Program-made: the position numbers and the translations under genes
In this document: positions 1-50,028 of the stretch, piece after piece
Layout: every line of letters starts with the position of its first letter
Numbering within the stretch: the first letter of the stretch is position 1
Notes under the pieces: generated by a model
Databases searched by the model: none
The model's input: only the letters and a program-made list of their open reading frames with translations
Told to the model about the DNA's origin: nothing
NCBI RefSeq assembly: GCF_000735345.1
Contig: NZ_JMPJ01000031.1
Location: 1-50,028 of the forward strand
Length of the DNA: 50,028 nt
Origin: Ewingella americana ATCC 33852
GTDB taxonomy: Bacteria; Pseudomonadota; Gammaproteobacteria; Enterobacterales; Enterobacteriaceae
Direction: 5' to 3'

Positions 1-114
1 CCCAAATCATGAGCATGACAAACATCACTGAAACGGCACGGTCTAAATGCCTCAAAACCGCAGTCAAAAATGGCGCTGAGCGAATGGTTCGAGACCAAAG
101 GCTCGAAGCCTGAA

Positions 115-390
115 GCGAAGGCACCGCCTAAGCGGCGACATTTTGCGGTGGATAACGGAAGCCCCTGAAACACGTCCACCCAACGAGCGATAGCGCGCAG
201 TATAGAGCCGGGGATTCTCAAGGGGCGCGGCGATAGGCGCCCCTTGAGGCCGGTGTGGCGGCAGCGCACGGTTTTGACCTAGACCTTAAAGGCCAGTTTG
301 CGTGGCAACGCAAGGTTTTGACGGTGTGGCGGCAGCGCACGGTTTTGACCTTGAGGGTCAGTTTGCGCGGCAACGCAAAGTTTTGACCTT
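115..390 (-). repeat. Structured dispersed repeat element, copy 1 (3' UTR of ybiO)
   Basis: Read on the minus strand (as the ybiO transcript), an AAGGTCAAAAC box starts a few bases after the ybiO stop. It is followed by an array of hairpins separated by repeats of that box, then a strong 12-bp hairpin (arms 217-228 and 237-248), a block around 163-184 (CTGAAACACGTCCACCCAAC on the plus strand) and a block at 123-137 (ACCGCCTAAGCGGCG). The same blocks occur in the same order and the same orientation relative to the upstream gene after elaA at the right end of the window. This is directly visible. The family name and function are unknown to me. Palindromic intergenic elements of the ERIC/REP kind or a structured 3' UTR are the obvious alternatives. 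Confidence 0.75.
251..390. repeat. Tandem hairpin modules (two ~70-bp units)
   Basis: A 30-bp sequence is repeated exactly at 251-280 and 322-351. Each copy is followed by a second module at about 295-321 and 361-387 containing TTTGCG(T/C)GGCAACGCAA. Each module has a short stem (GTGTG/CGCAC or TTGCG/CGCAA) followed by GTTTTGAC. The composite unit is about 70 bp and is present twice. The right-hand copy of the element (after elaA) has only one such module, so the array has expanded here. Confidence 0.85.
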
Positions 391-398
391 AAAAGTTT

Positions 399-2645
399 CT
401 ATGGCTTTTCAAAGCCATCCCCCACAGCTTTAGGAGGCTCCTCCGTAAACACCCGCATTGCCTGCTTCGGCATACTTATTCCCGCCTTCTGGAAGTGGAT
501 CTTCACCAGACGGTCCAGCGCATACTGCACGTTCCACTGCTCCAGCGCTTTGGTGCGGATCAGCACGCGGACGCTGAAGGACTGGTCGCCTAGCTCGACT
601 ACACCCTGATAGATTGGCTCGCCGAGCAGTGAGCCTTTGACACTCTCATCCTGCTTCAGGGCTTCCACGGCCTCGGCCAGCACGGCGTTGACCTGATCGA
701 TATCCTCGTCACGGCCTACGCGATAGCTGGCGCGGTAAACGCCGAACTCGCGCTCGTAGTTCGACAGCGTGGTTATCGAAGAGTAAGGAACGATGTGATA
801 CACGCCGTAAATGTCGCGCAGGCCGATGGAACGAATGGTCATGCGTTCTACCGTGCCGCTAATACCCATCACTGTGACGTATTCCCCGGTATTCATCCCA
901 TTCTCGAACTGAATGAATACGCCGGTGATCACGTCTTTTACCAGTGTCTGGGCACCGAAGCTGATGGCTAAGCCGAGAGCACCGGCACCGGCTAACAGCG
1001 GCGCGATGTTTAAGCCAATTTGCGACAGCATGATCATGATGGTGATGGTGCAAATCACGATGGCCAGCACATTACGGAATAGTGTCAGCAGGGTGCGTTC
1101 GCGGGCGCTGGGGCGGGTGCCGTTACTCAGCTCCAGCGCCAGACGGTGCTCGATAATACTGGCGAGTAGGGTCCATGAGACGATGGCGAAGAACAGAATA
1201 AACAGAATATGCGTCACGCCGCCGACCACTTGCTGCCCGGCCTCGGTGGTCAGCCATTGGTGCAGATTGAAAATCTGCCACGCGTCGAGCAGAGAGAGCG
1301 TGACGGACAGCACTACCAGAACGCGAAGGATTTTCAGCCCGCCTGGAATGTAAGAGTTAATGCGTTTTTGCAGCATCGGGTAGCGGCGGTTGATGTCGTC
1401 GGGCAGGGTGATGCGTTTCAAAATCCAGCGCGACAGCAGGCCGGAAATTAAGGCGCCCAGCGCGATGATCACCAGACTCTTCAGCGTGGCGCCCATCATA
1501 AAGGTCAGGCTGCCGGCGAAGTCGAACTGCGACAGGAAGAACAGCACGATGAAGTAGCTGACGGCCAAAATATGCCAAATATGGCCCAGCGTGCGCAGGA
1601 TCACGCTGAAAAAGGCCATTGAGCGTTCTGCTAACAGATTGAATTCCTGATGAATGCTCTTGCGGTTATGCAGAATCAGCCAACTGGCGTAGAGAGTCAG
1701 AGCCAGCATCACCACAAAGTTCACCACGGCGGCGGCCGGGTAGTTAATCTGCGTGGCAACAATCGGCACGGCCACCATCAGCGCGTAACCAATCAGGCCG
1801 CTGACCCACGCCAGTCGGGTGTTCCAGTAGCTGGCGGTCTTGTCGCGCAGCGGGAAGGGGCGCAGATAGTCGAAGTTGGGCGCAAAGATTAAACGCAGCA
1901 CCGCCTTGAAGAATTCAATCACCGCAAAGGCACTGAGGAACAGCGCCTGCTGGCGAGCAATCAACGCACTGCCGCCGTTCACATACTGGGTGAACAGGTT
2001 TCCGGCGGCGACGGTGAGCAGCAAAATGGCGATATCTATCGCGAAGGCGCTGAGAATACTGGCAGGCAGCTGATACCAGTGCGCCTCTTTCAGGCGAGCA
2101 TGATGGCCCCAGCGGCCTAGCCTTTTATACAGCGGGCTGACCAGAAAACGGATCAGATGGAACAGGGCGAAGGTCACCGCCACGGTGATCAGAAAATAGG
2201 TCAAAGCATGGAAAAAGCGCTCGGGATTAAATACCCGCTTCGGCCCGGAATCTATGGTTTCCTTGAGCTGCTCGACGCGCTGCATCACCTGAGAGGCGTA
2301 GCGTTGGCTGGTATCCACCAGTCCATCAACCAGCGACACTTGCTCGGTTTTTGGCTCGGCGGCGGGCTGTTGCTGCTCGCCAGACTGCGGCTTGGCGGCG
2401 TCGCGCAGGTGAGCAATCAGCTCGGCGCGGGATTTATCGTCTTGCAGAATATCGGCCAGCGCAGCATAGGAGGCTTTCTGTTTATCGGCATCCGCGTTGG
2501 CGGCAGGCTGCGGGGCGGCGGCTTGTGTGACGCTGCTGAACAGCATCAACATCAGCATTAAGAAGGGCAAGACAAGCAATAAAGGGTTTTTATGTCTCTC
2601 GGATAATGGTCGTTGCGATAACGCGTTCCAGTCGTTATTCGGCAT
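399..2645 (-). CDS. ybiO: Mechanosensitive channel YbiO (MscS family)
   Basis: This 748-residue inner-membrane protein belongs to the large MscS-like channels. E. coli YbiO is of similar size and opens under hypo-osmotic stress to release solutes. The N-terminus has a hydrophobic signal-like stretch (about residues 22-42, ending TQAAAP), a periplasmic region with a likely coiled segment (to about 135), and about ten hydrophobic segments between about 145 and 560. The MscS pore motif, rich in Gly/Ala (LAGAGALGLAISFGAQTLVK), is followed by the beta domain (GVFIQFENGMNTGEYVTV). The start ATG is preceded by AGTGAGGAACA, a good ribosome binding site. It lies next to glnQ exactly as in E. coli, which supports the symbol. 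The gene ends at the structured repeat. Confidence 0.93.
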   Translation of the reverse strand: MPNNDWNALSQRPLSERHKNPLLLVLPFLMLMLMLFSSVTQAAAPQPAANADADKQKASYAALADILQDDKSRAELIAHLRDAAKPQSGEQQQPAAEPKTEQVSLVDGLVDTSQRYASQVMQRVEQLKETIDSGPKRVFNPERFFHALTYFLITVAVTFALFHLIRFLVSPLYKRLGRWGHHARLKEAHWYQLPASILSAFAIDIAILLLTVAAGNLFTQYVNGGSALIARQQALFLSAFAVIEFFKAVLRLIFAPNFDYLRPFPLRDKTASYWNTRLAWVSGLIGYALMVAVPIVATQINYPAAAVVNFVVMLALTLYASWLILHNRKSIHQEFNLLAERSMAFFSVILRTLGHIWHILAVSYFIVLFFLSQFDFAGSLTFMMGATLKSLVIIALGALISGLLSRWILKRITLPDDINRRYPMLQKRINSYIPGGLKILRVLVVLSVTLSLLDAWQIFNLHQWLTTEAGQQVVGGVTHILFILFFAIVSWTLLASIIEHRLALELSNGTRPSARERTLLTLFRNVLAIVICTITIMIMLSQIGLNIAPLLAGAGALGLAISFGAQTLVKDVITGVFIQFENGMNTGEYVTVMGISGTVERMTIRSIGLRDIYGVYHIVPYSSITTLSNYEREFGVYRASYRVGRDEDIDQVNAVLAEAVEALKQDESVKGSLLGEPIYQGVVELGDQSFSVRVLIRTKALEQWNVQYALDRLVKIHFQKAGISMPKQAMRVFTEEPPKAVGDGFEKP

Positions 2646-2751
2646 TGTTCCTCACTTTTAAAGCTGCGATTTATCGATGGATCTCATACAAGGAGTCGTT
2701 GGTGTTACAACAGTGTAGGGAATTTATGTCGAAGTGGGGTAGAAATGGGGG

Positions 2752-2783
2752 CAAAAAAAACGGATATCCGAGGATATCCGTTT
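2752..2783 (-). terminator. Rho-independent terminator of glnHPQ
   Basis: A 12-bp inverted repeat (AAACGGATATCC, then GGATATCCGTTT) at 2758-2783 lies 22 bp after the glnQ stop. On the minus strand it runs into a tract of T residues (2752-2760), the usual intrinsic terminator layout. Confidence 0.85.
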
Positions 2784-2804
2784 ATTCATTGAGCTTTGGT
2801 TGAA

Positions 2805-3527
2805 TCAGGAAACGTGTTGCAGGAACTCGCGCAGACGTTCGCTTGGCGGGTTATTCACCAAGTCAGCAGGTTTGCCATCTTCAGCAATGCGGCCTTTATC
2901 GATGAAGATCAGGCGCGATGCCACTTTCTCGGCAAAGCCCACTTCGTGGGTCACGATAACCATGGTCATGCCTTCTTCCGCCAGCTGCTTCATGACGGTC
3001 AAAACTTCATGACGCAGCTCCGGGTCCAGCGCCGAGGTTGGCTCATCAAACAGCATCAGCTTAGGTTTAACTGCCAGCGCACGGGCGATAGCCACGCGCT
3101 GCTGCTGTCCACCGGAAAGCTCTGACGGGTAGTGGTGAGCACGCTCGGACAAGCCAACCTTCGCCAACAGCTCTTTCGCCAACTTGTTAGCTTCTTCCTT
3201 CTTCGCGCCACGCACGCGGATCGGGCCAAAGGCCACGTTTTCCAGCGCGGTCATGTGCGGGAACAGGTAGAACTGTTGGAATACCATGCCCGCTTCTTGG
3301 CGGATCAGGCGCTCGTCGACTTTCGGATCATTGACTTTCAGGCCGTCGACAATCAGGTCGCCGGACGTTATCTCTTCCAGCTTGTTGATGCAGCGCAGCA
3401 GGGTGGATTTCCCGGAGCCAGACGGCCCGATGATCACGACCACTTCACCCTGAGAAATCTGTAGATCGATGTCGTGGAGCACCTGGGTCTTACCAAAGTG
3501 TTTTGAGACGTTCTTAAATTCAATCAT
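2805..3527 (-). CDS. glnQ: Glutamine ABC transporter ATP-binding protein GlnQ
   Basis: The 240-residue ATPase subunit drives high-affinity L-glutamine uptake with GlnP and GlnH. Visible motifs are Walker [10 protein letters not shown] (about residue 34), Q-loop region VFQQFYLF, signature LSGGQQQR, Walker [13 protein letters not shown] and the switch histidine in VTHEVGF. The length equals that of the polar amino-acid ATPase family. Its ATG overlaps the glnP stop by four bases (ATGA), so translation is coupled. It is the last gene of the glnHPQ operon and is followed by a strong terminator. Confidence 0.97.
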
Positions 3528-4183
3528 ATAATTTTCAGTTTGCGTTCGAGGCGGCGCAGAACAAAGCTCAGAGCCAGCGTGATAATCAGATAAATAATGG
3601 CAACCGCACTCCAGATTTCCATCGCGCGGAAGTTACCGGCAATGATCTCCTGGCCTTGACGGGTCAGCTCGGCCACGCCGATAACGATGAACAGCGAGGT
3701 ATCCTTGATGCTGACGATCCACTGGTTGCCCAGCGGTGGCAGCATGCGGCGCAGCGCCAGAGGCATGATGATGTAACGCAGCGTGTCACGACGCGACAGA
3801 CCCAGCGCCAGACCTGCTTCACGAAAGCCATTGTGAATCGACAACACGGCGCCACGAGTAATTTCAGCGATGTACGCACCGGAGTTGATGATGATAGTCA
3901 CCACGGCGGCGGTAAAAGGATCGATACGTAAATCAGGAACCATCATTGGCAGGGCGAAGTAAATAAACATTACTTGCACGACAATCGGGGTACCGCGAAT
4001 AAGCTCAATAAATACCAGTGCTACGTGGCTGCTGAACCAGCCGCCGAACGCGCGAGCGAAGCCCGCAATCACACCGATAATCAGACCGCCAACCAGACCG
4101 AGGACCGAAATCCACAGCGTCATCTTGGCGCCTTCGAGCAGGATTGGCAGAGCGGGCCAAATAACGCTCCAATCAAACTGCAT
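3524..4183 (-). CDS. glnP: Glutamine ABC transporter permease GlnP
   Basis: The 219-residue inner-membrane permease of the HisM/GlnP type has about five hydrophobic helices. The EAA loop typical of binding-protein-dependent permeases is visible ([20 protein letters not shown]), with [14 protein letters not shown] upstream, as in polar amino-acid permeases. GGAGAG before the ATG is a clear ribosome binding site. The gene lies 113 bp downstream of glnH, with a hairpin between them, and overlaps glnQ by four bases. Confidence 0.97.
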
Positions 4184-4211
4184 GTAATCTCTCCAGATAA
4201 ACCTATTACTT

Positions 4212-4249
4212 TTAACGCCTGCTCAGCGGGGTGCGCTGGCAGGCGTTAA
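4212..4249 (-). other. Intercistronic hairpin between glnH and glnP
   Basis: A perfect 11-bp inverted repeat (TTAACGCCTGC at 4212-4222, GCAGGCGTTAA at 4239-4249) has no T tract after it. A second small stem follows at 4261-4277 (CTGACG/CGTCAG). In binding-protein operons such structures typically stabilise the upstream message or partly attenuate read-through, giving excess binding protein. That role is inferred here. Confidence 0.6.
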
Positions 4250-4296
4250 CTTCTCACTCACTGACGCACAACGTCAGTATCTACGCGGGGTAGATA

Positions 4297-5040
4297 TTAT
4301 TTTGGCTCGGTATCAAACCATTTTTTGTAGATCTTGGCGTAAGTGCCGTTCTCTTTGATGGTTTTCAGCGCGGCGTTGGCTTTTTCACGCAGGTCGCTGC
4401 CCTGTGGGAAAGCGATACCGTACTGTTGGCCAGCCAGCGAGTCGCCAACGGCTTTGAACTGGCCGTTGCCAGCAGTTTTGATGAAGTACAGGATGTTTGG
4501 CGTGTCGTGCATTACCGCGTCAGCGCGGCCAGTGCCGAGTTCCATATAGGCGCTGTCGATGTTAGGGAACTGACGCAGATCTTTGGTCTGTACGTTGGCT
4601 TTCATGTAGTCAACGGAGCTGGTGCCGCTCTTCACTGCAACCGTTTTGCCTTTCAGGTCAGCAACGCTTTTGATGCTGTCGTTGTCTTTCTTAACCATCA
4701 CCATCAGGCCGCTGTTGTAGTAACCGTCAGAGAAGTCGATGGCTTTTTTACGTTCTGGAGTGATGGTGATACCCGCCAGCGCCAGATCGATGTTGTGAGT
4801 TTGCAGGGCAGGAATGATACCGCCAAAGTCCATTGGTTTGAGTTCGTAGGAGACTTTCATCTCTTTGGCGACGGCGTCCCACAGATCAATATCGAAACCG
4901 ACATACTTATCGCCTTGTTTGAATTCAAAAGGAACGAATGCGGTGTCAGTAGCAACGATTAATTTTTTGTCTGCGGCGTGGGAGCTAACGGCAAAGGCCA
5001 GCGTCATCGCGGCCAGGGAAACTTTCAACAGTGACTTCAT
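4297..5040 (-). CDS. glnH: Periplasmic glutamine-binding protein GlnH
   Basis: The 247-residue solute-binding protein has a typical Sec signal peptide ([22 protein letters not shown], cleavage before ADKK). The mature part has the cluster-3 binding-protein hallmarks, with [16 protein letters not shown] at its start, [15 protein letters not shown], and [16 protein letters not shown]. It delivers L-glutamine to GlnPQ. The ATG is preceded by AAGGAAATTAACTG. It is first in the operon, behind a sigma-54 promoter, which fits nitrogen control. Confidence 0.97.
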
Positions 5041-5094
5041 CAGTTAATTTCCTTTATACATATTATGGGAACGGCATTTGTTGCGTCGATTTAA

Positions 5095-5110
5095 TGCAAT
5101 TAGCGTGCCA
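5095..5110 (-). promoter_or_regulatory. Sigma-54 promoter of glnHPQ
   Basis: On the minus strand the sequence reads TGGCACGCTAATTGCA, matching the RpoN consensus TGGCACG-N4-TTGCA exactly. The start site is predicted near 5085, giving a leader of about 45 nt before the glnH ATG. This corresponds to glnHp2 of E. coli. Confidence 0.9.
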
Positions 5111-5180
5111 CAGAGCAAGTCGTTTAAAATTCAGTGATTTAAAAGCGTGCTGAACCGTTAAGGCTTGCTAAATAACGCAA

Positions 5181-5201
5181 ATCGCACTTTTTTGGTGCGA
5201 T
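5181..5201. promoter_or_regulatory. Probable NtrC (GlnG) enhancer site
   Basis: The inverted repeat ATCGCAC-N7-GTGCGAT lies about 105 bp upstream of the predicted sigma-54 start site. It resembles the NtrC consensus GCAC-N5-GGTGC in sequence and distance. Additional half sites (TGGTGCA) are seen at 5226-5232 and 5414-5420. Confidence 0.65.
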
Positions 5202-5958
5202 GTTACAAATTGACATGGATCGTTATGGTGCAACGGCTCATCATTAACCAATTGGTGGCTGTTAAACAATCGCTAATTAACAGTTACGCTGCGTTATTGC
5301 TATCAAACTCTAACTTTTACAACTAAGTTCTGAAACAGTTGCCTAATAATGAAGCAATCGGTTGCTTGTTGGGAGCAAAATTTGCCATAGAGCGGGGAAG
5401 TGGTGAACCATTTTGGTGCAACAAAACGTTGAGGATAATTTTGAACTGCTAATTGTTCAAGATTGCTATCGTTTTGGAGAAATTTGACTTTAAAAAATTC
5501 AGGCGCAGTAAGGCTTGCAGGCCGTTTTTGTAACAATTCCCGAAATGATTGGTTACAATCTGTTCGTTTGTAAAGTGGCGTTAGTGTGGGAGAAGGCTGA
5601 TAGCAAAGGAAAATATCCGTAGGATTTTTCTTAAAGAATTTGTGTTATTTTATTTCATATGTTAAAAAACGTATCCATTCAATGAATGAATATTTGCTAG
5701 CAATTGAACGCTGTTATGGTTCATAAGCGTTATTATTTGTGTGGCAACTATCACCTATCCTTCAAAGCATCTATTAAAGCTATTTATGTGCGCCAAACTG
5801 GTGCGCACGGCTATTGCTTGGGGTAAGTGGTCAAGGGATTGGCTCGGGTAATGCTTTTAATTTCGTCATGAGAATGGCGCTTGGATTAAGCAGGGAATGT
5901 TCCGTAACAGCATAAAAATGGTGTGCTGACCCGCCATATAAATAGCAAATAATTAAAT

Positions 5959-7119
5959 ATGTTTATTCAAAAAATGAAGTCGGCGCATTTTTACAATGCG
6001 CTGAATACGCTGCGTATTTCCTATATTAACCTGCAAAGCGTACAGCGTAATTTGGGTAAGTTGCTGATTCTTATCCCAATGATGGTTTTAATTGCCTATC
6101 TGGTTATTTTTAGCCACCCGCGTTATCTCAGCGAATCAAAAGTCGCCATTAAGCGATCCAGTGATATTGACGGCGGCAGCCTCAATGTCGGCTTGCTGCT
6201 GGGCGCGGCAAATCCAAGCTCGGCAGAAGATGCGCTTTATCTGAAGGAATATATTAATTCCCCGGATATGCTCGACACGCTCGATAAACAGCTCGATTTT
6301 CATAAAGCCTTTGGCGATAGCGGCTGGGACTTTTTCTATCATTTACCAGCCAATGCGACTCGCGAGCAATTCCTTAACTATTACCGCGACCGTATTGCCG
6401 TGGCTTATGACGATAAAACCGGCTTGCTGACTATTGGTACGCAGGGTTTTTCGCCTGAATTCGCTCAGCGCTTTAACCAGGCCGTGTTGAAAGAGTCCGA
6501 GCGTTTCATTAATGAACTCTCACACCGTATTGCTCGCGACCAGTTGCAGTTCGCCGAAAATGAAATGCAATCTGCCCGCACCCGCCTAAATGCCAGTAAA
6601 ACAGAGATGCTGGCCTATCAGAACAGCAACAACGTGCTTGACCCTCAAGAGCAGGCCATGGCCGCGACCTCGCTGGTTAACACGCTGGTAGGACAAAAGA
6701 TTCAGATGGAAGCCGAACTGCGTAATTTGCTGACCTATCTGCGTGAAGATGCTCCGCAGGTAGTGAGTGCGCAAAATGCGCTGAAATCGCTCTCTACTCA
6801 GATTGATAACGAAAAAAGCAAAATCACTGCGCCTGATGGACACAAGTTGAACCGCATGGCGATCGACTTCGAAGAGATCAAAGCCAAGGTGCAGTTCGAT
6901 ACCGATATTTACAAGCTGACTTTGACCTCTATTGAGAAAACCCGTGTTGAAGCGGCGAGAAAACTCAAAGTCTTGTCAGTGATCAGTTCTCCACAGCTGC
7001 CGCAGGAATCTCGCTTCCCGAGCACGCTGTACCTGATCGCCAGCTGGCTATTGGTCTGCTGTTTACTCTTCGGTACCGTCAAATTATTACTGGCCGTGAT
7101 CGACGACCATAAAGACTGA
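5959..7119 (+). CDS. kpsE: Capsule export inner-membrane protein KpsE
   Basis: The 386-residue protein (E. coli KpsE about 382) belongs to the polysaccharide co-polymerase/auxiliary family that links the KpsMT ABC exporter with outer-membrane KpsD. One N-terminal transmembrane helix (LLILIPMMVLIAYLVIF, about residues 35-51) and one near the C-terminus (LYLIASWLLVCCLLFGTVKL) enclose a periplasmic region with a predicted coiled coil around residues 190-330 (QLQFAENEMQSARTRL and following). The ATG has no strong ribosome binding site; an in-frame ATG five codons on is an alternative. It is the first gene of region 1 (kpsEDCS). kpsF and kpsU, which supply CMP-Kdo in E. coli K-loci, are absent. 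Confidence 0.9.
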   Translation: MFIQKMKSAHFYNALNTLRISYINLQSVQRNLGKLLILIPMMVLIAYLVIFSHPRYLSESKVAIKRSSDIDGGSLNVGLLLGAANPSSAEDALYLKEYINSPDMLDTLDKQLDFHKAFGDSGWDFFYHLPANATREQFLNYYRDRIAVAYDDKTGLLTIGTQGFSPEFAQRFNQAVLKESERFINELSHRIARDQLQFAENEMQSARTRLNASKTEMLAYQNSNNVLDPQEQAMAATSLVNTLVGQKIQMEAELRNLLTYLREDAPQVVSAQNALKSLSTQIDNEKSKITAPDGHKLNRMAIDFEEIKAKVQFDTDIYKLTLTSIEKTRVEAARKLKVLSVISSPQLPQESRFPSTLYLIASWLLVCCLLFGTVKLLLAVIDDHKD

Positions 7120-7126
7120 CGTGCTA

Positions 7127-7156
7127 TTAACGCTATTTTTTGCCTGTTGGCGTTAA
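7127..7156 (+). other. Hairpin between kpsE and kpsD
   Basis: A 7-bp inverted repeat (TTAACGC 7127-7133, GCGTTAA 7150-7156) lies in the 63-bp gap. No terminator T tract follows, so it is probably an mRNA-stability or weak attenuation structure. Confidence 0.35.
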
Positions 7157-7182
7157 CCTTCAGGCGTTTCACAGAGTATGTT

Positions 7183-8859
7183 ATGAAACTTATTAAATCT
7201 GCCGTTTTGCTGGTTGCCCTTCAGGCTCTACAGGTTCATGCCGTGGGGCTGAATGCCGATCCGAATCTGACCGGAGCCGCGCCGCTGCCTTCGATTCTTA
7301 CCGGAGAGAAGCAGGAAACTTACACTGACAGTCAATTCGACGATTCGCCGCGTCCTGCCACACCGTCCATTATGAGCCGGATGTTTGGCGCGCAGCTGTT
7401 TACCTCAGTTTCGGCATCAGATAGCGGCTCTAGCATTGGCTTCAACCCGAACTACGTGGTCAGTCTGGGCGACCAAATTCAGGTGCGCCTGTGGGGAGCT
7501 TTCAATTTCGAAGGTTCACTCAGCGTTGACCCGAAAGGCAACATCTTCTTGCCGAACGTGGGTCCGCTGAAGGTTGCAGGAATTGCCAATAGTCAGATTA
7601 ATAGCGTGGTGACCGCCAAGGTCAAACAGGTTTATCAGTCTAACGTCAATGTTTACGCCTCCCTGTTGCAGGCTCAGCCGGTAAAAGTGTTTGTCACGGG
7701 CTATGTCACCAATCCGGGGTTATACGGCGGGGTGGCTTCTGACTCTCTGCTCTCTTATTTGAGCAAGGCAGGCGGGGTGGACACCGAGCGCGGCAGCTAT
7801 GTGGATATCACAGTAAAACGCGGCAACCGCGTGCGTTCGCAGATCAACCTTTATGATTTCTTGCTCAACGGCAACTTGAGCCTTTCCCAGTTCTCCGATG
7901 GCGACACCATCGTGGTTGGCCCGCGTCAGCATACCTTCAGCGTCGAAGGTGAAGTGTTCAACAGCTACGATTTCGAATTCCGTAACAGCACTATCCCGGT
8001 TAGCGAAGCTTTGAGCTGGGCGCGTCCTAAGCCGGGTGCAACGCACATGACCATCATTCGCCAGCAGGGCACCATGAAGCGCAGCGAGTACTATCCGCTG
8101 AGTTCTGCGCCGGGTCGCTCCTTGCAGGATGGCGATAAACTGATTGTCAGCGCCGACCGCTATGCTGGCACCATTCAGGTGCGCATCGAAGGAGCGCACT
8201 CCGGCGAGCATGCCGTGGTACTGCCTTATGGCTCAACTATGAAGCAGGTATTGCAGCAGATCCGCACTAACAGCATGTCGCAGCTGAACGCGATTCAGCT
8301 TTATCGCCGCTCGGTGGCTCTGCGCCAAAAAGAGATGCTGGACCTCTCCTTGCAAAAACTGGAGGAAGCTTCGCTTTCTGCGCAATCTTCTACCTCTGAA
8401 GAGGCACGCCTGCGCATGCAGGAAGCCCAGCTGATCAGCCGTTTCGTGGCTAAAGCTCGCAACGTGGTGCCTAAAGGCGAAGTGGTGCTTAACGAAAGCA
8501 ATCTTGATGAAGTGATCCTCGAAGATGGCGACGTGATCAATATTCCAGAGAAGACCTCGCTGGTGATGATCCACGGTGAAGTGCTGTTCCCGAACGCGGT
8601 GAGCTGGCAGAAGGGCCTCAGCCCGGATGACTACATTACTAAGGTTGGCGGCTACACCCAGAAAGCCAGTAACACCAAGGTCATTCTGGTGAAACAAAAT
8701 GGTGAAGCACTGAATGCCGAAGATATCAAAACGCTGCAACCGGGCGATGAGCTGATGGTACTGCCGAAGTTTGAGTCGAAGAACATCGAAGTGACGCGCG
8801 GCATCTCAACCATTCTGTATCAACTGGCAGTTGCGGCCAAAGTGGTGTTGACCATCTGA
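7183..8859 (+). CDS. kpsD: Outer-membrane polysaccharide export protein KpsD
   Basis: I start the protein at the ATG at 7183 because it opens a proper signal peptide ([20 protein letters not shown], cleaved before VGLN) and gives 558 residues, the usual KpsD length. The OPX-family poly-export domain begins near residue 100 ([38 protein letters not shown]). SLBB-type segments follow ([35 protein letters not shown]). No lipobox is visible, as expected for KpsD compared with Wza. It forms the periplasmic/outer-membrane exit path for capsule. Its stop overlaps the kpsC start by one base. Confidence 0.93.
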
Positions 8860-10895
8860 TGATTGGCATTTTTTCCGCAGGTATTCATCGTATCGCACAT
8901 CTGGAAAGCTTTCTGGATGCGCCGTACCGCAAGCTTTCGCTGCTGCGCCCACTGCCTCCCGAAGTGACTTCGGTGGCGGTTTGGGGGCATCGGCCGACGG
9001 GCAAGAAAGCGGTGAAACTGGCTCAGACCGCGGGGCTGCCGGTGATCCGTCTGGAAGACGGCTTTATCCGTTCGCTGGGTCTTGGCGTAACGGGTAGCCC
9101 GCCGCTGTCGATGGTGGTCGATACCCAAGGTATCTATTACGACGCTAGCCAGCCGAGTACCTTGGAAAGCTTAATTTGCGACCGCACGGGTAATCAGGCG
9201 CTGTATGCCGATGCGCGCAGGGCCATGACTTTAATCGTCGATGCTGATTTGTCGAAATACAATTTGGCTCCGGCCTATAGCGGCCAGCCAGCGCAGGGCG
9301 AAGCTGTATTGGTGGTCGACCAGACCTATGGCGACATGGCGGTTAAATACGGCAATGCCGATACGGCAAGTTTCGAAGCCATGCTCAACGCCGCGTTGGC
9401 CGACAACCCGCAGGCTGACGTCTGGGTCAAGATCCACCCTGACGTGCTGTCGGGCAAAAAGAAAGGTTATTTCAGTCAGTCTTTAGCCTGGATGACAATG
9501 CATCCGCGCATCAGGCTGTTAGCTGACAATGCCAGCCCGCACTCGCTCCTTCGCCATGTCCAGCGGGTTTACGCCGTGACGTCGCAATATGGCTTTGAAG
9601 CTTTGATGGCGGGAAAAAAAGTCACGGTATTTGGTCAGCCTTGGTACGCCGGTTGGGGGCTGACGGATGACCGTCACCCCGAGTCGCAGGTTCTGGCACA
9701 GCGGCGTGGCAGCGCCAGCCTGCTGGATCTGTTCAGCGCCGCCTATCTGCGCTACAGCCGCTATATCAATCCGGGCAGCGGCGAACCGGGCACTCTGTTT
9801 GATGTGGTTTATGGCGTCCTGATGCAAAAAAATCATCAGTTACAACGTGCTGGTAATCTTTGGGCGCCGGGCCTGACGCTATGGAAACGCAGTATTTTGC
9901 AGCCTTTTTTAAAAGCCTCTGGCAACAAAGTTAATTTCAGCGAGCGGGGTGCAGACCACTCCGCCTGTGTTGTTTGGGGTATTAAAGGGGAACAGTGCTG
10001 GCAGCAGCGGGCATTGGCCCAGAGCTTGCCAATCTGGCGTATGGAAGACGGTTTTTTGCGTTCCTCTGGACTCGGTTCCGATCTCCATCCGCCGTTGTCA
10101 CTGGTGCTGGATAAAAGCGGCATTTACTACGACGCCACTCGTCCAAGCGACCTTGAGACAATGCTCAACAACAGCAGCTTGACCGATTTAGAGCGAGCAC
10201 GCGCATCAAGCCTGCGCCAGCGATTAGTCAGCAGTAAACTCAGCAAATATAACCTTGGGGCGGCTTTCAGCCTGCCGCCAGAGGCCGTGGGGAAACGCGT
10301 CTTGTTGGTACCGGGGCAAGTTGAAGATGATGCGTCGATCCTGACCGGCACGCTGAGCCTGCGCAACAATGGAGATTTGCTGCGCACCGTTCGTGAACGT
10401 AATCCCGAGGCTTACATCATTTATAAGCCGCATCCGGATGTGCTGGTGGGTAACCGCAAAGGCACTATCCCCGCCGAGGATGTGGCGCGCTGGGCCGACA
10501 GTCAGGCACTAGACGCAGATATTATTCAATGCATTCAGGCCGCCGATGAGCTGCATACGCTGACCTCGCTCTCCGGGTTCGAAGCCTTGATGCACGGTAA
10601 AAAAGTTTTTTGTTACGGCATGCCATTTTATGCCGGTTGGGGTGTAACAGAGGACGAGCACGTATCGCCACGCCGCCAGAGAGCTTTAATGCTCGATGAC
10701 TTGGTATATCAGGCGCTTATTGCCTATCCCACTTACGTTGACCCATTAACCCGCGAAGCGATCACCGTCGAACGCGCGTTGGATGTACTGGCCGCCATGC
10801 CGCGAGCCGAGATGAGATTTACCAAAAGAAAAGCGGGAAGAATACTCCGTTATTACAGAAAGTTTCTCATGCTGATAAAAGTCAAAATAGGCTAA
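8859..10895 (+). CDS. kpsC: Capsule poly-Kdo linker transferase KpsC
   Basis: The 678-residue cytoplasmic protein is made of two homologous halves, as in E. coli KpsC (about 675). The motif [13 protein letters not shown] with SPPLSMVVD near residue 65 recurs as [13 protein letters not shown] with HPPLSLVLD near residue 395. [24 protein letters not shown] likewise recurs as [24 protein letters not shown] (each shown motif is conserved in both halves). The halves are the beta-2,4 and beta-2,7 Kdo transferases that extend the Kdo linker on lyso-phosphatidylglycerol after KpsS. The start follows the kpsD stop directly (TGATG). Confidence 0.95.
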
Positions 10896-10934
10896 TAAAT
10901 CAGCGCGTTATTTGATGATGATATGTTGGTGTAA

Positions 10935-12191
10935 ATGGACAGTCACGCCCTAAAAATTCTGCTTTCTGGTAAAAAATATCTGCTGCTGCAAGGCCCAATG
11001 GGGACTTTCTTCAGCGATACCGCCAAGTGGCTTGAGTCACTCGGCCGCCAGGCGGTCAATGTGGTGTTTAACGGTGGGGATAAATTCTACTGCCGCGACC
11101 GCGACTACCTGCAATTTACTGAAACGCCGAATGAATTTCCAACCTGGTTGAAACAGACTTGGCAGGAGTACGATTTCGACACCATCCTGTGCTTTGGTGA
11201 TTGCCGCCCTTTGCATCAGGTGGCGAAACGCTGGGCGCAGGCCAAGGGCGTGCGTTTTCTGGCGTTTGAAGAGGGCTACCTGCGACCGCACTTCATTACT
11301 GTCGAAGAGGGCGGGGTGAATGCGTTTTCAGCATTGCCGCGTAACCCTGAGTTCTATCGACAGCTGCCTGATATTGATGCGCCGCAGATCAATAAACTCA
11401 AACCCTATTTCAATCTGCGGGTAGCCAGCTGCATCTCTTACTATATTGCTGGCTGGCGCTATCGCAGCGAGTTTCCCAAGTATCGTCACCACAAATCCTT
11501 CTCGCCGACCTATGAAGCGCGGTGTTGGATCAGGGCGGCATGGCGCAAGCAATGGTACCGATTCCTTCAGCGCAAGGTTTTGCCACAGTTACAGACCGAG
11601 CTGGACCAGCGTTACCATTTGGCGATTTTGCAGGTCTATAACGACAGCCAGATCCGCAATCATAGCCCCTACGCAGATGTGCGCGACTACATTAATGATG
11701 TGATGTACTCGTTTTCGAAGAAGGCGGCGGCGGATCAGCATCTGGTTATCAAGCATCACCCGATGGATCGTGGACATCGCCTGTACGCGCCGCTGATTCG
11801 CAAACTGGGCAAGCAGTACAACATTAGCGATCGCGTTAAGTATGTCCATGACCTGCCGATGCCTGAACTGCTAAATCACGCCAAGGCGGTGATCACGATT
11901 AATAGCACCGCGGGCATTTCAGCGCTGATCCACAATAAGCCGTTGAAAGTGATGGGTAACGCGATGTATGACATGAAAGGGCTGACTTTCCAGGGGCATC
12001 TGAATCAGTTCTGGCAGTCAGACTTCAAGCCGGACAGCAAACTGTTTAAAAAATATCGCCTCCATTTATTAACCACCACCCAGATTAACGCGGTGTACTA
12101 CGGTTATAAAAAGGAAGCCAATGTGCAGGCGATGACCACCACCGAGGCGGGAAAAGAGTTCAAACCGACCTATTTCCACACGCCGGTTTAA
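10935..12191 (+). CDS. kpsS: Capsule linker initiating Kdo transferase KpsS
   Basis: The 418-residue protein adds the first Kdo to the lipid acceptor of group-2-type capsules. It is related to the KpsC halves, with FLAFEEGYLRPHFITVE near residue 110 matching the EDGF-R-L motif, then HHPMDRGH and TINSTAGISALIHNKPLKV towards the C-terminus. It is slightly longer than E. coli KpsS. It lies 39 bp after kpsC and is followed by a strong terminator hairpin, so it closes region 1. Confidence 0.92.
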   Translation: MDSHALKILLSGKKYLLLQGPMGTFFSDTAKWLESLGRQAVNVVFNGGDKFYCRDRDYLQFTETPNEFPTWLKQTWQEYDFDTILCFGDCRPLHQVAKRWAQAKGVRFLAFEEGYLRPHFITVEEGGVNAFSALPRNPEFYRQLPDIDAPQINKLKPYFNLRVASCISYYIAGWRYRSEFPKYRHHKSFSPTYEARCWIRAAWRKQWYRFLQRKVLPQLQTELDQRYHLAILQVYNDSQIRNHSPYADVRDYINDVMYSFSKKAAADQHLVIKHHPMDRGHRLYAPLIRKLGKQYNISDRVKYVHDLPMPELLNHAKAVITINSTAGISALIHNKPLKVMGNAMYDMKGLTFQGHLNQFWQSDFKPDSKLFKKYRLHLLTTTQINAVYYGYKKEANVQAMTTTEAGKEFKPTYFHTPV

Positions 12192-12199
12192 TCAATAGA

Positions 12200-12239
12200 A
12201 AGGGCGCTTAGTGTTGATACTAAGCGCCCTTAATTTTAA
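12200..12239 (+). terminator. Terminator after kpsS
   Basis: A perfect 13-bp stem (AAGGGCGCTTAGT 12200-12212, ACTAAGCGCCCTT 12219-12231) with a 6-nt loop is followed by TAATTTTAAT. The next gene begins within or just after the T-rich tail, so its expression would need read-through or a promoter inside this region. Confidence 0.8.
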
Positions 12240-12253
12240 TGGATGATGCTGCC

Positions 12254-13237
12254 ATGTTATTGACTCATCGTACTTTTTCTCGCCTGTTGTTACCGCTAAT
12301 ACTGAGTTCTGCCTCCTCTTGTGCCCTTGAGCCGACAGCCAATCAGCCCAGCTGCCATGTCCCCGACGCGGCCAATCTGCAAGGTAATGTTCGCCTACAG
12401 GCCCACTGTGTCTACCCGCAGTCTCTGGTGATTTCGCACAGCAATACACATCTTGATTGTCAGGGCGCGACGCTAGATGGCGATAATCGCCGTGCTTTTG
12501 GCATCGTGGTTAATAGCAAAGGACAGCCGGTGGAGAATGTCAGCGTTGAGAATTGCAAAATCCGCGATTTCACCCATAGCGGCATAAGAATTACGTCAGA
12601 TATTCCCGCTAACCAGCTCAGCGCTGATCATCAAGAGAATTACCGCCGAACGCCAACTAAGGTGCTTATTGATCATGTCAACGTGCAGGGCAGTGGCAGG
12701 GTAGGAATTTATTTTGATGATTACGTGACGACGTCGACGCTCAGTAACTCCACTGTTAGTCATTCGTATATGTCCGGTATATATCTTGAGCATTCGTCGC
12801 GTAATAACCATATTCTCAATAATCAGATCGTAAACAACGGTCATGAGAGCTTAGGCAAAGGCAAACGAGAAGGGCTAGCGGTAGATTCTTCCGCCAATAA
12901 TGTGATTGAAGGTAATACATTCGCGTTGAACGGCGCGGGCGGGGTTTTTCTTTATAAGAATTGCGGCGAGCATTTCAGCAGCGGAAAATCCGTGATCCGC
13001 TGGCAGCACAGTGACCATAATATTATCCGCAATAATCACTTCATTGATGAGCCGGTAGCTATCTGGCTGGCCTCCCGCCAAACTCGCGATCTCTCCGGCT
13101 TCGACTGCGGCGATAAGCCCAAGGATAATTCAGGTAAGTATTTCGCCGACTATGCCGATAATAATGTGGTGGAAGGGAACCGGTTTGAGGGAAGTGGGAT
13201 TAAGGTTAGGGATGAGGGGCGGGGGAATTTAACATAG
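12254..13237 (+). CDS. Exported right-handed beta-helix protein of unknown function
   Basis: The 327-residue protein has a signal peptide (MLLTHRTFSRLLLPLILSSASS and following). It is dominated by repeated short strands with Asn ladders (NHILNNQIVNNG, NNVIEGNTFALNG, HNIIRNNHFID, NNVVEGNRFEGSG), the pattern of parallel beta-helix (PbH1/NosD-like) folds. Several cysteines in the mature part suggest disulphides in the periplasm or outside. I prefer the ATG at 12254 (GGAT nine bases upstream, basic N-region) to the ATG at 12239, which sits in the terminator tail. It lies exactly where capsule regions 1 and 2 converge. Many polysaccharide lyases and epimerases have this fold, so a role in capsule trimming or modification is possible, but no catalytic motif is identified. 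Confidence 0.7.
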   Translation: MLLTHRTFSRLLLPLILSSASSCALEPTANQPSCHVPDAANLQGNVRLQAHCVYPQSLVISHSNTHLDCQGATLDGDNRRAFGIVVNSKGQPVENVSVENCKIRDFTHSGIRITSDIPANQLSADHQENYRRTPTKVLIDHVNVQGSGRVGIYFDDYVTTSTLSNSTVSHSYMSGIYLEHSSRNNHILNNQIVNNGHESLGKGKREGLAVDSSANNVIEGNTFALNGAGGVFLYKNCGEHFSSGKSVIRWQHSDHNIIRNNHFIDEPVAIWLASRQTRDLSGFDCGDKPKDNSGKYFADYADNNVVEGNRFEGSGIKVRDEGRGNLT

Positions 13238-13242
13238 AAAAC

Positions 13243-13278
13243 TCTCTAAGTGGTATTAATTAAACTGCCACTTAGAGA
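13243..13278. terminator. Bidirectional terminator-like hairpin at the convergence point
   Basis: An 11-bp inverted repeat (TCTCTAAGTGG 13243-13253, CCACTTAGAGA 13268-13278) is flanked by AT-rich sequence. It lies between the rightward beta-helix gene and the leftward capsule region 2 operon, where transcription from both sides should stop. Confidence 0.6.
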
Positions 13279-13324
13279 TTATTTAATAAAGAAACTTGCA
13301 GGTGTTATTGTTTTAATTTAAAAA

Positions 13325-14056
13325 CTATTTTTTCTTTTTGCACAAAAAGGCAAATATTTTTTTAAAAATGTTGTTGTTTTTTGTTATTACTATTTCCTCT
13401 GTCATTTTCCAATATTTTGTTTTAGTAATGCAAGAGGAATCAGGCTTTAAGAAAGGCTTGGATAATGTTAAGTGCGGTCTTTCCCAAGCAATATTTTTCT
13501 TGATTATTTTGGCAGGAGTCCCAACAGCTATACTATTGTTAGGTATAGTGCCTTTAACTATACTGCCTAAGCCAATCACGCTACCTTCACCAATTGTAGA
13601 ACCGCTTAAAATTATTGAACGGGCTGCCAACCAAACATGGTCACTAATAAGAATTGAACGAGACTTATTTATCCTCTCTCCCGTAGCTATATCAAATATG
13701 GGGTGACCATCATCAGATCTTATCTCATTGCCTGATGCAATCATGCAATCATTACCGATTGTTATACTAGTATTCTCAGCAGTGGATATATAACAACCAC
13801 CAGTGCAAGTTACATCATTTCCTATTGAGACAGTACAGCCTTGACCTATCCGAATAAGTCCTGAAAAGAAATTCCTACCTATATGGCAAATACCATCGTC
13901 ACAATCAAATCGAATTGTTGTTCCGGTTATTTTAGCTTCAGGATGGACAAAAAGTTTATTGTTTTTACCAAAAAAAAGAACCTTTGTTTTCTCATCAGTA
14001 ATACCTGTGTAATCAATTGCATTACTCGAGTTATCACTATAGGATTTTAAGTGCAT
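13325..14056 (-). CDS. Left-handed beta-helix (hexapeptide) acyltransferase of capsule region 2
   Basis: The 243-residue protein has tandem hexapeptide repeats (e.g. GRNFFSGLIRIGQGCTVSIG, ITIGNDCMIASGNEIRSDD) and the segment ISDHVWLAARSIILSGSTIG with GSIVKGTIPNNSIAVGTPAKIIKK. This is the signature of the WbbJ/LacA-type O-acetyltransferase family (LbH_MAT-like). A lysine-rich tail ends it. The likely role is CoA-dependent O-acetylation of a capsule sugar, inferred from family and location. I use the ATG at 14056, preceded by GGGGGGTAAAT, rather than the ATG 18 bp upstream, which lacks a ribosome binding site. The gene is strongly AT-rich and last in the kpsMT-led operon. Confidence 0.8.
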   Translation of the reverse strand: MHLKSYSDNSSNAIDYTGITDEKTKVLFFGKNNKLFVHPEAKITGTTIRFDCDDGICHIGRNFFSGLIRIGQGCTVSIGNDVTCTGGCYISTAENTSITIGNDCMIASGNEIRSDDGHPIFDIATGERINKSRSILISDHVWLAARSIILSGSTIGEGSVIGLGSIVKGTIPNNSIAVGTPAKIIKKNIAWERPHLTLSKPFLKPDSSCITKTKYWKMTEEIVITKNNNIFKKIFAFLCKKKK

Positions 14057-14098
14057 ATTTACCCCCCAAAGCATTATTTTTAAGGTTTTTTAAACTTA

Positions 14099-15745
14099 TC
14101 AATTTACTAGGAAGTTAACTTCACCATTTTTCTTTTCAATAATATCATTTGTATCCTCTTCAAATGTCATTCCTTTTTTATTTAAAATTATTTTAACTTT
14201 ATATTCGCCGTCGATAAGTCTTGACATGTCAACTCCATTGCTACCAATACTGCAAAAATATGCTTTTTGATAGTTTCCATAGTGATCTGGAAAAACGGTC
14301 TTCAGCTCGTCTTTATTTGATAACCCTATTTTCTCAAGATAACTTGCATCGTTAGAAATTAAATATAAATAATAAGTGGCATCTCCCCAATCTTTAATAT
14401 CCACACCTTTAAGCGCAAATATCCCTTCATAATGTAATTTATTATCTTTAATCCATTTGTTTTTAATTTCAAAAATTTTATGAAGTATAGGTCTATTTAA
14501 GGAATTTATGCTTAAATATATTTTATCTGACAAGTTATATATGCTTGCTATTTTATCTTGGAAATTGCTCTGAGTATTAATTTCTTTTTTAGATGTCATG
14601 TCTTTAATTAGAGAAATTCCAGCGCATGCAATTTCACACTTAATAATATAGTCGCCATCTTCCATCAGTGAAATGTCAATACCCCTTTGACCAATGGATG
14701 TTATCCTAGCAGCGCTATAATCACAAAAAGTTGTCTCAAAAAACTGATAGGAAAGATCACTATTTAAATTTTTACCTAAATTAAATTCATAGCTTTTATT
14801 TTTCTTCACAAAAAGTATTTTGTGTTTTATTTGGCTGTAGTCCTTACATTCAGCTCCTTTAATTAAACCTACCCCGTCGGGGTGAAGCATAGATCCTTCT
14901 AACTTTATTTTATTTATATGTGCTATTGCTTGGTGTTGATGTCTAATTTTATTTAAAATATTTTCCCTTTCCGTTGTGCTCAAAGGAGCAATACCATTGC
15001 TCGCATATCCAAAATTAGGGAATATACCTTCCCCATGAGCATATAGGATAGACAATATAATAGGAATATTATATTTGGTTACCTTATTATGTTGCCATGC
15101 AAGACTTGAGTTAGTAACGATTAAATTAAAATTCTTACATTTAATAAAATCTAATAAGAAAGGCTCGACCTGTTCAGAAAATTGTTCATCGTTCTTTGAT
15201 GTGATGAAGTAAATATTCTTATGAGTAATATCTTTTCTAGCTAGAAGATCTTGTATCAGATGGTCTATTTCAACAATGTCATTGTCATTATAATCTTTAC
15301 CCAAAATATGTTTTGCTTGATGTGGCCAGTTATATTTAATATATGTACCAATTTTAATTTGTGGGCATGATGACAGGATGTTTCTGAAGTCATACTTTAA
15401 GCCAAAGTACAAGGCGGCACTGCCGCCTTTAGAGAAACCAACAAGAGTACAATTTTCTTTGGTTAAAGACAATTGATGTAAAATATGGGCTATTAAATCA
15501 TAAACTGCATTTTCAATGATGAAGTCTTTATTTACACATATATAGTAGGCATTGTCACCATGAAAAAAATCTTTAATCCATAATATGTTTGCTCTGCAAC
15601 TTTCAGCAGTAGTCCCAACAAAATCATAATCTACCGCAAATCCTGAGAAAATTACAATCAGATGTTGTCTGTCTTGTTTGGCAGGGGAAAACATATATTG
15701 GACAGATTGATTATTAAAGTAATGCGTTTTTTCAATTCTTGACAT
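14099..15745 (-). CDS. Alpha/beta hydrolase-like capsule protein with duplicated C-terminal domain
   Basis: The 548-residue protein is cytoplasmic by sequence (no signal peptide). Residues about 25-240 look like an alpha/beta hydrolase, with the nucleophile elbow VGFSKGGSAAL (Ser105) and candidate triad partners Asp186 (SKNDEQFSE) and His219 (AWQHNKVTKY). Residues about 278-395 and 430-540 appear to be two copies of one beta-rich domain: GQRGIDISLMEDGDY in the first matches GSNGVDMSRLIDGEY in the second. The layout recalls Asp2/esterase-type proteins acting on glycans. The specific reaction is unknown; acyl transfer to, or removal from, the capsule is an inference. The start has GAGAGAGAT before ATG. 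It is strongly AT-rich and lies 24 bp downstream of the large transferase. Confidence 0.65.
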   Translation of the reverse strand: MSRIEKTHYFNNQSVQYMFSPAKQDRQHLIVIFSGFAVDYDFVGTTAESCRANILWIKDFFHGDNAYYICVNKDFIIENAVYDLIAHILHQLSLTKENCTLVGFSKGGSAALYFGLKYDFRNILSSCPQIKIGTYIKYNWPHQAKHILGKDYNDNDIVEIDHLIQDLLARKDITHKNIYFITSKNDEQFSEQVEPFLLDFIKCKNFNLIVTNSSLAWQHNKVTKYNIPIILSILYAHGEGIFPNFGYASNGIAPLSTTERENILNKIRHQHQAIAHINKIKLEGSMLHPDGVGLIKGAECKDYSQIKHKILFVKKNKSYEFNLGKNLNSDLSYQFFETTFCDYSAARITSIGQRGIDISLMEDGDYIIKCEIACAGISLIKDMTSKKEINTQSNFQDKIASIYNLSDKIYLSINSLNRPILHKIFEIKNKWIKDNKLHYEGIFALKGVDIKDWGDATYYLYLISNDASYLEKIGLSNKDELKTVFPDHYGNYQKAYFCSIGSNGVDMSRLIDGEYKVKIILNKKGMTFEEDTNDIIEKKNGEVNFLVN

Positions 15746-15769
15746 ATCTCTCTCATCTAATTGATTTAC

Positions 15770-18700
15770 TCAAGGAGTGTTTTCTGCCATAGCATTTGTG
15801 ATTTTAGACATGCAGTCCAACATCTTATTATTATTCAACCGTTCCCAACAGTACGCTGGAGCAGTTTCTGAGTAATATCGAAGGATTGATTCCCAACAAT
15901 AGTTAGCCTCATCCCATCTTTTTGATAATTCTGCAAGTTCAGCCCTAAGGATCCACTCATCTAACGTTTCGGGCGATTTTAATCCAGGTTTAATTAGTAA
16001 ACTTAACCCTTCCTCAACCATACCCAGTCTTCTATAGATAAACGCAAGTTTGTAATTTGCAATTTCGTTTTTATCAATTATTTTTATCCAATATTCAGCT
16101 GAGGTATGCCAGTTTTTTTGCGCTAAATTTATTTCGGCAATTTCGAAAATAAAATCACTTTTTTCTACAGTTTCTAATGATAATTTCTTAACAGTGTCTT
16201 CAGCTTCTTTTAATTTATTAGAAAATCGCAAAGACTTAAGGTATATTAATGCAAGATTTTCTGGTAGTTTATCGGTGGCAATATTTATTAGTGATAGCTG
16301 GGATATTACTTTACCCCATTGCTTCCTATCAAATGCGAGTTTTGCAATTTGATAACGAAGTAATATATTACCCCTATCGTGTAGTTCATGGCGTTCAAGA
16401 TAAGCATTTGCTGTATCGTAATCACCTAATTCTTGGTGAGCTCTCGCTAAAATCAAAAGTGGTTTATACTCGACAAGTTCCTCATTATTAAATAGGTGGA
16501 TATTCTCCTCCAAGAAATTACAAAGCAATGACCATTGCTTATAACATATAAATCGCCACGAATTACAAACCACTGAATAAGTGCCATCCATGCCTAATTT
16601 AATTTGCTCAAATGTATTTTCAAAATCATCTGCTTGACTCAATTCCGCAAAGCATTGCAAAATAATTAATTTTTCCTTATTAGAAATTTTTTTTATTTTG
16701 TTGATATTAGAAAGAGATTGAGACCAATTATGCGTTAGTAGATTTATTTTACCATTTTGAATATGGTTGGAGTCAGTCCACTCAAATGAGTCATCAAGAG
16801 ATAAGTCTTCTAAAAATTCACTTGCTTTCTCTATTTTATCTTGGTTAATTAATATATCTACTATTCTTGTTTTTGCTTCTGAAATATAAGGGTTGTATTT
16901 AAATTCATTCTTTAACAGGATATTCCACCTTTCAAGGGCTAAATCCCAATTCTTGTTATTGGTTGCCATTATTGCATATTCATAATAAATATCGACAGAT
17001 TTATCATTTTCATGAGGTTTCATTAACTTAACTATTTCATGATAAGACCTCTCGCAATTATTTTTATCTATAAAAGAGAATACATCCTGAGAAGGCTTAA
17101 ATGAATCTTTTGTGCTTTCATTGAACGTATTTACAAGCGAGTTTACAATTTGGTCATGGTCATATGTGACTGGACCAAATCCATCTGTATGATAATTATA
17201 ATATCCACGAGAATAAGTATGTAAACCAGAAAATACCTGTTCCTCATCAAATTGATAATAAATTATTTTCCCACCAGATAAAGCAACATCGAATGCCACT
17301 GATGAATAATCTGTTATTAATACATCTGTATCCGAAAATATTTCTTGAAGTTGCCTTTCCTGACAGTTAACAACTTCTATATAATCTGGAATCTCAAACT
17401 CATCCATGTATTGAATTAGGTTTGGATGAGGTGTAAAGATCACTCTTTTGCCGAATTCTACATGTATTTCTTGTAGTTTTTTTGATTTGATTACCTCTTG
17501 CCATTTTGAGAAGTATTCAGATTCTTTAAATTCTTTATTATAGCTTCTAGTTGAAGTGTTTTTTAATGTTTTTCCTGCTAATTCTTTTCGCCACGTAGGC
17601 ATGATAAGGATTGCTGATTTATTTAATGATTCACTCGGTAACGATAAGTTATCGTATCTTGGCATGCCTGTCAGTAAAACATTTCTGGTATCGAAATTAT
17701 ACAATGAGTCTTTATTTGAAAAAGAAAAATATTCTTTATATGTTGAAGTCAGTATCCCATCTATTCTGCAGGTGTTGTTTAACCATTGAGATATGTTGTC
17801 TTTGGTAACGCCGTGTTGTAGAAATATAAACTTCTTATTTGCTAGGGAATACTTCCCATTGTACGATGTGAAACAACGGTCGATATGTGAGCTTAATAAA
17901 ACAGCTGCTCTATCATATATTATGTCGAATTTATCACTTTCAAAATCGACTAGATTGAAGCCCTCTGACCTTAATCTCTCCCAGTCTTTGGAATTTTTTC
18001 TAAGGGCAAAAAAAGCATTTATTTGCGGTTGTTGATTTTTAACATAGCGATAAAGATGTTCTGCGTTATCATCCGCACGAGTATCGGAGTCCATAAAAAG
18101 CCATGTGTTGACATCTTCATCTCTAGTTGGTGATTTATTGAGGAAGATATTATTAATTTCACCAATAGATACATCTTTCTTAAAGCTTTTTCCGATAATT
18201 GAAATTTCAGTATTTTCATGCAGCTTAACGGACATAATATCTTTTAAGTCATCATATTTCACCCACAGCAAACGTTCGTAGAAAATCCTTCCAAGAAAAT
18301 CATGTTTCATTGTTTGAATATGAATCGGGACTACATTTTTATTATTTATCCTTATTTCTTCTAAAGAATATTCGTTACAGAAATATGATATTTGAACTTC
18401 TTTTTTATATGCATCATGATTTTTCACATAAGCAATCTGAAAGTTATAGCCTTCACCTGATTTAAATAAAGCTTGCATTCCTATTTTATGGAAAAACCAA
18501 GCTCCTAATAAATTAAATTTCAATATTTCTTTATCATCTATATAAAAGAATATATCATCTAAATTCTTCAGAAACTTCTCTTTTTCATGTGTGTCGAGAA
18601 ATCCAATACTTTGTGGGTTATTTAGTATCCTATTAAAGTATTGAATGAGAAAGTATAAAGCAGTGCGTTGAGCAAATCTTGGTACTTTCCCTTTTTGCTC

Positions 18701-19570
18701 AAGGTGATAGTTCTGCAACATTGCTAGTAGACCGTATTCTAAAACATTGCTATATTTTTCTTTTTTCTCCCATTGTGTATTAGTGGTTGAGCTTCCGTCC
18801 CCGCGGACTCGATAATAATAGTTAGGCTTGTTCAGAAATGTTATTTTCCCTGAGCAATGCATCATGTAATCAATTACAAATTTCCCATCTTCGAAATTTG
18901 GTTTTATTTCATGATTAAATAAAATATTGTTGGATTTTATTATCTTAGTTTTAAATAGAGCTGAACTGGCTGAAAGTTGAATCAGGTCATCTAAATCTTT
19001 ACAATCACGAATTGTTTCATCTTTTTCAAAACAAAAACGTAGTGGCTGTGTGTCGCCAAAGGATTGAGAATCTTCTTTATAAACAACCATTTTACATGAA
19101 ATTATATCTGCAATATTGTTGCCATCGATATATTTACTGATAGTGAAAAAGTATTCTTTGTTAACAAAATCATCTGGATCTATAAAGCTAACCCATTCAG
19201 TATCAACTTTTTCTAATCCTAAGTTTCTTGCGCTAGCTTGGCCACCATTTTCTTTATAAATATAACTTATATTATCAGGGTACTTTTCCATCCAGTATTT
19301 TATTTTTGTTTCAGAGTTATCAGACGAACCATCATTTACTAGAATGATTTTTATATGTTTTTTGAAATTTAAGGTTTGTTTGGTTAATGATAAAAAGAAA
19401 TCATCTAAGTATTTTTCAGAGTTATAAACTGCTGCAACAATACTATATTTATATCCAAAATCAAATTCAATTTTTTTTATTGATTTGGCTTTTTTTTGAT
19501 TTTTTTTGATCATATCAGATATAAACAATTTAGGATCACGAACTAATTTTTTAAGTTTTCTTTTAAGCAT
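15770..19570 (-). CDS. Large capsule polymerase: GT2 + CDP-glycerol-type phosphotransferase + helical repeats
   Basis: This 1266-residue protein has three parts. Residues about 40-300 are a GT-A family 2 glycosyltransferase (YSIVAAVYNSEKYL, VNDGSSDNS, GGQASARNLGL, acidic motif FIDPDD). Residues about 490-850 resemble CDP-glycerol glycerophosphotransferases (TagF/TagB, Pfam Glyphos_transf), with FLQHGVTKDN, FTPHPN and VLITDYSSVAFDVAL carrying the expected His and Asp/Ser residues. Residues about 870-1260 are TPR/SEL-like helical repeats. I place the start at the ATG at 19570 (TGAGAAATAAA upstream); it follows the preceding stop by one base (TAAAATG), while a TTG 18 bp upstream is less likely. 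It probably makes an alternating sugar/polyol-phosphate chain. The donor is not proven: no local CDP-glycerol synthesis gene is present. Confidence 0.8.
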   Translation of the reverse strand: MLKRKLKKLVRDPKLFISDMIKKNQKKAKSIKKIEFDFGYKYSIVAAVYNSEKYLDDFFLSLTKQTLNFKKHIKIILVNDGSSDNSETKIKYWMEKYPDNISYIYKENGGQASARNLGLEKVDTEWVSFIDPDDFVNKEYFFTISKYIDGNNIADIISCKMVVYKEDSQSFGDTQPLRFCFEKDETIRDCKDLDDLIQLSASSALFKTKIIKSNNILFNHEIKPNFEDGKFVIDYMMHCSGKITFLNKPNYYYRVRGDGSSTTNTQWEKKEKYSNVLEYGLLAMLQNYHLEQKGKVPRFAQRTALYFLIQYFNRILNNPQSIGFLDTHEKEKFLKNLDDIFFYIDDKEILKFNLLGAWFFHKIGMQALFKSGEGYNFQIAYVKNHDAYKKEVQISYFCNEYSLEEIRINNKNVVPIHIQTMKHDFLGRIFYERLLWVKYDDLKDIMSVKLHENTEISIIGKSFKKDVSIGEINNIFLNKSPTRDEDVNTWLFMDSDTRADDNAEHLYRYVKNQQPQINAFFALRKNSKDWERLRSEGFNLVDFESDKFDIIYDRAAVLLSSHIDRCFTSYNGKYSLANKKFIFLQHGVTKDNISQWLNNTCRIDGILTSTYKEYFSFSNKDSLYNFDTRNVLLTGMPRYDNLSLPSESLNKSAILIMPTWRKELAGKTLKNTSTRSYNKEFKESEYFSKWQEVIKSKKLQEIHVEFGKRVIFTPHPNLIQYMDEFEIPDYIEVVNCQERQLQEIFSDTDVLITDYSSVAFDVALSGGKIIYYQFDEEQVFSGLHTYSRGYYNYHTDGFGPVTYDHDQIVNSLVNTFNESTKDSFKPSQDVFSFIDKNNCERSYHEIVKLMKPHENDKSVDIYYEYAIMATNNKNWDLALERWNILLKNEFKYNPYISEAKTRIVDILINQDKIEKASEFLEDLSLDDSFEWTDSNHIQNGKINLLTHNWSQSLSNINKIKKISNKEKLIILQCFAELSQADDFENTFEQIKLGMDGTYSVVCNSWRFICYKQWSLLCNFLEENIHLFNNEELVEYKPLLILARAHQELGDYDTANAYLERHELHDRGNILLRYQIAKLAFDRKQWGKVISQLSLINIATDKLPENLALIYLKSLRFSNKLKEAEDTVKKLSLETVEKSDFIFEIAEINLAQKNWHTSAEYWIKIIDKNEIANYKLAFIYRRLGMVEEGLSLLIKPGLKSPETLDEWILRAELAELSKRWDEANYCWESILRYYSETAPAYCWERLNNNKMLDCMSKITNAMAENTP

Positions 19571-19571
19571 T

Positions 19572-20669
19572 TTATTTCTCAGATTCAAAGTGATATTTAA
19601 GTGCTGTACTTAAGAGGGATTGATAGTTTTCCAGAGGTGCGTTCAGGGTATTAAAATCATTGGCACAGAAGGAGTGGGGGAGTACACCTTCTTTCTTAGC
19701 GAGCTTTAGTGCTTTAAAGCTACTTCTCGCTGCTGTGGACCTGATATTAAAGTAGTAGCAGATATCCCTGACGGGCACGGCTTCACCTTTTATATAAGAT
19801 AACCAAGGTACAAAAAAAGTTGCCAAATTTATGTCATAATTTGTTCTGAATTTATTAGGCAAAAACTCCCTTATTTCATTTGCGTATAATTCCCATGCTT
19901 TCTCATAGAGGCTTTTTCTCAGTGGCACATAGGTATGGACCAGCGGAGTATCGATAGCAATTTGGAAGTCTCGGTCAAAGATAGTAACGGATTGCTTAGA
20001 CGCTGAAAGTGTCGGCGTATTGGTACCTCTAGCCTGCATCGCAGCTAAGCTCTTCTGCGACAAGAACAATGAAGCAATGCCATTACTTTTGAAGAAATGC
20101 CCAGCTGGAAGGGGGCGAGCAACAAAAACATCATCATTAAAGTAAATAAAGTGCTCGGCCAGATCAGGTATCTTATGCAAGTGTGCTTCGATTACATGAG
20201 AGTTAAATGTCGGCAGATATTTTTCTTCGATGATCTCACTATGATCGATAACTTTAATTCGCGTGTTTTCTTTAAGCCAAACAGGAGATTGTCTGTCAGT
20301 AACGATATAAATATGCCTTACCCAAGGCAAATAACGCTCTACGCTTCTTATTGAGTAACGTAATTCATCATGATTACTAAAACGTGCTTCATCCGTTGCA
20401 TGCTGGCCAACAGTGTTTGTATTAGTAACCGCTTTATGTTGTTGATAGCGTTGTTGCCATTCCAAATCTGAGTCATCTACCCAAGTAAAAACAACATCTA
20501 TTGGGAAGTCGATATTAATGAGTTTTTCCATTGCAAGATCGTGACGAATAAGAATGCTCTCTTCTAACTCTGGGCATTTAATTTCATTACGAATAATAGG
20601 GTGTTTTTTATTGAGATAATCACGGAAGAATATGCCTGGACTTTTAAAAAACTTCTTAATCTTTTTCAT
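19572..20669 (-). CDS. Stealth-family capsule sugar-phosphate transferase
   Basis: The 365-residue protein shows the four conserved regions of the Stealth family: CR1 [12 protein letters not shown] (residues 57-68), CR2 [20 protein letters not shown] to [13 protein letters not shown] (96-187), CR3 [14 protein letters not shown], and CR4 [17 protein letters not shown]. Known members (e.g. meningococcal serogroup A/X polymerases and GlcNAc-1-phosphotransferase) transfer a hexose-1-phosphate from a nucleotide sugar, forming phosphodiesters. The family assignment is secure; the sugar is not. It is the first region 2 gene after kpsT. Its base composition is between the kps genes and the very AT-rich genes that follow. 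Confidence 0.88.
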
Positions 20670-20738
20670 TTTATAAAAATTCCAACCTGCATCTTTATTA
20701 AGGATTTAGCTTAATACTTTATATATCAAGGTTATTGA

Positions 20739-21404
20739 TTAAATCCCTTCATCCACCTTATAAACCTCAATCGCCTCATCCACTGAATCGAAATACTGCA
20801 CTTTATTATCTCGACCAATGAACAGTGCCACGTCACAGAACTCTTTTAGTGAGCCGAGACTGTGCGAGACCATTAAAAAACTGGCTTCTTTATGGCGGGC
20901 TTTGAACAAGTCGGCGCACTTCTGTTTGAAGCGCGCGTCTCCCACGGCGGTGACTTCGTCGACCAGATAGTAGTCGAACTTAAAAGCCATACTCAGGCCG
21001 AAGCCGAGGCGGGATTTCATGCCCGAGGAGTAGGTCTTGATGGGCATGTCGAAGTATTTGCCCAACTCGGCGAACTCTTCAACAAAGGCCACTTTGTCGC
21101 GTAACTCACTCTGCGTGGCATAAAGGCGGGCGACGAACTTGACGTTTTCACGCCCGGTCAGGCTGCCCTGAAAACCTCCGGCCAGACCGACGGGCCATGA
21201 GATGGTTTTATCGGTCGAGATTTTGCCGCTGTCCGGTCGGTCAATGCCGCCAATCACCCGCAGCAATGTTGATTTACCGGCGCCATTTCGGCCAATCAGC
21301 GCAACACTCTTATCTGAAGGCAGCTCGACGTTGAGGTCTTTAAACACATAGTGACGGCCAGCCGGGGTGCGATAGGACTTGGTGAGATTTTCGATTCTGA
21401 TCAT
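20739..21404 (-). CDS. kpsT: Capsule ABC exporter ATPase KpsT
   Basis: The 221-residue ATP-binding subunit pairs with KpsM to move lipid-linked capsule across the inner membrane. Motifs are Walker A IGRNGAGKST (about residue 36), signature YSSGMKSRLGFGLSMAF and Walker B YYLVDEVTAVGD, with MVSHSLGSL as switch. The length matches KpsT/CtrD (about 219). The ATG overlaps the end of kpsM by four bases. A gap of about 70 bp precedes the Stealth gene. Confidence 0.95.
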   Translation of the reverse strand: MIRIENLTKSYRTPAGRHYVFKDLNVELPSDKSVALIGRNGAGKSTLLRVIGGIDRPDSGKISTDKTISWPVGLAGGFQGSLTGRENVKFVARLYATQSELRDKVAFVEEFAELGKYFDMPIKTYSSGMKSRLGFGLSMAFKFDYYLVDEVTAVGDARFKQKCADLFKARHKEASFLMVSHSLGSLKEFCDVALFIGRDNKVQYFDSVDEAIEVYKVDEGI

Positions 21405-22177
21405 GAGGTCAACATCGCCTCTTCGCGGTTACGATAAAGCGCCAGCCCGACGAACAGGGCGACCAGTGCGCAAAATGCCAGATAGTTTAGGCTTACGCCT
21501 TCGCTGATATACCCCGGCACCACGGCTTCTCTACAGAGTTCGACCACGTGAACAATCGGGTTCCACAGTAAATAGGGCCAATAGTCCTTGGGGATGTTAT
21601 GCAGCGAAAACATGATGCAGGAGATGAAATAGAGCGGTTTGATCAGAATAGGCAGAAACTTCTCGGTCTCGGGGAAGGTCTTCCCGACCACCATAAAGAT
21701 AAGGCCAATGCCACAGGAAAGAATAACCAGTAGCACCCACACTAGCACCAGCGTGACCATCTTAGTCACTTCAAACTCTTCGCCGGCTAGGCCAACAATC
21801 ACCATCAGCAGCACGTAAACCACGGCATAAATCATCGCTTCAAGAATGGCGCGGGCGATAATGGTGTCGATAGGTTTGACTGGACGATAGTTGAATAACC
21901 CCTGATTTGCCTCAATCGCCCCAATCGAGCGATTAGTAATATTGCTAAAGACAAAGAAGGGAACGATTCCATTGATTAAGAAAACAGGGAAAGAAATATC
22001 CGGCATAGTGCGATGCATAATAAAGCCGAATATCGCCAACATAATCAGCATATGTGCCATGGGTTCCAGCGCTGCCCATAGGTAGCCGAGGCGGAACTTG
22101 CCAAAGCGGGTTTTAATCTCTCTTAAAAACAAAGCCTTAATCGCGGCTTTTTGCACTTCGAAACCACTGCGTGCCAT
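21401..22177 (-). CDS. kpsM: Capsule ABC exporter permease KpsM
   Basis: The 258-residue ABC-2 type permease has six hydrophobic segments. A cytoplasmic N-terminus (MARSGFEVQKAAIKALFLREIKTRFGKFRLGYLWAALEP, the conserved KpsM/CtrC start) and PLYFISCIMFSLHNIPKDYWPYLLWNPIVHVVEL near the C-terminus are typical (both seen over longer stretches). It is the first gene of the region 3-region 2 operon, located directly behind a JUMPstart/ops element, so RfaH-dependent elongation through the long AT-rich operon is expected. Confidence 0.95.
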   Translation of the reverse strand: MARSGFEVQKAAIKALFLREIKTRFGKFRLGYLWAALEPMAHMLIMLAIFGFIMHRTMPDISFPVFLINGIVPFFVFSNITNRSIGAIEANQGLFNYRPVKPIDTIIARAILEAMIYAVVYVLLMVIVGLAGEEFEVTKMVTLVLVWVLLVILSCGIGLIFMVVGKTFPETEKFLPILIKPLYFISCIMFSLHNIPKDYWPYLLWNPIVHVVELCREAVVPGYISEGVSLNYLAFCALVALFVGLALYRNREEAMLTS

Positions 22178-22839
22178 CTATTGAATTCCAGATTTTGTCG
22201 AAAATTTCCACGCTACCGCCCCTGGTTTACAGCAACCAATACGCTGAGAAACGGTGACTCATTTTTTTAAAACAGCAGCAAAAGCAGGCCGCAGGCGAGA
22301 TAAAAATCACCTGTAAGAATATTTGTAGCGTCGTTAATTGAGTCGAAGGACGGGGCAAAACTGAACATGAGCTAGCCAGGCCAAAAAATAATTTTTAGCC
22401 TTTAAAGCGGTGGACGCGGGGTATCTAAACCGCCGAAGCGGGTCAAAACGTGTCGAGTATGATCAGAGCCTTAACAAATATTTCAGCACGTTACAGGTGT
22501 AAGCCGAAGTCTGTAAAATTGCTTTAGGCTATTAATTTGTCTTTAATTATTTACCTAGGCTATCGATTAGGATTTTTCTTATCGTGAGATTTAAAATTAA
22601 TAAATAACAACAGGTTATGATTAGTCCGACTCTGAGATTTTCAATGAAATTAGTTATGATTGAGAACTGTAACCTTACTTGATTATTTCAAATTGCATTG
22701 AAATATCAAATTTCGATCTATTTCTGCTTGTTTCAGACTGTTTATTGCTAGCAGGGGTGCCGTGCCAAAAAGCGGGCAGGGTATAGCGGAATAGGGAAGG
22801 AAGATTGTCCGCCGGAGAAAAAGGTTGGTTGTTCGCTGA
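22178..22839. other. Capsule promoter region between kpsM and ybiI
   Basis: This 662-bp region holds the JUMPstart element at its left end and otherwise no supported gene. It is AT-rich, with runs suited to H-NS or IHF binding. In E. coli the region 3 capsule promoter lies several hundred bases upstream of kpsM, so the long leader is expected. The exact -10/-35 of the kpsM promoter could not be fixed by eye. Confidence 0.5.
22209..22247 (-). promoter_or_regulatory. JUMPstart / ops element (RfaH recruitment) in the kpsM leader
   Basis: On the minus strand the core GCTGTAAACCAGGGG is followed directly by GGCGGTAG (ops, at 22213-22220) and CGTGG, about 35 nt before the kpsM ATG. It matches the JUMPstart consensus of capsule and O-antigen operons. 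RfaH is recruited to RNA polymerase paused at ops and suppresses termination in long polysaccharide operons. The match is seen directly; RfaH action is established for the element. Confidence 0.92.
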
Positions 22840-23106
22840 CTAACGCAACTGACTATCTTTACTCCCACGACGATTATAACCCGAGTTTGCCTGATGCTTT
22901 TTGTCGAGTGCTGTCTGACAGGCAATGCAGTATTGCACACCGGGCAGGGCTTTGCGGCGCGCCTCGGGAATAGGTTCGCCACATTCATGACAGAATTCAG
23001 CACTTTCGCCGTGGCCCAGTGCTTGACGCGCGCGGTTGACGGCGTCTTCGACGGTAGAGTCAATTTGATCTTGAACGGCACCGTCTTGTGCCCATCCACT
23101 TGCCAT
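22840..23106 (-). CDS. ybiI: DksA/TraR-type C4 zinc-finger protein YbiI
   Basis: The 88-residue protein matches E. coli YbiI in length and pattern: MASGWAQDGAVQDQID at the start, CHECGEPIPEARRKALPG with the second pair CIAC, and the tail GYNRRGSKDSQLR. The four cysteines form the DksA-type zinc ribbon. It lacks the long DksA coiled coil, so it is not a full DksA. Its role is uncertain. GGAGGATTT precedes the ATG. It lies downstream of dps on the same strand, behind the dps terminator. Confidence 0.92.
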   Translation of the reverse strand: MASGWAQDGAVQDQIDSTVEDAVNRARQALGHGESAEFCHECGEPIPEARRKALPGVQYCIACQTALDKKHQANSGYNRRGSKDSQLR

Positions 23107-23123
23107 AAATCCTCCAAATCAAT

Positions 23124-23159
23124 AGAAAACGGGCCAATGATTTTCACCATTGGCCCGTT
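23124..23159 (-). terminator. Terminator of dps
   Basis: A 12-bp stem (AACGGGCCAATG 23128-23139, CATTGGCCCGTT 23148-23159) lies 50 bp after the dps stop. On the minus strand it is followed by TTCTATTG with a short T tract (TTTTCT), consistent with an intrinsic terminator. Confidence 0.75.
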
Positions 23160-23208
23160 ACATTCTAAAAGGCTAGAAGTTGTTTAAGACGAAATGTGGA
23201 CTCTGGTG

Positions 23209-23712
23209 TTATTCAATATTGGATTCAATGAACCAGAGGAACTTGTCCAGATCTCGTGATGCCGCAGTCAGAATATCCGCAGTATCTTCATCTTCTACTT
23301 TGGTTGCCGCTTTACGTGTGTCGTTGGCAACTTGCCCATAACGGTCGGCCAAGGCTTTCAGGTGCTCTTGAACGGTATGAATGTTGGTTGGGTAGCTTTT
23401 CAGCGGAGTTTTGTCGTTTACAACCTGCACTGTACCCAGCGCTACGCCACCTAACTGCACCACACGTTCAGCGATGTTGTCCTGATGCTCAGTGATGGCA
23501 GTACGGAAGCCGTCCAGCATTTCGTGAACCGCGATGAAGTTCGCGCCACGCATGTTCCAGTGGGCTTGCTTAGTGATCAACGACAGGTCGATGTATTCTG
23601 CAACCAAAGGGTTCAACACTTTGATGGTGTCCAGCTTGACGCCTTCTTCAACATCATTACGTGTGTAGAGAAGTTCAGAAGATTTCGTTTTTACCAATTT
23701 AGCGGTACTCAT
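23209..23712 (-). CDS. dps: DNA-binding ferritin-like protein Dps
   Basis: The 167-residue protein has the same length as E. coli Dps. The inter-subunit ferroxidase motif is present ([20 protein letters not shown] with His, Asp and Glu ligands; [12 protein letters not shown]). The N-terminal lysine/arginine tail ([20 protein letters not shown]) serves DNA binding. The dodecamer oxidises Fe(II) with hydrogen peroxide and compacts DNA in stationary phase. OxyR, IHF and sigma-S control are established for the family. In E. coli dps follows glnH directly; here the whole capsule locus and ybiI separate them. Confidence 0.97.
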
Positions 23713-23772
23713 AATAGATATCCTCTTTAGTTATCTTTAGTTTAAGCGTTATACGAATTCGATATGGGAATA

Positions 23773-23802
23773 AGTATAGCAACCTTTTAAAATTCTGCCT
23801 TA
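23773..23802 (-). promoter_or_regulatory. Probable dps promoter (sigma-70/sigma-S type -10)
   Basis: The minus strand carries CTATACTTATT, with TATACT at 23773-23778, about 60 bp before the dps ATG. The C before TATACT is favoured by sigma-S. No good -35 is seen, which also fits sigma-S and activator-dependent promoters. Confidence 0.55.
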
Positions 23803-23885
23803 AATCGTCGGCTATCAATGAAATCGTTAAAAACGAATGGCGATAGCCAGCGTTTTAATAATTCTTCTTCTGCAAATTTGGTCAT
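23787..23885 (-). CDS. Possible 32-residue small protein upstream of dps
   Basis: An ATG frame of 32 codons encodes MTKFAEEELLKRWLSPF and continues VFNDFIDSRRFKAEF to a TAA that touches the dps promoter. The peptide is a plausible charged amphipathic chain, but there is no clear ribosome binding site, and I recognise no homologue. It is reported only as a candidate. Confidence 0.15.
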   Translation of the reverse strand: MTKFAEEELLKRWLSPFVFNDFIDSRRFKAEF

Positions 23886-24062
23886 GCTTTTACATGACGC
23901 GTTCTATAAAAGTATGCAGAAGGATATTTAACGTCACATTGTCTTGGTGCTGTTAAATACACTAGGGTCGGGCAGGGTTGATTTCAACCCTAAATTTTAA
24001 GATAAATTGCAACTAACTGAATTATAGCTATTTTATTTGGATTTATTTTGGTTTTTATAAAT

Positions 24063-24077
24063 TGATAATATTTATCA
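24063..24077. promoter_or_regulatory. Fur-box-like palindrome
   Basis: TGATAAT-A-TTTATCA differs from the 7-1-7 Fur core (TGATAAT-N-ATTATCA) by one base. It lies about 290 bp upstream of the predicted dps start and downstream of tam, with no obvious iron gene next to it. An AT-rich context makes a chance match possible. Confidence 0.35.
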
Positions 24078-24271
24078 TTTACATTTTCATTGCGGTTTTA
24101 TGAAGGTTTTTAAGAGCTATCTTAATTTTAGCTTCAGTTTTTCTTATCAGTGATAATAACCTTGGGTGACTAGGTGTTATTAAGCGGCGAGCAGTCTAAA
24201 GGGAATTGGTAATATTTTGTTTCACGGCAGAGTGAATATATTGTCTGCCGTGAAATAGCAGGTGCTGAAAA

Positions 24272-25054
24272 TTAATGGCGCGCGCTTTTGCGGGCAATTA
24301 AAAACAGCCGAGGGAAGGCCAGAAGCACGCTGCGGTCGGCACGCGGCAGGTAGACCTGCTCCAGCTCTTGCAGATAGCTGGCGAGGAAGGCTTCCTGCTG
24401 GGTTTCATCCAGCGGGGCCAAAAACGGTCGCAGCCCGGTGGAGCTCAGCCAGTCAACAATCGCTTTGGCCGAAGGCATCACGTGATAATAGGTGGTGCGC
24501 CAGATATCCACCATCGCACCTTGGCTTGCCAGCAAATCATAATATTGCTCGGTGGTGAGCAGCTGCTTGCGCGAGTTATCTACCCCAGCAATCACATCCT
24601 TCCACTCCGGCTGGTCGGCGACCTTTTGCATTAACTGGTGCGATGGTTGCGACAGGTTGTCCGGCATCTGCACGGCAAACACGCCTTCTGGCGCGAGCTG
24701 CTGCATCAGGTGCGGGATCAGCTCTTCGTGCCCGGTCACCCACTGGAGCGAGGCATTGCCGTAGATAATGTCCTGCGGCTGGGTCGGCTTCCATTCGCGG
24801 ATATCCACTTTCTCAAAGCGGCAGGAAGGCAAGCGTTCGCGCGCCTTTTCCAGCATGGCTTGAGAAGTGTCGAGGCCAGTCAGCAGGGCCTCGGGATAGG
24901 CGTGTTGCAGCAGTTCGGTGCTATTACCCGGCCCACAGCCTAGATCTGTGATGAATTTGGCATTGGGATGCAGCACACGGGCGAGAAGTTCAGCGGCGGG
25001 GCGGGTGCGTTCGGCTTCGAACTGGCGATAGAGATCAGGATTCCAGTCTTTCAT
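24272..25054 (-). CDS. tam: Trans-aconitate 2-methyltransferase Tam
   Basis: The 260-residue class I SAM-dependent methyltransferase matches the Tam family (E. coli 252). It begins MKDWNPDLYRQFEAERTRPA, with SAM-binding motif I ITDLGCGPGNSTELL, motif II LTGLDTSQAMLEKA, and YGNASLQWV further on. It methyl-esterifies trans-aconitate, a toxic by-product of cis-aconitate and an aconitase inhibitor, in the cytoplasm. AAGGAACCGCC precedes the ATG. It lies 156 bp downstream of the anti-sigma gene, after a terminator, so it has its own promoter. Confidence 0.92.
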   Translation of the reverse strand: MKDWNPDLYRQFEAERTRPAAELLARVLHPNAKFITDLGCGPGNSTELLQHAYPEALLTGLDTSQAMLEKARERLPSCRFEKVDIREWKPTQPQDIIYGNASLQWVTGHEELIPHLMQQLAPEGVFAVQMPDNLSQPSHQLMQKVADQPEWKDVIAGVDNSRKQLLTTEQYYDLLASQGAMVDIWRTTYYHVMPSAKAIVDWLSSTGLRPFLAPLDETQQEAFLASYLQELEQVYLPRADRSVLLAFPRLFLIARKSARH

Positions 25055-25133
25055 GGCGGTTCCTTACAGCGGAGTCGGGGTATTGCCCATAATCCTAGAC
25101 CGAGTTGATGACGCTGGCGAGTCAGAGTGCAAA

Positions 25134-25168
25134 GATAAAAAAACGCCGGGTCAGAGAGCTGCCCGGCG
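25134..25168 (-). terminator. Terminator of the fasciclin-sigma-anti-sigma operon
   Basis: The stem CGCCGGG (25144-25150) pairs with CCCGGCG (25162-25168). On the minus strand it is followed by seven T residues (25137-25143). It lies about 45 bp after the anti-sigma stop. Confidence 0.85.
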
Positions 25169-25210
25169 AAATAATCAGGAATACTTCTTTTCATAGCTAA
25201 AGGGTAATGA

Positions 25211-25903
25211 TTAAAGCGCAATCGCACCGCTGTAGAGTACAGCGCCGGTCGGTTGCCCGGTTGGGGAGCCGCCCTGTGGTTCAAGGCTGATAGCCAGCGT
25301 CGAGCCGGGGTCAGGCATCCTGGTCGCCAGTGACAGCTGGGTTGGCGACGCCACATTTAGCAGTCCGAGCGAGCGCGGTTTGCCGCCCGCCGGAATGGTC
25401 CACAATTCCAAACTTCGGTCTTTGGCTATCTCCTGCAAATGCAGCGGAGTGAGGGTCAGCTGGTTGGCGTCTTTATCGACGCTCACCACCCATTGCCCGC
25501 CGCCAGCGCTGCTATTAGCCAAAATGGCCACCGGCGTGATAGCCGAAGGTTGTACCAGCAGCTTCGGTACCAAGAGTAAAGCAGCCAGTCCTGCCGCCAA
25601 CGCCCAGCCAAGATAACCACGCCACGGCATTTTGCTTGGTGTTGCAGCGTTGTCGGTTGGCGCAGCTGCCTGCGGCACCGGCCCGAGTTGCAACTGAATG
25701 CGTTTCCACACTGACGCGGGTGGCGTGACCGGCGTCAGCTGATTGTCGAGTTGGGTAAAAGCTTCCTGCCAGCGAGCGACTTCGGCCTGCAGCGCCGGGT
25801 CGTTTTGCATTGCAATCTCAAACTGGCGACGTGCTGCACCGCGTAAGGTCCCCAGCGCATATTCCGCCGACAGAGCGGCATGGTATTCCCGTCTGTTTTT
25901 CAT
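25211..25903 (-). CDS. RskA-type membrane anti-sigma factor
   Basis: The 230-residue protein has an N-terminal cytoplasmic anti-sigma domain (AEYALGTLRGAARRQFEIAM, then PPASVWKRIQLQLG), one transmembrane helix around residues 95-116 (WALAAGLAALLLVPKLLV), and a periplasmic RskA C-terminal domain (LTPLHLQEIAKDRSLELWTI, PAGGKPRSLGLL, LAISLEPQGGSPTGQPTG). The family binds its cognate ECF sigma factor at the membrane and is released by periplasmic signals. It overlaps the sigma gene by four bases (ATGA), showing translational coupling. The symbol is left blank because the signal and regulon are unknown. Confidence 0.88.
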   Translation of the reverse strand: MKNRREYHAALSAEYALGTLRGAARRQFEIAMQNDPALQAEVARWQEAFTQLDNQLTPVTPPASVWKRIQLQLGPVPQAAAPTDNAATPSKMPWRGYLGWALAAGLAALLLVPKLLVQPSAITPVAILANSSAGGGQWVVSVDKDANQLTLTPLHLQEIAKDRSLELWTIPAGGKPRSLGLLNVASPTQLSLATRMPDPGSTLAISLEPQGGSPTGQPTGAVLYSGAIAL

Positions 25904-26481
25904 AGGCCCACGCAGCTCTTTAAGTGCTCAAGGGCGCGACGGATCCAGCTTTTAATCGTGCCAAGAGGTTGTTGTAAATGGTCTGAGACTTCGCCGTGCG
26001 AAAGCCCCTGATAGTACGCCAGCACCAGACTCTGCCGCTGTTCGCTGGGCAGATGCGCCATGCAGTCGGCCAGCACTTTGGCTTCGGCGTTGTGCTGCAA
26101 GTTGCGCAGCGGCTCATCGCTGCCCACCGACAGGCTCTGCTCGAGGCCGTCGTCCAGCTCATCAAGCTGGTTATCACTGCCGCGCATCCAGTCAATAGCG
26201 CGGTTGCGCACGATGTGGGTCAGCCAGGTCATCGGCGAACTCAGCGCGCCATTATAAGAAGCGGCCCGGTTCCACGCGGTGATAAAGCTGTCATGCAGTA
26301 CCTCTTCGGCCCACGCGTGGCGGCGCAGCATGCGCAACGCAACGGCGAACAGGCGCGGCGAAGTCAAACGGTACAATTTTTCGAAGGCCTGACGATCCCC
26401 ACCAGCCATGGCGTGCATCAGGTCACGTAAGGGATCCTCGGAAGGATCCGGCGTGTTTTTTATTGTTAAATTCTCATGCAT
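25900..26481 (-). CDS. ECF RNA polymerase sigma factor (SigK/RpoE-like)
   Basis: The 193-residue sigma-70-family protein contains only regions 2 and 4. Region 2 is LYRLTSPRLFAVALRMLRR to DSFITAWNRAASYNG and MTWLTHIVRNRAIDWMR. Region 4 is LPSEQRQSLVLAYYQGLSHG and LGTIKSWIRRALEHLKSC. I start it at the ATG at 26481. A GTG 45 bp upstream would sit inside a 9-bp hairpin (26505-26531) and has no better ribosome binding site. It is cotranscribed with an RskA-type anti-sigma and preceded by a fasciclin-domain gene, the same company kept by SigK in mycobacteria. Confidence 0.88.
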   Translation of the reverse strand: MHENLTIKNTPDPSEDPLRDLMHAMAGGDRQAFEKLYRLTSPRLFAVALRMLRRHAWAEEVLHDSFITAWNRAASYNGALSSPMTWLTHIVRNRAIDWMRGSDNQLDELDDGLEQSLSVGSDEPLRNLQHNAEAKVLADCMAHLPSEQRQSLVLAYYQGLSHGEVSDHLQQPLGTIKSWIRRALEHLKSCVGL

Positions 26482-26504
26482 TCGCCAGCCCCGAAACCGA
26501 AAGT

Positions 26505-26531
26505 GTGCAGTGGGATTTTTCGCCACTGCAC
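26505..26531 (-). other. Hairpin between fasciclin and sigma genes
   Basis: A perfect 9-bp stem (GTGCAGTGG 26505-26513, CCACTGCAC 26523-26531) lies 16 bp after the fasciclin stop. On the minus strand no T tract follows, so it is more likely a processing or attenuation structure than a terminator. It could set different levels of the two products. Confidence 0.5.
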
Positions 26532-26546
26532 CCAGTATAGACGGTT

Positions 26547-27107
26547 TTATTTCGGCATCAGCACGGTATCAATCACATCGATCACGCCATTTTTCTGTTG
26601 CACATCATAGGTGCTGATGTTGGCAACATCGCCTTTGGCATCTTTCAACTGAATGTTGTGCGGGCCATTGCCAATCAGCCACAGCGCCTGACCATTCACG
26701 GTTTTCAGTTCGGCTTTACCACCACCTTTTTTAATCAGCTTTTCCAGATCTTTCATCTCATATTTCCCGGCCACCACGTGGTAGGTCAGGATGCTGGTCA
26801 GCGTGGCCTTGTTTTCAGGTTTTACCAGATTAGCCACAGTACCTGCTGGAAGCTTGTTGAAGGCGGCATCGGTGGGTGCGAAGACGGTGAACGGCCCTTT
26901 GCTTTGCAGAGTATCTACCAGACCTGCGGCTTTAACTGCCGCCACCAGTGTGGTGTGATCTTTAGAGTTCACGGCGTTCTCGACGATATTTTTCGACGGG
27001 TACATTGCCGCGCCGCCCACCATGGTGGTGTCGGACATCATTGCTGCCATTGACGCGGTGCTGAAAAGAATCGAAGCACAGATTGCGGTACGAATAAGCG
27101 TTTTCAT
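26547..27107 (-). CDS. Exported fasciclin (FAS1) domain protein
   Basis: The 186-residue protein has a signal peptide (MKTLIRTAICASILFSTASMA, cleavage near AAMMSD). It has one FAS1 domain with both conserved boxes: H1 LQSKGPFTVFAPTDAAFNKL and H2 near LTSILTYHVVAGKY, then GKAELKTVNGQALWL and NGVIDVIDTVLMP at the end. FAS1 proteins mediate adhesion or extracellular-matrix contacts. In mycobacteria, MPT70/MPT83 are FAS1 products controlled by SigK/RskA. The start is the ATG at 27107 with AAAGGACCACATC. It leads an operon with the ECF sigma and anti-sigma genes. Confidence 0.9.
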   Translation of the reverse strand: MKTLIRTAICASILFSTASMAAMMSDTTMVGGAAMYPSKNIVENAVNSKDHTTLVAAVKAAGLVDTLQSKGPFTVFAPTDAAFNKLPAGTVANLVKPENKATLTSILTYHVVAGKYEMKDLEKLIKKGGGKAELKTVNGQALWLIGNGPHNIQLKDAKGDVANISTYDVQQKNGVIDVIDTVLMPK

Positions 27108-27130
27108 GATGTGGTCCTTTAAGGGTAAGT

Positions 27131-27146
27131 AGACAAGGTCTTGTCT
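27131..27146. promoter_or_regulatory. 16-bp palindrome in the fasciclin leader
   Basis: AGACAAG-GT-CTTGTCT is a perfect inverted repeat located just downstream of the predicted transcription start. It may be an operator or a small 5' stem. No regulator is known. Confidence 0.4.
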
Positions 27147-27156
27147 CACATCTGTA

Positions 27157-27184
27157 CATACGAACCAGAGCGCGATTTGGATGC
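27157..27184 (-). promoter_or_regulatory. Candidate ECF-sigma promoter of the fasciclin operon
   Basis: On the minus strand GCATCC (27179-27184) and CGTATG (27157-27162) are separated by 16 bp, about 50 bp before the fasciclin ATG. This resembles the mycobacterial SigK promoter (CCATCC-N16/17-CGAATA) and other ECF promoters. Autoregulation by the downstream sigma factor is inferred. Confidence 0.5.
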
Positions 27185-27232
27185 AGGAAAATCAAAATAA
27201 AATGCAGATATTTTTAACTCGCTGAATTTACG

Positions 27233-27262
27233 CATAAAAGAACCACGCACGGCGGCGTGGTT
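27233..27262 (-). terminator. Terminator of the Ntn amidase gene
   Basis: AACCACGC (27241-27248) pairs with GCGTGGTT (27255-27262). On the minus strand the hairpin is followed by CTTTTAT. It lies about 45 bp after the amidase stop. Confidence 0.6.
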
Positions 27263-27290
27263 TGGCGTGGTTTGGCGTGGTTTGGCGTGG
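27254..27290. repeat. 10-bp tandem repeat (GGCGTGGTTT, 3.7 copies)
   Basis: GGCGTGGTTT is repeated three times, followed by GGCGTGG. The unit is one arm of the adjacent terminator hairpin, so the array looks like slippage duplication of that arm. Any of the units can pair with the single opposite arm at 27241-27248. Confidence 0.9.
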
Positions 27291-27304
27291 GATCGGGGCG
27301 AAAG

Positions 27305-28393
27305 CTATTTTACCGGCTGGGCCTGCGCCAGCACATTGCCTTCCCAACCCTTTTCCGCATAGTCATTGAGATGCTGGATCTTGCGCACCGGCTGGTCGGC
27401 GGCGAAGTTAATGTCACCCAGTTTCACCCATACCTGAGAAGGCGCGAAGGTCGATTTGAAATGATATTCGCCGTGGCTGAGGTCCGACAGGGTGGTCCAG
27501 TAAGTGCCGATGCCTTTGTTAAACTGCGGATTTTTGCTGTATTTGGCATAGGCGTCGATCACTGGTTTTTCGTGCGGGCCGGTCGGCGTACCTATTGGGT
27601 ATTCAATATTGTGCATCACGGATAATAGGAAGCCCTGCGCCTGATTTTTAGTATCGGCTTTTGGCAGATTTTTCAGGTCAAAGGTGGCGCGAACTAAACG
27701 CTGATCGGCGTCCAGCCCCAGAGGGATTTGGTCCCGCGTCGCGTGGCTGTATTTGGCCAAATTCTTCAACTGCTGGTCATAAGAGGGCGGGTTAGTCATC
27801 ACCTGATACTGCTTGCCGTGGTAAATATTCACCTTACCGTTATCGATTTCGATAATTGCCGAGTCGCCGCTGGCGTCCTCAATGGCGATGTGTTTGGTGT
27901 CAGACGCGTAATCGATCGGCATCTTTTTGGCGACCAGACGCACGTCGTGCTGGATGGCATTCACAGCGTCATTGACCGTCGCAAAGTTATCGAGGATGTA
28001 GCTTAGCCACGCGCGGCTTTCGATAACCGGCTTGTCCTGATTGGACTGCTGCTCTTGGCTGCCATTGGTGTAGAACAGCGTGTGGCCCGCCAAGCCTTTC
28101 TCATTCATGCCGTCCATCGGGAAGGCGTCATCGGCATAAATCACCACGCTGCCATACTGAGTTTTCCAGTGTGCGGCGTGGGCATCGTCACCGCCATTGT
28201 GCGATACGCCACGCGGCGTGATCACCAGCGCAGGGTCTACCGGGCCGAAGAAGTCCAGATTGCGCGCGCTGATAATATTGCCGGGATCAGTATTCAAAAA
28301 TGCGCGGGTACAGGCCTCTGCGCTGCTGACCATCGCGCCGCCGAGGGCTAAGCCGATAAGGGTGGCGGATAAGGTGCGGGAAAGGGTTTTCAT
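27305..28393 (-). CDS. Exported Ntn amidase (penicillin V acylase / choloylglycine hydrolase family)
   Basis: The 362-residue protein starts at the ATG at 28393 (GGAGTCCTATT upstream). It has a signal peptide ending SSAEA, so the mature protein begins with Cys in CTRAFLNTD, the N-terminal nucleophile of the CBAH/PVA family. Other family residues follow: NIISARNLDFF, MDGMNEKGLAGHTLFY, ESRAWLSYILDNFATV, and GTPTGPHEK. The mature enzyme cleaves linear amides. Substrates in the family include bile salts, penicillin V and N-acyl-homoserine lactones; no choice can be made here. Periplasmic location is predicted. A LysR-type regulator is transcribed divergently 150 bp away and is a likely controller. 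Confidence 0.88.
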   Translation of the reverse strand: MKTLSRTLSATLIGLALGGAMVSSAEACTRAFLNTDPGNIISARNLDFFGPVDPALVITPRGVSHNGGDDAHAAHWKTQYGSVVIYADDAFPMDGMNEKGLAGHTLFYTNGSQEQQSNQDKPVIESRAWLSYILDNFATVNDAVNAIQHDVRLVAKKMPIDYASDTKHIAIEDASGDSAIIEIDNGKVNIYHGKQYQVMTNPPSYDQQLKNLAKYSHATRDQIPLGLDADQRLVRATFDLKNLPKADTKNQAQGFLLSVMHNIEYPIGTPTGPHEKPVIDAYAKYSKNPQFNKGIGTYWTTLSDLSHGEYHFKSTFAPSQVWVKLGDINFAADQPVRKIQHLNDYAEKGWEGNVLAQAQPVK

Positions 28394-28543
28394 AATAGGA
28401 CTCCATGTGCGATTGCCCATCGGGGCGTCAGTTGATGGAGTAGAGAGTACGAGGCAAAAGAGATTGCGTTAAATCACTGTGCGGGGGAAATTCCCCCGGT
28501 AGAATGTCGATAAAGATGAAAATAGACGCACTAAGGAGCAAGG

Positions 28544-29416
28544 ATGGCCGCCCTGAGATTTTCACTGGCGCAAATTGAAGCTTTTACCAGCGTGGCGGAA
28601 GAGGGCAATTTGACCCGCGCTGCCAAGAAGCTCGGCAAAGATCGCACCACTCTCAGCCAACTGTTGGAATATCTGGAGCTGGATTTAGGCTACAGCCTGT
28701 TTGACCGCAGCACGCGCCCCTTGGCCCTAACTGACGAAGGTGTGCGGCTGTATCGCCAAGCGAGGCTGTTCCTGCTAGAGGCGCAGGCCTTTAATCGCAC
28801 GGCGGAGAACATTCCGCAGCAAATCACCCAGCGGCTAGTCATCGCCTATGACAACTTTATGCCTCGGGGCACGCTCGTCAAACTGACGGCCAAACTGGCG
28901 CAGCACCACATTCTGGTTGATTTACTCTGCCAGCCTCGCGAGCAGTGCGAAGCCGCATTAGAGCGCGGCGAGGTGAATATCGGGCTGTATCAGGCGATGA
29001 ACCGGGCGATCAGCGATCGCTTCAAATGGCGGGCTACCGGCTCGGTGGAGCTGGCGGCCTATGCGGCTCGCGGCGTGTTTACCAGCCAGACGGCGGTGTC
29101 GATGCTGACGCTGGCTTCCACTCGCCAACTGATGCCGTTCATTGATTTGCCGACCAGCATGGCGCAGCGCCTGCAAGTGGCGGACAGCATCTGTCGAGTG
29201 AATGACTTGGCGCTGCTCCAGCCGCTGCTCAGTGCCGGGGCCTGCTGGGCGCTGTTGCCTTTGCACTTTGGCGCAGACCATTGGCCGGATATCGAAAGGT
29301 TGGATACGGAGCTGGGCAATGCCGGACTGACCCACCCGCTGGTGGCGCTGTGGCTGCCCGGTAGCCCGGCGCAGCCCGCGATTGACCAGTTATTGCGGCT
29401 GATTGGCGAATGCTAA
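28544..29416 (+). CDS. LysR-type transcriptional regulator
   Basis: The 290-residue protein has an N-terminal winged helix (LAQIEAFTSVAEEGNLTRAA, KKLGKDRTTLSQLLEYLELD, LFDRSTRPLALTDEG) and a C-terminal periplasmic-binding-like effector domain from about residue 90. The length is typical of LysR proteins. AAGGAG lies five bases before the ATG. It is divergent from the amidase gene and convergent with rhtA (16 bp apart). The usual LysR logic suggests it regulates the amidase; the effector is unknown. Confidence 0.88.
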   Translation: MAALRFSLAQIEAFTSVAEEGNLTRAAKKLGKDRTTLSQLLEYLELDLGYSLFDRSTRPLALTDEGVRLYRQARLFLLEAQAFNRTAENIPQQITQRLVIAYDNFMPRGTLVKLTAKLAQHHILVDLLCQPREQCEAALERGEVNIGLYQAMNRAISDRFKWRATGSVELAAYAARGVFTSQTAVSMLTLASTRQLMPFIDLPTSMAQRLQVADSICRVNDLALLQPLLSAGACWALLPLHFGADHWPDIERLDTELGNAGLTHPLVALWLPGSPAQPAIDQLLRLIGEC

Positions 29417-29432
29417 CTGGCCGCGTATAGCC

Positions 29433-30419
29433 TTATTGATTAGACGGCGGCGGCGGAGAAACCGGCACCGATTCCAACTTGGTTTTGCGCTGAATGGTCA
29501 GCGTGGAGCCTGCTGACGCGGCAATAATCGCCGCCAGCGCCAGCCATTGGGTGCCAGTTAGGAACTCGCCGAGGAAGATAATCCCCGACAGCGCGGCCAT
29601 CGCTGGCTCCATGCTCATTAAGGTGCCGAAGGTTTTGGCGGGAAGCTTGGTCATGGCGACCATTTCCAGCGAATAGGGCACGGCGGAGGTCAGCAGGGCA
29701 ATCAACAGGCCCAGCGGCAGAATGGACAGCGAAAAGATGGAGCTGTGAGCCTGAAACGCGCCAATGGGGAAGAAGATCAGCGCGCCAATCAAAGAACCCA
29801 GCGCCGCCGTGCCGGGGCCATAGCTGCTGCCTGCACGCTGGCCCGCCAGAATGTAGATAGCCCAGCAGGTGCCGGCAAACAGCGCCAGACAGGCACCTTT
29901 CAGGTCGATGCTGTCCGTGGACTGCCCGAGGGGCAGCAGGAACCACAGGCCAACCACCGCCAAAATCACCCAGACGAAATCCACCGGGCGGCGAGACGAG
30001 AACATCGCCACCGCCAGCGGCCCGGTGAACTCCAGCGCCACGCCGACGCCCAGCGGAATAGTTTGGATAGCCAGATAGAAGCTGTAGTTCATGCTGCCGA
30101 GCGCCAGCCCGTAAATCAGCAGGGCTTTCAGGTTGCCGCCGCGCATTTTAATCCGCCACGGTCTGAACCACGCCAACAAGATAAGAGAACCAATGCCTAG
30201 ACGCAGCGCGGTCACCCCCTGCGGGCCAACCACCGGGAACAGGGTTTTTGCCAGCGACGCGCCGCCCTGCAAAGAGAGCATGGCGATTAATAGCAGCAGC
30301 ACGGCAATAAGAGGAGAGGCTGACTTGGCAATCGCGGGGAGGGCAGGTGCCGGGTCCGCAGAAATATTATGAGATGTGGTGTTTCCGTCTGCGGGTGAAT
30401 TTTTGTCTGACTCGGTCAT
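29433..30419 (-). CDS. rhtA: Threonine/homoserine exporter RhtA (EamA family)
   Basis: The 328-residue protein has ten predicted transmembrane helices in two EamA repeats. Segments LQGGASLAKTLFPVVG, GVTALRLGIGSLILLAWF, VALEFTGPLAVAMFSSRRPV and GTLMSMEPAMAALSGIIFLGE match RhtA of E. coli closely. The N-terminus (MTESDKNSPADG and following) is about 35 residues longer than E. coli RhtA and hydrophilic. The start is the ATG at 30419, with TAAGG eight bases upstream; a GTG 51 bp further up lacks a ribosome binding site. It is next to ompX, as in E. coli. It exports threonine and homoserine across the inner membrane. Confidence 0.92.
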   Translation of the reverse strand: MTESDKNSPADGNTTSHNISADPAPALPAIAKSASPLIAVLLLLIAMLSLQGGASLAKTLFPVVGPQGVTALRLGIGSLILLAWFRPWRIKMRGGNLKALLIYGLALGSMNYSFYLAIQTIPLGVGVALEFTGPLAVAMFSSRRPVDFVWVILAVVGLWFLLPLGQSTDSIDLKGACLALFAGTCWAIYILAGQRAGSSYGPGTAALGSLIGALIFFPIGAFQAHSSIFSLSILPLGLLIALLTSAVPYSLEMVAMTKLPAKTFGTLMSMEPAMAALSGIIFLGEFLTGTQWLALAAIIAASAGSTLTIQRKTKLESVPVSPPPPSNQ

Positions 30420-30821
30420 CCTTCGCGCCTTAAATGTGATCCCGATTCCGCGGAATTCTTGTTTTATCACTAAAAACTGTGAGCGATGTGTTGTTGAGGG
30501 TTCAGTGTAGAGGGAAAAGAGGGGCGAAAAAATCCAAAAAAATTATTTTTTAGGTTCAGCTTTCGGAAAAACCTGCACTTTTTTGATTGAAAAGTGCGCA
30601 AAACTTTAGGAATTTTCTGCTAATCGTAAAAAGTTCAATAAGTTTCACTTATACTTTTTCGACGAAAAAATCATTAATAATCATTAAGATATGTTGTGTT
30701 GGAAACTTCTTGTTACACCATATGATGCTTTGGACATCTTATATCAGGCAGAGTTTCACACTGCTTTTTGTTATATTTTCGTGGTGAAGGTTACTTTTGT
30801 TTCCCATTTGAGGTGGTTGTT
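30420..30821. other. Divergent regulatory region between rhtA and ompX
   Basis: This 402-bp AT-rich region must contain the rhtA and ompX promoters. I see no gene in it. Runs of A/T at 30530-30560 and 30640-30690 suggest curved DNA. The ompX leader is long and could hold sRNA target sites near the start codon (GAGGTGGTTGTT before ATG), but no exact promoter was fixed. Confidence 0.4.
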
Positions 30822-31349
30822 ATGAAAAAAATTGCATGTCTTTCCGCATTAGCTTGCGTAGTAGCACTGGGCGCTTCTAGCGCATTCGCAGACACCAGCA
30901 CCGTAACTGCAGGTTACGCTCAGGGTGATATGCAAGGCGTTGCTAACAAAGCAAACGGCTTCAACCTGAAATACCGTTTCGAGCAAGACAGCAACCCACT
31001 GGGCGTTATCGGCTCTTTCACTTACATCGAGAAAAACAGCTACCCAAGCGCTGACAACTATAACAAAGGTCAGTACTACGGTGTGACTGCTGGTCCAGCT
31101 TACCGTCTGAACGACTGGGCTTCCATCTACGGTGTTGTGGGTGTGGGTTACGGTAAATTCGAAGGCACCAACGGTGTTAGCACTGTTGACCGTCAGAAAT
31201 CTGACACTAGCGACTACGGCTTCTCTTACGGCGCTGGTCTGCAGTTCAACCCAATCGAAAACGTTGCTCTGGACGTTTCTTACGAACAGTCTCGTATCCG
31301 CAGTGTTGACGTTGGCACTTGGATCGCTGGCGTGGGTTACCGCTTCTAA
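30822..31349 (+). CDS. ompX: Outer-membrane protein OmpX (Ail/Lom family)
   Basis: The 175-residue protein has a signal peptide (MKKIACLSALACVVALGASSAFA, cleaved before DTST). The mature protein forms an eight-stranded barrel with alternating aromatic strands (TVTAGYAQGDMQG, GFNLKYRFEQ, GVIGSFTYIEK, QYYGVTAGPAYRLNDWASIYG) and ends in ..GVGYRF with C-terminal Phe. Length and pattern match OmpX (E. coli 171). The in-frame extension upstream of 30822 has no ribosome binding site; GAGGTG precedes this ATG. Codon use is that of a highly expressed gene. Confidence 0.95.
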   Translation: MKKIACLSALACVVALGASSAFADTSTVTAGYAQGDMQGVANKANGFNLKYRFEQDSNPLGVIGSFTYIEKNSYPSADNYNKGQYYGVTAGPAYRLNDWASIYGVVGVGYGKFEGTNGVSTVDRQKSDTSDYGFSYGAGLQFNPIENVALDVSYEQSRIRSVDVGTWIAGVGYRF

Positions 31350-31394
31350 TTATTCGAAAAAGTTAGCGTTCAATCGCTACACGGTTTCGAAAAT

Positions 31395-31422
31395 AAAAAC
31401 CGCCTCTCGGGGCGGTTTTTTT
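31395..31422 (+). terminator. Terminator of ompX
   Basis: The stem AAAAACCGCC / GGCGGTTTTT has a 6-nt loop and is followed by more T residues. It lies 45 bp after the ompX stop and shows the classical intrinsic terminator form. Confidence 0.92.
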
Positions 31423-31461
31423 ATGCCTGCTATTTCGTCATTTTATCTCGTCATTTCCGCG

Positions 31462-32226
31462 TCAAATCCCGCTGTACCAGTTGTAACCCTGATCTTCCCA
31501 GTAGCCGCCCGGATATTCATTGGTCACGAAGATAGCGCCAATGTGCTTAGCGTTCTTGAATCCCAGCTTGGTCGGCATGCGTAGACGCAGCGGGTAGCCA
31601 AAGTCAGGGGGCAGGGGCTTGCCGCCAAAATCCAGCGCCAGAATGGTCTGCGGGTGCAGCGCCGTCGCCATGTCGATGCTCGAGTAGTAACGGTCGTCGC
31701 ACTTGAAGCCGACATATTTGGCCGTCAGATCCGCGCCGACGTGCTGCAAGAAGGTTTTCAGCGGCACGCCGCTCCACTGGCCGATAGCGCTCCAGCCTTC
31801 AATACAGATAAGCCGGGTGATTTGGCTCTCCTGCGGCAGGCGCTGAAGCTGCTCCAGCGTCCATGGCGCTTTCTTCTGCACTAAGCCCGACACTTCCAGC
31901 CGATAGTTAGGAATATCGATTTCGGGGACGTTGTATTCGGGATAATAGGCATTGAAGCGAAACGGCGTAGTGATCTGGTCGGCGCGATAAGTCTGCGCCA
32001 GTTTCTGCCCGCCGAACAGCCAACCCTGCACGCGGTCATTCCAGCGCGACATGGCCCACAGCACTTTGTCCACATTGTCGCCATCCTGCAAATTGCAGCC
32101 GGTGAGCATCGACACCGCGCCAAGGGTCAGGCCCGAGCGTAACAGCAGGCGACGCTGGATATTCACCAGTTGTTTGCGCTGATCCGGTTCGAGGATAATT
32201 TTCGGCTTATCTGCTTTGTCACTCAT
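31462..32226 (-). CDS. Tat-exported molybdopterin-dependent oxidoreductase (sulfite oxidase / MsrP-like fold)
   Basis: The 254-residue protein has a twin-arginine signal (QRRLLLRSGLTLGAVSMLTG) ending in a lipobox-like LTGC. The oxidoreductase molybdopterin-binding domain follows: DIPNYRLEVSGLV, LPQESQITRLICIEGWSAIG (Cys is the probable Mo ligand), WSGVPLKTFLQHV, YPLRLRMPTKLGFKNAKHIG and GGYWEDQGYNWYSGI. It is shorter than E. coli MsrP (334) and has a different partner, so the symbol is withheld. It likely reduces an oxidised periplasmic substrate using electrons from the adjacent cytochrome b. Its start overlaps the cytochrome gene by eight bases. Confidence 0.87.
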   Translation of the reverse strand: MSDKADKPKIILEPDQRKQLVNIQRRLLLRSGLTLGAVSMLTGCNLQDGDNVDKVLWAMSRWNDRVQGWLFGGQKLAQTYRADQITTPFRFNAYYPEYNVPEIDIPNYRLEVSGLVQKKAPWTLEQLQRLPQESQITRLICIEGWSAIGQWSGVPLKTFLQHVGADLTAKYVGFKCDDRYYSSIDMATALHPQTILALDFGGKPLPPDFGYPLRLRMPTKLGFKNAKHIGAIFVTNEYPGGYWEDQGYNWYSGI

Positions 32227-32884
32227 CGGCGTGCTCCTTTAAGGCCGTTTTCTTGCCGCCGGTGACCATGGCGACAAAGGTTTTAGGCACCAGAAGCACC
32301 ATCAAAACGTGGATAACCACAAACAGCATCACGCCGCTCATGGCGAAGAAATGCACATAGCGAGCAATGTCGAAGCCGCCAAACAGCCAGACCAGCGCGC
32401 TGAACTGCACCGGCTTCCAAATAGACAGCCCTGAGAGCACCAGCAGCGCGCCGAGCAGCAGCACCCCGACATACATTACTTTTTGCACCGCATTGTATTC
32501 ACCCAGCTTATGAGGCAGCTTGAAGGTGATGGCTTTGACTATGTCTCGCCAAATGGACGCTGGTGTAAAAGGGAAAAAGTCGCGCTTGAAGTGGCCGCTC
32601 AAAGCGCCCCACAGCAGGTAAATCAGCGCGTTAGCAGCCAGCAGCCACATTACCGCCAGATGCCAGGCAATATTGCCGCCCAGCCAGCCTCCCAGCGTAG
32701 TTATTTGCGGGAAGGTGAGAAATTCGAACAGCGGGTCGGCGTTGTAGATACCCCAGCCGCTCATCACCATGCCAATCATCGCCAGCAGGTTAATCCAGTG
32801 GCACAGCCGCACAGGCCAAGGATGGATTTTTCGTGGCTTACGCCGGGCTGGCGAGAGAGGTTTCACCGAAGGTTGATGGCTCAC
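32219..32884 (-). CDS. Membrane cytochrome b (b561 / PhsC-like) partner of the molybdoenzyme
   Basis: The 221-residue inner-membrane protein has a GTG start with AGGAGCCTTCTT. Four to five helices carry histidines placed as haem ligands: HPWPVRLCHWINLLAMIG, IAWHLAVMWLLAANA, ARYVHFFAMSGVMLF and VVIHVLMVLLVPKTF. The family (cytochrome b/b6-like, Ni-hydrogenase b-subunit type) takes electrons from quinol. It is translationally coupled to the molybdoenzyme gene, so it is the probable electron donor, taking the role MsrQ has for MsrP. Confidence 0.87.
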   Translation of the reverse strand: MSHQPSVKPLSPARRKPRKIHPWPVRLCHWINLLAMIGMVMSGWGIYNADPLFEFLTFPQITTLGGWLGGNIAWHLAVMWLLAANALIYLLWGALSGHFKRDFFPFTPASIWRDIVKAITFKLPHKLGEYNAVQKVMYVGVLLLGALLVLSGLSIWKPVQFSALVWLFGGFDIARYVHFFAMSGVMLFVVIHVLMVLLVPKTFVAMVTGGKKTALKEHADE

Positions 32885-33027
32885 AAGAAGGCTCCTGTGC
32901 TATCAAGCAGAGTCGAAAAGAGCGAAGCCAAACGGCGCGAAAAGAGGGGGTTCCGCAGCGTTTGGCCTCTTATTACGGCAACATCGTCAGTAAAATGTTA
33001 GACACAGGAGACTGACGAAGACGCCGT

Positions 33028-33642
33028 TTACATTGGTGGTGCGACGCCGTCTTTGCCAGCGGCGATACCACGAGCAACCAAGTTGCCTTTATCGTCTTTG
33101 GCGGCGAACAGCACGATTTTCACGCCCGGTTTCAGCAAGCTGCGGTCGCCCGGCGCTAACAGAACTACTGGCACATCATCAGGCACGACCACGGTTTTCT
33201 GCGCGTCATGGTATTTCACGGTCAGGGTGCGGCCATTGCTGTTAACTAGCTTGCCCACGGTGCCGTTGGTCATGGTGTTGATTTTGCCATCGGCGGATTC
33301 AAACGGGTTGAAGCCTTCACCGCTGCCGCGCAGGCTTGGTGCGAAGACGTGAACTTCCAGCGCTTTCAGCGTGCCGTCTGCTTGTGGTACGGCGGCGGTG
33401 CCGATAAAGCTGTCAGCTTTAATGTCTGAGATCTGGCCTTTAGAAACGCTGTTAACCTTGGTCTGATCGTTGATTTTCACATCCAGCTTGTCACCTTGAC
33501 GGGTGGTGATTTGCATCGATGAATCATTCACTGAGTCGATAGTTCCGCGCGTCGGTTTAATCACGTTATCTGCTGCGATTGCGCCGGTACACATCAGAAG
33601 CGAGCTGAGGACTAAGCCCGCCAGGCGTGTTGAAGTCGTCAT
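33028..33642 (-). CDS. Exported DUF5666 domain protein
   Basis: The 204-residue protein has a signal peptide (MTTSTRLAGLVLSSLLMCTGAIA, cleaved before ADNV). It has two or more repeats of an OB-like beta fold: GTIDSVNDSSMQITTRQG with KLDVKINDQTKV, and GTVGKLVNSNGRTLTVKYHD with KTVVVPDDVPVV. This is the DUF5666 pattern. Its function is not known. It is the first gene of the leftward unit leading to the cytochrome b and molybdoenzyme genes (143-bp gap) and is divergent from the two-component system. It may bind a metal or substrate for the pathway (inference). Confidence 0.75.
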   Translation of the reverse strand: MTTSTRLAGLVLSSLLMCTGAIAADNVIKPTRGTIDSVNDSSMQITTRQGDKLDVKINDQTKVNSVSKGQISDIKADSFIGTAAVPQADGTLKALEVHVFAPSLRGSGEGFNPFESADGKINTMTNGTVGKLVNSNGRTLTVKYHDAQKTVVVPDDVPVVLLAPGDRSLLKPGVKIVLFAAKDDKGNLVARGIAAGKDGVAPPM

Positions 33643-33747
33643 GTTAACTCTCCATATTTTTGCAGGTTGATCAAAGTGATAGTGTTTTTGCTATAGGGTA
33701 TAGCTTAGTTAAGAGTGGACGATAAACCCGAACAGTGAGATGACAAC

Positions 33748-33769
33748 TTGATGACAAAATTGTCATCAA
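33748..33769. promoter_or_regulatory. CusR/HprR-type operator between the redox operon and its regulator
   Basis: Perfect 10-bp arms TTGATGACAA and TTGTCATCAA are separated by AA, giving the core ATGACAA-NN-TTGTCAT of the CusR box. Further direct TGACAA half sites lie at 33741-33746 and 33773-33778, spaced about 11 and 21 bp from the site in the left arm. The site lies in the 188-bp gap between divergent units and should be bound by the adjacent response regulator. Confidence 0.85.
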
Positions 33770-33830
33770 AAATGACAAACAAAACTGCTAAAGTATTTGC
33801 CCAATAGTCTCTCATTGATAGGTAGCCTGC

Positions 33831-34502
33831 ATGCGTATACTGGTAATTGAAGATGACGTCAGCACCGGCGACTACCTGAAAAAGGGGCTGGGCGAGGCGG
33901 GTTATCGCGTCGATTTAGCTCGCAACGGGGCCGACGGCCTGTTTTTGGCGCTGGAAGAAGAGTATGACGCGGTGATCCTCGACGTGATGCTGCCGGGGCT
34001 AAATGGCTGGCAGGTGATGGAAGTGCTGCGCAAAAAAAGCGACGTGCCGGTGCTGTTCCTGACCGCCCGTGACGAAGTACAAGACCGCATTCACGGCCTC
34101 GAGCTGGGTGCCGACGACTACCTGATCAAACCTTTCTCTTTTACCGAGCTGGTGCTGCGCATTCGCACCTTGCTGCGCCGCCCGTCGGCCCGCGAGGCGG
34201 ACACCTATTCGTTGGCGGATTTGCACCTCGACGTGCTGCGCCGCCGGGTGACTCGCCAAGAGCAGATCATCCCTCTGACCAATAAAGAGTTCATGCTGCT
34301 GCATTTGCTGATGCGCCGCGAAGGCGAAGTGCTGTCGCGCAGCATGATCGCCTCGCAGGTGTGGGATATGAATTTCGACAGCGACACCAACGTGGTCGAC
34401 GTGGCGGTAAAACGGCTGCGGGCCAAGATTGATCGCACCTTTGACCTCAAACTGATCCACACCGTGCGCGGCATTGGCTATGTGTGCGAAGTGCGCCCAT
34501 GA
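33831..34502 (+). CDS. OmpR-family response regulator (HprR/CusR-like)
   Basis: The 223-residue protein has a receiver domain with phospho-acceptor Asp51 ([15 protein letters not shown]), Thr in FLTARDEV and Lys in [13 protein letters not shown]-terminal winged helix follows ([50 protein letters not shown]). [17 protein letters not shown] and the FDSDTN-VDVA-RLRAK segment are close to E. coli HprR/CusR. It is divergent from the redox operon and overlaps the kinase gene by four bases. A matching operator lies upstream. Confidence 0.93.
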
Positions 34503-35947
34503 ATGTGAAAACCCACGCCAAAAGGGCGAAACGCCCGACTTCCCTGACTCTGCGCGCCACTCTGCTGTTTGGCCTGATTGCCGCGCTGGTGGTCAGCGCG
34601 GTGGGGTTCTACCTCTATTATTCGATTGAAAAAGAGCTGATCCGCCGCGCGGATTACCAAGTCAGCGGCCGGGTGCAGTATTTCCGCCAACTGCTGGCGA
34701 CGGACTTCCCGCTGACTCAGCTCAGCCATAGCCCGCAGCTGTTTGAAAACATGCTCGGCAATGAGCAGGACGTGCTGCAATTTCGCCTGCAAAACAGCGC
34801 GCCGATCATCAACGTCAATCCGTCTCATTTGGCACTGCCCGACACGCCACCGGTGGCGGATGGCACAGAGCTAACACTGGCTGATATTCAGCGGCTGACC
34901 GCGGCCGATGGCACGCCGGTGCGCTATATTTCTGCGGCGGTGCGCATGCAGGACGGCAGCACGGTGGTTATCTCAGCAGCGCATTTTATGAATGCCGAAT
35001 CGCAGATGCTGGCGGCGTTTCGCCTCGAAATCATGGGGGCAGTGCTGCTGGCTTATGTCCTGATTGCCGCGCTGGGTTACAGCGTCATTCGCCGTGGCTT
35101 GCGGCCGCTGCGCAAAATGGCGCTGGAAGCGGCCAGTATTCACCCGACCAGCCTCAGCACCCGTCTGAGCAGTGAAGATGCCCCGCAGGAGCTTCAGCCG
35201 CTGATCCTGTCGTTTAACGCCATGCTGGATCGTCTGGCTGATGGCTATGAGCGCCTGACACAGTTCTCTGCCGACTTGGCTCATGAAATTCGCACTCCGG
35301 TGGGGGCGGTGATGGGCCATTGTCAGGTGGCGCTCTACCAGCCGCGCAGCACCGAAGAGTATGAAACGCTGCTGGCCAATAACATGGAGGAACTGGAGCG
35401 CATCTCGCGCATGGTGGAAAACATTCTGTTTTTGGCCCGCGCTTCTCATGCTCATTCGGTCCTTAACATTACCCCTCTAGCGCTCTCCTCCGAGACGGAG
35501 CGCGTGGCGGATTATTTCGAAGGCTTGGCCGAAGAGCGTGACATGCGTCTGGTGTGTAAGGGGAGCGGCACGCTGCACGCCGATGCGATCTTATTCCAGC
35601 GCGCCTTAAGCAATCTGGTGGCGAATGCCATTCGCTACGGCGATGAAGGCACGGAAATCAGCGTGCAGGTGGAGCAGGTGGCGGGCAATACCTTGATTCA
35701 CGTCGATAGCCAAGGGGAGCCGATCCCGGCCGAAAAACGCAGTAAGCTTTTCGACCGCTTCTACCGCGCCGATGCCTCGCGCAGCGAAGGAGGAAGCTCG
35801 AACGGTTTAGGGCTGTCTATCGTGCAAGCTATCATGGCGCTGCATCAGGGGAGTGTGTCAGTGAGCAGCCTTGCGCAGGGCAAAACGCGCTTCACGCTGC
35901 AATTCCCGACCACTTATCAGGAGAAAAAAGCCGCGCTTCCTCAATAA
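34499..35947 (+). CDS. Sensor histidine kinase (heavy-metal / HprS-CusS type)
   Basis: The 482-residue inner-membrane kinase has two transmembrane helices (about residues 23-45 and 175-197) around a periplasmic sensor of about 130 residues. A HAMP domain follows, then the H-box [20 protein letters not shown]-box [16 protein letters not shown], and G boxes FYRADASR and [16 protein letters not shown]. The ATG at 34499 overlaps the regulator stop (ATGA). The family includes CusS (copper/silver) and HprS (hypochlorite/peroxide). The signal here is unknown, but control of a periplasmic molybdoenzyme resembles HprRS-MsrPQ. Confidence 0.92.
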
Positions 35948-35950
35948 TTC

Positions 35951-36000
35951 TTCAATAAGATGAAAAAAAAGCAAAATAAATGTGTTTTCATCTTATTGAA
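35951..36000. repeat. 16-bp perfect inverted repeat after the kinase gene
   Basis: TTCAATAAGATGAAAA (35951-35966) is followed after 18 bases by TTTTCATCTTATTGAA (35985-36000). It begins three bases after the kinase stop. It may act as a 3' stabilising hairpin or terminator; only a mixed A/T sequence follows, not a pure T tract. Intergenic DNA to eptB (36001-36188) shows no other gene. Confidence 0.8.
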
Positions 36001-36188
36001 ATATATAGATTTCATGAATATTGTTACGTTATCACATTTACTGAAATGATTGAATGTGAACTAAAAGCATTTTTTGCCGGTCAGATTAAGTTATCGAAGT
36101 GCACTCTAACGCGTCATTTTTACCTTTCACTTCGGCACGCGCGGGCAGCATAACGCATTTGATTATCTTAAAAGAGCTTCACTGACTG

Positions 36189-37856
36189 ATGCATAAATTA
36201 CGTTCTCTATCGCAACAGAAAATTTCACTGTTTATTGCGCTCTATCTGGGGATCCTGCTTAACCTACCTATTTTCTTCCGACGCTATGGCCAACTGCATT
36301 ATAACAATGTGCTATCGATTGCCGTCGAAATGCTGGCCTGTTTCGCGCTGGTTTACTTCCTGACTCTGCTGCTCTCCTTCACCGGTAAAACCGTATTCCG
36401 CGTGCTGCTCAGCGTGATTGTGGTGTCGTCCGTTGCCGCCAGCTATTACATGATCCTGTTCAATGTCGACATTGGATACGGCATTTTAGCGGCTGCGCTG
36501 GCGTCGGACTCCATCGACCTGTCGAAAGAGTCGATTGGTACTCACTTCGCGGGCTGGGTGGTGCTATTCAGCCTGCTGCCGCTGGTGCTGCTGTGGGCCA
36601 GTAAGATGCCGGGGGCGGCACTTAAAGAAACGCGCCCTAAAGGCCTGCTGAAGAAAGTCGTGCTGCTGATTGCCGCCGGTTTAGTCTGCTATCTGCCGCT
36701 GCGCCTAATGGGCAAAGTGCAGGACAAGCATGACGTGGTGAATAACCGCATGATGGCAAGCTATGGCGGCGTCGTGGCCGGGACTTACTCGCCGTCAAAC
36801 TGGCTGTCGGCGTTTGGCCTGTTTGTTTACAGCTCTTACAGCCAAGCCGAAGACACCAAAAACCTGTTCGACCCCGCTAAACACTTCACCTACACGCCGC
36901 CAAAAGATGTCAAAGACCTCTACGTGGTGTTTGTGATTGGTGAGAGTGCGCGTCGCGACCACATGGGCGTTTATGGCTATGACCGCGACAACACGCCGAA
37001 TCTGAGCAAAGAGAAGAACCTCGCCGTGCTTCAGGGCTACTCTTGCGATACCGCCACCAAGCTTTCGCTGCGCTGCATGTTTGTGCGTGAGGGCGGGGCA
37101 TCCGAAGCGCCACAGCGTACCTTGAAAGAGGCTAACGTCTTCTCCGTGCTGAAGAGCAACGGCTGGAGCTCTGAGCTTTACTCCATGCAGAGTGAGGCGT
37201 GGTTCTATAACAAGACCCGCGTGAATGACTACTCGCTGCGTGAAAACATCGCTTCCGAAAAGCGTAACGCCGGTAAGCCGGTGGATGACATGCTGCTGGT
37301 GGATGAGATGAAGGACTCGATGGACCACTATCCTAAGGGCCAGCATCTGATCATTTTGCACACCAAAGGCTCGCATTACCTCTATTCCGACCGCTATCCG
37401 CGCTCTTTCGCCAAGTATCAGCCTGAGTGTATGGGCATCGACGACTCCTGCTCGACGCAAGAGATGATCAACGCCTACGATAACTCGCTGTTGTATACCG
37501 ACTACTTCCTTGAGCAGGTGTTCAATCAACTGCGCGACAAGAACGCCATCGTGTTTTATGCTTCTGACCACGGCGAATCTATTTCCAAAAGCATGCATTT
37601 CCACGGGACACCGCGTGACCACGCGCCAATCGAGCAGCGTACCGTGCCGATTATGGTGTGGGCTTCTGACAAGTTCTTGTCTGATGACCATAACCGTGCC
37701 GGTTTCGATCAGCTGCAAAAGTTGGCTGCGGATAAAACGCCGGTGTTCCATGAAAAGCTGTTTGATTCGATTTTAGGCTGTATCGGCTATACCTCGCCAA
37801 ATGGCGGGATTGTCGAGCAGCGCAACTGGTGTCATGTGGCAGACGGGAAGGGCTAA
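36189..37856 (+). CDS. eptB: Kdo2-lipid A phosphoethanolamine 7''-transferase EptB
   Basis: The 555-residue inner-membrane enzyme (E. coli EptB 563) transfers phosphoethanolamine from phosphatidylethanolamine to the outer Kdo of LPS. Five N-terminal helices (about residues 12-180) precede a periplasmic alkaline-phosphatase-like domain. The domain has metal/catalytic motifs VIGESARRDHMGVYGY, SCDTATKLSLRCMFVREGG (nucleophile Thr; EptB-like), LHTKGSH, YASDHGES and HGTPRDHAP. SYGGVVAGTYSPSNWLSA also matches EptB. It is followed six bases later by a membrane EEP-family gene on the same strand, probably cotranscribed. Confidence 0.93.
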   Translation: MHKLRSLSQQKISLFIALYLGILLNLPIFFRRYGQLHYNNVLSIAVEMLACFALVYFLTLLLSFTGKTVFRVLLSVIVVSSVAASYYMILFNVDIGYGILAAALASDSIDLSKESIGTHFAGWVVLFSLLPLVLLWASKMPGAALKETRPKGLLKKVVLLIAAGLVCYLPLRLMGKVQDKHDVVNNRMMASYGGVVAGTYSPSNWLSAFGLFVYSSYSQAEDTKNLFDPAKHFTYTPPKDVKDLYVVFVIGESARRDHMGVYGYDRDNTPNLSKEKNLAVLQGYSCDTATKLSLRCMFVREGGASEAPQRTLKEANVFSVLKSNGWSSELYSMQSEAWFYNKTRVNDYSLRENIASEKRNAGKPVDDMLLVDEMKDSMDHYPKGQHLIILHTKGSHYLYSDRYPRSFAKYQPECMGIDDSCSTQEMINAYDNSLLYTDYFLEQVFNQLRDKNAIVFYASDHGESISKSMHFHGTPRDHAPIEQRTVPIMVWASDKFLSDDHNRAGFDQLQKLAADKTPVFHEKLFDSILGCIGYTSPNGGIVEQRNWCHVADGKG

Positions 37857-37862
37857 GCATCA

Positions 37863-38990
37863 ATGGATTCACTGCGAATTATCGTCAGCGTGCTGACCGT
37901 TATTATGGCGCTGCTGACGTTATTGCCGTTGTCGAAGAATCAACGCTGGTGGGTGAGAGTTTGGGACTTCCCGCGACTGCAAATGGCCACGCTGTCATTG
38001 CTGTTTTTACTCACCGAACTGTGGGTCTTGCCGTTTGGCGGCCCACTCGCCACGCTTATTATCCTGCTGTCGCTGGCCTGTATGCTCTATCAGGCATGGT
38101 GGATCTTGCCCTATACCCGGCTCTATCCGGTGCAGGTGAAGAAAACCGTGCCGAACGGCCATCCGCACATCAAAATCATCAACTGTAATGTGTTGATGAC
38201 CAACCGCAACAGCGCCAAGCTGTTGGAAATTGTCGAGAAAAACCGCCCGGATATTCTGGTGCTATTGGAAACCGACCTGTGGTGGGAGCAGCAGATGTCG
38301 CCGCTGGAAGGCGACTATCCGCACAGCATCAAATGCCCGCTGGATAACCTCTACGGCATGCACGTCTATTCTCGCTTGCCGCTGTTCGACGCGAAAATTC
38401 AGTACTTAGTGGCTGAAGGCATCCCTTCAATGCATTTCCGCGCTGAATTAACCTCTGGTCATCAGGTAGTGCTGCACTGCCTGCACCCGATGCCGCCAAG
38501 CCCGACGGAAGATGATGAATCCACCAATCGCGATGCCGAACTGGTGGCGGTGGGGCACACGGCTTCACGCGCCAGCTACCCGACCATTGTGACTGGCGAC
38601 CTCAACGACGTGGCGTGGTCGCGCACTACGCGGCTGTTTATGAAGGTTAGCGGCCTGCTTGACCCTCGTCGCGGGCGCGGTATGTGCAACACTTTCCACG
38701 CCAGCTATCCCTTCCTGCGCTGGCCGCTGGACCACGTTTTCCACAGTAAAGAGTTCACCCTGATTGACCTTCAGCGCCTCGAGCCTATGGGCTCCGATCA
38801 CTTCCCGATTATGGTGGAACTGGCGTTAACGCCGGAGCAGGGGAAAGATCAGAAGAAGCTGCAAATCGACAGCGGTGATATTCAAGAAGCACGCGAAAAA
38901 ATGGATAACGCCGGGGTCAAAAGCCGCGACGTTCACCACGCCGAGCACGATAGCGCGCAGTTGCGGACTGACTTTGGGCTGCCCTCATGA
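37863..38990 (+). CDS. Membrane-anchored endonuclease/exonuclease/phosphatase family protein
   Basis: The 375-residue protein has three N-terminal hydrophobic helices (about residues 5-25, 40-60 and 62-85). An EEP (DNase I/inositol phosphatase fold) domain follows: HIKIINCNVLMTNRNS, PDILVLLETDLWW, VLHCLHPMPPSP, TIVTGDLNDVAWS and the terminal GSDHFPIMVEL carrying the catalytic Asp-His. A hydrophilic tail of about 50 residues follows. Such proteins may be phosphoesterases acting on lipid-linked substrates. Placement directly after eptB hints at envelope lipid work, but this is inference. Its stop overlaps the downstream LysR gene (ATGA). Confidence 0.82.
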   Translation: MDSLRIIVSVLTVIMALLTLLPLSKNQRWWVRVWDFPRLQMATLSLLFLLTELWVLPFGGPLATLIILLSLACMLYQAWWILPYTRLYPVQVKKTVPNGHPHIKIINCNVLMTNRNSAKLLEIVEKNRPDILVLLETDLWWEQQMSPLEGDYPHSIKCPLDNLYGMHVYSRLPLFDAKIQYLVAEGIPSMHFRAELTSGHQVVLHCLHPMPPSPTEDDESTNRDAELVAVGHTASRASYPTIVTGDLNDVAWSRTTRLFMKVSGLLDPRRGRGMCNTFHASYPFLRWPLDHVFHSKEFTLIDLQRLEPMGSDHFPIMVELALTPEQGKDQKKLQIDSGDIQEAREKMDNAGVKSRDVHHAEHDSAQLRTDFGLPS

Positions 38991-39901
38991 CCAGCGAACG
39001 CGACAGATTGCCCTTAGCGGAAGACCTGCGGGTGTTCCTGGCGGTGGTGAATAAGCAGAGTTTTGCCGCTGCCGCCACCGAGCTAGGCCAGTCTCCGGCC
39101 TACGTCAGCAAGCGCATTCAGATTCTCGAAGAGGCGCTGAGTGCGCGACTACTGCACCGATCCACGCGCGGCATTCGCCTGACCGAGGAAGGAGAGCGCG
39201 CCCAGCGCTGGGCGCTGCGAATTCTGGATAACTTCGACCAGTTTATCGGCGACCTGTCAGATTCCCGCACCGAGCCGCGTGGCAATGTGCATATTTGCAG
39301 TTCGTTCGGCTTTGGCCGTTGCCACGTTGCGCCCGCCGTGGCGGAACTGGCGGAACGCTATCCGCAGCTTAGTCTGCGCCTCGACCTGTACGATCGGGTG
39401 ATTGATCTGGTGGCCGAAGGCGTAGATCTGGAAATTCTGGTGGGGGATGACATCCCCGAGCAGCACATTGGCAAAAAGTTAGCCCAGCATCAGCGCATCC
39501 TTTGCGCCTCGCCGGACTATCTCAAGGCGCACGGCGTGCCGGAGTCGCTGGAGGCGTTAACCCAACACCAGTGTCTGGTGCTTAAAGAGCGCGATAACCC
39601 TTTTGGCATCTGGTCAGTGACGGCTGAGGGCGAAGAGCAGCGCATTCGCGTCAAAGGGGCGCTGTCGTCGAACAGTGGCGAAGTGGTGCTGCAATGGGCG
39701 CTAAAGCACCATGGCATTATTCTGCGCTCACAGTGGGACGTCCAGCCCTATCTCGACAGCGGCGAGCTGGTGCAGGTTTTAGCGGCTTACTCGCAGCCTG
39801 CCAGCGTGTGGGCGGTCTATCCGACGCGTTTGGCGGAGTCCGCCAAGCTGCGGGTCTGTGTCGAGTTCTTCCAGCAAAGATTCAGTCAGCTGCTCGGCTA
39901 G
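38987..39901 (+). CDS. LysR-type regulator (DmlR-like)
   Basis: The 304-residue LysR protein has a winged helix (LRVFLAVVNKQSFAAAATEL, SPAYVSKRIQILEEALSARL, LHRSTRGIRLTEEGERA). Its effector domain is of the group containing DmlR (VHICSSFGFGRCHVAPAVAE, VDLEILVGDDIPEQHIGKKL). It overlaps the EEP gene by four bases and is convergent with the leuCD pair. DmlR of E. coli controls D-malate use, and LeuCD-type hydratases can yield D-malate from maleate. This makes a regulatory link with the neighbouring leuCD attractive but unproven. Confidence 0.85.
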   Translation: MTSERDRLPLAEDLRVFLAVVNKQSFAAAATELGQSPAYVSKRIQILEEALSARLLHRSTRGIRLTEEGERAQRWALRILDNFDQFIGDLSDSRTEPRGNVHICSSFGFGRCHVAPAVAELAERYPQLSLRLDLYDRVIDLVAEGVDLEILVGDDIPEQHIGKKLAQHQRILCASPDYLKAHGVPESLEALTQHQCLVLKERDNPFGIWSVTAEGEEQRIRVKGALSSNSGEVVLQWALKHHGIILRSQWDVQPYLDSGELVQVLAAYSQPASVWAVYPTRLAESAKLRVCVEFFQQRFSQLLG

Positions 39902-39979
39902 CGCCGTGATGACCACGGCGCTGATTGCCTGCCCTCTCAAAAACCCACTTTTCAAAACTTAAAGCTCAACGAAACTGCT

Positions 39980-40588
39980 TCACGCCAACCACGGGTTGTT
40001 TTGCAAATGCGTCTGCTGGAACTGGCGAATATCGTCGCTGTAGCGCAGTGTATTGCCGATAGCGTCCAGACCGTTGAGCAGTGACAGCTTGCTCAGTTCA
40101 TCGATATTGAAATCAATCTGTTCACCGTCATGCAGGCTGATTGTCTGCTCAGGCAGGTCGAGGGTGATCTCATTGTTCTGCGGCTGTGCGACCTGTTCCG
40201 CGACTTTGGACCACTGCTCGGGCGAAAGCTGCACCGTCAGCACGCCATTACGCTGGCAGTTGTCGAAGAAGATCCCAGCGAAGGTAGTGCCAATCAATGC
40301 CCTGATACCCAGTTGTTTCAGCCCCCACACCGCGTGCTCGCGGCTCGAGCCACAGCCAAAGTTCGGCCCGACCACCAGAAACTTGGCCGACTTCCACTCA
40401 GGTTGGTTGAGAATAAACTCCGGGTCCGGCGAGCCGTCGGTCAAAAAGCGTAAATCAAAGAACACGCCTTTATCTAAGCCATTGCGGTCAATGCCTTTCA
40501 GGAATTGCTTTGGCATGATCACGTCGGTATCGACGTTGGCCGCAGTCAGCGGGGCGGCAACGGCGGTTAATACGTTAAAAGCTTGCAT
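39980..40588 (-). CDS. leuD: 3-isopropylmalate dehydratase small subunit family, LeuD
   Basis: The 202-residue protein (E. coli LeuD 201) is the swivelling small subunit of the heterodimeric isopropylmalate isomerase. Motifs include VDTDVIMPKQFLKGIDRNGL, VGPNFGCGSSREHAVWGLKQ and IGTTFAGIFFDNCQRNGVL. GGAGAGAA precedes the ATG. The start lies 10 bp after leuC, so they form one unit. leuA and leuB are not next to it, so this may be a second, paralogous pair with another hydratase role (e.g. citraconate or maleate). Confidence 0.88.
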   Translation of the reverse strand: MQAFNVLTAVAAPLTAANVDTDVIMPKQFLKGIDRNGLDKGVFFDLRFLTDGSPDPEFILNQPEWKSAKFLVVGPNFGCGSSREHAVWGLKQLGIRALIGTTFAGIFFDNCQRNGVLTVQLSPEQWSKVAEQVAQPQNNEITLDLPEQTISLHDGEQIDFNIDELSKLSLLNGLDAIGNTLRYSDDIRQFQQTHLQNNPWLA

Positions 40589-40598
40589 GGTTCTCTCC

Positions 40599-42008
40599 TC
40601 ACACTTCGCGAACGTCGGTCAGATGGCCGCGAATGGCGGCGGCGGCGACCATCGCCGGGCTCATAAGATGGGTACGGGCTCCGGCACCTTGACGGCCTTC
40701 AAAGTTACGGTTGGTGCTCGACGCGCAGCGATCGCCCGGTGAAAGCACGTCGTCGTTCATCGCCAGACACATTGAGCAGCCTGACTGACGCCACTCGAAA
40801 CCGGCCTGAATAAAGATCTCGGCCAAGCCTTCTTCTTCGGCCTGTGCCCGCACTTGGCTGGAGCCGGGGACAATCATCGCCCGCACCGTCGATGCCACAC
40901 TTTTGCCGCGAACCACCTCGGCCGCTGCACGCAAATCTTCAATACGCGCATTGGTGCAGGAGCCAATAAATGCGTGGCTGATATTGATGCTATTCAGCGG
41001 CTGACCGGCGCGCAGGCCCATGTAGTTCAGGGCGCGCTGCAAATCTTTACGGCGAGAAGCATCCGGCTCGGCTGACGGGTCCGGCACTTGGCCGTTAATG
41101 GCCAGCGCTTGATCCGGGCTGGTTCCCCAGCTGACCATCGGGGCAATCTCCTCGGCGCTGAGTTCCACTTCGCGGTCAAACACGGCGTCGGCGTCGCTGT
41201 GTAACTCTCTTTTCCACACGGCAACGGCGTCGAGCCACTGCTGGCCTTTCGGCGCGCGCGGTTTGTCTTTCAAATACTCGAATACCTTTTCGTCCGGTGC
41301 CATAAATGCGCCACGCGCACCAGCCTCGACCGCCATATTGCAGATGGTCATTCGGCCTTCAACGCTCAGCATGTCGATGCCTTGGCCGCAGAACTCAATG
41401 GCGTAGCCGGTTGCACCCGCCGCGCCGATTTTCGCCACCAGCGCCATCACCACGTCCTTGGCGGTAATACCGTTTGCCAGCTTACCGTTGACCGTCACGC
41501 GCATTGTTTTCAGCTTTTTGTACACCAAGGTTTGGGTCGCCAGCAGGTGTTCAATTTCTGAAGTGCCGATGCCGAAACCAAACGCGCCCAGCGCGCCATA
41601 GGTAGTGGTGTGACTGTCTCCGGCGGCGATCACCATGCCCGGCAAGATAAAGCCTTGTTCAGGGGCCACCACGTGCTCAATACCCTGACGTTTGTCTAAA
41701 ATATCAAACAGCTCAATGCCGAACTCTTGGCAGTTTTCCGCCAAATAGGAGACCTGCCGCGCTCCGCCCGCGTCTGGCATTTGGCGAGTACGCACTGGCG
41801 CGGTTGGGTTAACGTGGTCAACCACCGCGAGAGAAGTCTCAGGCCGCCACACGCGGCGTCCGGCGTCGCGCAGGCCGCTAAACGCCTGCGGACTGGTGTA
41901 CTCGTTAATCACCTGACGGTCGATGTAAAGCAGCACGTGGCCCTTGTCATCCAGCGTGCGGGCGCTGTGACTGTCGATATGCTTTTCATATAGCGTTCTG
42001 GGTTTCAT
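40599..42008 (-). CDS. leuC: 3-isopropylmalate dehydratase large subunit family, LeuC
   Basis: The 469-residue aconitase-family subunit (E. coli LeuC 466) starts at the ATG at 42008 (MKPRTLYEKHIDSHSARTLD), preceded by CAGGGCAATAAA. A longer in-frame start is not credible because its extra 46 residues match nothing in the family. [4Fe-4S] ligand cysteines lie in AFIGSCTNARIEDLRAAAEV and SGCSMCLAMNDD, with GDSHTTTYGALGAFGFGIGT as substrate loop. With LeuD it interconverts 2- and 3-isopropylmalate; promiscuity for citraconate is known for the family. It is divergent from a dehalogenase-like hydrolase, outside a leuABCD operon. Confidence 0.9.
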   Translation of the reverse strand: MKPRTLYEKHIDSHSARTLDDKGHVLLYIDRQVINEYTSPQAFSGLRDAGRRVWRPETSLAVVDHVNPTAPVRTRQMPDAGGARQVSYLAENCQEFGIELFDILDKRQGIEHVVAPEQGFILPGMVIAAGDSHTTTYGALGAFGFGIGTSEIEHLLATQTLVYKKLKTMRVTVNGKLANGITAKDVVMALVAKIGAAGATGYAIEFCGQGIDMLSVEGRMTICNMAVEAGARGAFMAPDEKVFEYLKDKPRAPKGQQWLDAVAVWKRELHSDADAVFDREVELSAEEIAPMVSWGTSPDQALAINGQVPDPSAEPDASRRKDLQRALNYMGLRAGQPLNSINISHAFIGSCTNARIEDLRAAAEVVRGKSVASTVRAMIVPGSSQVRAQAEEEGLAEIFIQAGFEWRQSGCSMCLAMNDDVLSPGDRCASSTNRNFEGRQGAGARTHLMSPAMVAAAAIRGHLTDVREV

Positions 42009-42177
42009 TTTATTGCCCTGAGAAACTAAGTGGATAACCCAGCGTCGCAACTTCCAGGTTTCCGAGCAATGGCCTGAGTGTGGTGCTTCAAAACACGATC
42101 CGTGAATAGCCGATCTCCAGTTATGACCTTGTTGCCAACAGGGCAATGGCTAAGATGGGTAAAAAAGGAGAAAACCC

Positions 42178-43056
42178 ATGCTCGAACATTTTACCCAAGG
42201 TCGGATTGCCATTAACGGCACTGACATTGCCTACCGGATAGCGGGCCAAGGCGAACCCTTGCTATTGCTACACGGACACCCACAAACGCAGGCGATTTGG
42301 CATAAAGTCGCGCCTTACCTGACTTCACAATACACCGTGGTACTAGCCGATTTACGCGGCTATGGCGACAGTGGCAAGCCGGAGCCAGACGCCGAACACT
42401 ACCTCTATAGCAAGCGCGAAATGGCGCAGGACCAGTACGAGCTGATGCTGGCATTGGGCTTCAAGCAATTTAGCGTGATTGCCCATGACCGTGGCGCTCG
42501 CGTGGCGCACCGTCTGGCCCTCGACCACCCGCAGGCTATAAAGCGCATGGTGCTGATGGATATCGCGCCTACGCTCTCGATGTACCAGCAAACCAACGAA
42601 GAATTTGCTCGCGCCTACTGGCACTGGTTCTTCCTAATTCGCCCCGCGCCACTCCCTGAAGCCTTAATCTCTCATGATGCTGACCTGTACCTGCGCAGCG
42701 TAATGGGCAGCCGCAGCGCCGGTATGCAGCCCTTCACCGACGAAGCATACGCAGATTATTTGCGCTGTCTGCAACTTGATGGCACGGCGCGCGGAATTTG
42801 CGAGGACTATCGAGCTTCGGCGTCGATTGACCTGCAACACGACCAGATTGATCTCGAGGCGTCTCGCAAAGTGCAATGCCCGCTGTTGATCCTGTGGGGC
42901 GAGCAGGGCACTGTCGGCAAATGCTTTAAGCCGCTGGAGGAATGGGCGAAGGTGGCTGAACAGGTAACAGGCGAGGCGCTACCTTGCGGACACTACATCG
43001 CAGAAGAACAGCCGGAGCTTCTGCTGGAGAAGGTGTTGCCTTTCTTGCGCCAATAA
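42178..43056 (+). CDS. Alpha/beta hydrolase, haloacetate dehalogenase-like
   Basis: The 292-residue protein has oxyanion motif LLLLHGHPQTQAIWHKVAP, nucleophile elbow IAHDRGARVAHRLALDHP with Asp in place of Ser, and HW in AYWHWFFLIRPAPLPE as in fluoroacetate dehalogenase (His-Trp halide pocket). The acid region is CPLLILWGEQGTVGKC and the catalytic His is in CGHYIAEEQPE. An Asp nucleophile separates it from esterases and points to a haloacid dehalogenase or epoxide hydrolase. GGAGAAAACCC precedes the ATG. It is divergent from leuCD (169 bp) and ends before a bidirectional terminator. No signal peptide, so it is cytoplasmic. Confidence 0.85.
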   Translation: MLEHFTQGRIAINGTDIAYRIAGQGEPLLLLHGHPQTQAIWHKVAPYLTSQYTVVLADLRGYGDSGKPEPDAEHYLYSKREMAQDQYELMLALGFKQFSVIAHDRGARVAHRLALDHPQAIKRMVLMDIAPTLSMYQQTNEEFARAYWHWFFLIRPAPLPEALISHDADLYLRSVMGSRSAGMQPFTDEAYADYLRCLQLDGTARGICEDYRASASIDLQHDQIDLEASRKVQCPLLILWGEQGTVGKCFKPLEEWAKVAEQVTGEALPCGHYIAEEQPELLLEKVLPFLRQ

Positions 43057-43082
43057 ACGGAGCAGGTTTTTGAATAGCCAAC

Positions 43083-43109
43083 AAAAAACCCGCCGAGGCG
43101 GGTTTTTTA
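43083..43109. terminator. Bidirectional terminator between the hydrolase and betT
   Basis: The stem AAAAACCCGCC / GGCGGGTTTTT has a short loop and A/T tracts on both sides. It lies 27 bp after the hydrolase stop and 25 bp after the betT stop, serving both convergent genes. Confidence 0.9.
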
Positions 43110-43133
43110 TCGTGCTAACTGAGCGGTTGAGGA

Positions 43134-45191
43134 TTATATCGTCTGCTCAGGGAAGGTCAGGGTGTTACCCGGCGCTTCACGGTTGATGTGCAGGAAGTTC
43201 AGATGACGTTCGTACTGGTCGAGAATGTCATTGATCACCTGATGCTTGGTGAAGTCCATCAGGTCATTGCCCTGCGTACCTTCTAACAAGAAGGTTTCAA
43301 GACGGTAGTAGTGCGATTTACCGGCACGAGCGCGATAGGTAAACGCAGGAACGGCGTAGCGCACAGGCCAGATCTGGTAGACAAAGTTCTGCTCCTCGCC
43401 CAGCGCCACGATAAGCTCGAGGTGGTTGATTTTCTCATCCTCCTCCGGCTCGTGCTCACTGAACTCGACCTTGGCACCGCGCAGCTCCAGCTCTTGCGCC
43501 ACGTCCAACATCGCCGGGCGGCACACGGTATCCATCATTTTCTGCGTATGGGTGGTACCCGGATAGTTCATCACGCGGGATAAACGCTGTTTCCAGTTAA
43601 GCACCGCGTCGCCGCCGCTGACCGCAATCGGGGCCAGAGACTGCTGGGTACTGGCACGGCGATAATCTTCTAGCCGCAGCGATTTATACAAACCGGCCAT
43701 GATGAAGAAGATAACGAAGCTAAACGGCAAGCCCATGATAACCGTGGCGTTTTGCAGCGCAGAGACGCCGTCGGTCATCAGCATACCCAGCGTTAACACG
43801 CCGATGGTGACTGACCAGAAAATGCGTAACCAGTTCGGAGCATCGTTATTGATGTCCGCCAGTTTCGAGGTGAAGTTACCCAGCACCAGTGAGCCGGAAT
43901 CCGCCGACGTCACGTAGAACAGCAGGCCAGTGATGGTGGCGACGGAAGCACTCAGGGTAAAGCCCGGATACTGCGCCAGTAGGCTGTAAACGCCGCGCTC
44001 AGGGTGGGCGATCACTTCGTTGGCGAAGCTTAGATTACCGTGAATGATCTGGTACAGCGCGCTGTTACCGAAAATCGACAACCACAGCAGGGTAAACACA
44101 AATGGAATGATCAAGGTACCCAGCACGAACTCACGGATGGTACGGCCACGTGAGATACGCGCCAAGAACAGACCAACAAACGGCGACCAGGCAACCCACC
44201 ACGCCCAGAAGAACAGCGTCCAGCTATTCATCCACTGGGTAGGGCGGTCAAAGGCAAAGGTGTTGAGGGTCATGCCCATAAAGCGGTTGATGTAATCGCC
44301 AATGTTGAGCACCAGCGCGTTCAGCAAGAACTCGGTATTACCGAAGAAAAGCAGGAACAGGATCAGGCCCAGCGCCAGCAGCACGTTCAGCTCGGACAGA
44401 ATACGGATACCTTTGTTAACGCCAGAGGTCACCGACACTGTTGCCATAATCACCGACAGCAGGATAAGCGATGCCTGCACCGTGAGGTTTTCCGGTATTT
44501 TGAACAGGACGTTGAGGCCGTAGTTCAGCTGCACCACGCCGATACCCAGCGTGGTGGCGATACCAAAGATGGTGCCGACCACCGCCGCGATATCCACGCT
44601 GTGGCCAATCGGGCCATTAATGCGCTTGCCGAAGATGGGGTATAGAGCCGAACGAATGGTCAGCGGCAGGTTGTAGCGATAGCTAAAGTAAGCCAGCGCG
44701 ATACCCATCAGCGCGTACATTGACCAGCCGGTCAGGCCGTAGTGGAACAGCGTCCAGGTCATCGCCTGACGCGCAGCTTCCAGCGTCTGACCCTGACCTT
44801 CCGGCGGCAACATATATTGCGTTACCGGCTCGGCCACGGAGAAGAACATCAGGTCGATGCCTATCCCGGCGGCGAACAACATCGCAGCCCAACTCATCAT
44901 GCTGAATTCGGGTTTGGATTGTTCAGGGCCGAGTTTGATCGAGCCGAAGCGCGAACAGGCAATGAACACTACAAACACGATGTACAGCGTAGCAGCCAAC
45001 ATGTAATACCAGCCGAAAGTTGCTGATACCCAATTCAATGCACTACTGAGCCATTTTCCCGACAGTTCGGTGTAAAAAATAGACATCAGCGTGAAGGCTA
45101 AAATTAAACCGGCGGACGTGAAAAACACCACGCCGTTCAATTTATCCCGTGGTTTCTCGGACAGTTTATCCGTCGTATCGACAGCAGCCAT
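43134..45191 (-). CDS. betT: High-affinity choline transporter BetT (BCCT family)
   Basis: The 685-residue protein (E. coli BetT 677) has twelve transmembrane helices and a long cytoplasmic C-terminus of about 170 residues, the part that senses osmotic state in BetT. BCCT motifs are visible: MSWAAMLFAAGIGIDLMFF, WTLFHYGLTGWSMYALMGIA, and the tryptophan segment around MNSWTLFFWAWWVAWSPFVG. AGGGGAAACG precedes the ATG. It is driven by the proton motive force in E. coli. It is divergent from betIBA across 236 bp with a BetI-type operator, as in E. coli. Confidence 0.95.
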   Translation of the reverse strand: MAAVDTTDKLSEKPRDKLNGVVFFTSAGLILAFTLMSIFYTELSGKWLSSALNWVSATFGWYYMLAATLYIVFVVFIACSRFGSIKLGPEQSKPEFSMMSWAAMLFAAGIGIDLMFFSVAEPVTQYMLPPEGQGQTLEAARQAMTWTLFHYGLTGWSMYALMGIALAYFSYRYNLPLTIRSALYPIFGKRINGPIGHSVDIAAVVGTIFGIATTLGIGVVQLNYGLNVLFKIPENLTVQASLILLSVIMATVSVTSGVNKGIRILSELNVLLALGLILFLLFFGNTEFLLNALVLNIGDYINRFMGMTLNTFAFDRPTQWMNSWTLFFWAWWVAWSPFVGLFLARISRGRTIREFVLGTLIIPFVFTLLWLSIFGNSALYQIIHGNLSFANEVIAHPERGVYSLLAQYPGFTLSASVATITGLLFYVTSADSGSLVLGNFTSKLADINNDAPNWLRIFWSVTIGVLTLGMLMTDGVSALQNATVIMGLPFSFVIFFIMAGLYKSLRLEDYRRASTQQSLAPIAVSGGDAVLNWKQRLSRVMNYPGTTHTQKMMDTVCRPAMLDVAQELELRGAKVEFSEHEPEEDEKINHLELIVALGEEQNFVYQIWPVRYAVPAFTYRARAGKSHYYRLETFLLEGTQGNDLMDFTKHQVINDILDQYERHLNFLHINREAPGNTLTFPEQTI

Positions 45192-45308
45192 CGTTTCCCC
45201 TGTTAGGTTATTAATTAACTTATTTTCAGATAGTTAGCAGGTTACTTCATCCATTTATAATGCATTTCTCATACAAATTACTAACGTATTGGTAATAAAA
45301 TATATGCA

Positions 45309-45334
45309 TTTTTGATTGAACGTTCAATCAAAAA
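45309..45334. promoter_or_regulatory. BetI operator in the betT/betI divergent promoter region
   Basis: A perfect 26-bp palindrome is centred on GATTGAACGTTCAATC (45314-45329). It lies about 95 bp before betI and 120 bp before betT. TetR-type regulators bind such palindromes, and BetI is adjacent. Choline-released repression of both units is known in E. coli; occupancy here is inferred. Confidence 0.8.
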
Positions 45335-45427
45335 AAAGTTAAATAGAGTCAGCAACAAGGTTAAGAACGTCCGAAATCATGGTTAAAAAATAGATTTCGG
45401 AAGACCGATTTTTCAGGAGTTGTACCC

Positions 45428-46027
45428 ATGCCCAAAGTAGGAATGCAGCCAATTAGACGGCAGCAATTGATTGAGGCAACGCTGGCAGCAGTGAACGAAG
45501 TCGGGATGCATGAAGCATCGATTTCGCAAATTGCCCGCCGCGCTGGAGTGTCCAACGGCATCATCAGTCACTATTTCCGTGACAAGAATGGTTTGTTGGA
45601 AGCCACCATGCGTTATTTGCTCAGTCACTTGGGGGAAGGGGTGCAGGCGCGACTGGCGCAGCTGGATGACGATGCACCAACAGCACGTTTGCACGCGATT
45701 GCTCAGGCCAACTTCGACGATAGCCAGACTAATGGCGCGGCAATGAAGACCTGGCTGGCTTTTTGGGCCAGCAGCATGCATCACCCGCAGTTGCACCGTT
45801 TACAGCAAGTGAACAGTCGCCGACTCTATTCAAATTTATGTTCTGAGTTTAGGCGATTTCTACCGAAAGACGCGGCGCGCGTTGCCGCAAAAGGTATGGC
45901 CGGATTGATCGACGGCCTGTGGTTGCGGTCCGCCCTGAGCGGCAAGCCGTTTAACCGCGAAGAAGCTTTACAGATAACCTATCGCTTCATTGAGTCACAA
46001 ATTTCGGCCGCCGCGCCGAACGCCTAA
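45428..46027 (+). CDS. betI: TetR-type choline-responsive repressor BetI
   Basis: The 199-residue repressor (E. coli BetI 195) has an N-terminal [42 protein letters not shown] and [16 protein letters not shown]. Its core [21 protein letters not shown] matches the family. AGGAGTTGTACCC precedes the ATG. It starts the betIBA operon and should bind the palindrome at 45309-45334. Confidence 0.95.
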
Positions 46028-46059
46028 TTCAGACCGCACTGACCGAGGAGAAGTTAATT

Positions 46060-47532
46060 ATGTCCCGCTACGGCACACAAAAACTGTATATCGATGGACG
46101 CTATCAGGAAAGCACCGGCAACGAGACGTTTGACGCCATCAACCCGGCCAATGGCGAAGTCATTGCCACCTTGCCAAACGCCACCGCCGAAGACGTTGAT
46201 CTGGCGGTTAACGCGGCGATTAAAGGCCAGAAAGAGTGGGCGGCAATGACCGCGATGCAGCGTTCGCGCATTTTACGCCGCGCAGTAGATATTCTGCGCG
46301 ACCGTAACGACGAGCTGGCAGCTATCGAAACCGCAGACACCGGTAAGCCGCTGTCTGAAACCACCGCCGTGGATATCGTCACCGGCGCTGACGTGCTGGA
46401 GTACTACGCCGGGCTTATCCCTGCGCTCGAAGGCCAGCAGATCCCACTGCGCGACTCTTCCTTCGTCTACACCCGCCGCGAGCCGCTGGGCGTAGTGGCA
46501 GGTATTGGCGCGTGGAACTATCCGATTCAGATCGCGCTGTGGAAGTCCGCTCCTGCGCTGGCTGCAGGGAACGCGATGATTTTCAAACCGAGCGAAGTGA
46601 CTTCGCTGACCGCGCTGAAACTGGCTGAGATCTTCACCGAAGCTGGCGTGCCGAATGGCGTGTTTAACGTGGTAACCGGCAGCGGCGCGAGCGTCGGCCA
46701 AGCCCTGACCGACCATCCGCACATCGCTAAAGTCTCCTTCACCGGCGGCGTAGCAACCGGCAAGAAAGTGATGGCTAGCGCATCGGCCTCCACGCTGAAA
46801 GAGGTCACTATGGAGCTGGGCGGTAAATCTCCGCTGATCATCTTCCCAGACGCCGATCTCGATAAAGCCGCAGATATCGCCATGATGGCGAACTTCTACA
46901 GCTCCGGTCAGGTTTGCACCAACGGCACCCGCGTATTTGTGCCAGCAGCCCGTAAAGCAGAGTTTGAAGCCAAAATTCTGGAGCGCGTTCAGCGCATCCG
47001 TCTCGGTGACCCGACTGACGAAAACGTCAACTTCGGCCCACTGGTCAGCTTCGCGCACATGGAATCCGTGCTGCGTTACATTGAAAGCGGCAAAAGCGAA
47101 GGCGCACGCCTGCTAGCCGGTGGCGAGCGCATCATCATCGGCGATTACGCCAAGGGCGCCTATGTCGCACCGACGGTGTTCACCGACTGTAAAGACGACA
47201 TGAAAATCGTCCGCGAAGAGATCTTCGGGCCGGTCATGAGCATCCTGTCTTACGAGAGCGAAGAAGAAGTGGTGCGCCGCGCCAACGACACCGAATACGG
47301 TCTGGCAGCGGGCTTGGTGACTCAGGACTTGAACACCGCACACCGCGTTATCCACCAGTTGGAAGCCGGTATTTGCTGGATCAACACCTGGGGCGAGTCT
47401 GACGCCGCCATGCCAGTTGGGGGCTACAAGCACTCTGGCGTAGGCCGCGAGAACGGCGTGAGCACCCTCGAGCATTATACTCAGATTAAATCCGTGCAGG
47501 TTGAGCTGGGCGAATACAGTTCGGTCTTTTAA
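46060..47532 (+). CDS. betB: Betaine aldehyde dehydrogenase BetB
   Basis: The 490-residue NAD(P)-dependent dehydrogenase has the same length as E. coli BetB. It oxidises betaine aldehyde to glycine betaine in the cytoplasm. Motifs: [32 protein letters not shown] for NAD binding, general base Glu in [11 protein letters not shown], catalytic Cys in [14 protein letters not shown], and [28 protein letters not shown] precedes the ATG. It is 32 bp after betI and 24 bp before betA. Confidence 0.97.
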
Positions 47533-47556
47533 TCCGCCACCGCATAGGAGAATTGA

Positions 47557-49242
47557 ATGGATTACGATTACATCATCATTGGTGCCGGTTCAGCCGGCAA
47601 CGTATTAGCGACCCGTTTAACCGAAGACAGCAATGTCAACGTCCTGCTGCTGGAAGCGGGTGGCCCGGATTACCGTTTAGATTTCCGCACGCAGATGCCT
47701 GCGGCGCTGGCTTTCCCTCTTCAGGGCAAGCGCTACAACTGGGCTTATGAAACTGACCCAGAGCCATTTATGAACAACCGCCGCATGGAGTGTGGTCGTG
47801 GTAAAGGGCTGGGCGGCTCGTCGCTGATTAACGGTATGTGTTACATCCGTGGTAACGCGATGGACTTCGACAACTGGGCGAAAGCACCGGGTCTGGAAGA
47901 CTGGAGCTACCTCGACTGCTTGCCGTATTTCCGCAAAGCAGAAACTCGTGACATCGGGCCGAACGATTTCCACGGCGGCGATGGTCCGGTGAGCGTTGCG
48001 ACGCCGAAGAATGGCAATAACCCGCTGTTCCACGCCATGATTGAAGCAGGCGTGCAGGCCGGTTATCCGCGCACTGACGACTTGAACGGTCACCAACAGG
48101 AAGGCTTCGGCCCGATGGACCGTACCGTGACACCAAAAGGCCGCCGCGCCAGTACCGCGCGGGGTTACTTGGATCAGGCCAAGCCTCGTGCCAACCTGAC
48201 CATTGTCACTCATGCGATGACTGACAAAATTCTGTTTGAAGGCAAGCGCGCGGTTGGCGTCAGTTACTTCAAAGGCGACGAGTACAACGCGAAAACGGCG
48301 AAAGCGAAACGCGAAGTGCTGCTGTGCGGCGGGGCGATTGCTTCTCCACAGATTCTGCAACGCTCAGGCGTCGGCCCGTCCGAACTGCTAAACAGCTTGG
48401 ATATTCCCGTGGTGCATGACTTGCCGGGCGTTGGCGAGAACTTGCAGGACCATCTGGAAATGTACTTGCAGTACAGCTGTACTCAGCCTGTGTCGCTCTA
48501 TCCGGCGCTGCAATGGTTCAACCAGCCGAAAATCGGTGCCGAGTGGCTGTTCAACGGCACTGGCGTAGGTGCCAGCAACCAGTTCGAGGCCGGTGGTTTT
48601 ATCCGCAGCCGCGAAGAGTTTGAGTGGCCGAACATTCAGTACCACTTCCTGCCGGTGGCCATTAACTACAACGGCAGTAACGCGGTGAATGAGCACGGTT
48701 TCCAGGCTCACGTCGGTTCTATGCGTTCGCCAAGCCGCGGTCGTGTGCAGGTGAAGTCAAAAGACCCGCGCCAGCACCCGAGCATCTTGTTCAACTACAT
48801 GTCGAGCGAACAGGACTGGCACGAGTTCCGCGATGCGATTCGTATCACCCGTGAGATTATGGCCCAGCCAGCGCTGGACCCGTACCGTGGCCGTGAAATC
48901 AGCCCCGGCGTAGATGTCCAGACCGACGAGCAGCTCGACGCCTTTATCCGTGAACATGCCGAGACGGCGTTCCACCCGTCTTGCTCATGCAAAATGGGTA
49001 GCGACGAGATGGCCGTAGTCGACGGGCAGGGCCGCGTACACGGTATGCAAGGTCTGCGCGTGGTGGATGCGTCAATAATGCCGCAAATCATCACCGGTAA
49101 CCTGAACGCGACCACCATCATGATCGCCGAGAAAATCGCCGATAAGATCCGTGGGCGCGAAGCCTTGCCGAAAAGCACGGCGGATTATTATCAGGCCAAC
49201 GGCGCACCGGTCAGAAAAGAAGCGGCTAAACCATCACTCTGA
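47557..49242 (+). CDS. betA: Choline dehydrogenase BetA (GMC oxidoreductase)
   Basis: The 561-residue FAD enzyme (E. coli 556) oxidises choline to betaine aldehyde at the inner membrane and can carry on to betaine. The FAD dinucleotide fold [16 protein letters not shown] lies at the N-terminus. GMC signature 1 is [20 protein letters not shown]; signature 2 lies around [16 protein letters not shown]. The catalytic His pair lies in HPSCSCKMG and [25 protein letters not shown] precedes the ATG. It is last in betIBA and followed by a UUCG terminator. Confidence 0.97.
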
Positions 49243-49278
49243 TAAATAGCTAGAATGTCTTTATCGTCTGGAAATGAT

Positions 49279-49312
49279 AAAAGAGATAACCTTCGGGTTA
49301 TCTCTTTTTTTT
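49279..49312 (+). terminator. Terminator of betIBA
   Basis: The 13-bp stem AAAAGAGATAACC / GGTTATCTCTTTT is capped by a TTCG tetraloop and followed by TTTT. It lies 37 bp after betA. Confidence 0.93.
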
Positions 49313-49346
49313 GGCTACGGCACAGCTTGGCAGGAGCGAGAACTTT

Positions 49347-49829
49347 ATGACTGATTCAAACAAGGACATTCTTTGGCAGGATATACACCACAGTAAACTC
49401 AATGTCGCCCAGCTTTACGCCATTCTGGCCCTGCGCAGCGAAGTGTTTGTGGTCGAGCAAAATTGCCCCTATCAGGATATTGATGGCCGTGATTTAGTCG
49501 GCGAAAACCGCCACATCATCGGCTGGCAACATGGCCTGCCAGTGGCTTACCTGCGAATCCTCGATTTGGACGGAGAAGTAGCCATCGGCCGCGTGATCAT
49601 CGCCCCCGCCGCCCGAGGCCTGAAGCTCGGTTATCAGCTAATGGAAAGGGCGCTGCAATCCTGTAAGAAGCACTGGCCCGACGCCGACGTTATCCTCTCC
49701 GCTCAGGCACACTTGCAGAAATTCTACGGCAGTTTCGGGTTTGTGGCTTATACGGATATTTATGATGAAGACGGGATCCCGCATATAAGTATGAAGTTAG
49801 GGGCGGGTGGCCAGAACGGTGAACTTTAA
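49347..49829 (+). CDS. elaA: GNAT-family acetyltransferase ElaA
   Basis: The 160-residue protein has the ElaA layout: WQDIHHSKLNVAQLYAILAL, LRSEVFVVEQNCPYQDID, and the acetyl-CoA loop GRVIIAPAARGLKLGYQLME, then AQAHLQKFYGSFGFVAYTDI and DGIPHISMKL at the end. I begin at the ATG at 49347, with AGGAG upstream; a TTG further up lies in the preceding terminator tail. The substrate is unknown. The gene is followed immediately by the structured repeat element. Confidence 0.92.
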   Translation: MTDSNKDILWQDIHHSKLNVAQLYAILALRSEVFVVEQNCPYQDIDGRDLVGENRHIIGWQHGLPVAYLRILDLDGEVAIGRVIIAPAARGLKLGYQLMERALQSCKKHWPDADVILSAQAHLQKFYGSFGFVAYTDIYDEDGIPHISMKLGAGGQNGEL

Positions 49830-50028
49830 GGTCAAGGTCAAAACCGTGGGCTCGCCGCCCACACTGGCCCAAAGGGTTTTAAACGAAACCCTTTGGAATC
49901 CTGCGTTTTTTGCTGCGGGAAGATCGAGGCTGCGCAGAGTTGGAATGGACATGTTTCAGCAGCCATCGTGTTCGTCGCGAAGTGCCGCCGCTTAGGCGGT
50001 TCCCTCGCTGCGGGATTCCAACCCGCGT
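49830..50028 (+). repeat. Structured dispersed repeat element, copy 2 (3' UTR of elaA, runs off the window)
   Basis: Directly after the elaA stop come AAGGTCAAGGTCAAAACC, hairpin GTGGGC/GCCCAC (49846-49862), hairpin CCAAAGGGTTT/AAACCCTTTGG (49869-49896), then GAATCC. The block GTTGGAATGGACATGTTTCAG begins at 49939 (first 20 bases given), and CGCCGCTTAGGCGGTTCC lies at 49986-50003. The same order of blocks is seen on the minus strand after ybiO (copy 1). The outermost hairpin around 50005-50028 (CGCTGCGGGATTCC) is cut by the window edge. Confidence 0.75.

Follow-up and report, generated by a model that had tools for sequence, protein, structure and literature searches.

The window analyzed in this study, i.e., the whole stretch of 50,028 nucleotides, is the complete contig C31 (positions 1-50028) of its own genome, G000. 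At its left end, a gene for a mechanosensitive channel of 748 amino acids occupies positions 399-2645 on the minus strand, and at its right end a gene for a GNAT acetyltransferase of 172 amino acids is located at 49311-49829 on the plus strand. Both genes are referred to here by the names that they received in the initial annotation, ybiO and elaA, with Pfam matches to the MS_channel and Acetyltransf domains, respectively. Each gene lies upstream of an arm that belongs to an imperfect palindrome with two arms and a length of approximately 600-800 bp, and both arms are cut by the contig ends.

The left arm, which is of type B (see below), covers positions 1-398 on the minus strand, starting immediately behind the ybiO stop codon and reaching the center of the palindrome. 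Read away from the gene, it contains three outer H1 units, namely AAGGTCAAAAC with a small hairpin at 356-390 (repeat family D1), a unit of the GTGCGCTGCCGCCAC type at 321-352 (repeat family D1) and a unit of the TTGCGTTGCCACGCAA type at 291-320 (from the window sequence), followed by an innermost H1 unit, again of the GTGCGCTGCCGCCAC type, at 251-280 (repeat family D1). Next come hairpin H2 at 217-248, which has a perfect 12-bp stem (CTCAAGGGGCGC / GCGCCCCTTGAG; sequence and family statistics), the conserved TGTTTCAG box at 165-172, the core hairpin GCCGCTTAGGCGGT at 123-136 (genome scan and alignment), the hairpin of module 5 at 86-110 (GGCTTCGAGCC..GGTCTCGAACC type; like the box, from sequence and alignment) and the inner end at 26-42 (ACCGTGCCGTTTCAGTG), which adjoins the palindrome center; all of these lie on the minus strand. 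The right arm, of type A, begins directly after the elaA stop codon and covers positions 49830-50028 on the plus strand. It carries an H1 hairpin (GTGGGCTCGCCGCCCAC, from the window sequence) at 49846-49862, H2 (CCAAAGGGTTT / AAACCCTTTGG, from sequence and family statistics) at 49869-49896, the TGTTTCAG box at 49952-49959 (sequence and alignment) and the core hairpin GCCGCTTAGGCGGT at 49987-50000 (sequence and genome scan). Based on the alignment of flanks (L037 versus L123), the partner arm A of the left element is probably located at the end of contig C30, and a complete orthologue of the right-hand element was found in G001 (L124/L261). The predicted single-strand folds of the two window arms were stronger than those of shuffled sequences (z = -3.5 and -2.8).

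The initial annotation had described ordered blocks shared by the sequences after ybiO and elaA, and all of these blocks were indeed present, in the order described and in the same orientation relative to the upstream gene. Two points had to be amended: the extent of the repeat is 1-398 and 49830-50028 rather than 115-390, and the two copies represent different arm types. Separately, JUMPstart elements usually sit ahead of polysaccharide clusters. Such an RNA element (Rfam RF01707) was the sole gathering-level Rfam match in the window, at 22209-22246 on the minus strand.

Copies in the genome and contig breaks

The initial annotation would have been contradicted by a genome without further copies, and a whole-genome search found many. 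Using the right-hand copy as a 200-base BLAST query, we detected at least 51 matches in G000, at least 40 of which spanned at least 107 bases; both counts are lower bounds, as 40 of 87 candidates were scored. The 14-base core GCCGCTTAGGCGGT had 56 exact copies, and 68 matches when one mismatch was allowed, compared with 6 for the reversed control pattern.

For almost half of the exact cores (27 of 56), the nearest contig end was no more than 500 bp away; of these 27 cores, 25 pointed outward. Since the window is a whole contig and cores crowd at contig ends, the presence of the repeat at both window ends is no coincidence. It is likely that the large palindrome breaks the assembly, and hence caused both these contig breaks and its own appearance at the two ends of the window. 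The repeat thus offers a likely reason why draft assemblies of the genus Ewingella break where they do.

Architecture of the element

In G001, whose 4,662,831-bp contig was taken as the chromosome with circularity assumed, the cores were mostly arranged in inverted, facing pairs that occupy the space between neighboring genes, and some sites were one-armed. Starting from the gene, an arm opens with an AT-rich filler, e.g., (TTCAAA)n, which is followed by one or more H1 hairpins and then by the long H2 hairpin. In A arms, a T-rich stretch comes next. The TGTTTCAG box precedes the core hairpin, after which module 5 leads to the inner end (CCGTGCCGTTTCAGTG), and the two arms meet at the center. 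Every one of these modules has variants. When H1 and filler motifs were searched in 800 kb of G001 (two 400-kb stretches, one in the terminus region and the other on the origin side), intergenic matches were found only inside elements, with six further matches inside genes; the idea that H1 hairpins are general terminators of the genome was not borne out in these stretches.

A perfect H2 stem of 8 bp or longer was present in 144 of 164 arms, compared with 2-5 in shuffled windows. The stems represented 27 different sequences and the loops only a few, and the stem is swapped wholesale while pairing is kept. Among 23 distinct hairpins, which had been pre-selected for good stems, 42 cells were changed on both sides versus 11 after shuffling, and two of five measures for the same hairpins were not clearly above the shuffles (46/500 for pairs altered on both sides and 323/500 for further pair types). 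In a set of 37 distinct main hairpins that was not limited to perfect stems, we counted 379 Watson-Crick pairs, 26 mismatches and only 2 G.T pairs. The fact that G.T pairs are not favored in the main hairpin points to pairing at the DNA level or to module swapping, rather than to selection on RNA only. Predicted folds of the whole gap ranged from -331 to -467 kcal/mol in four chosen elements.

Several additional features were observed in individual elements. At some element centers, e.g., in L005, L006 and L118, there was a further pair of inverted repeats (CTCCTTCTCCTCTCAGAGGAGAAGG..., CCCTCTCCTTAAAAAGGAGAGGG...), as if nested inside. In four loci (L122, L124 (also L261), L133 and L145), module 5 carries, or gives way to, palindrome-rich sequence with CTCGCCCTTCGGGTCGTTGC, and a stretch similar to this sequence adjoins a related repeat in G119, a genome of another genus (L168). 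Three B arms of G001 (L126, L133 and L147) have an extra 16-20 bases or so, containing TATCAATAAAG, just before the core. Finally, a gene for a P-loop kinase-like protein lies between both arms of one element in a cargo-like manner (L149:3083-3625 in G001 and L066:201-776 in G000); one copy just reached the cut-off for Pfam AAA_18, and the other narrowly missed it.

Two arm types

Classification of the arms revealed two types, and an element nearly always combines one arm of each. G000 and G001 together had 42 elements with two arms, of which 37 were A/B, 4 were A/A, none was B/B and one was untyped; considered on its own, G001 had 26 A/B pairs among 27 that were typed (p = 2e-7). Upstream of the core, arms of the same type were similar across sites (0.84 for A arms and 0.88 for B arms), whereas A and B arms of the same element were no more alike (0.643) than A and B arms of different elements (0.641), so that a co-evolving giant hairpin was not borne out. 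An element's two arms thus have a similarity of only 0.64; the palindrome is kept imperfect, and its arms do not co-evolve.

Long palindromes are usually destabilizing in bacteria. We found that sbcD is encoded in all six genomes of the window's genus (G000-G005), and the arms may have to differ because a long perfect palindrome would be destabilizing in cells with SbcCD. Dozens of imperfect palindromes of 600-800 bp, each with two unlike arms, thus persist in genomes that encode SbcD and offer a test of palindrome persistence.

Position relative to genes and terminators

According to gene calls from our own codon-usage script, by which some gap classes may be wrong and overlapping gene pairs were not counted, the 800 kb of G001 contained elements in 12 of 123 convergent gaps versus 6 of 483 other gaps (p = 1.9e-5). 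The same trend was observed for gaps of at least 300 bp (12 of 27 convergent versus 6 of 104 other; p = 4.8e-6). The six other gaps with an element comprised five co-directional and one divergent gap.

Orientation relative to genes was non-random, as had been proposed: 55 of the 67 arms in the G001 loci examined, and 42 of 60 in G000, were directly 3' of a gene on the same strand, although the two genomes share many sites and are not independent. The distance from stop codon to core had a median of 202 nt and a range of 75-389 nt (97 arms of G000 and G001).

We then compared the occurrence of strict intrinsic terminators in the first 120 nt after the stop codon, in windows of equal size. Such terminators were present at 5 of 55 arm-bearing ends in G001 and 7 of 42 in G000, and in three of the 12 cases the site detected was the H2 hairpin. 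The corresponding values were 43 of 146 for plain convergent sides, 46 of 231 for co-directional ends and 9 of 248 for divergent sides, the negative control. Thus, terminators were rarer at the arm-bearing ends of G001 than on plain convergent sides (Fisher p = 0.0026), whereas neither the difference between these ends and co-directional ends (p = 0.08) nor that between arm-bearing ends of G000 and convergent sides of G001 (p = 0.12) was significant. The depletion could reflect insertion rather than substitution. Within the elements, terminator-like sites by the same strict definition were found on only 2 of 24 element strands. Overall, the interpretation given in the initial annotation is partly supported, with termination itself only weakly suggested by these comparisons.

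Homologous elements were also found on plasmids of Rahnella. Six distinct sites, out of 19-33 places per query, were looked at and comprised two divergent, three co-directional and one convergent gap, two of the six being classed after we had disregarded a hypothetical protein that the annotation places on the element. These sites speak against a strict 3'-end rule. Together with the G.T pairs, which are not favored, the mostly non-convergent position of the plasmid sites also argues against a purely 3'-end RNA role. The family provides a natural test of how convergent genes are separated.

Gain, loss and rearrangement of sites

Comparison among the six genomes of the genus showed that whole elements, arms and interiors are gained and lost. 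At the elaA end, elements with different H2 stems were present in G000 (one arm seen before the contig end), G001, G003, G004 and G005. The neighbor gene on the far side was the same in G001, G003, G004 and G005 (proteins 74-88% identical), and G002 had another neighbor and no element. At the ybiO site, G001 and G002 carried the element next to different neighbor genes, and G000 also had it, with one arm seen. In G003, whose neighbor is the same as in G002 (93%), it was reduced to a chimeric H2 derived from both arms, and in G005, which has yet another neighbor, one H1-like hairpin was left. Since the 3' neighbors of ybiO differ among G001, G002 and G005, it appears that element sites coincide with rearrangement junctions.

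Similar variation was seen elsewhere. Thirteen elements of other species could be placed, eight of them at sites occupied in G001 (flanks 78-82% identical) and five not. For one element from a metagenome-assembled genome (MAG), the same convergent genes in G001 are separated by an 18-bp gap with no element. At another site, G000 has both arms and G001 a single arm; the gene on the armless side in G001 retains an intrinsic terminator. Two sites were apparently inverted between G000 and G001: the ybiO site, for which contig C30 is the presumed partner, and L063 versus L146, whose flanks align in direct orientation (91-95% identity) and whose elements align in reverse (98% identity). In one divergent gap of Rahnella megaplasmids, the full element was present in six records (one aligned, the others judged by BLAST coverage), collapsed in two to a form consisting of H1, one H2 and H1, and absent in one. 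No clean target duplication was visible by eye at the empty sites of G001 (against the MAG) and of the Rahnella plasmids. The initial suggestion of a mobile palindromic element with a target preference agrees with these empty, one-armed and collapsed sites and with the preference for convergent gaps, the latter in G001.

Taxonomic distribution

An exact pattern scan of a named genome collection, from which the window's own genome may be left out, detected 38 stretches in four genomes only: Ewingella americana E4, Hafnia psychrotolerans, the MAG CAMLBO and Enterobacterales bacterium AwEntero. All six genomes of the window's genus had matches. The covariance model that had been proposed initially was built on 40 arms and had matches in 10 of 295 sampled genomes of the family and 4 of 154 genera, a lower bound given that 12 candidates per genome were scored. 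The weak matches in one of these four genera, g117 (25-29 bits), were by eye unlike the element, probably represent chance and were left out of membership.

A second genus rich in related elements was g35, which we infer to be Rahnella. It had at least 33 places, and 20 of these were examined: by our own gene calls, 12 were convergent, 7 co-directional (one of these in a cut locus whose class could not be assessed) and 1 divergent. The share of convergent gaps varied among its genomes (9 of 10 in G257, 3 of 6 in G176 and 0 of 4 in the draft genome G039), and all ten gaps of G257 folded with long-range pairs, as expected for two arms. The named plasmid records with homologous elements were all from Rahnella for two queries, and a third query yielded 12 from Rahnella and one from E. 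coli. A link to phages was not borne out, as the element had no match in the phage collection searched. Among the matches listed in searches of the literature on Ewingella and on intergenic palindromic repeats, we found no published description of the element, and none of the terms sought for it occurs in PMC12306157.

Distribution along the chromosome

A perfect match to dif was located at 2,094,452 in G001. Using 38 sites defined by an exact 21-base core pattern, which misses some elements (e.g., at 4171940), we found 14 sites no farther than 200 kb from dif, where 3.3 were expected (p = 1.5e-6). The half of the contig nearer to dif held 34 sites, with 19 expected (p = 3e-7). In the 400-kb terminus stretch, an element was present in 15 of 299 gaps, compared with 3 of 307 in the origin-side 400 kb (p = 0.0035). 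Among the 13 elements of other Ewingella-group genomes placeable in these two stretches, 11 were in the terminus stretch and 2 in the origin-side stretch, with many sites being shared. This clustering is that of one long-contig Ewingella chromosome with assumed circularity, and the shared sites are not independent.

In G119, only one of approximately 11 places with related repeats was within 200 kb of dif (at 2.57 Mb), and six were found at 3.68-4.0 Mb. Clustering around the terminus was not repeated in this genome and is thus not a general rule. Arms of G119 were also seen in clusters, a few hundred bases apart, instead of single pairs (contig C1 at 1.92, 2.73, 3.68 and 3.82-3.88 Mb). Why repeats gather near dif in one genus is a further question for which this family is a natural test.

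Possible origin and role of the element

Based on the sequence comparisons above, we tentatively favor, with somewhat less than even confidence, the view that the element may be a non-autonomous REP/BIME-like palindromic repeat that has settled at gene 3' ends and partly stands in for a 3' boundary or terminator. It would spread as a non-autonomous palindrome, moved or exchanged at the DNA level, and would survive best in gaps without promoters, with its arms kept unlike as the presence of SbcCD would require. The multi-hairpin arm could then become the 3' boundary of the upstream gene and take over part of the work of an intrinsic terminator, possibly by stalling or trimming at H1 and H2 and by fencing convergent transcripts apart. 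Several observations count against this reading: the 15 sites in the terminus region of G001 include one divergent and five co-directional gaps, some arms follow a good terminator, e.g., in L131, L135 and L147, the terminator depletion was significant in one of three comparisons, the two arms do not co-evolve, no mobilizing enzyme of the PF01797 type was found in G000 and G001, the empty sites show no clean target duplication, and the sites of Rahnella plasmids and of G039 are mostly or entirely non-convergent.

Almost equally likely is a neutral form of this account. It holds that the element is a selfish or neutral palindrome, REPIN- or MITE-like, with no host function, whose 3' and convergent bias would come from selection against insertion near promoters. 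Presence, absence and collapse between strains or species, changed neighbors beside elements, plasmid copies of Rahnella in divergent and co-directional gaps, the lack of a G.T excess and of arm co-evolution, and the weak terminator statistics all agree with such a palindrome, and a convergent and co-directional bias is shared by published REPs (PMC3733652 and PMC1525189). What it explains less well is that terminators are depleted before the arms of G001 relative to plain convergent sides, that swapped H2 stems re-pair, and that the elaA site keeps its full architecture and the same neighbor in G001, G003, G004 and G005 despite swapped modules.

The layered structure would also allow an onion-like, nested element, a scenario that we consider unlikely. 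Starting from a hairpin between convergent genes, layers would have been added as new inverted pairs at the older dyad, first H1/H2, then the TGTTTCAG-core layer, then module 5 and then the center repeats; the product would be a giant palindrome of two arm types, tolerated by SbcCD, that serves as a boundary between convergent units, is concentrated around the replication terminus in Ewingella and lacks a known transposase.

Less probable still is a selected RNA device of the 3' UTR, with arms built as terminators or mRNA-stability modules and two-arm read-through producing a giant hairpin cut by RNase III. The 3' position, the strong predicted folds of the window arms and of the four whole gaps, and the double-sided changes in the 23 pre-selected H2 hairpins would fit such a device, but the two arms of one element resemble each other no more than arms of different elements do, G.T pairs are not favored, two of the five H2 measures did not clearly exceed shuffles, strict terminator-like sites are scarce inside elements and no Rfam family was matched. 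Least probable is an element of chromosome organization, e.g., a gyrase or nucleoid-protein site at convergent genes mainly near the replication terminus, which would accord with the dif-proximal sites of G001 and the terminus placement of elements from other genomes but is opposed by the lack of dif clustering in G119 and by the reliance of the pattern on a single assumed-circular chromosome with non-independent shared sites.

Comparison with known repeat families

The element represents a real intergenic repeat family that fits no known family tested here. Using 4227 Rfam models, no family was assigned to the window arms in the gathering scan and none to four element loci at E-values up to 0.5, which ruled out a known RNA family. 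Like bidirectional intrinsic terminators, the element lies between convergent stop codons and has hairpins readable from both sides; it differs from them in having two separate multi-hairpin arms and family-wide sequence conservation, and most arms lack a U-tract directly after the long stem. A GC-rich hairpin with a U-tract was infrequent both at arm-bearing ends and inside elements (see above).

Among enterobacterial repeats, ERIC and YPAL are likewise intergenic and palindromic, with sizes of approximately 127 bp and 169 bp, respectively, according to PMC2267715, whereas our element is layered and measures approximately 600-800 bp (for YPAL, the comparison was by size only). Two ERIC primer sequences, used in place of the full consensus, had no match with up to 5 mismatches on either strand of 169 arms, and ERIC was rejected. 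With regard to MITE features, the ends of the element are inverted, with H1 units and filler on both sides, and its empty sites are without a clean duplication by eye.

In its behavior, the element most resembles REP/BIME/REPIN repeats. REP sequences are palindromes of 20-40 bp, one end of which bears an unpaired tag, GTAG or CGTC (PMC3733652), and they are biased to convergent and co-directional gaps (PMC3733652, PMC1525189). An arm of our element, in contrast, is an ordered multi-hairpin unit of approximately 300 nt, occurs in two types that are nearly always paired with each other, and has no GTAG or CGTC tag at a constant place: GTAG was present anywhere in 23 of 169 arms and CGTC in 110 of 169, the latter by eye not at a constant hairpin foot common to both arm types. 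The Y1/HUH transposase domain of RAYT (PF01797) was absent in G000, G001 and G004 and present in one copy each in G002, G003 and G005, with no arm within approximately 1.5 kb of any copy. A RAYT-driven REP was ruled out by its absence in G000 and G001 and by the lack of arms near the other copies. On the other hand, the units of the element in G000 and G001 do form inverted pairs between genes, for the most part on the downstream side of a gene, and the element shares with the REP/BIME/REPIN sequences that accompany RAYT the nature of an intergenic palindrome, the inverted pairs, the mosaic of exchangeable modules and the preference for convergent or co-directional gaps and for positions downstream of genes.
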